Positions 1-64,000 of a stretch of 64,000 nucleotides of DNA are shown piece after piece (the stretch's first letter is position 1; each line of letters opens with the position of its first letter). Under the pieces are notes generated by a model, which was given only the letters and a program-made list of their open reading frames with translations, searched no databases and was not told where the DNA came from. The stretch lies in assembly GCA_022695795.1 (NCBI GenBank), contig MU404058.1, positions 558,001-622,000 on the forward strand, read 5' to 3'. The position numbers were made by a program, and so were the translations under genes. The stretch comes from Biscogniauxia marginata. Its lineage: Eukaryota > Ascomycota > Sordariomycetes > Xylariales > Xylariaceae.

Positions 1-2275
1 AGTCAGTCGGAAATGTCCTTAGGGCCTCTTCCGTACACTCTCGCCAGTGTTTAGTTGCTCGCTCAATCGCCCGACCCCTGGCCTCGCTTAGCAAGGAGTT
101 GACGTGGGATATAGGGGTGTAGTGTCGTTTCGGCTAATAATTCTTTAATGGCTGCATGTATGATATGGATGATCTCTCAGTGGTCCCCCATTTTTTTTTT
201 CTTTTTTATAGTTCGGATGGTAAACACACCCGCAGTTGACAGGTGGCATCCCGCGTTGATCCTACGTCGGGGACAATTGATATGAGGTTGTAGCACTTGA
301 CATATTTCTATTGGGAGTTGGCAGTTTTAGGAGCACTGTTGCCATTTCATCGTTGTGCCGGTGTGACGCAGAATTTCTTTTTTTTTCAGACGACATATTC
401 CCCCGTCACGCGTTTATCCAGGATATTTTCGAATTCGGCACACTCGAGAACGCTGTGTACAGCCATCATTTCTAGTACGAGGAAGCATTGGCCTGCTCTC
501 TGTTCACATTTCTTTGGGGCAAAAACTTGCTGCGTCCCCCACCAGCGATACTACACAGGTAGGAATATATTCACGTTGATTATATCAGGAACACTGAAGG
601 CATCTACTGAGGGTTATTAATTCAATTAATGATAGTACCTATCTCAAGAGTCAAAACCAGCACAAGGTTAATTAAACAATGCGTAAGAATGTGCTCTGAC
701 AGCTGAAAATTGGTCGAGAAGGTTCTATTGGTGCCAATATGGCCCATCACATAACCATCGGGTATGATGATACTCTAAGTGCATAGGATATGTTAAGATA
801 CCGGGCGATGAGGTTTCTTGATTAGGTAAAAGGGCTAATCTAAAGGATGGGAGGACCTGTCCCTCGTATATGTGATGGCTAGGAATGTATTGTGCTTGTG
901 CATTACAGCAGTCACCTTGACGTCGATTTGAGCACAACGATCCGGCGGTGCCGCCATAGGGTCCTCTTGGGAACGGATAATAAGAGATGGTACGATCACA
1001 GCATCGAATGATATCCCGGAATATAAAAAGAAGAGCCGGTCTAGATGGCAGTGCCTCAGTTTCCCAAGGGACCGAGTTTAAGCTCTAGTGGTGGTTCGAA
1101 TTTGAAATATCGTGTGGTAAAAGAATACATAGATAGCACTTTTCACAACTAACTGTAGGATAGACCGTTCGGGATGGAGCCGATTAATCTGAGGTAGGTA
1201 GTAGAGGAATAGAAAGTTGGCGAATGTACCTGATACTTTACAAATACCTGTTAAGAGCTTGGCCTACCATCGTGGCTTACAGCCACAAGAACACAGTATA
1301 CAAGCAAATGTTCTCGGTAGATAAAAGAGTAATTTGGGTGTAGCGTGACGTGTACCTTTAATTCTAGCTCCTCATGCAACAGGGTTATCACATATGCTTA
1401 AAGGAGGCCTGCATAATGACGATGCCTTCCAGGACCAGTAACGATTATTGGCACGGGTTGCATTAAGCCTTTTGCCTCGACGACTGGTTGAGAGCTTGAA
1501 GCCAGATAATGGCATAAAATTCAAGATCTTGTGGGGAGCTGGGCATTTCCTCTAGCCCATGAACTATTCCTAGGTTCTAGAGCTAGATTGGGAAGTATAT
1601 ATTCGTTGATGTTAGGTTCATGAATCAAAAGATACGTAACGATGATAGTATAGAAGAGGAATTAGGCTTATTAATTATAGAATCTATGGATCAATCGTGT
1701 TACTTTATCGCCTCCCACATGTCAGACTAGAGTATACCAGATATTAACGAGGGTGGGCTAACACTCCAGAGAATAAAAGTTGTGTGACCCAGCCAACCCC
1801 ACCACGCCAGCCGCTCTCCTCAAAAGGGTAACAGAATATCCAATCTGCAGGTTTGATATCCTAGGTCAAATTATATGCCACATGCACGCGTGACTAAGTC
1901 GTCACAGTTGTACAGCAACGGTATTCTACTAGAGTTCAGCGTCCCATGTCGTGTTTGGTTTCGCACGACGAAGATCGAAGATCAAAGATCACATGTGAAA
2001 CTAAAAAGGGATGGCAGCATGAGAGGCACCCTTATATTAATATATACCCCTTTTGGTGATACCGAAGGGGTAAAACTTCACCACGCATACAATTGCTCAA
2101 ATTACCTTCCAATACTTATAATGTAATGTGTATAGGTATGAGTTGGCCAGCGTCAAGAATCCCGGCTGTCAATGCAATCTATACTGAGAAGTTAATTCGA
2201 TCAAGAAAGTGCTAATCATTGATAGTTGATCAGAAATAGGGGAATAGGCCTGTCAAGTCCGGTATACTCGAATAG
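1..2275. other. Left flank, no gene recognised
   Basis: Base composition here is ordinary, with CpA and TpG present throughout, unlike the rest of the window. The longest open frames are about 107 codons (297-620), 70 codons on the minus strand (725-937) and 83 codons (1875-2126). None shows a motif, repeated domain or composition that I recognise, and I regard them as chance frames. No tRNA, rRNA or transposon end was found. The final part leads into a UbiA-family relic and may hold its unrecognisable N-terminus. Confidence 0.5.
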
Positions 2276-3030
2276 ATGCAATGGGTAATGCCGGGATTAT
2301 TCAAGGCACTGTCGGAGCTGTTAGATTTGGAGAAAGCAGTGAAACGTGTTTTTCTATTTAACTGGCAAATGGGCATGAAGGGAGTGTGCTTAAGCGAGAC
2401 CGCAGAGCAGTATCCCGTGCGGCGCGTGACTGCAGATAATGCAAAGACGACTACTGCCCGTCAGCACTCGCCGCGTCGAAGTCTCTCGACGGCGCCACCA
2501 AGACGCTCGTATGATTAATGCCTGACGAGCCTACAACGAACTACTCAGATTGGCCAACGGCCACTTGCTGCTGCGTAACCTGGTGAGCGCAATCGACATC
2601 ACGGGCATCTGCGCCGCGGCCACCAGCATGGCCTGCGGACCCCAATGTGAGCTAGATATCCCTGTCGCATATGGCTGGTGTTTGCTCTGCGCGTGTATGC
2701 TGGTGACGGCAATGCGCGCCCAAGACCTCTACGACCAGGAGGGTGATAAGGCACACAGACGAGCCATGGCTCCACTGGTGCTCGGGCATCTCGGGTATCT
2801 AACAGCCCGCTGGTCTATTGCTATCTGCATCTCAACTTGGAGCCTGGCCATGCCGGCTAATGTGGGCAATGCACCTGCCTCGGGACTGGACCGGCTATGC
2901 TTCACCCATACTCCTAAGGGACATTGGTAGCAGCCCGTATTCTGGTTGTGCACAATGTTCACACCGACAAGTTGAGCTTTGAAACTTGGGCTGTGTGAAT
3001 CAAATGGCTCTATACACTCTCGCTGGTTAA
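2276..3030 (+). pseudogene. Broken UbiA-family integral membrane protein gene
   Basis: This is a relic of a fungal UbiA-type (polyprenyltransferase superfamily) membrane protein. Family members use an Asp-rich site to bind a prenyl diphosphate. Three pieces lie in order but in different frames. Frame from 2276: GLFKALS, VFLFNWQ and RRVTADNAKTTT (2420-2455). Frame from 2526: YNELLRLANGHLLLRNL, then the second Asp-rich motif AQDLYDQEGD (to 2747), PLVLG and TARWSIA (2802-2822). Frame from 2963: TDKLSFETWAV, a TGA at 2996-2998 where the family usually has Trp, then KWLYTL. At least two frameshifts, a TGA at 2523 and the 2996 stop make it a pseudogene. The piece is about 245 codons against roughly 290-330 in the family. 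It has normal GC, so it escaped RIP. Its former role (meroterpenoid or terpene-cyclase type, or another branch) cannot be told. Confidence 0.72.
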
Positions 3031-3370
3031 GATCGAGGGGGTGAAGTACGTTGAGTTACTCTCGGCTCGTGGTATGGAGCTTCTCACTAGTAGGTAATTA
3101 CTGAAATGTGGAAAGAAAGAGGTATTCAAGAAGATCATCGATTTATCCATTTTTAAAAGCCCAGAAGCCAATCCAGTCTTCCTTTTCGACACTGGCGGAA
3201 TAAGAATAAATTATCTGCCAACAGAGCTCCTATACTTTAGGTTGTTGGCGATATGGTGAATACCGTATGGAATCCCCGAGGACTTTTCATATAAGAGCGC
3301 AGTCGAGGAATTATGTAATGGGTCAAGAGGAATGAGTCATGAATACGTGGTCGTAAGGGGGCAGGATAAG
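3031..3370. other. Spacer up to the composition boundary
   Basis: No gene is recognised. Composition is still mixed, and the change to continuous AT-rich sequence takes place within a few dozen bases around 3370-3400. A 60-codon minus-strand frame (3010-3192) has no recognisable content. Confidence 0.45.
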
Positions 3371-5061
3371 GTATAAAGATATATATAACTATATATAGGT
3401 ATATTAAGTAAGAATAATAAATAAAGTCGGACTTTAACCTCGAAAATATACATATAATACCTTATATAAAAACGTTATATAAATAAAGTGATTTTAAGTC
3501 GAGATACATATAAAAAACCTTAAAAAGTTAAAACTTAACTTAATTAAATATATTATGTTTATTTCGACTTTATATTTAAGTTTTTAATATTATATTTAAT
3601 TATTCGTGTTATTTATTACATTTAATTTTAAAATTTTTAATTTTTAATTTAAACTATATATTACCCTCGAGATAAAGAAAAAGCTATTTATAAACATTTT
3701 TAATTAATTTATTTCGCTTATTATTTTAATCTTTTTTAAACTTTTAATACTCGACTTCGTAATAATTAAAATAAGTTTTTTTAAAATAAAAGAAATCGTG
3801 GTTAAAAACCTTTATTTATATTTTCGAGAGCTTATCACTTATATAAATTAAGTTTTTAACGACGTTTTTTAATACGTTTTAAAACGAGACTTTAAAGATA
3901 TTAATAGTTTAAATTAATTTTAATAAAATTATAATGGTTTTAACAACGTTATATATTAAGTTTCTTAAATATAAAATAACTATTAATAACGTTTTAATTA
4001 ATTAAGGCCTTAATTTATAATTTTTCGATTTTTTTAAAAACGACTTTTAAGTTTACGCTTTTCGTCGCCGACCCGTCTTTTTAAAAAGCGATCGCCATTT
4101 TAAAATTACCCTGTTTAATTATAACCGAAAAAGCGGAACTATTTTATTTTTATAATAATGATATTATAATTTATTTAAATAATAACAAGCTAAACACTAA
4201 TAAATTTAATAAGTTAAAAGATTAATTTGCTAGGTTTTTTTATTTAAATAAATAATAACATTAATAATAATAATAAATGATTTTTATAAAAACTTTTAAA
4301 AAATCTTTATAAGATTTCTCGTATTAATTTAATAACTCGGTATTAAAAAAACTAAATAAACCTTTTAATTAATATTTTATTATATTTTAAATTATAATTT
4401 AAGTTTTTTTTTTAAAAAAACGTATAACTTAACTATAAATAAATAAACTAATTATTTATAATGAAAGAAATATAAATAAGTTTCAAATTTAATAAATATT
4501 TATAAAATCTTATTTAAACGTTTATAACGACTCGTTTAAAAATTATAAATTTTATATCGCTTAAATAAAATTCCTTTTAATGAAAATTTTTTAAATTAAT
4601 ATTAAAAACGAATATAAACCTTAATTAACATTTATATAATAATTAACTAATTAAATTACATCGTTTTAATTTAAAAACGATTTTATAACGTGATTAAACC
4701 TTTTAAACGACTTTAAAAGTTTAAAATTTTAAAAATTAAAATAATAAATTTTAACTTATAAACACAATTTTTAATGATTTTTAATCGAGACTTTTAACTT
4801 TATTTACTTGTATTAAAAACACGTTTTTAATTAAAATAATAAATTTTTTATTATTATTAAAAAATAAAATTAATATATAAAACTAAAAACGTTAATTTTA
4901 TTAAATAAAAAAAAGATATTTTAATTTTAAAGAGTTTAAAATTTTAAATTAATTTATAAGTAATAATTAAAAAGCTTAAATTTATTAAAAAGCTTAAATT
5001 TATTAAAAAGCTTAAATTTATTAAAAAGCTTAAATTTATTAAAAAGCTTAAATTAAAAAAA
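3371..5061. other. RIPped AT-rich DNA of unknown origin
   Basis: This stretch is almost devoid of CpA and TpG and rich in TpA, the dinucleotide pattern left by RIP on both strands. RIP acts on duplicated DNA, so this is probably an old repeat, but I found no LTR end, gag-pol motif or terminal inverted repeat in it. It ends in an 18-bp tandem array directly abutting the 5' LTR of element A. Confidence 0.6.
4969..5054. repeat. 18-bp tandem repeat, about 4.8 copies
   Basis: The unit AAAAAGCTTAAATTTATT is repeated head to tail with no spacers (4969, 4987, 5005, 5023, partial 5041). The copies are identical, which in such heavily mutated DNA suggests recent slippage amplification. The array ends 7 bp before the LTR at 5062. 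Confidence 0.9.
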
Positions 5062-5475
5062 TGTTATTATAAACTAATAAAGGTAAAAAGAATAAAAGGA
5101 ATCATGTGATCTAAGGTTAAATGACTTTAGAAAGATTCTTTATTAAACTCTTAAGAATTAAGGAGAATGCCAAGATTTTCTGTTAAACTCCTAAAAATTA
5201 AAAAGAATACCAAGATTCTCTTTTATAAAAGAAATATAAAAAAGAATAAATTTATTTTATATATAATTATTTTTTTTAGTTTTTTAGTTATTAATTTAAA
5301 ACTATAATTACTTTTTAATATTATAATGAAAATACCTTGAAATCTCTTTAACGAACAAAACATTATAAATTATTTAAATTAATCTTAATTTATTATTACT
5401 TTTAAATCAAAAAAACCTAATACGTATTTACTTATAAAGTTAATTAACTAAAAATATATAAAGAGGTTTATTACA
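5062..5475 (+). repeat. 5' LTR of element A (414 bp)
   Basis: It begins TGTTATTATAAACTAA and ends GGTTTATTACA, a RIPped form of the TGTTACGAACC...GGTTCGTCACA ends shared by all LTRs here. U3 holds two diverged copies of a segment containing CCAAGATT (near 5170 and 5210) and a degenerate E-box TCATGTGA (5102-5109). The R-U5 part matches the other LTRs. Confidence 0.88.
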
Positions 5476-5679
5476 TTTTAATAGCTCTTTAATTAATACT
5501 TAATATTGATTTAAAAAAGGGACTCTCGGTTAAATTATCTTAAAATAAGTATACCTTTTAAAACTAAAAAAAAATAAAAAAATAATAATTAATAAGCTTT
5601 TAAATAAAAGCTTTAAATTCTTTTACGGTATAACAAAAAAGTTTAAAAAAACTAACATAAAAATTAATTATAATTATAA

Positions 5680-7450
5680 TTAAAAAAAAGCCCTAAAAAG
5701 ACACCTTTAAAGCCTAATAAAAAGAATCGTCCGAGAAAGAAAAAAAAAGAGAAAAAAGCACTTAAAAAAACAAATAAATAAAATAACTTTTATTTCTTAA
5801 AAATAAATAACTAGAATTACCTTTAAACGATAACGACCTTAATAATTTAAATAATAAAAATAACATAACGACCTTTAATATAAAAAGTTTTAAATTAATT
5901 ATATTTAATAAGTATAATAAGTTAAATAATTTAAAAGGATTTTTAATTTAAGTTAAAACCTATTTACGGTTTTATCACGAAATAATTACTATTAAAAAAT
6001 AAAAAGTTCTCACGGTATTTTAACTCCTTATCGGAATAACCTTAACTTGGTTTTAATTAATATTAAAAAATTATTTAAATAATAAATAAAGCGCTTAAAA
6101 AGACATAAAAAAGGTCTTTAAAAATTATAAAGAGTTTAAAAAATAATTTAGGTTTATATTTAATAACTTAATTCTTAAGTAATAAACTAAAACTCGACTT
6201 TATAAATTACGTTATTAAGTTTAAAAAACTTATAAACTAGTTATAACTATTAATTAAAAGCTTATATTACTTATTTTATTAAGAATTAAAAAACTATATA
6301 AAAAAAGAACTTAAAAAGTTTAATAACTACGTTATAATAATAATTACTATTAATAATAAAAACTTTAAATGGTACCTTAAAAAGAAAAAGACGATATAAC
6401 GAAGGAACGGCGATCAGCAAAAAAAAGGAAATCATAAAAGTGGTATCGAAATAAGAAAAGGCACTAAAACTAAGTTAAACCTTATTAAAATTAATATTAC
6501 TTAAAAAAAGAAAAAAACAAAATAAATTAACTATTAAGTATTTTAATTATAAGAAAAAAAGATATTATAAAAACGAGTATTAAAATCTTAAAAAATAAAA
6601 ACTAAAAATAAAAAAGATTTTTTAACTTAAAAAAAAACCTTTAAAATAAAAGTTTATTTTAAAAATAATAAAAAATTAAATTAAATATTTATTATTATTA
6701 TTATTAAAATAAAGAAAAACGAGAAAATCTTTATAAAAAAGTTATAAATATTATTAAGTTAATTATAAAAATTATTTAAAGTATAATTACTTATATTTAA
6801 GGTACTTCATGTTAAAACAAGCTAAATAAAAATATAACGAAAACGAATTATTATATAAATATAATACCTATAAACTAAGATATGACTTAAGAATTAAATT
6901 GAATTATAATGAATTATATTAAAGCTATTATAATAATAATAAATACGAAATATATTAAAAATTTTACATAAATAATAATTATAATGTTTATTAAAATTTA
7001 AATAATACCGGTTAGCTTAATAAGTTATTAAGTAAAAAACTTGAATTAAAGCTAAAAATAATAAAATAACAAAAAAACGAAACATTTTAACTTAATAAAA
7101 TAAAATAATAAAAATATAATAAAAACATGTATCGCTATATTAAAGCTTTTATATTAATAACGTTTATTAAATATATAAAAATTTTAAGGATAAAGTTAAT
7201 TATTATTCTTAAAAACTAAAAAGTAATAACATAAAAAAAATAAGTATATTTACAATAATATTTTAAAATATATTATTTTTACTTAAGTTTTAAAAAAAAT
7301 AATAAAGTAATTATTAAAAGTTATATATATAATTTATTTAAAACGGGTTTCGAAAAAGACAAAATTAAGAAAAAATTATAAGAATTATAAAAAAATTTAT
7401 ATTTTTTATACTAGCTCGAAAAGCGAGCTAAGTATAATATAAATTTATTT
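5680..7450 (+). pseudogene. Element A gag, RIP-inactivated
   Basis: This is the former structural protein that would package element RNA in cytoplasmic particles. It is recognised by collinearity with element B. The capsid region (about 5940-6060) keeps the pattern TYLRFYHE followed by an LTWF-like stretch. The knuckle region (6528-6590) reads KYFNYKKKRYYKNEY, with Cys and His codons changed to Tyr as expected from RIP. Relative to B it lacks about 27 bp near 6205-6212 and a further segment near 7325. Both deletions fall between short direct repeats. Many TAA and TAG codons interrupt the frame. Ends are approximate. Confidence 0.7.
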
Positions 7451-7499
7451 AGTTTCGTAAAAAAACACTTAATAAAATAATTTAAAACCTTAAAAGGTT

Positions 7500-10097
7500 T
7501 TAAATTAATAAAAAAATAATTTTAAGTTATAAAAAAGCCCTTAAAAAAATTAAAGTTTTAATATCTAAGGTTTTATATAAAAAATAAACCTTTTACTTTT
7601 TATTACTTAAAAAGTAGTTAAAGAAATAGTTTAAATAATAATTACTAGAAATATGTTTTTATAAAAGCTTAAAAATGGAAAGATATTAAAGCTATAACGA
7701 CTTAAAAAAACTTAAAAAAAAGAAACGTAAAAAACCAAAAAACGATAAAGGTTTTTATTAATAAAGTAATAAAAAGCTATAAATAATAAGTCTTTATACG
7801 AAGTTTAATTAAAACTCGATAATATTATTATAATTAAAGTTAAATATAATAAAAGAAAATATAAAACCCTTATAAACTTAAAAATAAATAAAAATAATGT
7901 TTTAATTAAAATAATTTAAAAGAATAATATATTATAAATATATAAATAAAGTTTATAAAAATAACAAGGTATTAAAAAATAATTCCTTTTTTAATAACTA
8001 TTTAAAAACATTTTAAATAAGTTATTTTTAATATTATATATATATTAAACCACAATATAATCCTAAAAATAAATTAACTTAAAAAAACAATTTATAAATA
8101 AATTTCGAGATAAATACGTTTTATTAAAATTAAAATTAAAAAGAATTAATTATTACAAATCCAACCTAATAAAGGGGTTTTTTATAGGGGTGTTAAGACA
8201 CGGATCATAGAGATGTTAATAAGATGAAGGATTTTTATGTAACATTACGTGATATAAATCACTATAAATAAGGTGATCTAAGTGTATTTATTTGGCAATA
8301 TGAGATAAATCACTTTAGATAAGGTGATTTAAAGTTATTTAACATATAAAAAGGGAAATAAATCACTTTAAATAGAGTGATTTAAAGGTATTTAATATAT
8401 TAAAACGGAAAGCATGTATAAGGGGAAAACGAGTATAAGAAGGAAGGAATTTCCTTTGTTTTTAGTTATTTATTTTAGTTTTTAAGCTATTAATTTAAAA
8501 CTATAATCACTCCTTAATACTATAATGAGAGTACATTGAAATCTCTTTAACGAATAAAACATTGTAAATCATTTAAACCAATCTTAATTCACTATTACTT
8601 TCAAATTAAGAAAACCTAGTACGTACTTACCTGTGAAGTTAACTGATAAAGAACACATAAGAAGGTTCGTCACATAAATAACACCAAAAAACAAATATAA
8701 AAACGAAACATATTACTTATATAATTTAAATAATTAAACTTAAAAATTTAATAAAAAAAGTACCACGTAAATACCTCTATTTCTATAAATTATTTAAAAA
8801 CAAAACCAAAAAAGAATTACTAAATTCACTTTAAAAAAAGAAAATAATTAAAACTATTTTTAATATATTTTATAAATCAAGAAAAACAAAAAGCATTATA
8901 AAAAAGAATTTAAAATTTTTTAATAAAAGATATATTCAAGAATTAAAGTCCTTATTAAGATACTTAATAATTATAATACCAAAAATTAATAAAAACGAAA
9001 AGTAATATATTAATAAAAAAAGAAATTTAATATAATAACAAGTAATTAACTATTAACATTTTAATAAAGTAATAAAAAATACTTATTACTATTAATAAAA
9101 CTCATAAAAAAGTAAATTAACAAAGCTTAAATCTTTATAATACTAAATCTTCATAATAATTATTATATAATTAAAATAATTAAAAAACGTAAATAATATA
9201 TAGTTTTTTAAACGATATATAAATATTATAAATATAAAATTATGCCATTTAAACTTATTAACACATTTACTACGTTTTAACATATAATTATAATAATTCT
9301 TTATAAGTTTTTAAATAAATTTTTATTTATTTATTTAAACGATATACTAATTTACTTAAAAAGCGAAAAGAAGTATAAAAAACATATAAAACAAGTATTA
9401 AAAACCTTAAAAAAAGTAAATTTACTTATTTATTTAACTAAAAATAAATAACATATCAAAAAAATAAACTATTTAAGGTTTATAATAAATCTAAAAAAAA
9501 TCTATATTTAAAAGGAAAAAATAACAATAATCAAGAATTAACTAAAACCTAAAAATGTCATAAATATATATGCATTTTTTGGTTTTATTAATTATATTAA
9601 ATAACTTATTTAAGATTTTAAGCGAATCACTAAATTATTAACGAAACTAATTACCTTAACGAAAATAAAAAAAGTTATAACTAATAAGGTTATATATAAA
9701 CTTTTAAACGAAAATAAAAAGAAATAACTAAAAATAAACGCCTTAAATTTCGCTATTAAAATAATCTTAAAATAACTAAAAAATAATAAAAAATAATATT
9801 TAATTACGTACTTATTTAAAGCATTATATAATATTAAATTAAACTATTAAATTTATAATAAAGAACTATTAATAATTATTAAAGTATTAAAGAAATAAAA
9901 ACCATGGCTTAATAAAACTAAAAAAACCTATTAATATTTATTTAAACTATAAAAACCTTACACGATTTATAACAATATAAACACTTAATTAAAAACATAA
10001 ACGTTAAATAATCTTCTTATTTAAGTTTAATTTTAAAATCTATTATATTAAGAGAAAAGAAAACATTTAAATAAATCTTTTTAATAAAAAAAGAAAT
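7500..10097 (+). pseudogene. Element A pol, 5' part (protease to RNase H), interrupted
   Basis: The protease end is near 8030-8085, where the family ILGxxWL motif is preceded by NIIYILN. RT spans about 8960-9360, with the LDD catalytic motif reduced to YLNDIL at 9324-9360. RNase H lies at about 9740-9960, with KELLIIIKVLK-like residues. The piece is split by an LTR at 8151-8674 and ends where the LTR block 10098-18197 begins. It continues at 18198. RIP stops throughout leave no functional enzyme. Confidence 0.72.
8151..8674 (+). mobile_element. Solo LTR inside element A pol (524 bp)
   Basis: It begins TATTACAAATCCAACC and ends GGTTCGTCACA. U3 contains three copies of a segment built round AAATCACTTTAAATAGAGTG (an inverted pair AATCAC/GTGATT) and the degenerate E-box TTACGTGA (8245-8252). 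The usual R-U5 block follows. No clear 5-bp duplication is seen. Compared with the same site in element B (13981-14035), about 20 bp of pol is missing at the junction, so insertion was accompanied by or followed by a small deletion. Confidence 0.8.
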
Positions 10098-10604
10098 TGT
10101 TACGAACCGACCAGGGTGAGCAATTAAATGACAAGGGTATTATTCTTATTATTCTTGCTTTTACACCGAATATAAATCCTGGAAGGGAAAGCAACCTATT
10201 GTCACGTGATATAGATATATATAAATAAGACTTATTTAGTAATATTTAATAAAGAATAAATATGTGTAAATAAAACTTATTTAATAACATTTAATAAAGA
10301 ATAAATATATATAAATAAGACTTATTTAAAGGTATTTAACATATTAATTATAAAAAATGAAAAATAAAATAAATAAGTATAAAAAAACAGTGTTTTTTAT
10401 ATATTTAATTAATTTTTTTAGATTTTTAGTTATTAATTTAAAATTATAATTATTTTTTAATATTATAATGAAAATACCTTAAAATCTCTTTAATAAATAA
10501 AATATAATAAATCTCTTAAATTAATTTTAATTTATTATTACTTTTAAATTAAGAAACCTTAATACGTATTTACTTGTGAAGTTAGCTAACTAGAAACACA
10601 TAAG

Positions 10605-11068
10605 TGTTACGAACCAACAGGGGTTGGAAAGGTGGATGGTTATATGAACACGGGTTACGTGATATATTGTAGTATTCTCTATAGCTCTCATAAAGAACGA
10701 GAAAGAATAGTTGTATTCTCTCTTACTCTCACAGAGAATAAGAAAGAATGATTATATTCTCTGTTACTCTCACAAAAAATGAGAGAGAATGATTAAAGAT
10801 GTTGGGTATTATCCTAGAAGGAAATTTAGTATAAGAAGAATAAGATTTCTCTTTTTTTTAGTTATTTATTCCAGTTCTTTAGCTATTAATTTAAAACTAT
10901 AATCACTTTTTAATATTATAGTGAGAGTACCTTGAAACCTCTCTAACGAACATAACAAGAAATCAATTAAACCAATCTTAACCCACTATTACTTTTAAAT
11001 CAAGAAAACCTAGTACGTACTTACCTGTGAAGTTAGCTAACTAGGAACACACAAGGAGGTTCGTCACA
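10605..11068 (+). repeat. 5' LTR of element B (464 bp)
   Basis: Ends are TGTTACGAACC and GGTTCGTCACA. U3 has about three copies of a unit containing AGAGAATAAGAAAGAATGAT (10670-10795) and TTACGTGA at 10655-10662. TATAAG at 10830-10835 and a pyrimidine tract (10847-10859) precede AGCTATTAA (10881-10889), the proposed 5' end of the transcript. Confidence 0.92.
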
Positions 11069-11080
11069 TTTTAATAGCTT
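11069..11080 (+). promoter_or_regulatory. Putative self-priming site of element B
   Basis: Directly inside the LTR, TTAATAGCT (11071-11079) is the exact complement of AGCTATTAA in the LTR (10881-10889). There is no TGG start typical of a tRNA 3'-end primer site. Tf1/sushi-group chromoviruses are known to prime reverse transcription with the folded-back 5' end of their own RNA. That use is inferred here. Confidence 0.5.
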
Positions 11081-11269
11081 TTTAATCAGTGCTTGACATT
11101 GGTTTAAGAAAGGAAGGAACTCTTAATTAAACCGTCTCAAGACAAGCATGCCCCTTAAAACCAGAGGGTAACAAGAAAAGAAACAAGTAAAAAAATAATA
11201 GTTAATAAGCTCTTAAACGAAAATTTTAAGTTTTTTTACAATATAATTAAAAGGTTTAAAGGAATTAAC

Positions 11270-13200
11270 ATAAAAGTCTATTATAGTTGTAGCTAAAAAG
11301 GAGTCACAAGAGGACATCTCGGAAGATCAATAAAAAGAAGCATCTAAGGAAGAAGAAAAGAAGGAGGAAGAAATACCTAAAAAAAAAGACAAACAAGCAA
11401 AATAATCCTTACCTCTTAAAAACAAATAACCACCTTTAAACGATAACGACCTTAACGACTTAAACGACAAAAATAATATAATAACCCCCGATATAAAGGG
11501 TTTTAAATTAATTATACTTAGTAAATATAATAAGTTAAACAATTTAAAAGGATTTTTAATTCAAGTTGGAACCTATTTACGGTTTTATTATAAAACGATT
11601 ACTACTAAGGAATAAAAGGTTTTCACGGTATCTTAACTCCTTACCGGAACCGCCTTAACCTGGTTTTAACCAGTGTTAAAAAACTATTTAGAAAACGGAT
11701 TAAACGCCCGAGAAAATACGAAGAAAGTTTTTAAGAATTATAAAGAATTTAAAAAACAACTTAGGTCTATATTTGGCAATTTAATCCTTAAGTAATAAGC
11801 CGAAACTCGACTTCACAAATTACGACAAGACAAAAAAGCTTTAAATTATGCTATTAAATTCAAAAAACTCGTAAGCTAATTATAACTACTTATTAAAAGC
11901 CTATACTATTTATTTTATTAAGGATTAAAGGACCATATAAAAGATAAATTATATAAAATAAACTTATATAAAAAAAGGAATCTAAAAAAGTTTAATAACT
12001 ACGTTATAATAGTAATTGCCATTAATAATAAAAACTTTAAACGGTACCTTAAAAAGAAAAAAACGGTATAACGAAGGAATAGCGATTAGCTAAAAAAAGG
12101 AAATCACAAAAGCGGTACCAAAACTAGGAAAAGCACTAAAACCAAGTTAAACCCTATTAAAATTAACGTTATTTAAAAAGAACAAAAAAAACGAGATAAA
12201 TTAACTATTAAGTGTTTTAATTACAAAAAAAAAGGATATTATAAAAACGAGTATCGAAGTCCTAAAAAACAAGAACTAAAAACAAGAGGGATTCTTTAAC
12301 CCGAGAAAAGAGTCGCCGAGGCAAGAGTTTAATTTAAAAATAACAAAAAAATAAACCAAGTATTTATTATTAGCACCATTAAAGCAAAAAAGATTAAAAA
12401 GACCCTTACAAAAAAAGTTTATAAATTTTATTAAGTTAACCGCAAGGATTATTTAAAAGATGACCACTCGTATTTAAAATATTTCACATTAAAACAAGCT
12501 AAATAAGAATATAACGAAAGCGAATTACTATATAAATACGATAATTATAAGCTAAAATATAACTTAAAAATTAAGTTAAACCATAGTGATTTACATTAAA
12601 GCCACTATAAAAACGACAAATACGAAACCTACTAGAGAAAAAGCCAGCATAACAACCTAAACTAGAGGTTTTATATAAATAATAATTGTAATGTCTATTA
12701 AAGCTTAAGGGAATATACATCGTTATATTAAAGCTTTTACATTAACGACGTCTATTAAATACACAAAAGTTCTAAAAATGAAGCCGGTTACTATCCTCAA
12801 AAACTAGAAAATAATGACATAAAAGAAAATAAGTATATTTATAATAACACCTCACGATAGCCACATTACCTTAAAGCATGTTATTTTCACCTAAGTTTCG
12901 AAAAAAGCTACAAAATAATGGCTAAAGGTTATATATGTTATACTTTGGTACTATGTAACGTACACGACTTGCTCGGAGTAGGTTTCGAGGAAGACGAGAT
13001 TAAGAAAGAATTATAAGAATTATGGAAGGAATTATATCTTTTATAATAACTCGAAAAACGAATTAAATACGACATTAATTTATTCGGCTTTATAAGAAAA
13101 CACTTAATAGAGTAACAAGCGAAAACACGTACGACTAAACAAAGCTATAAACGAATTATTAAAACATACCTCAAAAAAAAAGAAAAGTTTTTAAAAATTA
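11270..13200 (+). pseudogene. Element B gag, RIP-inactivated
   Basis: This is the former nucleocapsid/capsid protein. In one frame I read TYLRFYYKT (11571), LLTGTALTWF (11637-11666), typical of retrotransposon gag capsid domains, and a CCHC-type knuckle KCFNYKKKGYYKNEYRS (12210-12260). In that knuckle the first Cys survives and the second Cys, His and last Cys are Tyr. The same frame continues to INDVY and IHKSSKNEAGYYPQ near 12720-12800, a conserved Cys/His-type patch between knuckle and protease. TAA/TAG codons at former Gln or Trp positions break it. Start and end are estimates. Confidence 0.8.
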
Positions 13201-13299
13201 ATATAAACTTAAGGGGAGATATCGAGATACCCCTAGCAAGTAAACTCAAGAATTACTTCTTTTATTTAAGGATAATTTAGAACTTTAAAAAATTCTAAG

Positions 13300-16200
13300 T
13301 TAATAGAACGGACTTAAGTTATAAAAAAGCCCTCGAAAAAAAATTAAAGTTTTAATGTATAAAGTTTTATATAAAAGATAAACTTTTTACCCCTTATTAC
13401 GTAAAAAGAAATTAAAGAGATTATTTAAATAATAATTGCTAGAAACACGTTCTTATAAAAGCCTAAGAATAAAAGGACATCCGGGTTATAACAATTAAAA
13501 AAAAACTAAAAAAGAAGAGACGTAAAAAACCAAAAAACGGTAAAGGTTCTCGCTAGTAAGGTAATAAGAAGCCATGGATAATAAGTCTTTATATGAAGTC
13601 TAGTCGGGACTTAATAATATTATTATAATTAAAGTTAGGTATAATATAAGGAAGTATAAAGCCTTAATAGATTTAAGAACAAACAAAAGCTATGTCTTAA
13701 TAAAGATAGCTTAAAAAGACAGAATACTATAAATATATAAATAAAGTTTATATAGGTTATAGAACTTTAAAGAAAACATATTTAGTTACGAGAATAGTAA
13801 AGTGTTAAAAGAAATAATTCCTCTCTTAGTAACTATTTAAAGACATCTCGAATAAGTTATCTTTAATATTATATATATATTAAATCACGATATGATTTTA
13901 GGAATAAATTAGCTTAAAAGAAGTAATTCACAAATAAATTTCGAGATAGACACGCTTTATTAGGATTAAAAATAAGAGGAGTTAATTATTACGGGTTACG
14001 AGATAAGTACTATAAGTGACTTTAGAGAAACGAACGTAAAAACGAAATATATCGCTTATATAATTCAAGTAACTAAGCTTAAAGATTTAACGAAAAGAGT
14101 ACCGCGTGAATATTTCCGTTTTTATAAATTATTTAGAGATAAAATAAAGAAAGAATTATTAAAACATAGTTAATAGGATTATTAAATTTACTTTAAAGAA
14201 GGAAAATAGTTAAAATTATTTTTAGTATATTTTATAAATTAAGAAAAATAAGAAGCATTATAAAAGGGAATTTAAGAGGATCTTAATAAGGGATATATTT
14301 AAGAATTAAAATCCTCGTTAAGATACCTAGTAATTATAGTACTTAAAGTTAATAAAAACGGGAAGTAACGTGTCGATAAAGAAGGAAACCTAGTGTAGTA
14401 ACGAGTAATTAACTATTGACACCTTAATAAAATAACCAAGAAAAACGGGTACTTATTACTATTAATGAAATTTATAAGAGGATAAATTAATAAGGCTTAA
14501 ATCTTTATAGTATTAAACCTTCGCGATGGATATTATATAATTAAAATGGCTAAGGGACACGAATAATATATAGCTTTTTAAACGATATATGGACATTATA
14601 AGTATAAAGTTATGCCATTTAGACTTATTAATATACCTGCTATATTTTAATATATAATTATAATAGTTTTTCGCAAGTTTTTAAATAAATTTGTATTTAT
14701 TTACTTAGATAATATACTAATTTACTTAGAAAACGAGAAGAAACATAAAGAATATGTAAAGTAAGTGTTAAAAGCCTTGGAAAGGGTAAACCTACTTATT
14801 TATTTAATTAAAAGTGAATAGCATATTAAGAAACTAGATTATTTAGGATTTATAATAAGTCTAGGAGAAATTCGCATTTAAAAAGGAAAAATAGCAATAG
14901 TTAAGAATTAGCTAGAACCCAAAAATATCATAGATGTATACGTATTTCTTGGCTTTGTTAACTATGTTAAATAACTTATCAAAGATTTCAGGCGTATCGC
15001 TAAACCATTAACGGAACTAACTACCCTAGTAAAAACAAGAGAGGTTTTCTATTTCACTAAAAAAGCCAAATAGGCTTTTTAGTAGTTAAAAGAAGTTATA
15101 ACTAGTAAGGTTATATATAAACTTCCAAATGAAAATAAAAAGAAACGACTAAAGACAAACGCTTTAGATTTCGCCATTAAAGCAGTCTTAAAGCAATTAA
15201 AAGATAATAGGAAATGGTACCTAGTCGCGTACCTATTTAAAGCACTATATAGTGCTAAATTGAATTATTAAATTTATAATAAGGAACTATTAATAGTTAT
15301 TAAAGCACTAAAGAAATAGAAATCATAGCTTAATAGAACTAAGGAACCTATTAATATCTATTTAAACCATAAGAACCTTACACGATTTATAATAATATAA
15401 ACGCTTAATTAAAGATATAAGCATTAAATGATTTTCTTGTTTAAGTTCAATTTTAAAATCTAGCATATTAAGGGAAAGGAAAATATCCAAGTAGATCTTT
15501 TTAATAGAAAGAGAAATTATGAATCAAAAATCAATAAAAGAGATGTCTAGATGTTTAAATAACAAAATAACGAATTAGTTGTATTAACTTACATGCGAAT
15601 TAACATAGGAAACTAGAAATAACAGTTCAAAGAAAATTATAATTAAAAAAAAAAACAATTATAGTTTTAACAAGGATCTAGCGACGAACTTCTTTTATAT
15701 AAGGAAAAGGTATACGTATTAGAATAAGTATAGAACGAATTCGTTAAAGAATTTTATAAACATCCTTTATATAGCTACTAAGGGATTTTCAAAATAATGA
15801 AACGACTTTAAGAAGAATTCGACTTTCTAGGAATACGATAAATAGTTAAAAGAATTATGAAAAATTGTAATATTTATAATAAGGCTAAAGCATCCCGATA
15901 TAAACTATATAGATTATTATAATTAACCTAAATACCTAATAAAACGTGGTACATAATTATATGGGATTTTATAATGAAACTTTTAAAGTTAAAAGATCCT
16001 ACTATAGAAGTACCTTATAATAGCATATAAGTAATTGTTAATAGACTCATGAAATACGCCTATTTCTTACTATTTAACAAATTAAGTATAGTAAAATAAC
16101 TAGTTTTTAGTTTCTTAAGAGAGTATATTAATAAATATGGGTTACTAAAACGCGTTATTTTAAATAGAGACAAGTTATTTACGTTAAAATTTTGAATTAA

Positions 16201-17060
16201 CTTAATAAAACGAATAAAAATTAAATAAAAATTGTTTATAACGTATTATCCTTAAACGAACGGGTAAATAAAGAAACTAAACTAGATAATAGAATAGTAC
16301 TTACGAAGCTATATTAACTGGGAAATGAATAACTAGGTAGAACTGTTATTAATAGTTTAAATAGCATATAACATTTCGATTAATAAAGACATGAAAATGT
16401 CATTATACAAGGCAGTATATAGGTAAAAGGCGGAAGCTTAAAGACAACCAATCGAACTCACGGAAGTATTAAGAGTCGAAATAAAGGCCTCGAGAGTAGA
16501 AGTACTATTCAAAAAGATTTAGGTAGTATAATAATGGCTATAAAAAGAATTACAGTTTATTTAGGATAAAATAACAAAGTACTATAATAAAAAAAGAATT
16601 AAAGGACTAATTCTTAAAAGAGGAGATATAGTTTACTTGCTTCGCTAACGACAAGGTGTAACATTAAAAACACCTTAAATTAAAATAAAGCGACTTAATA
16701 AAAAACTTAAATTTAAGAAATTAGGATTATATAAAATCAAGAAAATTATTTTAAAAGTTAATTATAAGCTAGCACTATTAAAAGGATCTAAAATATATCT
16801 TATATTTTATATTTCGCTTTTAAAACCAATATTAAATAACGCTATACTAGAAAATCAACTAAAATTTAAAGAAAACCCTAATAAGTACGAAATAGAAAAA
16901 ATACTAGATTTAAAACGAATCGAAAGTTAATTATAATATTTTGTTAAATGAGAGGGTTACCTACTAAAAAAAAACATTTAAGAACCACTTAAGCATTTAA
17001 AGAATTTGACGAATGAACTTAAGAATTTTCACCGCTAAAACCTAGATCGTTTAAAGGGAT
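13300..17060 (+). pseudogene. Element B pol: PR-RT-RNase H-IN-chromodomain, RIP-inactivated
   Basis: The protease has a damaged DSG site (ALIDLRTN, 13660-13690) and MILGINWL (13862-13920). RT carries DGYYIIKMAKGHE, then VMPFRL, then VFIYLDNILIYL (14690-14730), in which the second Asp of the LDD site is Asn. RNase H has WYLVAYLF and KELLIVIKALKK (15150-15400). In integrase, HPLYSY and CNIYNKAK (zinc-binding part), WDFIMKL at 15962 and VNRLMKYAYF, an Asp-to-Asn change, lie in about 15700-16480. The chromodomain has YFVK*EGYL at 16937 and EPLKHLKNL, to 17050. All of pol is in one frame, different from gag. Many stops make it inactive. Confidence 0.88.
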
Positions 17061-17094
17061 TTAAAGACCCGGTTCGTGACTTAATCGAGACTAA

Positions 17095-17648
17095 TCAAAG
17101 GAGGGGAAAACCCCCGAAGCAAGTATGTCTTGCTTAGATTTAAGTTAACGTAACGATTCCTTCGTACGTTACTATTCTTTATTAAAACGCTATTACTCTG
17201 CCTTAAAAAGCTTTTACTTCTTTAACTTATTTAAATTTTTGAGTTTATACTAAATAAATTTTACTTCTCGCTTATAAAGAAACTTGAATTATCGGTTTAA
17301 GTGGAATATACGAGCCGAGAGCTTTTAAAGGCTTTAAAAAATACGTCGGTGTTTCTTAAAAGCCGTATATTTCTCTTTATTAACGCGTAGTTTTTTTAAA
17401 TAAATGTTTTTTAGGGAATTAAAAGAAATGCGATTTTCGTTACATTAAAAAATATTTATTTTAATATAATTTTAACATTTTTTACGACCTTTTAACATTT
17501 TATAAGTAAAGCCCTAATCGAAATAGCGGGAGCACGGCATAACTTCGAAACTAAACTCGGCGATCGCGGAAACTAATTCATAATAATATTTAATAGAACT
17601 CTTTTTTAAATCTAGTCGAGAACGTTTGGTTATTCTACTTAAAAACAT
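17095..17648 (-). pseudogene. Antisense Cys-rich accessory frame of element B
   Basis: It starts with ATG at 17648, 68 bp inside the 3' LTR, and runs opposite to pol toward the chromodomain. Residues early in the frame are MFLSRITKRSRLDLK. A second in-frame Met at 17540 opens MPCSRYFD, matching MPYSRCFD in element J. Near the C-terminus the block TKESLR (near 17150) and VFPSFD (near 17110) match J, K and A. The internal stops are consistent with RIP of Gln or Trp codons. I do not recognise an assigned function. The Cys pairs suggest a metal-binding head followed by a charged, probably helical body. Confidence 0.6.
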
Positions 17649-17700
17649 GGTGAATGATAGTAAGTATTAACTTAAAGCGTTTTAAAAACAAAACAAAATT

Positions 17701-17715
17701 AGAGAGGAGAAATAG
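17701..17715 (+). promoter_or_regulatory. Polypurine tract of element B
   Basis: AGAGAGGAGAAATAG lies immediately before the 3' LTR, as expected for the plus-strand primer. The same G/A-rich run ending AATAG or AATAA precedes the 3' LTR of A, F and G. Its complement follows the left LTR of E, J and K. Confidence 0.85.
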
Positions 17716-18179
17716 TATTACGAATTAATAGGGGTTAAAAAGGTGAATAGTTATATAAACACGGGTTACGTGATATATAGTAATATTCTCTGTGGCTTTT
17801 ACAAAGAACGAGAGAAAATAATTATATTTTCTTTTATTTTTATAAAGAATAAGAAAGAATGATTATATTTTTTATTGCTCTTATAAAGAATGAGAAAGAA
17901 TGATTAAAGATGTTAGGCATTATCTTAAAAGGAAATTTAATATAAGAAGAATAGGATTTCTCTTCTTTTTAGTTATTCATTCTAGTTTCTTAACTATTAA
18001 TTTAAAACTATAGTCATTTTTTGATACTATAGTGAAAGTACCTTAAAACCTTTTTAACGAACATAACAAGAAATTAATTGAACTAATTTTAACTCATTAT
18101 TACCTTTAAATCAAGAAAACCTAGTACGTACTCACCTGTGAAGTCAGCTGACTAGGAACACACAGGGAGGTTCGTTATA
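17716..18179 (+). repeat. 3' LTR of element B (464 bp)
   Basis: It has the same length and U3 repeat number as the 5' LTR. Differences in the aligned stretches I compared are transitions of the RIP type. TTACGTGA lies at 17766-17773. Two perfect palindromes occur in U5: AGTACGTACT (18123-18132) and AGTCAGCTGACT (18142-18153). Confidence 0.92.
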
Positions 18180-18197
18180 ACAAGGAGGTTCGTTACA

Positions 18198-19615
18198 AAA
18201 TTATAAATTAAAAATTAATAAAAAAGATATCTAAATATTTAAATAACAAAATAATAAATTTATTATATTTACTTATATATAAATTAACATAAAAAATTAA
18301 AAATAACGTTTTAAAAAAGGATATAATTAAAAAGAAAAGTAGTTATAATCGTAATAAGGATTTAATAACGAATTTTTTATATTAAGAAAAAGTTTATATA
18401 CCGGAATAAATCTAAAATAAATTTATTAAGAAATTTTCAAAACGTTAAAACAACTTTAAAAAAATCGATTTTTTAAAAATACGATAAATAATTAAAAAAG
18501 TTATAAAGAGTTATAACGTTTATAATAAAGCTAAAATATTACGATATAAACTATATAAATTATTATAATTAACTTAAATACATAATAAAGCATTATATAT
18601 AATTATATGGGATTTTATAATAAAACTTTTTAAGTTAAAAAACCTTATTATAAAAGTACTTTATAACAATATATAAGTAATTATTAATAAACTCATGAAA
18701 TATGCCTACTTTTTACCGTTTAATAAGTTAAATATAATAAAATAATTAGCTTTTAATTTCTTAAAAAAATACGTTAATAAATATAGATTATTAAAACGTA
18801 TTATTTTAAATAAAAATAAATTATTTATATTAAAATTTTAAACTAGCTTAATAAAACGAATAAAAATTAATAAAAGTTATTTATAACGTATTATTCTTAG
18901 TTAAACGAATAAATAAAGAAACTAAATCAAATAATAAAATAATATTTATAAAGTTATATTAACTAAGAAATAAATAACTAAGTATAATTACTATTAATAA
19001 CTTAAATAATATATAACACTTCGTTTAATAAGAATATAAAGATATTATTATACGAAACAATATACGATTAAAAACCAGAAATTTAAAAATAATTAATTAA
19101 ACTCATAATAACACCAAAAATCAAAACAAAAACCCTAAAAATAAAAGTACTATTTAAAAAGGTTTAAATAATATAATTATAATTATAAAAAGAATTATAA
19201 TTTACTTATTTCGTTAACGATAAAACGTATTAATAAAAACGCCTTAAATTAAAATAAAACGGCTTAATAAAAAACTTAAATTTAAAAAGTTAAAACTATA
19301 TAAAATTAAAAAAGTCGTTTTAAAAGTTAATTATAGACTTTTTTTTCTAAAAAAATCTAGAATATACCTCGTATTTTATATTTCATTCTTAAAACCAACA
19401 TTAAAAAACGCTTTACTAAAAAACTAATTAAAACTTAAAATAAATATTAAATTTAAAATAAATCGGTAATTAGTTATAATATTTTATTAAATAAAAAAAT
19501 TACTCACTCGAGAAAAACACTTAAAACCCATTTAATTACTTAAAAAACCTAATAAATAAACTTATAAATTTTTATTACTAAAACCTAAATCGATTAAAAG
19601 GGCTTAAAAGTTAAA
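18198..19615 (+). pseudogene. Element A pol, 3' part (integrase and chromodomain)
   Basis: This is the continuation of the pol interrupted at 10097. Sequence just after 18197 aligns with 15520 onward in element B. Integrase remnants lie at about 18380-19050, with WDFIIKLF near 18610 and KYAYF-like residues at 18700. The chromodomain remnant is at about 19440-19580. Decay is heavy, with the Cys, His and Asp positions mostly changed. It overlaps nothing else and is followed by the antisense frame. Confidence 0.68.
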
Positions 19616-20160
19616 GTCTTAACCTAAAAAAGATAAATTAAAAAAGGGAACGGCCTTGAAAGTAAATACACTTTACTCAAGCCGACGTAGCGATTCTTCC
19701 GTGTTTCGCTGCCCCTCGTTAAACCGCTATTGTTTTATTTCCACCTTTTCTTGCTTCTCTAGTTCTTTTAAAAATAAACCTTTTTTAAGAAATACGTTTT
19801 TACGCCTTTTAAGCAGGTCTTTTTAAAGCCGTAATTATTTAAAACGATTTACTTTTTTTTACGTTTCTTTTTAAAATACAAAAAAATAATTTTCACTTTT
19901 TTCTTTTTTATTTCACACTCTTTAAAGTACTTATTAATATAAAAAACCCATTATAAAGTCTTTATTATTAAATATAAAATAAATAATTAAAATAACCTTT
20001 AAATATATAATAAAAAGTTTTATTAAAATAAACATAACTTAAATAATAAAATACTTTAAAGCCAAATTAACGAATATATAAAATTTAATTATATAAAAGG
20101 TTTCGTTTTAAAAATGCGTTTTAATATATTAAAAAGGTTAAAAAAAGAGAAAAAAAGTAA
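19615..20160 (-). pseudogene. Antisense accessory frame of element A (remnant)
   Basis: The C-terminal part is still readable on the minus strand: NTEESLRRLE near 19670-19705, then FKAVPFFNLSFLG ending near 19620. This matches NTEESLR and VFPFFDW in K and J. The N-terminal Cys region (near 19900-20100) is too mutated to read, and no ATG remains at the expected place. It is identified by position and by the C-terminal block. Confidence 0.5.
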
Positions 20161-20233
20161 ACCTTGCGATAAAAAAACAAAACTTACTTATTTATTTATT
20201 TTTAAAATAAAAATCTTAAAAAGGGAAAAATAG

Positions 20234-20625
20234 TATTACGACTTACTTAAAACTAAAAAGGGACTTTTAATAAGAGGTTTATAAATTAATAACGAAATAA
20301 TTTCGAGTAATTATTTAAGTCGATCAAAAGTAAGATTTATTATGATTTAAATATAACTAAATCACGATAAATTTATATAAAACAATTAAGAAAAGTAATA
20401 AACTTTATTTCTAAAAAAGAATTATATAAAAAACCTAGAATTTCTTATATATTTAGTTATTAATTTAAAATTATAATAAAAATACCTTAAAATCTCTTTA
20501 ACGAATAAGACATTATAAATCTCTTGAATTAATCTTAATTCATTATTACCTTTAAATTAAGAAAACCTAGTATGTATTTACTTATGAAGTTAGTTAACTA
20601 GGAACACATAAGGAGGTTCGTCACA
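20234..20625 (+). repeat. 3' LTR of element A (392 bp)
   Basis: It follows the polypurine tract AAAAGGGAAAAATAG and begins TATTACGACTTACTTAA. The last part (R-U5, from about 20450) is the common block ending GGTTCGTCACA. The U3 (20234-20440) does not resemble the U3 of the 5' LTR at 5062. A TCACGATA at 20362-20369 may be a decayed E-box. Confidence 0.85.
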
Positions 20626-21078
20626 TTATAAACCTTATTAATTATTTTTTATATTATAATAAAAACTTTATAAAACTTTATATAAAGTAATATTTTTATT
20701 TTTAACGAATTATAAACATTATAAATATTTATTAATAAAATAAAAATATAAAAAAGAATTTATAAATTAATTAGTTTTATTAAGGTTTTTATATTATTTA
20801 AATTTTAAAAAATAATAATTTATAACTTTATATAAATTATAAAAAGCTTAATAAAGTAATAATTAAAAATCGTTAACGTGCCTTATAAACAAGTAAGCCA
20901 CGTAAGTAAATAAGCTAGTTTTTATAATTTTCGTAATTTTAATTATTAAAAAATATTTATAAAACATTAAAATTAATTAATAATTACTATTATTTAAATC
21001 GTTTTTTTTAGTTTTACGGTTTAAAAACTAAATACTTTTTTTATATTAAGTATTTAGTTTTTTAACATGTAATTTAAT

Positions 21079-21184
21079 TTAATAATAAATAAAATTAATA
21101 ATAAATAAAATTAATAATAAATAAAATTAATAATAAATAAAATTAATAATAAATAAAATTAATAATAAATAAAATTAATAATAA
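21079..21184. repeat. 16-bp tandem repeat, about 6.6 copies
   Basis: The unit TTAATAATAAATAAAA is repeated without spacers. The copies appear identical, implying recent slippage. Confidence 0.88.
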
Positions 21185-21804
21185 CTCTTTAAAATTAAAA
21201 TTATTAAATATTTTTTATTTATTATATAAATACGCGTATTATAATTAATTTAATTATATATATTATATCGTTTTTGTTTAAATTTTTAAGACTTCTTTTT
21301 TATTATTAATTATAATATTAATTTCTTAATTTATAAAGTTATTTTATATATTAATAATAAAGTAATTTTTATAAACTATTTATAAAAAAATTTTTTTAAA
21401 ATTTTTTAACTTTTTAAAATACTTAATTTATATTGAAATTAAAAAAAGAGATATATATATATATTTATATAAAGATTAATTAAAAAGTTTTTTTATAACG
21501 TAATAATAATAACGTTTTATTAAATCTTTTAATTAATTATTATATATTTTCTTTAAAATATTAAAACATATAAAATTAAACGATTATAACTTATATTACA
21601 AATAACTAAATATATAAAATATAATAATATTGAGTTTTTTATAATATCTTTTAAATTTTATAAAGTAATAACTTTTATAATTATTTAAAATTAATAAATA
21701 TTTAAAACTTTGTATTTAATCTTTAATATAAAAATTCAAATGTTTTATAAATTTTATATTAAATTTATTTATTATTTTATTTTTTATTTTTATTTTTTAA
21801 TAAT

Positions 21805-22010
21805 AATAAGTTATCGTGATAATACAAGTGTATATAAGGTGTATATAAATAGTAATAAATTATATAGAGAAAAGGGAGAAGCTTTACAAGTCGCAAACTT
21901 ACAAGCTTTATATATAAACCCTTATCTCCCTTATCTAAGCTATCTAGGGCTAAAACTTATAAGGTCCTTCGGACCTTTATAACTTTATATTAAATACCGG
22001 GCGCAAAAAA
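21805..22010. other. Short island spared by RIP, with a strong hairpin
   Basis: CpA and TpG are common here, unlike the flanks. Visible structure includes repeated ACAAGCTTTA-type words (21881-21920), a TCTCCCTTATC/GATAAG-type run, and the hairpin AAGGTCC-TTC-GGACCTT at 21961-21977, whose stem extends outward through TTATA/TATAA. It could be a small non-autonomous element, since RIP in known fungi spares short duplications, or a piece of unique DNA. No product is predicted. An AT-driven 90-codon frame crosses it. Confidence 0.45.
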
Positions 22011-23881
22011 AGCTATTATTAACCTTAATAACCCCTATATAATAAAGTATTTATAATTATTTAAGCCTTTAGTTTATTTTTACTTTTAACTTACGTTTTT
22101 TTATTCGTTTTTAATATTTATTAATAAGCTTTTATAAACTAAGTAGTAATTAATTCTTATTTATTTATATATTATTTTTATATTTATATCTTTTTTATTT
22201 AATTAAGTATTAAATTTTGTTTTTAATATGATTAAATTAATAATTTAAAATAACCTCGGTTTTATATATATTATTTATTCTTTTTTAATTAGTTTTTTTA
22301 AAAGTTAATAATAAATATACGATTAATATAACGAAATAAATTTTAAAGTTATTTAATAATTTTAATTTATACGTTAATTATTTAACGCGCTTTTTAATTT
22401 ATTAAAAGTTAATATATTATTAAAAGTAACTTTTAAATAACTTGTTAAATAAGTAATAATTATTATATAACTTAAAAAATACTTTATTTTTTTTGCGAGC
22501 TTTAATGCTCGATATTAGTTATTATATTATAACTTAATATTAATTACGACGAAGTTTATAATAAATACTACGTTTTTTTAAATATAATCTCGAAGAAAAC
22601 GGATATCCGTAAAAGTCTTCATATATTTATTTAAGCTTATTAACATGTTTAACGATCTTAATAATTTAAAGTTAAATAACTACTTATAAAAAGTAAATTT
22701 TATAAATTTAAAATAAGCTTTATTTAAATTCCATTATAAAGCTAGTAATACGTTAATTTAAGATCTATTTAAATATATAAAGTTATAATACTAAATAATT
22801 ATCTTTATTATTTAGTTTTTTTAAAAAAAAGTTTATCACTTTAAAGGTAATAAGTCATTATTATAAGTAACTTTATACTTAAAACCTTTTATATTTCTTT
22901 TTAAAAATCGGAAATAAATTTACGGTTTTTATTTAAAATAATATTTTTAAAAATACTTTAATTATATAAAAGTAATTATTTCGTTAATATTATAATTTAA
23001 TTCTTCGTTATATATTTTTTATTATTAAATATAAATATTATTTATTTTAAAGTTAAATACAAGCCGATTAATAAGATATTATAATAATTCTTATTTTTAT
23101 TTTTTAATTATTATAAAGTGTTTTTTAATGATACTTTTAAAAACTTTATAATAAAATCGATAATTAATATACGTATTAATAAAAAGTCGTTTAATTAAAT
23201 AAATTGATAATTATTAATAAGCTTATTACGGTTAATTTAATTAAGTTAATACTTTAAATAATACTTTATATATTTTTTTACTTAGTAAGTTTTATCTTGA
23301 ATAGCGAATAATTCTAGTTTATATAATATTTAATTTACGTTAAAATAATGCTTTTTATTATATTTTATTATAAAGAATTTTTATATTAATAATTACAAAA
23401 TATAAAAATGCTTTAATTAATCGCGATTGATATTATTAAATAATTTACTTTTAAGGTCGATTTTAAATAAATAATTATTATAAGAAAAGATTATAACGTT
23501 TTTATTATTTACTTAAATTTTAATAAAAATTTTAATATACTTAATATCTTTTTTATAAACATTTTAAAATTATACTTTTAACAAGTTATTTATAATAACT
23601 TTAAAAAAAGTAAATATAAATAATAACCTTATAATTAAATACTTCCATGTTTTATAGTTTATTTAATATTATTAGTTCGTTTAATTTTTCTAGTTTATTA
23701 TTAACGTTTTTAACGTTTTATTTAATCCGGAGACGGCTTAAAACATTAAAAACGAAATTAAAGCGATTTATAAGGTAATAAACCTAAAAACCGTATTATA
23801 ATAAATATATAAATTAATTAATTAAATATTAATTAACTCGATTAATAATACTTATATTTAAAATGATTTAATTAATAATCT

Positions 23882-24795
23882 TGTAACGAACCTCCTTATA
23901 TGTTCCTAGTTAATTAACTTTATAAGTAAATATATATTAAGTTTTCTTGTTTTATCGGTAATAATAAATTAAAATTAGTTTAAAAGATTTATAATACTTT
24001 ATTTATTAAAAAGATTTCAAAGTATTTTTATTATAATATTAAAAAGTAATTATAGTTTTAAATTAATTGTTACGAACCTCCTTTTCTTTTATCACGTGTG
24101 GGTCACGTGGCCGGAAAAGCGGCGTTAAGCGCTTAATTGGGAAAGAACGCCGATAAATCAGTGAATCATAGATAAGAGATTTATAATTTAATGATTTACT
24201 TGATAATAGGAAGGGAAGAACGAGTATAAGTAGATCAAGGTTCTTTATATATTTAGTTATTTATTTTAGTTCCTTAGCTATTAATTTAAAACTATAATTA
24301 CTTTTTAATATTATAATAAGAGTACCTTAAAACCTTTCTAACAAACAAAGCATTGAAAATCACTTGAATTAATCTTAACCTATTATTACCTTTAAAACAA
24401 GAAAACCTAGTACGTATTTATTTGTGAAGTTAGTTAACTAAGAATACACAGGGAGGTTCGTTATATTAATAACTAAAAAACTAAAAAAATTAATTAAATA
24501 TAAAGGAAATTCTATTTTTTTATACTTATTTCTTCTTTATATATAATTTCCGTTTTAATATATTAAATACCTTTAGATTTTTAGATCTTTAAGAATTTAA
24601 CGTATTAAATTTTTATAGATTTTAGAATTAATAAAAATTTAACGTACTAGATTTTTATGGATTCCGGAATTAATAAGAATTTATATTACGTAAGGTTATA
24701 TTATATTTTTAACTTAAAACCATTCGTTTTTTACGTTTTTAGTTCATATTTAATACCTTTATTAAAAACCTTTTTAATATTATTAATTTGTAATA
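23882..24795 (-). repeat. 3' LTR of element E, split by solo LTR D
   Basis: The parts 23882-24067 and 24471-24795 give 511 bp once D and one duplication copy are removed. It contains an extra, roughly 46-bp repeat unit (about 24597-24690) that is single in the right LTR, which accounts for the 46-bp length difference. The E-box is decayed to TTACGTAA (24686-24693). The bases that follow, CTATTTTTCTCCTTTTT, are the complement of a polypurine tract. Confidence 0.9.
24068..24465 (+). mobile_element. Solo LTR D (398 bp)
   Basis: It begins TGTTACGAACCTCCTTTTC and ends GGTTCGTTATA. The duplication TTAAT flanks it exactly (24063-24067 and 24466-24470), inside the LTR of E. U3 is less mutated than its surroundings and carries two E-boxes, TCACGTG at 24092-24098 and 24103-24109, plus the palindrome TTAAGCGCTTAA near 24126. 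Its U3 is unlike any other in the window. Confidence 0.93.
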
Positions 24796-24868
24796 CTATT
24801 TTTCTCCTTTTTAAAATTTTTATTTTAAAAATTATTTTTTAATAAGTTTTATTTTTTTATAACTTATT

Positions 24869-25440
24869 ATGTTTAATAATCGTATTATTAAGCGTTAACG
24901 TTTAAATTTAAAAAAAAACGCGAAAGTTTTACGTAACGAATTAATCGTTACGAAGTAAATATTAATATTATACTTTGTTTTTATTGTTTCGAGTATAATT
25001 TATTATATATTATAACGTTTAAGGAGTTATTAAAGTGTAATAAGTATGTTTATTAAAAAGGCTTATATAATGGTTCCGAGATACCTTTAAATTCTTTTAA
25101 TCATTTAAATTTAAAAAAAGAGCGACTTCTCTTTTAAAAGCGTTAAATAAAATTAATTTTTATTTATCGTTAAAAGGAAATCTTTTAGTTATAAAAAAAG
25201 ATTTATGAATTTATTATTTATATATTTCGCTTACGTCGTTAACGCGACTTTATTCGAAAAAAGAGTTTAAAAATGTTATAACGTGGTTTTTAAAACTTAA
25301 ACGAGTTAAAAAAATAAAAGCGTTTTGAAAAAGAATAAAAACGTTTTTAAGCTAAATAATAGTTTTTAACTAAATAAGTTAAAGTTATTTTCGAGGCCGT
25401 TCCCTTTTTTAATTAATTATAACTAAGTTATAACTTAAAT
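24869..25440 (+). pseudogene. Antisense Cys-rich accessory frame of element E
   Basis: ATG at 24869 is 74 bp from the 3' LTR, opposite in direction to pol. It reads MFNNRIIKR, comparable with MFSNCITKR in J. Further on come LCFYCFEY (Cys cluster, near 24975), LKCNKYVY and IPLNSFNHLNLKKERL (near 25085-25125). The last of these is almost the same as IALNSFNRLDVKKERL of J. EAVPFFN near 25395-25415 marks the C-terminal block. Stops such as the TAA after IIKR fit RIP of Gln codons. Function unknown. Confidence 0.6.
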
Positions 25441-28400
25441 CTTTAAACCTTTTTAAGCGATTTAAGTTTTAGCGGTAAAAGCTTTTAAGCTCGTTTATTA
25501 GGTTTTTTAAGTGCTTAAAAGGTTCCTAAGTATTTTCCTTTAATAAGTAACCTTTTTATTTAACAAGATATTATAATTAATTATTAATTTATTTTAAATT
25601 TAGTATTTTTTAAATTTTAATTGGTTTTTTAATAAAACGTTTTTTAATATTAATTTTAATAACGATATATAAAAAACTAAATATATTTTAGATTTTTTTA
25701 ATAATTTTAATTTATAATTAATATTCGAGATAATTTCCTCGATTTTATATAATTTTAACTTTTTAAACTTAAGTTTTTTATTAAGTCGTTTTATTTTAAT
25801 TTAAGGTGTTTTTATTATTACGCTTTGTTATTAGCGAAATAAGTAAATTATATTTTTTTAAGAATTAGTTTTTTAATTCTTTTTTTGTTATAATACTTTA
25901 TTATTTTGTTTAAAATGAATTATAATTCTTTTTATAGTCGTCGTTATACTATTTAAACCTTTTTAAATACTATTTTTACTTTTAAGGCTTTTATTTCGAT
26001 TTTTAGTGCTTTTATAAGTTTAATTAGTTGTTTTTAAATTTCTACTTTTTAATTATATATTATTTTGTATAATAACATTTTTATGTTTTCGTTAATTAAA
26101 GTGTTATATATTATTTAAGTTATTAATAATAATTTTACTTAGTTATTTATTTCTTAGTTAATATAACTTTTTAAATATTATTTTATTATTTAGTTTAATT
26201 TCTTTATTTGTTTATTTATTTAGGGATAATATATTATAAATAACTTTTATTTAACTTTTATTCGTTTTATTAAGTTAATTTAAAACTTTAAAGTAAATAA
26301 CTTGTTTTTATTTAAAATAATACGTTTTAGTAATTTATATTTATTAATATATTCTTTTAGGAAATTAAAAGCTAGTTATTTTGCTATGTTTAATTCGTTA
26401 AATAATAAAAAGTAAGTATATTTTATAAGTTTATTAATAATTACTTATATATTGTTATAAAGTATTTCTATAGTAGGATTTTTTAACTTAAAAAGTTTTA
26501 TTACGAAATCTTATATAATTATATGTCACGCTTTATTAAGTATTTAAGTTAATTATAATAATTTATATGATTTATATCGTAATGTTTTAGCTTTATTATA
26601 AACGTTATAATTCTTTTAATTATTTATCGCATTTTTAGAAAGTTAAATTATTTTTAAAGTCGTTTTAACGTTTTGAAAATTCCTTAATAATTATATAAAA
26701 GGTATTCGTAAAATTCTTTAATAAATTCGTTTTATACTCGTTTTAATACGTAAGTCTTTTCTTTATACGAGAGAAATTTATTATTAAATTTTTGTTAAAA
26801 CTATAATTATTTTTCTTTTTAATTATAATTTTCTTTAAAATGTTATTTTTAGTTTTTTATATTAATTTACATATAAATTAATATAATTGATTTATTAATT
26901 TATTATTTAAATATTTAAATATCTCTTTTATTAATTTTTAATTTATAATTTCTTTTTTTATTAAAAAAATTATTTAAATGTTTTTTTAATATAATAAATT
27001 TTAAAATTAAAATTAAATAAGAAAATCATTTAACGTTTATATTTTTAATTAAGTATTTATATTATTATAAATCATATAAGGTTTTTATAATTCAAATAAA
27101 TATTAATAAGTTTCTTAGTTCTATTATGTTATAATTCTTATTTTTTTAATGCTTTAATAACTATTAATAGTTTCTTGTTATAAATCTAATAATTTAATTT
27201 AGCGCTATATAGTGCTTTAAATAAGTATATAACTAAGTACTATTTTTATTATTTTTTAGTTATTTTAAAACTATTTTCATGGCGAAATTTAAAGCGTTTA
27301 TCTTTAGTTATTTCTTTTTATTTTCGTTTAAAAGTTTATATATAACTTTATTAATTATAATTTCTTTTAGTTATTAAAAAACCTATTTAGCTTTTTTAGT
27401 AAAATGAAAAGCTTTTTTTATTTTCATTAAAGTAATTAATTTTATTAATAGTTTAGCGATTCGCTTAAAATCTTAAATAAGTTATTTAATATAATTAATA
27501 AAACCAAGAAATACGTATATATTTCTAACATTTTTAAGTTTTAGCTAATCTTTAATTATTATTATTTTTCCTTTTTAAATTCGGATTTCTTTTAGATTTA
27601 TTATAAACCTTAAATAATTTAATTTTTTAATATATTATTTATTTTTAATTAAAAAAATAAGTAAATTTGCTTTTTTAGGGTTTTTAACATTTATTTTATA
27701 TGTTTTTTATGCTTTTTTTATTTTTAAGTAAATTAATATATTATTTAAATAAATAAATAGAAATTTATTTAAAAACTTACGAAGAATTATTATAATTATA
27801 TATTAAAATATAATGAGTACGTTAATAAGTTTAAATAATATAATTTTATATTTATAATATTTATATATTATTTAAAAAGCTATATATTATTCGTGTTTTT
27901 TAGTTATTTTAATTATATAACAATTATCGCGGAGATTTAGTGCTATAAAGATTTAAGTTTTATTAATAATAACGAGTATTTATTCTTTTTTATTATTTTA
28001 TTAAGGTGTTAATAATTAATTATTCGTCGTTATATTAATTTTTTTTATTAATATGTTATTTTTCGTTTTTATCGACCTTTAGTATTATAATTGCTAGGTA
28101 TTTTAACGAGGATTTTAACTTTTAAATATACTTTTTATTAAGATTCTTTTAAATTCCTTTTTATAATACCTTTTATTTTTCTTAATTTATAAGATATATT
28201 AAAAATAGTTTTAATTATTTTTTTAAAGTAAATTTAATAATTCTTTTTTTATTTTATTTTTAAATAATTTATAAAAACGGAGATATTTACGTAATACTTT
28301 TTTCGTTAGATTTTTAAGCTTAGTTACTTAAATTATATAAGCGATATATTTCGTTTTTATATTCGTTTTTTTAGTGTTATTTATGGTATTTATTTTATAA

Positions 28401-29100
28401 CTCGTAATAGTTAACTCTTTTTAATTTTAATTTTAATAAAACGTGTTTATTTTAAAATTTCTTTATAAATTTCTTTTTTTAAGTTAATTTATTTTTAGGA
28501 TTATATCATAATTTAATATATATATAATGTTAAAAATGATTTATTTAAGATGTTTTTAAATAATTATTAAGAGAGGAATTATTTTTCTTAATACTTTACT
28601 ATTTTCGCAATTAAATATATATCTTTTAAAGTTTTATAATTTATATAAATTTTGTTTATATATTTACGATATATTGTTTTTTTAAGTTACTTTAGTTAAA
28701 ACATAGTTTTTATTTATTTTTAAGTTTATAAAGGTTTTATATTTTTTATTATATTTAATTTTAATTATAATGGTATTATTAAGTCTTAATTAGACTTTAT
28801 ATAAGGATTTATTGTTTATAGCTTCTTACTGCCTTACTAGCGAGAGCTTTTACCGTTTTTATTTTTAGTTTTTTACGTTTTATCTTTTTTAGGTTTTTTT
28901 TAAGTCGTTACGGCCTTAATATTTTTTTATTTTTAGGCTTTTATAAGAGCGTATTTTTAGTAATTGTTATTTAAATAGTTTTTTAACTACTTTTTAAGTA
29001 ATAAAAAGTAAAAGATTTATTTTTATATAAAACTTTAATTCCTTTTTAAAGGCCTTTTTATAGCTTAAATCCGTTTTTTTGTTAATTTAAAACCTTAAAA
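25440..29100 (-). pseudogene. Element E pol, RIP-inactivated
   Basis: It reads right to left. The protease is at about 28490-28760, with the ILGxxWL region near 28490-28520. RT is at about 27720-28120, with the LDD site at 27740-27760 mutated. RNase H lies at about 27100-27400, integrase at about 26060-26760 and the chromodomain at about 25440-25610. Positions were set by alignment with J and K. Dense TAA codons show long exposure to RIP. Confidence 0.72.
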
Positions 29101-29149
29101 GGTTTTAAATTATTTTCGAATAAAAATTGTAATTCTTAGTTTTATTTAT

Positions 29150-31153
29150 TAAAAATAACTCGACGTTTTTTTATAAGTTTATATATATTTTTAAAAACTT
29201 TTTTTAAAATATGCCTTAATAATTCGTTTATAACTTAATTTAATTGTATGTATTTTTATTTATTATTTTATTAAGTATTTTTTTATAAAATCAAATAAAC
29301 TAATATTATATTTAACTCGCTTTTCGAGTTAATATAGAAAATATAATTCTTTTTTAATTTCGTTTTTTTTAAAACCTGTTTCGAGTAAATTATATATATC
29401 GCATAATATTAAAGTATAATATATATAACTCTTAACGATCGCTTTATTATTTTTTTCGGAACTTAAATAAAAATAATATGCTTTAAAATATTATAACTAT
29501 CATGAAACGTTATTATAAATATATTCGTTTTTTTTATATTATTATTTTTTAGTTTTAAAAATAATAACCGGTTTTATTTTTAAAGCTTTTATATATTTAA
29601 TATACGTCGTTAATATAAAAGCTTTAATATAATAATATATATTCTTTTTACAATTTTACGATTTTATTCTTATTAAAATAAAACGTTTCGTTTTTTAGTT
29701 ATTTTACCATTTTAAGCTTTAATTTAAGTTTTTTACTTAATAACCTATTAAACTAGTTATTATTATTTATATAAAACTTTTAATTTAAATTATTATATTT
29801 ATTTTTTTAATATATTTCGCATTTATCGTTATTATAATAACTTTAATATAACTTATTATAGTTTAACTTAATTCCTAAGTCGTATTTTAACTTATAAGTA
29901 TTATATTTATATAGTAATTTATTTTTGTTATATCCTTACTTAGCTTATTTTAATATAAAGTACCTTAAATATAAGTAATTATACTTTAAATAATTTTTAT
30001 AATTAACTTAATAATATTTATAACTTTTTATTATAAAGACTTTCTCGTTTTTCTTTACTTTAATAATAATAATAATAAATACTTAATTTACTTCTTTATT
30101 ATTTTCGAAATAAACCTTTACTTTAAAGGTTTTTTTTTTGAGTTAAAAAATTCCTTTTATTTTTAGTTTTTATTTTTTAGGATTTCGATACTCGTTTTTA
30201 TAATGTCTTTTTTTTTATAATTAAAACACTTAATAGTTAATTTATTTTGTTTTTTTTACTTTTTTTAAGTAGCGTTAATTTTAATAAGGTTTAATTTAGT
30301 TTTAATGCCTTTTTTTGTTTTAATACCACTTTTATAATTTCTTTCTTTTTACTAATCGCCGTTTTTTCGTTATATCGTTTTTTTTTAAAAATACCGTTCG
30401 AAATTTTCGTTATTAATAGTAATTATTATTATAACGTAATTATTAAACTTTTTTAAGTTCTTTTTTTTATATAAATTTATTTTATATAGTTTATTTTTTA
30501 TATAGTTTATTTTTTATATAGTTTATTTTTTATATAGTTTATTTTTTATATAGTTTATTTTTTATATAATTTATTTTTTATATAGTTTTTTAGTTTTTAA
30601 TAAAACAAATAATATAGATTTTTAATAAGTAGTTATAATTAATTTACGAGTTTTTTAAACTTAATAACGTAATTTAAAGCTTTTTTATTTTGTTATAATT
30701 TATAAAATCGAGCTTCGGCTTATTACTTAAGGATTAAGTTACTAAATATAAACCTAAGTTGTTTTTTAAACTCTTTATAATTTTTAAAGATCTTCTTTAT
30801 ATCTTTTTAAGCGTTTTATTTATTATTTAAGTGGTTTTTTAATACTAATTAAAACTAAGTTAAAATAGTTTTAATAAGGAGTTAAGATACTATAAAAACC
30901 TTTTATTTCTTAGTAGTAATTATTTCGTAATAAAACTATAAATAAGTTCCGGCTTAAATTAAAAATTCCTTTAAATTACTTAACTTATTATATTTACTAA
31001 GTATAATTAATTTAAAACCTTTTATATTAAGAGTTATTATGTTATTTTCGTCGTTTAAATTATTAAAGTTATTATCATTTAAAAGTAACTTCGGTTATTT
31101 ATTTTTAAGAAGTAAAAGTTATTTTACTTATTTATTTTCTTTTTTAAGTATTT
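29150..31153 (-). pseudogene. Element E gag, main part
   Basis: The capsid part is at about 30860-30960 and the CCHC knuckle at 30170-30250, both reduced by Cys/His-to-Tyr changes. A 16-bp unit (TTTATTTTTTATATAG) is expanded to about seven copies at 30477-30590, where the other copies have one. The N-terminal end is cut at 31153 by insertion of F, leaving the duplication TATTT. The remaining upstream part is at 61981-62271. Confidence 0.7.
30477..30590. repeat. 16-bp tandem repeat within element E gag, about 7 copies
   Basis: The unit TTTATTTTTTATATAG recurs at 16-bp spacing. The other elements have a single unit at this place in gag, so the expansion occurred in E alone after it lost function. 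Confidence 0.88.
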
Positions 31154-31762
31154 TATTACGAACCAACCAGGGTAAGTAATCAAATGACAAGGGTACTATC
31201 CCTATTATTCTTGGTTTAGCACCGGACATAAATCCCAGAAAAAAAGTAGCCTATGGTCACGTAATATAAATATATATAGATAAAACACATCTAGTAACAT
31301 CTAATGGAGAATGGATATATGTAGATAAAACACATTTAGTAATATCCAGTGGAGAGTAAATATGTGTAGATAAAACATATCTAGTAATATTTAGTGAAGA
31401 ATAAATGTGTATAAATAAAACACATTTAATAACATTTAATAAAAAGTAAATATATATAAATAAAACATATTTAAAGGTATTTAACATATTAATTAAGGAA
31501 TAAAAAATAGAATAAATAAATATAAAAAAAGATAAAATTCTTTATATATTTAGTTATTCATTCTAGTTTTTTAGTTATTAATTTAAGATTATAATTACTT
31601 CTTAATATTATAATAAAAGTACCTTGAAATCTTTTTAACGAATAAAATATTATAAATCATTTAAATTAATCTTAATTTATTATTACCTTTAAATCAAGAA
31701 AACCCAGTATATATTTACTTATGAAATTAATTAACTAAGAATATATAAGGAGGTTCGTCACA
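31154..31762 (+). repeat. 5' LTR of element F (609 bp) with five U3 repeat units
   Basis: It begins TATTACGAACCAACC and ends GGTTCGTCACA. U3 has five 45-bp units (about 31265-31487), each containing AGATAAAACACATCTAGTAA or a mutated version. The 3' LTR of the same element has one. The E-box is TCACGTAA at 31257-31264. The next bases, TTTTGATAGCTCTTTAA (31763 on), hold TTGATAGCT, exactly complementary to AGCTATCAA found in the less mutated LTR H. Confidence 0.92.
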
Positions 31763-31959
31763 TTTTGATAGCTCTTTAATTAGTGTTTAATATTAGTTTA
31801 AGAGAAGGGACTTTTAATTAAACCGTCTCAGGATAAGTATATCCCTTAAAACTAAAGAGTAATAAAAAAGAAACAAATAAAATAATAATAATTAATAAGC
31901 TTTTAAACAAAAGCTTTAAATTTTTTTATAATATAATAAAAAAGTTTAAAAAAACCAAT

Positions 31960-33900
31960 ATAAAAGTTAATTATAGTTATAATTAAAAAAGAGCCTTAAA
32001 AGGACACCTTTAAAGTTTAACAAGAAAAATCATTTAAGGAAAAAAAAGAGGAGAAAGAAAAAACACTTAAAAAAGAAAACAAATAAGTAAAACAACCTTT
32101 ACCTCTTAAAAATGAATAACCGGAGCTATTTTTAAATGATAACGACCTTAATAACTTAAATGACGAAAACAACATAACGATCTTCGATATAAAAAGTTTT
32201 AAATTAATTATACTTAATAAATATAATAAGTCGAGCGATTTAAAAAGATTTTTAATTTAAGCCGGAACTTATTTACGGTATTTTAACTTCTCGTTAAAAC
32301 TATTTTAACTTAGTTTTAACCGGTGTTAAAAGATTATCTAGAAAATGAACTAAATGCTTAAAAAGATATAAAAAAGGTTTTTAAGGATTATAAAGAGTTT
32401 AAAAAACAATTTAAGTTTATATTTAGTAACTTAATCTTTAAATAACAAGCTAAAGCTCGACTTTATAAACTACGACAAAATAAGAAAGCTTTAAATTACG
32501 CTATTAAGTTTAAGAAACTTATAAACTAGTTATAATTACTTGTTAAAAGCCTATATTACTTATTTTATTAAGAACTAAAAAACCATATAAAGAATAAGCT
32601 ATATAAAATAAACCTATATAAAAAAAGGAACTTAAAAAAGTTTAATAATTACGTTATAATGGTAATTAATATTAATAACGAAAACTTTAAACGGTACCTT
32701 AAAAAGAAAAAAACGGTATAACAAAGGAACGGCGATTAATAAAAAAAAGGAAATTATAAAAGTGGTATAAAAACAAAGAAAAGCATTAAAACTAAATTAA
32801 ACCTTATTAAAATTAACACTACTTAAAAGGAGTAAAAAAAACAAAATAAATTAATTATTAAGTGTTTTAACTATAAAAAAAGATATTATAAAAACGAGTA
32901 TTAAAGCCCCAAAAAACAAAAAACAAAAAATAAGAGGGATTTCTTAACCCAAGAAAAGAACCTCCGAAATAAGGATTTATTTTAAAGATAACAAGGAAGT
33001 AAACTAAGTGTTTATTATTACTACTATTAAAGCAAAAAAGAACGAAAAAGTCCTTATAAAAAAAGCTATAAATATTATTAGGTTAATCGCAAAGACTATT
33101 TAAAGTACTTTACATTAAAACAAGCTAAATAAGGATATAATAAAAGCGAACTACTATATAAATACGATATTTATAAACTAGGATACGACTTAGAAATTAA
33201 GTTAAACTATAATGGGTTACATTAAAGCCATTATAATAATAACAAATATGAAACATATTAAAGAAAAAACAAATATAATAACTTAAATCGGAAGTTTTAT
33301 ATAAATAACAATTACGATATTTATTAGAGCTTAAATAGTATTAACTAGCTTAATAAGTTATTAAGTAAAAAACTTAAAACAAAGCTAAAAATAAAAAAAC
33401 AACTAAAAAAGAAACATATATCGTTATATTAAAGCTTTTATATTAACGACGTTTATTAAGTATATAGAAGTTTTAAAGATAAAACCGGTTATTATTTTTA
33501 AAAACTAGAAAGTAATAACACGAAAGAAAATAAATGCATTTATAATAATATCCCTCGATAACTACATTATTTTAAAGCATATTATCTTTACCTAAGTTTT
33601 AAAAGAAATAACAAAGTAATTACTAAGGGTTATATATATTATATTTTATTACTATACGATATATATAATTTATTAAAAGCGGGTTTCGAAAAAAACAAAG
33701 TTAAAAAAGAATTATAAGAATTATAAAAAAAATTATATTTTCTATATTAACTTGAAAAACAAGTTAAGTATAATATAAGTTTATTTGGATTAATAAAAAA
33801 GCACTTAATAAAATAATAAGTAAAAATACATGCGATTAAATTAAGCTATAAATAAATCGTTAAGGCATACTTTAAAAAAAAGGAAAGTTTCTAGAAATTT
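31960..33900 (+). pseudogene. Element F gag, RIP-inactivated, with internal deletion
   Basis: Collinear with gag of B. In the capsid region, the 46 bp that in B separate two ACGGT words (11579 and 11625) are missing at 32276-32280, leaving one ACGGT. This points to a deletion between short direct repeats that also shifts the frame. The knuckle is at 32850-32915 (KCFNYKKRYYKNEY-like, Cys and His lost). The IHKSSK-type patch near 33450-33490 remains recognisable as in B. Confidence 0.7.
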
Positions 33901-33966
33901 ATATAAACCTATAAGGAAATATTAAGTTATTTCTAGCAAGTAAATCCGAGAATTATACCTTTTATT

Positions 33967-34469
33967 TGTTACGAATCAACTGTGTTGGAAGGGTTTCCAG
34001 TAGGGGTAGTCGTGCACGGACCAAGACTAGACGGACCAGTGGTCCCCTCCTTTATAATGTAATATAACATCACGTAACCTAATTAGAGGTATTTATTTAA
34101 TTAAGTCTAAAGAATTAAAGGTATTCATTTAATTAAGTTTAAAGAATTAGAGGTATTTATTTAATTAAGTTTAATTCTTTTAATATTTAACATATTAAAT
34201 AGAAAGAATATATATAAAAAAGAATAAATATAAAAAAGATGGAATTTCCTTTATATCTAGTTATTCTTTCTAGCTTTTTAACTATTAATTTAAAACTATA
34301 GTTACTCCTTAATATTATAATAAGAGTATATAAAAATCTCTTTAACGAATAAAACATTATAAATTACTTAAATTAATCTTAATTTATTATTACTTTTAAA
34401 TTAAAAAAACTTAATATGTACTTACTTGTGAAGTTAATTAACTAGGAATACATAAAGAGGTTCGTTACA
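33967..34469 (+). repeat. 5' LTR of element G (503 bp) with three U3 repeat units
   Basis: It begins TGTTACGAATCAACTG and ends GGTTCGTTACA. Three 32-bp units (about 34082-34190), each with GAGGTATTTATTTAATTAAG, occur where the 3' LTR has one. The length difference of 64 bp is exactly two units. The E-box is TCACGTAA at 34070-34077. Confidence 0.92.
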
Positions 34470-34703
34470 TTTTAATAACTCTTTAATTAATGCTTGATAT
34501 TAGTTTAAGAAAAGGGACTCTTAATCGGACCGTCTTAAAATAAGTATACCATTTAAGATTAAAAGGTAATAAGAAAAGAAACAAGTAAAAAAACAATAAT
34601 TAATAAGCTCTTAAACGAAAACTTTAAAATTTTTTACGGTATAATAAAAAGGTTTAAAAAAACTAATATAAAAGTTAATTATAGTTATAGCTAAAGAAAA
34701 GCC

Positions 34704-35176
34704 TGTTACAAATCGACTCTGTTGGAAGGAGCCTCAACAAGGATGTCGGAACAGGGACCAAGAATGTGTGAAATTGTGGGGACAGCACACATTCTATGTA
34801 ACGTCACGTGATGTTAAATCTGTGTCAGTCTGTTGACTAAAACAAACTCAATATAGTGAATCTAAGTTAGTTTCAAGACTCATCTAGATCTAAAGGTATC
34901 TAACATACTAGACGGAAAGAATGTATACCAGGGAGAATGAATATAAGAAGGATGGGATTCCTTATATATCTGATTTTTCATTCTCCAGCTATCAATCTAA
35001 AACTACAGTCACTCTTTGACACTATAGTGAAAGTACCTTAAAACCTCTCTAACGAACAAAACATTATAAATCACTTAAACCAATCCCAATCCACTGTTAC
35101 CTTCAAATCAAGAAAACCTAGTACGTACTCACCTGTGAAGTCAGTTGACTAGGAATCCACAGGGAGGTTCGTCACA
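34704..35176 (+). mobile_element. Solo LTR H (473 bp), weakly RIPped
   Basis: It begins TGTTACAAATCGACTC and ends GGTTCGTCACA, with the exact duplication AAGCC (34699-34703, 35177-35181). It retains many CpA and TpG, so it is among the youngest insertions. U3 has an inverted repeat AGAATGTGTG/CACACATTCT (34761-34770, 34786-34795) and a perfect TCACGTGA (34804-34811). It keeps the unmutated AGCTATCAA at about 34988-34996. Confidence 0.95.
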
Positions 35177-35181
35177 AAGCC

Positions 35182-37200
35182 TTAAGAAGACACCTTTAAA
35201 GCTTAGCAAAAAGAATTATTTAAAGAAGAAAAAAAGAAGAAGGAAGAAGTATTTAAAAAAAAAACAAATAAACAAAATAACCTTTACCTCTTAGAGATAA
35301 ATAACCGAAATCACTTTTAAATGATAGCGACCCTAATAACTTAAACGATAAAAATAATATAACGACCCTCGATATAAAAAGTTTTAAACTAATTATACTT
35401 AATAAGTATAATAAGACGAGTAATTTAAAAGGATTTTTGATTTTAGCCGGAACTTATTTACGATTCTATCACGAAATAATTACTACTAAAAAATAAAAGG
35501 TTTTTATAGTATCTTAACTCCTCGTTAGAACTACTTTAATTTAGTTTTAATTAATATTAAAAAATCATTTAGAAAATAAACTAAACGCCTAAAAAGACAT
35601 AAAGAAGGTCTTTAAAAATTATAAGGAATTTAAAAAACAACTTAGATTTATATTTAGCAACTTAATTTTTAAATAATAAGCCGAAACTTAACTTTATAAA
35701 CTACGATAAAATAAAAAGGCTTTAAACTACGCTGTTAAATTCAAGAAATTTGTAAGTTAATTATAATTACTTATTAAAAACTTGTATTATTTATTTTATT
35801 AAGAACTAAAAAACCATGTGAAAAATAAATTATATAAAACATACTTATATAAAAAAAGAATTTAAAGAAGTTTAATAACTACGTTATAATGGCAATTACT
35901 ATTAATAACGAAAACTTCGAATAATACTTTAAAAAGAAAAAAACGATATAACGAAAGAACGGTGATTAATAAAAAGGAGGGAATCACAAAAGTGGTGCCG
36001 AAATAAAGAAAAGCATTAAAACTAAGTTAAACTCTATTAAAATCAACGCTACTTAAAAGGAGCAAAAGAAATAAAACAAATTAACTATTAAGTGTTTTAA
36101 CTATAAAAAGAAAAGACATTATAAAAACGAGTGTCGAAGCTTTAAAAAATAAAAACTAAAAATAAAAGGGATTTCTTAATTCGAGAAAAAAACCTCCAAA
36201 ATAAGGGTTTATTTCGAAAATAATAAAAAGATAAACCAAGTGTTTATTATTACTATTATTAAAATAAAAAAAGACGAGGAGGTCCTTATAAAAAAAGTTA
36301 TAAATATTATTAAGTCGATTATAAAAATTATTTAAAGCATAACTACTTATACTTAAGGTACCTCACGCCAAAATAAGCTAAACAAGGATATAATAAAAGC
36401 GAATTATTATATAAGTACGATACTTATAAACTAGGATATAACTTAAGAATTAAGTTAAACTATAATAGGTTATATTAAAGCCATTATAACGATGATAAAT
36501 ACGAAACATACTAAGAAAAAAATAAATATAATAACTTAAACCGGAAGTTTTATATAAATAACAGTTACGATGTTTATTAAAGCTTAAATAATATTAATTA
36601 GTTTAATAAATTACTAAATAAAAAACTTAAAATAAAGCTAAAAATGGAAAAATAACTAAAAAAGAAATATATATCGTTACATTGGAGTTTTTATATTAAT
36701 AACACTTATTAAATATATAGAAATTCTAAAGATAAAACCGGTTATTATTCTTAAAAACTAGAAAATAATAACACGGAAAAAAATAAATATATTTACGATA
36801 ACGTCCCACGATAGCCACATTATTTTAAAATATATTATTTTTACTTAAGTTCCGAAAAAAGCCACGAAGTAATTACTAAAAGATATATATATTACATCTT
36901 AATACTATGTAATATATACGATTTACTTAAAGCGGGCTTCGAAGAAAACGAAGTTAAGAAAAAATTATAAGAATTATAAAAGGAATTATATTTTCTATAA
37001 TAGCTTGAAAAGCGAGTTAAGTATAATATTAATTTGTTCGGCTTCGTAAAAAAGCACTTAATAAAATAATAAATAAAAATACGTACGACTAAATTAAGCT
37101 ATAAACGAATCGTTAAAATATACTTTAAAAAAAAGGAAAGTTTCTAGAAATCTATATAAACTTATAAAGAGATATTAAGTTACCTTTAATAAGTAAATTC
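35182..37200 (+). pseudogene. Element G gag, RIP-inactivated
   Basis: A short N-terminal piece lies before LTR H (34640-34703) and the rest after it. The capsid is at 35440-35570, with TYLRFYHE at 35452. The knuckle at 36080-36145 keeps the first Cys (KCFNYKKK) and a later Cys (KNECRS). The conserved IYRNSK-type patch lies near 36710-36740. Stops and the LTR insertion destroy it. Confidence 0.72.
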
Positions 37201-37219
37201 GAGAATTATACCTTTTATT

Positions 37220-40200
37220 TAAAAATAATTTAAAACCTTAAGAGATTTCGAGTTAATAAAAAATAGATTTAAGTTATAAAAAGGCCCTTAAAAAAGAATT
37301 AAAGTTTTAATATGTAAGGTTTTATATAAAAGATAAACCTTTTACTTCTTATTATTTAAAAGGTAATTAAAAAGACTATTTAAATAACGATTATTAAAAA
37401 CACGCTTTTATAAAAGCCTAAAAATAAAAAGACATCCGGGCTATAATGACTTAAAAAAACCTAAAAAAGAAGAGACATAAAAAACCAAAAAACGGCAAAA
37501 GCTCTCGTTAGTAAAGTAGCGAGAAACTATAAATAATAAGTCTTTATACGAAGTTTAGTCGGGACTTGACGATATCATTATAACTAAAATTAAGTATAAT
37601 AAAAAGAAGTATAAAGCCCTTATAAACTTAAAAATAAATAAAAACTATATTTTAATTAAAATAACTTAAAAAGATAAAATATTATAAATATATAAACAAA
37701 ATTTATATTAATTATAGAACTTTAAAAGATATATATTTAATTATAAGAATAATAAAATATTAAGAGAAATAATTCCCTTCTTAGTAATTATTTAAAAACA
37801 TTTTAAGTAAGTCATTTTTAATATTATATATATATTAAGTCACAACATAATTCTAGGAATAAATTAACTTAAAAGAAGTAATTTACGAATAAATTTCGAG
37901 ATAAATACGCTTTATTAAAATTAAGATTAAAAAGAGTTAATTATTACGAGTTACGAGATAAGTACCATAAGTAACTTTAAAAAAACGGATATAAAGACGA
38001 AATATATCGCTTATATAATTTAAATAATTAAGCTTAAAGATTTAACGAAAAAAATATTACGTAAATACTTCCGTTTTTATAAATTATTTAAAAATAAAAC
38101 AAAAAAAGAATTATTAAAATATAGCTAGTAAGATTACTAAATTCACTTTAAAAAAGGAAAGTAGCTAAAATTATTTTTAGTGTATCTTATAAATCAAGAA
38201 AAATAAAAAGCATTATAAAAAGGAATTTAAAAGGAATTTAATAAAGGATATATTTGAGAATTAAAATCCTTGTTAAGATACCCGGTAATTATAATATTAA
38301 AGGTCGATAAAGACGAAAAATAACGTGTTAATAAAAAAGGAAATTTAATGTAATGACGAGTAATTAACTATCGACACTTTAATAAGATAATAAAAAAGAA
38401 CAAATACTCGTTATTATTAATGAAACTTATAAAAAGACAAATTAATAAAGCTTAAATCTTTATAGTATTAAACTTTTACGATAATTATTATATAATTAAA
38501 ATGGTTAAAGAATACGAATAATACACCGCCTTCCGAACGATATATAAATATTATAAATATAAAGTTATGCCATTTAAATTTATTAACGTATTTATTACAT
38601 TTTAATTTATAATTATAACGGTTTTTCGTAAGTTTCTAGATAAATTTGTATTTGTTTATTTAAACGATATATTAATTTATTTAGAAAGCGAGAAAGAGTA
38701 TAAAAAATATATAGAACAAGTGTTAAAAGCCTTAGAAAAGGTAAACCTACTCGTTTATTTAACTAAAAATGAATAATATATTAAAAAACTAAACTATTTA
38801 GGGTTTATAATAAGTTTAAGAAAAATCTATATTTAAAAAGGAAAAATAATAATAATTAAGAATTAGTTAAAACTTAAAAGTGTTATAAACGTACGCGTAT
38901 TTCTTAGTTTTAAAGTAACTAAAAGATAATAAAAAATAGTACTTAGTCGTATACTTATTTAAGGCATTATATAGTGCTAAATTAAACTATTAAATTTATA
39001 ATAAGTAATTATTAGTAATTATTAAAACATTAAAAGAATAAAAATTATAACTTAATAAAACCAAGAAACCTATTAATATTTATTTAAATCATAAGAACCT
39101 TATAAGATTTATAATAATATAAACGCTTAATTAAAGATATAAACGTTAAATGATTTTTCTATTTAATTTTAATTTTAAGATTTATTACATTAAAGAAAAA
39201 GAAAATATTTAAACGGATCTTCTTAGTAAAAAAGGAGATTATAAATTAAAAATTAATAAAAAAGATATTTAAATGTTTAAATAACAAAATGACGGATTAA
39301 TTATATTAGCTTACATGCGAATTAATATAAGAAACTAGAAATAACGTTTCAAAGAAAATTATAGTTAAAAATAATAATTATAATCTTAACAAAGATCTAA
39401 TAACGAACTTCTCTTGTATAAAGAAAAGGTTTACGTATTAAAACGAGTATAAGATGAATTTGTTAAAGAATTTTATGAATATTTTTTACACGGTTACTAA
39501 GGAATTTTTAAAACGATAAAACGACTTTAAAAAGAATTTAACTTTCTAGAAATGCGATAAATAATCAAAAGAATTATAAAGAATTATAACGTTTATAATA
39601 AAGCTAAAGCATCACGATATAAACTATATAAACTATATAAACTATTATAACTAACTTAAATACTTAATAAAGCGTGACATATAATTGCATGAGATTTCGT
39701 AGTAAAACTTCTTAAGTTAAAAGATTTTATCATAAAAGTACCTTATAATAACATATAAGTAATCGTTAATAAACTTACAAAATATGCTTACTTTTTACCG
39801 TTTAAAAAGTTAAACATAATAAAATAATTAGTTTTTAGTTTCCTAAAAAAATATGTTAGTAAATATAAACTACCGAAACGTATTGTTTTAAATTAACTTA
39901 ATAAAACGAATAAAAGTTAAATAAAAGTTATTTATAGCGTATTATCCCTAAATAAATAGATAAATAAAGAGACTAAATTAAATAATAAAATAGTATTTAA
40001 AAAGTTATATTAATTAAGAAATAAATAACTAGATAAAACTACTACTAATAGCTTAAATAGTATATAATACTTCGGTTAACGAATATATGAAGATATTACT
40101 ACACGAGGTAGTGTACGGTTAAAAAGTAGAAATTTAAAAGTAACTAATCGAACTTATAAAAGCATTAAGAGTTAAAATAAAAGCCTCGAGAGTAAAAGTA

Positions 40201-40660
40201 TTATTCGAAAAAGTTTAAGTAATATAATTACGATTATAAAAGGAGTTATAGTTTATTTAAAATAAAATAACAAAGTATTACAACAAAAAAAGAATTAAAG
40301 AACTAATTTTTAAAAAAGAAGATATAGTTTATTTGCTTCGTTAATAATAAGGCGTATTAATAAAAACGCCTTAAATTAAAATAAAATAGCTTAATAAAAA
40401 ACTTAAGTTTAAGAAGTTAAAACTATATAAGATTAAAGAAGTCATTTTAAAAGTTAATTATAAACTCTCTCTTTTAAAAAAATCCAAAATATATTTTATA
40501 TTTCATATTTTACTTTTAAAACTAGTACTAAAAAACGTTTTTTTAAAAAACTAATTAAAATTTAAAAAAACCCCTAATAAGTACGAAATTAAAAAGATAT
40601 TAAATTTAAAATAAGTTAATAATTAATTATAATATCTTGTTAAGTAGGAAGGTTACCTAC
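37220..40660 (+). pseudogene. Element G pol, with deletions, cut by element J
   Basis: Protease at 37610-37890. RT at 38280-38710, with VYLNDILIYL at 38650-38680 (first catalytic Asp changed to Asn). About 230-240 bp linking RT to RNase H, present at 14953-15186 in B, are missing at about 38908. RNase H remnant at 38920-39140, integrase at 39430-40150 with a 32-bp deletion near 39890. The chromodomain starts at about 40590 and is interrupted after EGYL by J. It resumes at 48272 with EENT. Confidence 0.75.
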
Positions 40661-41112
40661 TGTGACGAACCTCCTTGTGTGTTCCTAGTCAGCTGACTTC
40701 ACAAGTAAGTACGTACTAGGTTTTCTTGGTTTAAAGGTAACAGTGGGTTGAGATTAGTTCAAGTGATTTATAATGTTATGTTCGTTAAAGAGGTTTTAAG
40801 GTACTCTTATTATAGTATTAAAAAGTGATTATAGTTTTAGATTAATAGCTAAGGAATAAATAACTAAATACATAGGAAATTCCAATTTATTTATACTCGT
40901 TTTTCCTTATATATATTTCTATTATTTAGTATGTTAAATATCGATGGATATAAAATCCCTTTATATTTATCCTTGTTAGATATGATATCTCACTATATCC
41001 ACGTCACGTGAGGTTACATTATGACTGGAACGGAACCAACCTGTTTATTAATTCCTTGGTTCGTGCCACGATACCTTGGTATGGAATCCCTTTATTTCTA
41101 TGGTTTATAACA
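40661..41112 (-). repeat. 3' LTR of element J (452 bp)
   Basis: The reversed ends are TGTGACGAACC and TTATAACA. Palindromes AGTCAGCTGACT (40687-40698) and AGTACGTACT (40708-40717) lie in U5. TCACGTGA is at 41004-41011. Differences from the other J LTR appear to be all transitions in the stretches compared. Confidence 0.94.
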
Positions 41113-41188
41113 CTATTTCTCCCCTTTTAGAATCTTTGTTTTAAAAACTATTCTTAATAAGTTATTTTTTCTTCCTTTTATAATAATT

Positions 41189-41815
41189 ATGTTTAGTAAT
41201 TGTATTACTAAGCGTTATCGTTTAGACCAGAAATTTGAACGCGAAAGACTTACATATCAGATAAATAAGTTGGGTTTTAATTTTGAAATTATGCCTTATT
41301 CCCGTTGCTTTGATTAGGCGCTTAAGTGTGTTATGGCAAAAGGAGAGTCTCGAAAATGTAGTGAATGTGTTCGTGAGGGTTGTCTCTGCGATGGAACCGG
41401 TATTGCTTTAAATTCTTTTAATCGGTTAGATGTTAAGAAGGAACGGTTGTTTCGATAAGAACGACAAGCGGAGAAGACTTTTCTTCTTTATTAAGCCGAA
41501 ATAACTTGTTTATAGTCAGAAATTAATTGTTTTTAAATCGAGGTTAATAAATTCATTAATTGTATATTACGCTTACGTCGTTAGCGAGACTTTCTTAAAT
41601 AGAAAGGTTTTAAAATGTTATAACGGGGTTTTTAAGATTTAAACGAGCTGGAAAAGTAGGAGTGTTTAAAGGAGGAATAAAAGCGTGTTATAATTAAATA
41701 GTAGCGTCTTCTTAAAAAACAGCAAAACACGGAAGAATCGCTGCGTTAACTTGTATCTAGGTAAGGCGTGCTTACTTTGGAGGTTTTCTCCTTCTTTAAC
41801 TGGTTTTAACTAGGT
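41189..41815 (+). pseudogene. Antisense Cys-rich accessory frame of element J (best preserved)
   Basis: ATG at 41189 is 77 bp from the LTR, antisense to pol. The frame can be followed for about 209 codons. Its interruptions are TAG and TAA codons, as RIP of CAG, CAA or TGG would give. Order: MFSNCITKRYRLDQ, Met 35 opening MPYSRCFD, a Cys cluster KCSECVREGCLCDG (from 41354, C-x2-C-x5-C-x-C), NSFNRLDVKKERL, a long charged and probably coiled-coil body with RLRR and LNELEK, NTEESLR (near 41730), and VFSFFNW near 41790-41805. No assigned function is known to me. It is shared by all seven elements in the window. Confidence 0.68.
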
Positions 41816-41829
41816 CACGACCTGGGTCC

Positions 41830-44800
41830 TTAAATTCCTTTAAACGATCTAGGTTTTAGCAGTAAAAGCTTTTAAGTTTATTTGTTAAATTCTTTAAATG
41901 TTTAAGTGGTTTTTAAGTGTTTTTTTTAGGTAAGTAACCTTCTTATTTGACAAAATACTGTAATTAACCTCCGATTCGTTTTGAATTTAGTATCTTTTTT
42001 ATTTCGTATTTATTAGGGTTTTCTTTAAATTTTAGTTGGTTTTTTGGTATGACGTTATTTAGTACTGGTTTTAAAAGCGAAACATAAAATATAGGATATA
42101 TTTTGGATCTTTTTAGTAGTACTAGTTTATAATTAACTTTCGAAATAACTTTTTTAATTTTATATAGTTTTAATTTTTTAAATTTTAGTTTTTCGTTAAG
42201 TTGTTTTATTTTGATTTAAGGTGTTTTTAATATTACGCCTTGTCGTTAACGGAGTAAGTAGATTATATCTCTTTTTTTAAGAATTAGTTCTTTAATTCTT
42301 TTTTTATTATAGTATTTTGTTATTTTGTCTTAAATGAATTGTAATTCTTTTTATAGCCGTTATTATACTGCCTAGATTTTTTCGGATAGTACTTCTGCTT
42401 TCGGGGCCTTTGTTTTGACTCTTGGTGCTTTTGTGAGTTTAATTAATTGTCTTTAGACTTCCGCTTTTTGCTTGTATATTGCCTCGTGTGGTAATATCTT
42501 TATATTCTCGTTAATTGAAGTGTTATATGCTATTTAGGCTACTAGTAATAATTCTACCTAGTTATTTATTTCCTAGTTAATATAACTTTGTAAATATTGT
42601 TTTATTATTTAGTTTAGTTTCTTTATTTATTTATTTATTTAGGGGTAATACGTTATAAATAACTTTTATTTAATTTTTATTCGTTTTATTAAGTTGGTCC
42701 AAAATTTTAACGTGAATAACTTGTTTCTATTTAAAATAACGCGTTTTAGTAACCCATGTTTATTAACATATTTTTTTAAGAAGTTAAAAGCTAACTATTT
42801 TGTTATGTTTAATTTGTTAAATGGTAAGAAGTAGGTGTATTTCGTGAGTTTATTAATAATTACTTATATATTGTTATAAGGTACTCTTATAGTAAGATCT
42901 TTTAACTTTAAGAGTTTTATTACGAAGTCCCATGCAATTATATTCTATGCTTTATTAGGTATCTAGGTTAGTTATAGTAATTTATATGGTTTATATCGTG
43001 ATGCTTTAGCCTTATTATAGATGTTACAATTCTTTATAATTCTTTTAATTGTTTGTTGTATTTTTAGAAAGTCGAATTCCTTTTAAAGTCGTTTCACCGT
43101 TTTGAAAATCCCTTAATAGCCATGTAAAGGATATTCGTGAAATTCTTTAATGAATTCGTTTTATACTTGTTTTAGTATATATACCTTTTCCTTATATGAG
43201 AGAAATTCGTCGCTAGATCTTTATTAAGATTATAATTGTTTTTCCCTTTAACTGTAATTTTCCTTAAAACGTTATTTCTAGTCTCCTATGTTAATTCGCA
43301 TGTAAGCTAATATAATTAATTTGTTATTTTGTTATTTAAATATCTAGATATCTCTTTTATTGATTTTTGATTTATAATCTCCCTTTTTACTAAGAAGATT
43401 TATTTAAATGTTTTTTTTTCCCTTAATGTGCTGAATTCTGAAATTAAATCTAGACAAGAAAATCATTTAACGCTTATGTCTCTAGTTAAGCGTTTATGTT
43501 GTTATGAATTATGTAAGGTTTTTGTGGTTTAAATAGATGTTAATAAGTTCCTTGGTTTCGCTAAGTTATGGTTCCCATTTTTTTAGTGCTTTAATGACTA
43601 TTAATAGTTCCTTGTTATAAATCTAATAATTTAGTTTAGCACTATATAGTGCTTTGGATAGGTACGTGATTAGGTACCATTTTCTATTGTTTTTTAGCTG
43701 CTTTAGGACTGCTCTAATGGCGAAATTTAAGGTGTTTATCTTTAGTCGTTTCTTTTTATTTTCGTTCGGAAGTTTATATATAACCTCGCTAGTTATAACT
43801 TCTTTTAGTTGCTAGAAAGCCTGTTTGGCTTTTTTAGTAAAATGGAAAGCCTTTTTTGTTTTTGCTAGGGTAGTTAATTCCGTTAATGGTTTAGCGATAC
43901 GCTCGAAATCCTTAATAAGTTATTTAATATAATTAATAAAGCCAAGAAATGCGCGTACGTTTATGACATTTTTAGGTTCTAGCTAATTCTTGATTATTAC
44001 TATTTTTCCTTTTTAAATGCGAATTTCTTTTAGACTTATTATAAACCCTAAATAATTTAGTTTCTTAATATGTTATTTGTTTTTAATTGAATAAACGAGT
44101 AGGTTTGCTTTTTCCAGGGCTTTTAATACTTATTCTACATGTTTTTTATGTTTTTTCTCGTTTTCTAAGTAAATTAGTATATCGTTTAAGTAAATAAATA
44201 TAAATTTATTTAAAAACCTGCGAAGGATTATTATAATTATATATTGAAATGTAACGGGCGCGTTAGTAAGTTTAAATAGCATAACTTTGTATTTATAATA
44301 TCTATATATTGTTTAAAAGGCTATATATTATTTATATTTTTTGGCTATTCTAATTATATAGTATTTATCGCGAAAGTTTAATGTTATGAAGATTTGGGCC
44401 TTGTTGATTTATTCTTTTATGAGTTTTATTAGTAGTAACGAATACCTGTTTTTCTTGGTTATTTTATTGAGGTGTCGGTAATTAATTATTCGTTTTTATA
44501 TTAGGTTTCCTTTTTTATTAACACGTTATTTCTCGTTTTTGTCGATTTTGGGTACCATGATTACCGGGTATCCTAACGAGGATTTAGATTTTCGAATATA
44601 TCCTTTATCGAGATCCTCCTAAATTCCCTTTTATAGTACTCTTTGTTTTTCTTAATTTATAAGATATATTAAGAATAATTTTAGCTGTTTTCCTTTTTTA
44701 AAGTAAATTTAGTGATTCTATTAACTATGTTTTAGTAATTCTTCTTTTGTTTTATCTTTAAATAATTTATAGAAACGGAGGTACTCGCGCGGTACTCTTT

Positions 44801-45600
44801 TCGTTAGATTTTTAAGTTTAGTTATTTAAATTATATAGGCGATATGTTTCGTTTTTGTATTCGTTTCTCTGGAGTTATTTATAGTACTTATCTCGTAACT
44901 TGTAATGGTTAACTCCTTTTGTTTTTAATCCCAATAAAGCATGTTTGCCTCGAAATTTATTTGTGAATTACTTTTTTTAAGTTAATTCATTCTTAAGATT
45001 ATATCGTGATTTAATATATATGTAATATTAAGAATGATTTGTTTAAAATGTCTTTAAATAGTTACCGAAAAAAGAATTATTTCTCTTAACACCTTATCAT
45101 TCTTATAACTAAACATGTTTCTTTTAAAGTTTTATAACTTATATAAACTTTATTTATATACCTATGGTATTTTATCTTCCTAAGTTACCTTTACTAAGAC
45201 ATAGCTTTTATTTACTCCTGAATTTATTAGGGCTTTATACTCTTTTTCATTATACCTAACTCTGGTTATAATAGTGTTATTAAGTCTTAACTAGACTTCA
45301 TATAAGGACTTATTATTTATGGCTTTTCGCTGCTTTACTGGCGAAAGCCTTTACTGTTTTTTGGTTTTCCATGTTCCTTCCCTTTTAGTTTTTTTTTAGT
45401 TGTTATAACCTAGATATCCTTCCATTCTTAGGCTTTCATAGGAGCGTGTTTCTAGTAATCATTACTTAGATAGTCTCTTTAATTACCTTTTACATAGTAA
45501 GGAGTAAGAGGTTTATTCTTTATATAGAATTTTGTATATTGAAACTTCAATTCTTTTTCGAGAGCCCTTTTATAGCCCAAGTCTATTTTATTAACTTAGA
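41830..45600 (-). pseudogene. Element J pol, RIP-inactivated
   Basis: Reading right to left: protease with its DSG region at 45218-45245 and ILGINWL-type end at 44981-45035, RT at 44170-44580 with the LDD site at 44185-44200 as YLNDIL, and RNase H at 43540-43800. Integrase is at 42420-43190, with the zinc part near 43110-43160 and the TKYAYF-type region near 42835. The chromodomain at about 41840-42010 reads LQYFVK*EGYLPKKNT and KPLKHLKNL. The Trp codon of the aromatic cage is a stop. The enzymes are inactive. Confidence 0.85.
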
Positions 45601-45689
45601 ATTTTTTAAAGTTCTGGATTATCTTTAAATAAAAAGAGTAATTATTAAGTCTATTTATTAAAGGTATCTCGATATCTCCCCTCAGGTTT

Positions 45690-47615
45690 ATATTAATTTC
45701 TAGGAGTTTCCCTCCTTTTTTAAGGTATGCTTTAGTGATTTATTTATAGCCTCGTTTAGTCGTACGTGTTTTTGCTTACTACTTTATTAAGTGTTTCCCT
45801 ATAAAGCCGAATAAATTAATATCGTATTTAGTTCGTTTTTCGAGCCATTATAGAAAATATAGTCCCTTTTATAATTCCTATAATTCTTCCTTTATTTCGT
45901 TTTTTTCGAAACCTATTTCGAGCAAGTTATATATGTCGCATAGTACCGAGGTGTAATATATACAACTTTTAACCATTACTTCGTAGCTTTTTTCGGAGCT
46001 TAAATAAAAATAACATGCTTTAAGGTAATGTGGCTATCGTGGGGTATTATCGCAAATACACTTATTTTCTTTTATGTCGTTACTTTCTAGTTCTTAAGAA
46101 TAATAACCGGCTTTATCCTTAAAACTTTTATATTCTTAATAAGCGTCGTTAGTATAAAAGCTTTAATGTAACGATATATGTTCCCTTAAGTTTTAATGGA
46201 TATTATAATTATTATTTATATAAAGCTTCCAATTTAAGCTATTATGCTGGCTTTTCCCTTAATAGGTTTCGCATTTGTCGTTTTTGCAGTGGCTTTAATG
46301 TAGATCACTATGGTTTAACTCAATTCCTAAGTCGTATCCTAGCTTGTAGTTATTACACATGTATAATAGTTCGCTTTCGTTATATCTTTATCTGGCTTGT
46401 TCTAGTGTGAGATATCCTAGATACGAGTAGTCATTCTCTAGGCAGTCTTTGCAGTTAACTTAATAAAATCTATAGATTTCTTTTACAAAAGCCTTTTTAA
46501 TCTTTTCTACTTTAATAGTATTAATAATAAATACTTGGTTTATCTCTTTGTTATTTTCAAATTAAACTTTTACTTTAGCGATTCTTTTCTTGAGTTAAGG
46601 AATTTCTTTTATTTTTAGTTCTTATTTTTTAAGACTTTAACATTCGTTTTTATAATGTCTTTTCTTTTTACAGTTAAAATATTTAATAGTTAATTTATTT
46701 CGTTTTTTTCGTTTTTTTCGTTTTTTTTGAATAACGTTGATTTTAATAGGATTTAACTTTGTTTTAGTGCTTTTTTTGGTTCCGGTACCGCTTTTGTGAT
46801 TTCCTCTTTTTAGCTGGTCGCCATTCTTTCGTTATATCGTTTTTTTCTTTTTAAAGTATCGTTCGAAGTTCTCGTTATTAATAGTAATTACCATTATAAC
46901 GTAGTCATTAAACTTCCCTGGGTTCTTTTCTTTATACAGGTTTGTTTTATATAACTCATTTTTTATATGGTTTTTTAACCCTTAATAAAATAAATAATAT
47001 AGGCTTTTAATAAGTAGTTGTGACTAACTTGTGAGTTTTTTGAACTTAACAACATAATCTAAAGCCTTCTTATCTTGTCGTAGTTTATAAAGTCGAGCTT
47101 CGGCTTATTATTTAAGGATTAGATTGCTAAATATAAACCTAAGTTATTTTTCAAACTCCTTATAATTTTTGAAGACTTTTTTTGTGTTTTTCTGGGCGTT
47201 TAATCCGTTTTCTAAATGATTTTTTAACACTAGTTAAAACCAGGTCAAGGCGGTTCCAGCAAGGAGCTGAAATACCATAAAAACCTTTTATTCCTTAGTA
47301 GTAATCGTTTTATAATAGAATCGTAAATAGGTTCCAGCCTAAATTAAAAATCCTTTTAAATCGCTTAACCTATTATATTTACTAGGTATAATTAGTTTAA
47401 AACCCTTTACGTCGAGGGTTGTTATATTGTCGTCGTCGTTCGAGTTGTTAAGGTCGCTATCGTTTAAAGGTGGTTAGGGTTATTTTACTTATTTGTTTTC
47501 TTCCTTAGGCATTTTTTTCTCCTCCTTTTCTTCTTTTTTAAATGCTTTTTCTTGCTGATCTTTTAAGATGTCCTCCTGTAACTCTTTTTTAGCTATAATT
47601 ATAATAAACTCTTGT
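45690..47615 (-). pseudogene. Element J gag, RIP-inactivated
   Basis: The capsid segment is well preserved: VFQLLAGTALTWF on the minus strand at about 47230-47275, followed upstream by TYLRF near 47332. The knuckle is at 46620-46700 with mutated Cys/His. A short TTTTTTCG tandem (46711-46740) lies beside it. Relative to RT, the gag frame differs from pol, as in the other copies. Confidence 0.78.
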
Positions 47616-47802
47616 GTTAATTCCTTTAAATATTTTAGTCGTATCGTAAAAAGACCTAAAGCTTTCGTTTAAAAGCTTATTAATTATTGTTTTTTTACTT
47701 GTTTTTTTTCTTGTTGCCTTTTGGTTTTAAGGGGCATATTTATCTTGGGATTATTTCGATTAAAAGTCCCTCTTTTTAAATTAATGTTAAACACTAATTA
47801 AG

Positions 47803-47814
47803 GAGCTATTAAAA
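47803..47814 (-). promoter_or_regulatory. Putative self-priming site of element J
   Basis: AGCTATTAA (47804-47812, plus strand) lies two bases from the 5' LTR and is complementary to TTAATAGCT within both J LTRs (40842-40850, 47996-48004). The spacing of two bases is the same as in B and K. Confidence 0.5.
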
Positions 47815-48266
47815 TGTAACGAACCTCCTTATGTGTTTTTAGTTAATTAACTTCATAGGTGAGTACGTATTAGGTTTTCTTAGTTTAAAGGTAATAGTGG
47901 GTTAAGATTAGTTTAAGTGATTTATAATGTTATATTTGTTAAAAAGGTTTCAAGGTATTTTCATTATAGTATTAAAAAGTGACTATAGTTTTAGATTAAT
48001 AGCTAAGGAATGAATAACTAAATATATAGGAAATTTTAATCTACTTATACTTGTTTTTCTTTATACACATTTCCACTGTTTGGTATGTTGGATACCGATG
48101 GATATGAAATCCCTCCATATTTATCCCTGTTGGATATGATATCCCACTATATCCATGTCACGTGAGGTTACATCATGACCGGAACGGAACTAACCTGTTT
48201 ATTAATTCCTTGGTCCGTGCCACGACACCCTGGTATGGAATCCCTCTATTCCCATGGTTCGTAACA
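47815..48266 (-). repeat. 5' LTR of element J (452 bp)
   Basis: It has the same length as the 3' LTR. U3 keeps GGATATGAAATCCC and GGATATGATATCCC, related near-palindromes (about 48098-48143), and TCACGTGA at 48158-48165. It ends GGTTCGTAACA beside the duplication CCTAC. Confidence 0.94.
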
Positions 48267-48271
48267 CCTAC

Positions 48272-48390
48272 CCGAGGAAAACACTTAAAAACGACTTAAG
48301 CACCTAAAAAACCTAATAAATAAACTTGCGAATTTTCACCATTAAAACCCGGATCGACTAAGAAGGCTTAAAAGTTAAAGCTTTAACCTA
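48272..48390 (+). pseudogene. Element G chromodomain, 3' part
   Basis: The frame resumes after J with EENT, then RLKHLKN and a FHH-type end near 48340, followed by the end of pol. A chromodomain at the integrase C-terminus is the mark of chromoviruses and in characterised members targets insertion to heterochromatin. Confidence 0.7.
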
Positions 48391-48918
48391 AAAAAGATAA
48401 GTCGAAAAAAGGAACGACCTCGGAAGTAACTTTAGCTTGCTCGGCTAAAGATTATTATTTAATTTAAAAACGTTTCTACTTCTCTTTTAAACGCTTTTAT
48501 TTTTCTAACTCTACTTTTTCGAGATTTTTTATAAATAAAAAAAACCACGTTTTAATATTTTTAAATCCCTTTTTTATAAATACTTTTTTTATTTGCGAAG
48601 ATAAGTAAAACGACTAACAAGGGCTTAAAGCTCCTTTTCCGCTTTACGACGCTTATTAATAATATAATTCCTCTCGCGGCCGAGATCCGCTAAATTAAAC
48701 ATTTCGATACCGGAACCGTCGTAATAATTATAAGCTTTAACCGCATAATAAGAACATGTTTTAAATTAAGGCACTATAAAGTAACGAAGATCTATTTTAA
48801 AATAATAAAAACAAGGAAATACCTTATAATTATATAAACGAATATAAGTAGTAATAAAATCACGGGATTTATATTGAGTCTTTAAAGGTTTCGAAATAGA
48901 TTTAAATATATCGAACAT
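48390..48918 (-). pseudogene. Antisense Cys-rich accessory frame of element G
   Basis: ATG at 48918 is 77 bp from the 3' LTR. Readable pieces are MFDIFKSISKP, then VFPCFYYFK (the Met of the second start is lost), TCSYYAVKAYNYYDGSGIE (Cys cluster with Cys-to-Tyr changes, near 48720-48700) and NLADLGRER. At the C-terminus comes SEVVPFFDLSFLG (near 48430-48390). The PFF block matches A, E, F, J and K. Confidence 0.6.
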
Positions 48919-48994
48919 TATAACGATAATAAAAAAAGGAACTTATTAAAAAGAAAAATCTTTAAAGACAAAGAATTTAAAAGGGGAGAAATAA

Positions 48995-49433
48995 TGTTAT
49001 AAACTAACTATGTTAAAAGGGTTTTTAATAAGGGTAGTTAAACACGGACTAAAACTAAACAAATTAATGGTCCCCTCTTTTATAATGTGATGTAACATCA
49101 CGTGACTTAATTAAAGGTATTTATTTAATTAAGTTTAATTCTTTTAATATTCAACATACTAAATAGAAAAAACGTATATAAAGGAGAATAAGTATAAAAA
49201 AGTTGGAATTTCCTTTGTATTTAGTCATTCTTTCTAGCTTTTTAGCTATTAATTTAAAACTATAATCACTTTTTAATACTATAATAAGAGTATATTAAAA
49301 TCTCTTTAACGAATAAAACATTATAAATCATTTAAATTAATCTTAATTCATTATTACTTTTAAATCAAGAAAACCTAGTACGTACTCATCTGTAAAGTCA
49401 GTTAACTAGAAATACACAGGGAGGTTTGTCACA
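48995..49433 (+). repeat. 3' LTR of element G (439 bp)
   Basis: It has the same U3 type as the 5' LTR but a single 32-bp unit. Perfect TCACGTGA at 49098-49105, whereas the 5' copy has the RIPped TCACGTAA. It ends GGTTTGTCACA beside TTATT. Confidence 0.92.
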
Positions 49434-52229
49434 TTATTCGAAAATAATTTAAAACCTTAAAAAATTTCAAATTAACAAAAAAACAGACTTAAGCTATAAA
49501 AAGGCCCTCGAAAAAGAATTAAAGTTTTAATATATAAGGTTTTATATAAAGAATAAACCTTTTACTCCTTACTACTTAAAAAGTAGTTAAAAAATTATTT
49601 AAATAACGATTATTAAAAACACGCTCTTATAAAAGCCTAAGAATAAAAAGATATTTAGGTCGTAGCGACCTAAAAAAACCTAAAAGAGAGGGGACGTAGA
49701 AAACCAAAAAACGGTAAAGACTCTCGCTAGTAAAACAGCGAGAAGTTATAAATAATAAGTTTTTATACGAAGTCTAGTTAAAACTCGATAATACCATTAT
49801 AATTAAAGTTAAGTATAATAAAAGGGAGTATAAAGCCTTTATAAACTTAAGAATAAATAAAAATTATATTTTAATTAAAATAACTTAAAAGGACAATATA
49901 TTATAAATATATAAATAAAGTTTATATTAATTACGAAACTTTAAAAATATATATATTTAATTATAAGAATAATAAAGTATTAAGAGAAATAATCCCTTTT
50001 TTAGTGACTATTTAAAAACATCTTAAGTAAGTCATTTTTGATATTATATATATATTAAGTCACGATATAATCCTAAAAATGAATTAGCTTAAAAGAAGTA
50101 ATTTATAAATAAATTTCGAGATAAACACGTTTCATTAAAATTAAGATTAAAAGGAGTTAATTATTACGGGTTATAAAATAAGTATTATAAATAATACTAA
50201 AAAAACGGATATAAAAACGAAATATATTATTTATATAATTCGAGTAATTAAGCTTAAAGATTTAACGAAAAAAGTACTACGCGAGTACTTCCGTTTTTAT
50301 AAATTATTTAAAAATAGAATAAAAAAAATTATTAAAATATAATTAATGAGATTACTAAATCCACTTTAAAGAAAAAAAGCAATTAAAACTATTTTTAATA
50401 TATCTTATAAATTAAGAAAAACAAAAAGCATTATAAAAAAGAATTTAAAAGGATCTTAATAAAGGATATATTTAAAAATCGGAGTTCTTATTAAGATACT
50501 TAGTAATTATGGTATTAAAGGTTAATAAAAACGGAAAATAACATATTAATAAAGAAAGAAATCTAATGTAATAACAAGTAATTAATTATTAATACTTTAA
50601 TAAGATAATAATAAAAAACGGATACTTATTACTATTAATAAAACTCATGAAAAGGCAAATTAGTAAAGCTTAAATCTTTATAACATTAAACCTTCGCAAT
50701 GGTTATTATATAATTAAAATAGCTAAAAGACATAAATAATATATCGCTTTCCGAACGGTATATAGACATTATAAATATAAAGTTATATCATTTAGATTTA
50801 TTAACGTACCCGCTACATTTTAATATATAATTATAATAGTTTTTCGTAAGTTTTTAAATAAATTTATATTTATTTATTTAAACGATATATTAATTTACTT
50901 AAAAAGCGAGAAGGAATATAAAAAACATATAAAATAAGTATTAAAAGCCTTAAAAAGATAAACTTATTTATTTATTTAATTAAAAATAAATAGCATATTA
51001 AAAAATTAAATTATTTAAGGTTTATAATAAGTTTAAAAAAATCCGTATTTAAAAAGGAAAAATAATAATAGTTAAGAATTAACTAGAACTTAAAAGTGTT
51101 ATAAATGTACGCACATTTCTTGGTTTTATTAATTACGTTAAATAACTTATTTAAGATTTTAAGCGAATTATTAAACTATTAACGGAACTAATTACCTTAA
51201 CAAAAACAAGAAAAGCTTTCCATTTTATCGAAAAAGCTAAATAAGCTTTTTAGTAATTAAAAAAAGTAATAACTAACGAGGTTATATATAAACTTCTAAA
51301 CGAAAATAAGAAGAAACGACTAAGAATAAACGCCTTAAATTTCGTTATCGGAGTAGTTTTAAAGTAATTAAAAGATAATAAAAAATGGTACTTAGTCGCG
51401 TATTTATTTAAAGCACTATATAGTGTTAAACTAAATTATTAGATTTATAATAAATAATTATTAATAGTTATTAAAGCATTAAAAAAATAAGAACTATGGC
51501 TTAACAGAACTAAAAAACCTATTAATATTTATTTAAATTATAAGAACTTTATACGATTTATAATAACATAAATGTTAAATGATTTTCTTGTCCAATTTTA
51601 ATTTTAAAATTTATTATATTAAAGAAAAGGAAAATATTTAAATAAATCTTCTTAGTAGAAAAGGAAATTATAAGTTAAAAATTAATAAAAGAGATGTTTA
51701 AATATTTAAATAACAAAATGACAAATTAGTTATATTAGCTTATATACGAATTAACATAAAAAACTAGAAATAACGTTTTAAAGAAAATTATAATTTAAAA
51801 GAAAAGTAATTATAGTTTTAATAAGGATTTAATAATGAACTTCTTTCGTATAAGAGAAGGGTTTACGTATTAAAACAAGTATAAAACGAATTTATTAAGG
51901 AATTTTATAAACACCCCTTACATGGTTATTAAGGAATTTTCAAAACGTTAAAACGACTTTAAAAAGAATTCGACTTTTTAAGGATGCGATAAACAATTAA
52001 AAGAATTATAAATAATTATAACGTTTATAATAAGGTTAAAACATCACGATATAAACCATATAAATTATTATAATTAACTTAAATACTTAATAAAACGTGG
52101 TATATAATTACACGGGATTTCATAGTAAAACTCTTTAAGTTAAAAAATCTTACCATAAAAATACCTTATAATAACATATAAGTAATCGTTAATAAACTCA
52201 CGAAATATATTTACTTTTTACTATTTAAC
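49434..52229 (+). pseudogene. Element F pol, 5' part (protease to integrase)
   Basis: It continues F after element G. Protease at 49836-50090 with a MILGINWL-like end, RT at 50500-50920 with YLNDILIYL (50875-50900), RNase H at 51320-51560, and integrase from about 51860 with HPLHGY and CNVYNKVKT-like residues. K interrupts it at 52229 inside the integrase core. The frame is broken throughout by TAA codons. Confidence 0.74.
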
Positions 52230-52653
52230 TGTGACGAACCTCCCTGTGTGTTCTTAGTCAACTAACTTCACAGGTGAGTACGTACTGAGTTTTCTTGATT
52301 TAAAGGTAATAATGGGTTGAGATTAGTTTAATTGATTTCTTGTTATGTTCGTTAAAGAGGTTTCAAGGTACTCTCACTATAATATTAAAAAGTGACTATA
52401 GTTTTAGATTGATAGCTAAAGAACTAGAAAGAATAACTAGATACAAAAGGAGATTCCAATTTATTTATATAAATGTCTCTTAAGACTATTATTTAGTGCA
52501 TTTCCTAGTTTTCCGTATTATTTATTAATCCTAATAAATAATGTATGGATTTTTTCTTAATTATTTTTTTATAGTAATAAATAATTAAAATAAAGGTTAC
52601 GTGATTAACACGTAATAACGTTTAAAAATAAAACTACTTCTTAATTCGTAATA
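52230..52653 (-). repeat. 3' LTR of element K (424 bp)
   Basis: It begins (plus strand) TGTGACGAACC and ends ATTCGTAATA. TTACGTGA lies at 52597-52604, followed at once by a second related word, ACACGTAA. The unmutated complement TTGATAGCT of the proposed transcript start occurs at about 52418-52426. Confidence 0.93.
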
Positions 52654-52736
52654 TTATTTCTCGTTTTTATTGTTTTTATCTTAAAAACTAATTTTACCTC
52701 TTTTTTTATTATTATATTTAATTGTGGTGTTTAAAA

Positions 52737-53325
52737 GAATTCCTTTTTACTAGTAAAAAAGAAATCGTTTATAGATTACCGAAGAGATAATATTATAACT
52801 ATTTCCTTATTTGGGTTTAAAGTTATGCCTTACGATCGTTATACCGAAAAGGGACTAATGTATAGAATGGTAAAGAGCTGTTTTCGATGTGGGGAATGTC
52901 TAGAGATTAATAATCGCAATTGCGGAGGTAACGGAACATCTCTCCTATTTATACAAAACATTTCGCGTGAGAAAAAACGTTTAAATAAGGAAGAACTAGT
53001 AGCGAAGGGGCTTTTATTAAAGCTTTAATAAAGACATTAAAACGAGTTAAAGCGTTAATAAAAGGAAATGCGAACGGCTATTTCTCGTTTAATTCGTTTA
53101 TAGAAATAATAAAACTTTTTTAAAAAGTGTGAAGTAAAAATAGTTCGTTGTGATTATTAAAGTTTAGAAAAGTTAAAAAAATAAAAGCGTGTTATAACTA
53201 AATAGTAGCGTTTCTTTAAAGAGTAGTAAAACACGGAGGAATCGCTGCGTTAATTTGCATCCAGGTAAGGCGTGCTTGTTTTAAAGGTCTTCCCCTTTTT
53301 CGATTGGTTTTAATTAGGTTATAAC
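52737..53325 (+). pseudogene. Antisense Cys-rich accessory frame of element K
   Basis: This copy has a 67-codon uninterrupted stretch (52825-53028) beginning at the internal Met: MPYDRYTEKG, then SCFRCGECLEINNRNCGGNG (C-x2-C-x2-C and a later Cys) and ISREKKRLNKEELVAKG. Upstream, VFKRIPFY from 52737 corresponds to the N-terminal extension of J but is one frame off. Downstream, NTEESLR (near 53235) and VFPFFDW (near 53300) match J. It is antisense to the end of pol. This is the longest surviving open piece of the family in the window. Its function is not known to me. Confidence 0.62.
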
Positions 53326-53339
53326 CTGGGTTTTTAAAT

Positions 53340-56300
53340 CCCCCTAAACGATTTGGGTTTTAGCGGTGAAAGTTCTTAAGTTTATTCGTTAAATTTTTTA
53401 AGTGTTTAAGTGGTTTTTAAGTGTTTTCCTCGGGTAGGTAACCTTCTTATTTAACAAAATATTATAACTAACTTTTAACTTATTTTAAATTTAGTATCTT
53501 TTTTACTTCGTACTTATTAGGGTTTTCTTTAAATTTTAGTTGGTTTTTTAGCATGGCGTTATTTAATGCTGGTTTTAAGAGTAAAATATAAAATACAAGA
53601 TATATTTTAAATTTTTTTAATAATATTAACTTATAATTAACTTTCAAAATAATTTTTTTAATCTTATATGGTTTTAATTTCTTAAATTTAAGTTTTTCGT
53701 TAAGTCGCTTTATTTTAATTTAAGGTGTTTTTAATATTGCGCTTTGTCGTTAACGGAACAAGTAAATTATATCTCCTTTTTTAAGAATTAGTTCTTTAAT
53801 TCTTTTTTTATTATAGTACTTTGTTATTTTATCTTAAATAAACTATAATTCTTTTTATAGCCGTTATTGTACTGCTTAAATCTTTTTAAATAATACTTTT
53901 ATTCTCGAGGCCTTTGTTTCGATTTTTGGTGCTTTTATGAGTTTAATTGGTTATTTTTGGATTTCCGCTTTTTGCTTGTACACTGCCTCGTATAGTGACA
54001 TCTTTATATCTTCGTTAATCGAAGTGTTATATATTATTTAAGCTATTAGTAGTAGCTTTATCTAGTTATTCATTTCTCAATTAATATAGCTTCGTAAATA
54101 TTATTTCATTATTTAGTTTAGTCTTTTTATTTACTTGTTTATTTGGGGGTAATACGTTATAAACAACTTTTATTTAATTTTTATTCGTTTTATTAAACTA
54201 ATCTAGAATTTTAATATAAATAACTTATCTCTATTTAAAACAACGCGTTTTAATAGCCCATGTTTGTTAACGTACTCTCTTAAAAAGCTAAAAACTAACT
54301 ATTTTGCTGTATTTAATTCGTTAAATAATAAGAAGTAGGCGTATTTCGTGAGTCTATTAACAATTACCTATATGTTGTTATAAGGTACTCTTATGGTAAG
54401 ATCTTTTAACTCTAGGAGTTTCATTATAAAATCCCATGTAATTATATATTATGCTTTATTAAGTATTTAGGTTAGTTATAGTAATTTATATAGTTTATAT
54501 CGTGATATTTTAGCTTTATTATAAATATTATAATTCCTTATAATTCTTTTAACTGTTTATCGTATTCCTAGAAAGTCGAATTCTTTTTAAAGTCGTTTTA
54601 TTGTTTTAAAAATCCTTTAATGGCCGTATAAAGGATATTCGTGAAATTCTTTAACGAATTTGTTCTATATTCGTTTTAATATATATACCTTTTCTTTATA
54701 CGAAAGAAGTTCGTTACTGGGTCTTTATTAAGATTATAATTGTTTTTCCTTTTAATTATAATTTTCCTTGAATTATTATTTTTAGTTTTTTATGTTAATT
54801 CGCATGTAAACTAATATAATTAATTTGTTATTTTGTTTTTTAAACATTTAGATATTTCTTTTATTGATTTTTGATTTATAATCTCCTTTTTTGCTAAGAA
54901 GATCTGCTTAGATGTTTTCTTTTTCCTTGATATGCTAGATTTTGAAATTAAATTTGGACAGGAAAATCATTTAACGCTCGTGTTTCTAGTTAAGCGTTTG
55001 TGTTGTTATGAATCGTGTAAGGTTCTTGTGGTTTAAATAGATGTTAATAAGTTCCTTGGTTTTGTTAAGTTATGGTTCTTATTTCTTTAGTGCTTTAATA
55101 ACTGCTAGTAGTTCTTTATTATAAATTTAATAATTCAATTTAACATTATATAGTGCTTTGGATAAGTACGTGACTAGGTATTATTTTTTATTGTTTTTTA
55201 ATTACTTTAGGATTGCTTTAATGGCGAAATCTAAAGCGTTTGTCTTTAGTCGTTTCTTTTTATTTTCGTTTAGAAGTTTATATATAACTTTATTGGTTAT
55301 AATTTCTTTTAGCTGCCGAAAAGCCTGTTTAGCTTTTTTAATAAAATGGAAAGCCTTTTTTATTTTTATTAAGGTAGTTAATTCCGTTAATGGTTTAGCG
55401 ATATACCCGAAATCTTTAATGAGTTATTTAATATAGTTAATAAAACCAAGAAATGCGCGTACGTTTATAACGCTTTTGGGTTTTAATTAATTCTTAATTA
55501 TTGTTATTTTTCTTTTTTAAATACGGATTTCTCTTAGACTTATTATAAACCCTAAATAGTTTAGTTTTTTAATATGCTATTTACTTTTAGTCGGATAAAC
55601 AAGTAGGTTCGCTTTTTCCAGGGTTTTTAACACTTGTTTTATATGTTTTTTATGTTTCTTCTCGTTTTTTAAGTAAATTAGAATATTGTCTAGATAAACG
55701 AATATAAATTTGTCTAGAAACTTGCGAAGAACTATTATAATTATGTGTTAAAATGTAGCGGGTGTGTTAATAAGTCTAAATAGCATAACTTTATACTTAT
55801 AATATTTATATATTATTTAAAAAGCTGTATATTATTTATGTTTTTTAGCTATTTTGATTATATAGTATTTATCGCGAAGGTTTAGTGCTATAAAGATTTA
55901 AGCCTTATTAATTTGTTTTTTTATGAGTTTTATTAGTAGTAATAAGTATCCGTTTTTCTTGGTTATTTCATTGAGGTGCCGGTAGTTAATTACTCGTCGC
56001 CACACTAGATTTCCTTTTTTATCGATATGTTACTTCCCGTTTTTATCGACTTTAAGTACCATTATTGCTGGGTATCTTAACGAGGATTTTAATTCTCGAA
56101 TATATTCTTTGTTAAGATTCTCCTAAATTCCTTTTTATAGTGCTTTTTATTTTTCTTAATTTATAAAATATATTAAGAATAATTTTAATTGTTTTTCTTT
56201 TTTAAAATAGATTTAATGATCTTATTAGTTATATTTTGGTAATTCTTTTTTTGTTTTATTTTTAAATAATTTATAGAAACGAAGGTATTTGCGCGGTATT

Positions 56301-57150
56301 CTCTTTGTTGGATTTTTAGGCTTAGTTACTTGAATTATATAAGTAATATGTTTCGTTTTTATATTCGTTTCTTTAAAGTTACTTGCGGTACTCATTTTGT
56401 AACTTGTAATGGTTAACTCCTCTTGTTTTTAATCTTAATAAAGCGTGTTTATCTTGAAATTTATTTATGAATTGCTTTTTTTAAGCTAATTCATTCTTAA
56501 GATCATATTATGATTTAATATATATGTAATATTAAGGATAACTTGTTTAAAATATCCTTAAATAGTTATCGAGAAAGGAATTATTTTTCTTAGCACTTTA
56601 TTATTCTTATAACTAGATATGTTTCCTTTAAAGTTTTATAGCTTATATGGATTTTATTTATATATTTATAGTATTTTATCTTTTTAAGCCATCTTTATTA
56701 AGATATAACTTTTATTTACTTTTAAATCTATTAAAGCTTTATACTTCCTTCTATTATACTTAACTTTAGTTATAATAGTGTTATTAAGTCTCGATTAGAC
56801 TTTATATAAAGACTTGTTATTTATGGCTTCTCGCTGCCTTACTAGTGAAAGCCTTTGCCGTTTTTTGGTTTTTCACGTTCCTTCTCTTTTGGTTTTCTTT
56901 TAATTATTATAACCCGGATGTCCTTTCATTCTTAGGCTTTCATAGGAACGTGTTTCTAGTAATCATTACTTAGATAGTCTCTTTAATTACCCTTCACGTA
57001 ATAGGGGGTAAAAGGTTTATTCTTTATATAAAACCTTACATATTAAAACTTCAATTTTTTTTCGAGGGCCCTTTTATAACTCAAGTTTATTCTATTAACT
57101 CGGAATTTCTTAAAATTCTAAATTATTCTTAAATAAAATAAATAATTATT
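53340..57150 (-). pseudogene. Element K pol, RIP-inactivated
   Basis: Chromodomain at 53340-53480, integrase at 53900-54680, RNase H at 55020-55290. RT is at 55660-56070, where the LDD site reads YLDNIL at 55680-55700. Protease is at 56460-56740, its ILGxxWL part near 56460-56500. An open 92-codon frame on the other strand (55158-55436) is a by-product of this region. Stops throughout. Confidence 0.83.
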
Positions 57151-57199
57151 AAGTTTATTTGTGAAGGGTATTTCGATATCTCCTTTTAGGTTTATATTG

Positions 57200-59125
57200 A
57201 TTTTTAAAAGCTTTTCTCTTTTTTTAAGGTATACTTTAATAATTCGTTTATAACCCTGTTTAGTCGCACGTGTTTTTACTTATTGCTTTGTTAAGTATTT
57301 TTTTATAAAGCTAAATAGATTAATGTCGTATTTAGTTCGTTCTTCGAGCTATTATAGAAAATATAGTCCCTTTTATAATTCTTATAATTTTTCCTTAATC
57401 TCGTCTTCTTCGAAACCTGCTTTAAGTAGGTCGTGTACGTCACATGGTATTAAGGTGTAATATATACAACTTTTAGCTATTATTTCGTAGCTTTTTTCGG
57501 AATTTAGGTGAAAATAACATGCTTTAAGGTAATGTGGCTATCGTGGGACGTTATCGCAAATACATTCATTTTCTTCCATATTATTATTCTTTAGTTCTTG
57601 AAAATAGTAATCGGCTTTATTTTTAAAGCTTTTATATATTTAATAAGCGTCGTTAATATAAAAGTTTTAATATAACAATGTATATTCCTTTAAGCTCTAA
57701 TAAGTATTATAGTTATTATTTATGTAAAACCTCTAGTTTAAGTTATTATATTGGCTTTTTCCTTAGTGAGTTTCGCATTTATCATTTTTATAGTGGCTTT
57801 AATGTAAATCACTATGGTTTAACTTAATTCTTAAGTCGTATTCTAGCTTATAATTATTATATTTATATAGTAATTCGCCTTTATTATATCCTTATTTAGC
57901 TTGTTTTAATGTGAGATATCCTAGATACGAGTGGTTATTCTCTAAATAATCTTTGCGGTTAACTTAATAAAATTTATAAACTTCTTTTATAAGGGCTTTC
58001 TTAATCTTTTTTACTTTAATAATATTAATAATAAATACTTAATTTATTTTTTTGTTATTTTCGAATTAAACTCTTGCCTCGGCGACTCTTTTCTCGGGTT
58101 AAGGAATCCCTCTTGTTTTTAGTTTTTGTTTCTTAGGATTTCGGTATTCGTTCTTATAATGTCCTTTTTTTTTGTAATTAAAACACTTAATAATTAATTT
58201 ATCTCGTTTCTTTCGTTCTTTTTAAATAACGTTAATTTTAATGGGGTTTAACTTAGTTTTAGTGCCTTTCCTAGTTCCGGCGCCGCTTTTGTGATTTCCT
58301 TTTTTCAGCTAATCGCCATTTTTTCGTTATACCGTTTTTTTCTTTTTAAGGTACCGTTTAAAATTCTCGTTATCGATAATTATTATTATTATAACGTAGT
58401 TATTAAACTTTCCTAGGTTCTTTTCTTTATATAGGTTTATCTTATATAACTTATTTTTTATATGGTTTTTTAATCCTTAATAAAATAAGTAATATAAGCT
58501 TTTAATAAGTAATTATAATTAGCTTGCGAGTTTCTTAAACTTAACGGCGTAATTTAAAGTTTTTTTGTTTTGTCGTAGTTTATAAAGTCGAGCTTCGGCT
58601 TATTATTTAAGGATTAAATTACTAAATATAGATTTAAGTTGTTTTTCAAATTCCTTATAATTTTTGAAGACTTTTTTCGTGTTTTTTTAGGCGTTTAATC
58701 CGTTTTTTAGATAATCCTTTAACACTGGTTAAAACCAGGCTAAGGCGGTTCTAGCGAGGAGCTAAAATACTATGAAAACCTTTTGTTCTTTAGTAGTAAT
58801 CGTTTTATAATAAAACCGTAAATAGGTTCTAGCTTAAATTAAAAATCTTTTTAAATCGCTTGACTTATTATATTTATTAAGTGTAATTAGTTTAAAACCC
58901 TTTACGTCGGAGGTTGTTATATTGTTTTCGTCGTTTAAGTTATTAAGGTCGTTATCGTTTAAGGGTAATTACTTATCTCTAGGAAGTAAGGGTTGTTTTG
59001 CCTATTTATTTTTTTTTAAGTGTTTTTTCCTTCTCCTTCTTTTTTTCCTTAGATGATTCTTTTTGTTAAGCTTTCGAGATGTTCTCTTGTGACTCTTTTT
59101 TAGTTATAACCGTAATAAATTTTTA
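57200..59125 (-). pseudogene. Element K gag, RIP-inactivated
   Basis: The capsid is at 58710-58850 (LLARTALAWF-like on the minus strand, then TYLRF near 58827). The knuckle is at 58140-58205 (KCFNYKKKGHYKNEYRNPK), in which the His is retained but two Cys are Tyr. The HKSSK-type patch is near 57600-57660. Acidic and basic runs lie near the N-terminus (59030-59060). Confidence 0.76.
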
Positions 59126-59312
59126 TGTTAGTTCTTTTAAACCTTTTTATTATACCGTAAAAAAACCTGAAGTTTTCGTTTAAAAGTTTATTAATTGTTG
59201 TTCTTTTATTTGTTTTTTTTCTTGTTACCCTTTGGTCTTAGGGGGTATACTTGTCCTAGAATTGTTTAATTAAAAGTCCCTCCTCTTGAATTAATGTTAA
59301 ACATTAATTAAG

Positions 59313-59324
59313 GAGCTATTAAAA
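59313..59324 (-). promoter_or_regulatory. Putative self-priming site of element K
   Basis: AGCTATTAA (59314-59322, plus strand), two bases from the LTR, is complementary to TTAATAGCT in the 5' LTR (59504-59512). Confidence 0.5.
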
Positions 59325-59748
59325 TGTGACGAACTTCTTTATATGTTTCTAATTAACTAACTTCATAAGTAAGTACGTATTAGGTTTTTTTGATTTGAAG
59401 GTAATAGTAGGTTGAGATTAGTTTAATTAATTTCTTGTTATATTCGTTAGAGAGGTTTTAAGGTACTCTCATTATAATATTAAAGAGTAACTATAGTCTT
59501 AGATTAATAGCTAAAAAACTAGAAAGAATGACTAAATATAAAAGGAGATTCCGATTTATTTATATAAATGTCCCTTAAGACTATTATCCAGCGCACCTCT
59601 TAGTTCTCCGTATTATTTGTTAATCCCAACAAATAATGTGTGGGTCTTTTCTTAATTATCTCTTCATGTTAATAAATAATTGAGATAAAGGTCACGTGAC
59701 TAACACGTGACAACATCTAAAAACAAAACTACCTTTTGATTCGTAATA
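59325..59748 (-). repeat. 5' LTR of element K (424 bp)
   Basis: Equal in length to the 3' LTR. U3 has TCACGTGA (59692-59699) and a second CACGTG (59704-59709), which in the 3' copy are TTACGTGA and CACGTA. All these changes are RIP-type. Confidence 0.93.
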
Positions 59749-59940
59749 TTAACAAGTTAAGTATAATAGAATAATTAGTTTTTAGTTTCTTAAGAAAGTA
59801 CGTTAATAAATATAGATTATTAAAACACATTATTTTAAATAGAAATAAGTTATTTATATTAAAATTTTGGATTAATTTAATAAAATAAATAAAAGTTAAA
59901 TAAAAGTTATTTATAACGTATTATCCCTAAATAAACGAAT

Positions 59941-60052
59941 AAATAATAAAACTAAACTAAATAATAAAACTAAACTAAATAATAAAACTAAACTAAATAA
60001 TAAAACTAAACTAAATAATAAAACTAAACTAAATAATAAAACTAAACTAAAT
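59941..60052. repeat. 18-bp tandem repeat running into an assembly gap
   Basis: The unit AAATAATAAAACTAAACT is repeated about 6.2 times with no visible divergence, up to the first N. The homologous place in B and G has one unit. The true length is unknown. Confidence 0.92.
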
Positions 60053-60152
60053 NNNNNNNNNNNNNNNNNNNNNNNNNNNNNNNNNNNNNNNNNNNNNNNN
60101 NNNNNNNNNNNNNNNNNNNNNNNNNNNNNNNNNNNNNNNNNNNNNNNNNNNN
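60053..60152. other. Assembly gap, 100 N
   Basis: Exactly 100 unknown bases, the usual placeholder for a gap of undetermined size. It probably arises from unresolved copies of the flanking repeat. Confidence 0.97.
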
Positions 60153-60929
60153 AATAAAACAATATTTACAAAGTTATATTAACTGGGAAATAAATAACTA
60201 GGTAGAATTACTATTAATAACCTAGATAACATATAATACTTCGGTTAACGAAAACATAAAAATATTACTATACAAAACAATATATAGTTAAAAAGCAGAA
60301 ATTTAAAAATAATTAATTAAACTCATAGAAACATTAAAAGTCGAAATAAAAACCCCGAAAATAAAGGTATTATCCGAAAAAGTCTAAACAGTATAACGAC
60401 GACTATAAAAAGAATTATAATTTATTTAAAATAAAATAATAAAATATTATAACAAAAAAAGAATTAAAAGACTAATTCTTAAAAGAGAAAACATAATTTA
60501 CTTACTCCGCTAATAATAAAGCGTAATAATAAAAACACCTTAAATTAAAACAAAACGGCCTAGTAAAACACTTAAATTTAAAAAGTTAAAACTATATAAA
60601 GTCAAAGAAATTATTTTAAATGTTAATTATAAATTAAAACTATTAAAGAAATTTAAAATATATTTAGTTTTTTATATATCGTTATTAAAACTAGCATTGA
60701 AAAACGTCTCGTTAAAAACCCGGAATAAGATTAAAAAAACTAAATAAATATAAAATAAAAAGGATTTTAAACTTAAAAAAATTAATAATTATAATATTTA
60801 ATTAAATAAAAAAGATATTTATTAAAAGAAAATACATAAAAACCATTTAAACACTTAATAAACTTAAAAGACGTATTTAATAAATTTTATCAACAAAACC
60901 CGAATTAGCTAAAAAGGCCTAAAATTTAA

Positions 60930-61488
60930 GATCTTAACCCAGGAAAAACAAGTTAAAAGAAAAGACGACCTCGGAAGCAACTTTAACCTACTTAACTAGA
61001 GATTATTACTTCTCTTTTAAACGTTTTTACTTCTTTAATTCATTTAAATTTTAAAAACCACGTTAAAACATTTATAAACTTTTCTCTTTTAATAACTCCT
61101 TTTAACGACGAAGCCGTTTTACCCGAGCTATAGTTTTAGCCATTTCTCGATTTACTTAAGTTATAGTCTCGGCTATTTCTTAATAAAGTCGTTTTAGGGT
61201 TTTTTTGGCTTGACGTTTTTATAAAAATAACTACTTCTCCTTATAATTTAAATTTCGAAAAAAACTAAAAGGAATCCCTATTTCATTATATTAACGTTAA
61301 TAAAAAGTATATTTATTACATTTCTTTAATACCTTAAACGATATTATATATTTTAAGTTATAATTAAAATAATAAAAACAAAGCATAATATTAATATTAA
61401 AACTTATTTGATTAATTCGATTAATAAGCTCTTTACGACCATGCTTTTAATTTTCACGACGACGCTTAATACTAAGATTAATAAACAT
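60930..61488 (-). pseudogene. Antisense Cys-rich accessory frame of element F
   Basis: ATG at 61488 is 68 bp inside the 3' LTR. It reads MFINLSIKRRREN, and an in-frame Met at 61386 is codon 35, exactly as in J. After it come MLCFYYFNYNLKY and LKKCNKY (Cys cluster, partly Tyr). ASEVVFSFNLFFLG near 60975-60935 is the C-terminal block. Stops are TAA/TAG. Confidence 0.6.
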
Positions 61489-61555
61489 AATAAGGATAAA
61501 AAAAAGAACTTATTAAATAATCTTTAAGACAAAAATTTTAAAAAGGGAAAAATAG

Positions 61556-61975
61556 TATTACGAATTAACCAAGGTAAGTAATTAAATAATAAAGGTACTA
61601 TCTTTATTATTCTTGGTTTAATATTAAATATAAATCTTAAAAAAATAGCTTATAATTACGTAATATAAATATATATAAATAAAACACATTTAAAGGTATT
61701 TAATATACTAATTAAGAAATAAAAGATAAAATAAATAAGTATAAAAAAAATTCCCTATATATTTAGTTATTCATTTTAGTTTTTTAGCTATTAATTTAAA
61801 ATTATAATTACTTCTTAATATTATAATAAAAGTACCTTAAAATCTCTTTAACGAATAAAACATTATAAATCACTTAAATTAATCTTAATTCATTATTACC
61901 TTTAAATCAAGAAAACCTAGTACGTACTCACTTGTAAAGTCAGCTAACTAGGAACACACAGGGAGGTTCGTCACA
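61556..61975 (+). repeat. 3' LTR of element F (420 bp), one U3 repeat unit
   Basis: It follows AAAAGGGAAAAATAG. It has the same U3 type as the 5' LTR but one 45-bp unit. The 189-bp length difference is close to four units (180 bp). The E-box is decayed to TTACGTAA (61656-61663). It ends GGTTCGTCACA before TATTT. Confidence 0.92.
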
Positions 61976-61980
61976 TATTT

Positions 61981-62271
61981 CTTCTTTTTCCTTTTTTTTT
62001 TAAATAATTCTTTTTATTAAGCTTTAAAGGTGTCTTTTTAAGGCTTTTCTTTAATTGCGATTATAATTAACTTTTATATTAGTTTTTTTAAACCTTTTTA
62101 TTATATTGTAAAAAAATCTAAAGTTTTCGTTTAAGAGCTTATTAATTATTATTTTTTTTATTTCTTTTTTTATTACTTTTTAGTTTTAAGGGGTATATTT
62201 ATTTTAAGACGTTTTAATCGAGAGTTTTTTTTTTAAATTAATATTAAGTATTAATTAAAAAGTTATTAAAA
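61981..62271 (-). pseudogene. Element E gag N-terminal part and leader
   Basis: This is the upstream continuation of the gag cut at 31153. The lysine/glutamate-rich N-terminal region (plus strand TTTCTTCTTTTTCCTTTTTT) and the leader match the same region in J and K, and run to the 5' LTR at 62272. Next to the LTR, AGTTATTAA (62261-62269) is the RIPped form of the self-priming word. Confidence 0.75.
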
Positions 62272-62736
62272 TATAACGAATCTCTTTATATGTTCCTAGT
62301 TAATTAACTTTATAAGTAAATATATATTAAGTTTTCTTGTTTTATCGGTAATAATAAATTAAAATTAGTTTAAAAGATTTATAATGTTTTATTCGTTAAA
62401 AAGATTTTAAAGTATTTTTATTATAATATTAAAAAGTAACTATAATTTTAAATTAATAACTAAAAAACTAAAATAATTAATTAAATATAAAAGAATTTTT
62501 TTTTTATATTTATTCTTTTTTATATATAATTTCCGTTTTAGTATATTAAATACCTTTAGATTTTTAGATCCTCGAGAATTTAATATACTAGATTTTTATA
62601 GATTCTAAAATTAATAGGAATTTATATCACGTGAGGTTACACTGCACCTTTAACTTAAAATCATTCGTTTTTTACGTTCTTAGTTCATACTTAACACCCT
62701 TATTAAAGACCCTTTTAACATTATTAGTTTGTAATA
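62272..62736 (-). repeat. 5' LTR of element E (465 bp)
   Basis: It begins (plus strand) TATAACGAATC and ends AGTTTGTAATA, with AATCC after it. TCACGTGA is intact at 62627-62634, though most of the LTR is strongly RIPped. It has one copy of the 46-bp unit that is doubled in the left LTR. Confidence 0.92.
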
Positions 62737-64000
62737 AATCCTTTTAATAACTATATAATTTATAGTTTTTTAACGGTTTAAATTAAATATATTATTTTTA
62801 GTTCGAAAAAGTTATAACGCATTTTAACGTTTAATAAATAATAATTAAAATATATAATTAATAACATTTAAATAAACGATATAACCATTTTAAAGTTTCA
62901 TTCGAAGTTAAGCTTTATATAAAAAACTATAACGTTAAAGCCTCTTTTAAATAAATCGATAATTTAAAAAAAGAGAGTTTCGTTTAAATAATAATAATAT
63001 AAAATACTAGTTTTATATATAAACTTTTAAACCGCTTCGAATAAATCTCGTTTTTGTTACGTAAATTTGTAATAAATTAAGTAAATATTTATTTATTTTT
63101 TATTTATTATCCTTTTTAACTCGTCTTATTTCGTGTCTCTTCGTTAAAAAAACGATTTTATTTTTTTAAAGTATCTTGATTAATTATATATAATATAATA
63201 ATAAAATTCGAAAAAAATCTAATTATTTCGAAATATTATTTAAAAGCTTTTAATTAATAAAAAAACTTTAAATTTTAAAAAGCGGTTATTTGTTTTTTCG
63301 TTATTAATAACTTAAACGCGTTAACGCGGAATTTTAAAAGCTTTATAAAAAGATATTTAAAAAATAACTTTTTTAATAATATAAATATTTTTTAATTATA
63401 TCGAAAATAATATTATTATTATTAATAAAAACTTAATAAAACTTAATAAATAAACGAAATAATTAATTTATAAATCACTATATATAAATAAGCGAATTTT
63501 TAAAGTTTATAAATATAATTATAAACTTTTTTAATTTTTAGTAATTAATAATAATAAATCGATTTCGAAATATTAAATATATTAAAAACTAATAAAAAAA
63601 TAAAATAACGTCGATTATAATAATATAATATTTTTCCCGTATTAAGTTAATAACTTCGGCTTAAAACGAGAACAAATAATTATTAAGAATAATTACTTTA
63701 TTAAAAGCGTGCAAATTAATTATAACTCGCCTTTTTTAATTATTATATATTATTTATTATATTACGAAAAGTAAATATATAAATAATATTAATTTATTAA
63801 TTTATTTTAGAAAATTAAACGTTTTATTTATAATTTTATAATTTTTTCGGTTAAAAAGGTATAGTCGCGTATATAACTTATAATTTTATTATAAATAATG
63901 TTTATAAAAAGGGTATTTAATATATTTATAAGTATTATTATTACGAGTTTAACTAAATTTAAAAAGGATTTATTTAAAGTGTTTAATTTTATAGTTATTA
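62737..64000. other. RIPped AT-rich DNA right of element E
   Basis: It continues the DNA that ends at 23881 on the other side of E. I see no LTR end, gag-pol motif, gene or RNA in it. The RIP pattern suggests an older repeat. Confidence 0.55.

What the first reader, a model, noticed from the sequence alone, without database searches (positions are those of the whole stretch)
41189..41815. A Cys-rich antisense reading frame is conserved in all seven retrotransposons
Between chromodomain and 3' LTR, and on the strand opposite to gag-pol, each element has the same frame. ATG positions relative to the LTR are J 77, G 77, E 74, B 68 and F 68 bp; in K the matching codon is GTG at 84 bp. The features line up: an N-terminal MFxNxITKR-like start, a second Met at codon 35 in both J and F opening MPCSRC-like residues, a Cys cluster (KCSECVREGCLCDG in J, CFRCGEC in K), a charged helical body with KKERL, NTEESLR (A, J, K; TKESLR in B), and E(A/V)(V/F)PFF(D/N) at the end (A, E, F, G, J, K). 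Agreement at protein level between copies with unrelated U3s, and stops that look like RIP of Gln or Trp codons, suggest a real protein. A transcript from the 3' LTR running against pol could encode a DNA- or RNA-binding regulator. The function is inference.
Basis: partly seen in the sequence, partly recalled or inferred. Interest (0 to 1): 0.88.

Follow-up and report, generated by a model that had tools for sequence, protein, structure and literature searches.

The report
Swappable antisense regulator gene in retrotransposons
Fungal jumping genes in this window carry, on their opposite strand, a real gene for a small protein that looks like a DNA-binding gene switch, and different versions of it have been swapped, together with the promoter part of the repeat, between otherwise near-identical elements.

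Summary

Best reading: a mobile cassette of antisense transcription factor plus its likely target, comparable to retroviral HBZ or a phage immunity region. Coding and cassette exchange are shown; DNA binding, U3 as target and antisense expression are inferred.

The parts
41189..41815 (+). Antisense gene of element J, RIP-mutated (16 stops); probably continues to about 41890
41297..41389 (+). Zn2Cys6-like cluster, codons 37-67 (first Cys position is Tyr in J; other five kept)
   Evidence: read against A2 and the cysteine census
41408..41623 (+). Predicted coiled-coil part (codons about 74-145)
   Evidence: placed by alignment to helix 76-145 of the P0001 model
41690..41815 (+). C-terminal part of the antisense frame, overlapping the pol tail; not bound to one N-terminal allele
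40890..41690 (.). Exchanged cassette: U3 + purine-tract gap + antisense codons 1 to about 165; diverged between alleles while the flanks are near-identical
40890..41112 (-). U3 part of the J 3' LTR (inner limit set by the divergence breakpoint)
40638..40889 (-). R-U5 part of the J 3' LTR, shared by 58 of 60 loci in one cluster
41666..42215 (-). 3' end of J pol: integrase SH3-like part, chromodomain and basic tail
   Evidence: Pfam SH3_Tf2-1 E 3.5e-6 and Chromo E 1.1e-4, both just under cut-off in J; the same region of C118 is above cut-off (Chromo E 5.7e-17)
40638..48266 (-). Element J, LTR to LTR (ends read by eye)
17013..17648 (-). Antisense frame of the element with chromodomain at 16679 (allele 5)
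   Evidence: E 3.9e-40 to C118
19622..19867 (-). Antisense frame remnant, C-terminal part, element with chromodomain at 19248
   Evidence: E 3.2e-6
24910..25344 (+). Antisense frame of the element with chromodomain at 25800
   Evidence: E 2.0e-20
48610..48903 (-). Antisense frame of the element interrupted by J (chromodomain 40375-40611)
   Evidence: E 6.5e-4 to P0001
52735..53406 (+). Antisense frame of element K (allele 1)
61009..61488 (-). Antisense frame of the element with chromodomain at 60544
   Evidence: E 7.5e-17

Best explanation
The frame is the decayed copy of a real accessory gene of a chromodomain-bearing Ty3/gypsy family, antisense to gag-pol and converging with the pol tail. 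Its product of about 190-230 residues is built like a minimal Gal4-type transcription factor: basic N-terminus, Zn2Cys6-like cluster, long coiled coil (dimerisation), acidic tail with a conserved DW. Mechanism (inferred): an antisense transcript started in or near the 3' LTR is translated; the dimer binds dyad sites in the element's own U3 and sets its transcription, more likely as an activator (acidic tail) than a repressor. U3 and the N-terminal part of the gene are exchanged between elements as one cassette, in keeping with a recogniser that must match its target. Exchange is probably by template switching in reverse transcription: strand transfer at R gives one border, a switch at the pol end the other. 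Shown: coding, conservation, antisense position in this genome, cassette exchange. Inferred: DNA binding, U3 as target, sign of regulation, antisense expression. My estimates: real protein 0.97; DNA-binding regulator 0.75; acts on its own U3 0.5.
Confidence: 0.62

Rival explanations
1. The protein is real but the cassette has no functional coupling: U3 and the 3' gene are exchanged merely because template switching at R and at the pol end carries along everything in between.
For: Borders fall at about 40890 and 41640-41690, where strand transfer and a switch could put them. Tnt1 also has interchangeable U3s (PMC1838419, passages). Alleles 3 and 4 break strict coupling.
Against: It does not explain why versions diverged at 0.11-0.17 transversions persist beside a pol median of 0.003, nor the Gal4-like build of the protein.
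Confidence: 0.25
2. The protein binds DNA but serves integration-site choice or chromatin tethering of the element, not transcription of its LTR.
For: It lies beside a chromodomain and a basic AT-hook-like pol tail (read by eye); their tethering role is recalled knowledge.
Against: It is antisense and separate from pol, and its N-terminal part changes with U3 rather than with pol.
Confidence: 0.08
3. The antisense RNA matters (double-stranded RNA, silencing) and the reading frame is incidental.
For: Spliced antisense RNAs of transposons, Ty3 elements among them, said not to encode meaningful peptides, are reported in Blumeria (PMC10648671, passages).
Against: Codon-position pattern, database relatives, open natural copy.
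Confidence: 0.03
4. A zinc-bearing RNA-binding or packaging helper.
For: Cysteine-rich with a basic N-terminus; possible for any small element protein.
Against: Spacing and fold rows are Gal4-type, not CCHC knuckle (the knuckle spacing is recalled).
Confidence: 0.02

Closest known systems
Antisense additional ORFs between pol and 3' LTR of plant Gypsy elements (Grande gene23, RIRE2, Retand TRP28; PMC7264820 passages, PMC11963269 abstract and Discussion)
   Same: Position, orientation, wide conservation, suspected DNA-binding or regulatory role
   Different: Plants and other lineages; TRP28 not compared here; no Zn2Cys6 and no co-exchange of ORF allele and U3 mentioned in what I read
HTLV-1 HBZ (recalled; the antisense promoter inside the HTLV 3' LTR is mentioned in PMC7264820)
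   Same: Antisense gene near the 3' LTR, dimeric DNA-binding type of regulator
   Different: bZIP instead of Zn2Cys6; retrovirus; no evidence of common origin
Gal4-type Zn2Cys6 factors (GAL4, HAP1, PUT3, PPR1, LAC9)
   Same: Cys spacing, cluster followed by coiled coil; all fold rows; acidic tail (recalled for GAL4)
   Different: Much shorter, encoded antisense in a retrotransposon, under Pfam's cut-off
Modular U3 evolution of Tnt1 (PMC1838419, passages including the abstract)
   Same: U3 diverges while a coding part (RNAseH) stays conserved
   Different: No antisense DNA-binding gene travelling with U3 is mentioned in what I read
Immunity regions of lambdoid phages (recalled)
   Same: Repressor and target sites vary as one block on a common backbone
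   Different: Phages; here regulation is inferred only

Membership tests
Fungal Zn(2)-Cys(6) binuclear cluster (Pfam PF00172) | Six cysteines, C-x2-C-x6-C-x5-12-C-x2-C-x6-8-C (pattern recalled) | tested here: met
   42 of 44 rows of A2 with slightly wider limits, 39 exactly 2-6-8-2-6
Fungal Zn(2)-Cys(6) binuclear cluster (Pfam PF00172) | Pfam gathering score of 21 bits | tested here: not met
   Best 13.9 bits in 14 proteins scanned one by one; 21 of 44 at E<=1, best E 0.001, scores not printed. Hence 'Zn2Cys6-like'
Fungal Zn(2)-Cys(6) binuclear cluster (Pfam PF00172) | PROSITE-type strict pattern (recalled) | tested here: inconclusive
   3 of 44 match
Fungal Zn(2)-Cys(6) binuclear cluster (Pfam PF00172) | Binuclear cluster fold | tested here: inconclusive
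Fungal Zn(2)-Cys(6) binuclear cluster (Pfam PF00172) | Zinc and DNA binding | not testable with these tools
   Needs purified protein
Antisense accessory ORF between pol and 3' LTR (plant aORF-3R type) | Antisense, between pol and 3' LTR, conserved across copies | tested here: met
   60 of 61 oriented loci in this genome; its last part overlaps the pol tail. In other species only the protein is shown, not its position
Antisense accessory ORF between pol and 3' LTR (plant aORF-3R type) | Homology to TRP28 or GENE23 | not tested
   Sequences not at hand
HBZ | bZIP domain | tested here: not met
   No bZIP family among the rows
HBZ | Antisense transcription from the 3' LTR | not testable with these tools
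   No RNA data
Ty3/gypsy chromovirus (host element) | Chromodomain at the integrase C-terminus | tested here: met
   Pfam Chromo 61.8 bits (cut-off 25.1) and SH3_Tf2-1 54 bits (cut-off 30) in C118; both just under cut-off in J

The most novel reading that the evidence does not exclude
The cassette is an immunity or incompatibility locus of a retrotransposon: each antisense Zn2Cys6-like protein recognises only the U3 of its own allele, so elements with the same gag-pol but different cassettes are regulated separately. Rare cassettes escape control by resident copies, which keeps many old alleles in play, as with phage immunity regions. Two facts lean this way: at least six alleles occur on near-identical pol, and the two natural low-RIP copies lie in different parts of the family tree, C118 beside another organism's protein (support 96/88), although a single clade is not rejected (p-AU 0.07).
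Probability: 0.22. Interest if true: 0.95.

Novelty: new variant of a known kind. Interest (0 to 1): 0.84.

Why it matters
The plant review I read calls the functions of antisense accessory ORFs of LTR retrotransposons unknown (PMC7264820, passages). A family with a recognisable DNA-binding type of domain, whose natural alleles travel with different promoters on the same backbone, turns that into a direct test: does each protein bind its own U3? It would also explain a set of unnamed fungal 'hypothetical proteins', and would be a case where a mobile element carries its own swappable gene switch.

Tried and rejected
Chance or by-product of pol: rejected for the N-terminal 165 codons, which lie outside pol and show their own codon pattern. 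Not rejected for the C-terminal part, which overlaps pol.

Transversions by codon position within the J family: no signal (15/10/13 of 209 each, p 0.59), as expected for copies that differ only after insertion. The test works only between alleles. Pooled pairs against J are not independent, so I rest on four independent pairs.

Stops as evidence: in allele J the antisense frame has 2 all-stop columns against 5 and 13 in the other two same-strand frames, but 13 majority-stop columns against 10 and 20, and in the control frames all stops of variable columns are RIP-type too. Stop counts in eight allele representatives do not single the frame out. I therefore rest on C118, transversions and database relatives.

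Searches that found nothing: Pfam on the RIP-mutated J and K frames, protein search with J, IMG/VR, NCBIfam. PDB by sequence gave only noise-level rows (LAC9 at E 1.1). Foldseek gave no row at E<=0.001.

A strict one-to-one link of U3 and gene is not fully met (alleles 3 and 4). L060 was oriented by a neighbouring element's chromodomain and is dropped from allele counts, leaving 9 of the 10 clusters; it is still in the pair medians. L054 and L063 held no chromodomain piece. Loci came from searches with J and K, so allele frequencies are biased and the allele number is a lower bound. The charge count used 40 of 59 proteins: 160 residues or more, with P0013, P0015, P0058 and P0059 left out for odd ends or starts.

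Intron idea: by eye, 12 of 59 database proteins leave the alignment at one point after the zinc cluster, each with a residue that an NGT codon can encode (R, G or C), and 7 of 7 that clearly resume do so with Val or Ala before the conserved stretch; P0055 is unclear. This fits a phase-1 intron read through by gene callers, but I had no DNA for these, and whether they lie in elements is unknown.

Literature: ten searches ran. Their listings (titles and starts of abstracts, capped) showed no fungal antisense Zn2Cys6 gene; the library is open access only.

Full report
Observation. It has 16 stops and lies opposite to pol. Seven integrase/chromodomain ends and seven antisense frames are present in the window; two of the seven are weak (C-terminal remnant at 19.6-19.9 kb, E 3.2e-6; 48.6-48.9 kb, E 6.5e-4). 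The window's own genome (45.3 Mb, 229 contigs) gave 148 protein-level matches to J and 117 to a K piece; the sets overlap. Of 63 loci held (some of the same place), 61 contain the integrase/chromodomain piece. After removing repeats and adding six window elements, 61 pieces were oriented; in 60 the antisense frame is on the strand opposite to that piece, L060 being the exception.

Is it a gene? Four lines say yes. (i) A natural copy on contig C118 has an ATG-to-stop frame of 230 codons beside a chromodomain above Pfam's cut-off, while no other frame of 120 codons or more lies in the 9 kb held. A second natural copy (C2, about 904 kb), seemingly an internally deleted element, is open over the zinc cluster. 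(ii) Against C118, four heavily mutated copies of the same allele have 78 stops, 77 of them reachable by C>T/G>A; over 2760 aligned bases there are 543 C>T/G>A changes, 10 in the opposite direction and 1 transversion. In allele J, 212 of 217 stop cells in columns where a sibling has a sense codon are of that type, but 2 of 22 stop columns are stops in all 21 copies, and the control frames look RIP-like too; stops by themselves therefore decide little. (iii) RIP makes transitions only, so transversions between alleles report older evolution. In four independent pairs they fall 104/483, 66/483, 132/482 on antisense codon positions 1, 2, 3 (p 9.6e-7): selection on the protein. (iv) A profile of two natural copies and two database proteins finds 59 database proteins, those two included, with named records from Apiospora, Corynascus, Cordyceps, Staphylotrichum, Thyridium, Neoarthrinium, Fusarium, Xylariaceae, Colletotrichum and Thermothelomyces (Sordariomycetes, recalled), called hypothetical or uncharacterized; most rows have no name. 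UniRef names of P0015 and P0046 mention a Zn(2)-C6 domain.

The cassette. J and K differ by 0-2 transversions per 100-bp bin from 41700 to 47999 and by 2-3 in R-U5 (40700-40899), but by 8-43 from 40900 to 41699. Against 60 other loci the same holds: the N-terminal part, U3 and gap are J-like in 20 loci and diverged in 40, while pol is 0.00-0.01 in most; exceptions are w24, w60, w19, L016, L019, L041 and L049 (0.02-0.22), some possibly from neighbouring insertions. Clustering gives 9 N-terminal alleles once L060 is dropped: six (21, 19, 7, 5, 3 and 2 loci) on near-identical pol and three singles (w19, w24, w60) whose pol differs from J by 2-6%. U3 clusters match them except that alleles 3 and 4 share one. 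R-U5 forms one cluster in 58 of 60 loci. Pol medians are 0.0032 within (416 pairs) and between (1414 pairs) alleles. Absolute values differ between aligners; the contrast does not. Fine borders: about 40890 and 41640-41690. The second is close to where the pol frame appears to stop, so the antisense C-terminus overlaps pol: allele J occurs with two pol-tail types (9 of its loci, including L013, L014 and L031, have the other one). Database proteins show a like mosaic: P0017/P0034 are 99/104 identical in the N-terminal part and 28/65 in the tail; P0016/P0020 62/105 and 48/51; P0002/P0003 56/105 and 66/79 (among the extremes of 858 pairs).

History. In a tree the nine genome rows fall into two separate groups, one joined by another organism's protein (P0023, 97/93); six genome rows have biased composition. 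With only low-RIP rows C118 still joins P0023 (96/88), but one clade of the two genome rows is not rejected (p-AU 0.07).

Mechanism. A Zn2Cys6-like, coiled-coil, acidic-tailed protein is most simply a transcription factor. The stretch that changes with it is U3, the promoter part of the LTR, and U3s carry more GC-rich inverted repeats than shuffled sequence in the five alleles examined (simple shuffles, weak). I therefore favour an element-encoded regulator acting on its own U3. Linkage over about 76 bp is the main rival. Spliced antisense RNAs of transposons exist in another fungus (PMC10648671, passages).

Known relatives. [quoted passage not shown] PMC7264820 passages). Tnt1 shows U3 modularity (PMC1838419 passages). 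HBZ and phage immunity regions are recalled.

Noticed in passing
window 40375-40611 and 48610-48903: Element J is inserted into another element of the same superfamily, between that element's chromodomain and its antisense frame.
   Followed up: partly
L063:3501-4500 (G000:C2, about 904 kb): A GC-rich island of about 1 kb in AT-rich DNA: a frame that looks gag-like by eye (Pfam found nothing) opposite the N-terminal part of the antisense gene; perhaps an internally deleted element that largely escaped RIP.
   Followed up: partly
L029:699-1172 and window 41666-41966 (-): The pol frame runs on past the chromodomain into a basic, AT-hook-like tail (RRRGRPPK in C118) that overlaps the antisense gene's C-terminus.
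   Followed up: partly
L062:1-9000 (C118): GC falls from about 0.5 over the antisense gene to 0.32-0.38 over the next kilobases, so RIP seems uneven along one element at a contig end.
   Followed up: no
database proteins P0025, P0026, P0028, P0031, P0041-P0043, P0051, P0052, P0054-P0056: All leave the alignment at one point after the zinc cluster, consistent with a phase-1 intron; J and C118 have no such insertion there.
   Followed up: partly
window 59900-60152: Short tandem repeat array (NNKTKL-like when read on the + strand) next to a 100-base run of N (60053-60152).
   Followed up: no
window 31257-31541 (-): Open frame made of imperfect repeats (YVLSTHIYSPLDITKC-like) in a stretch rich in LTR copies.
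   Followed up: no
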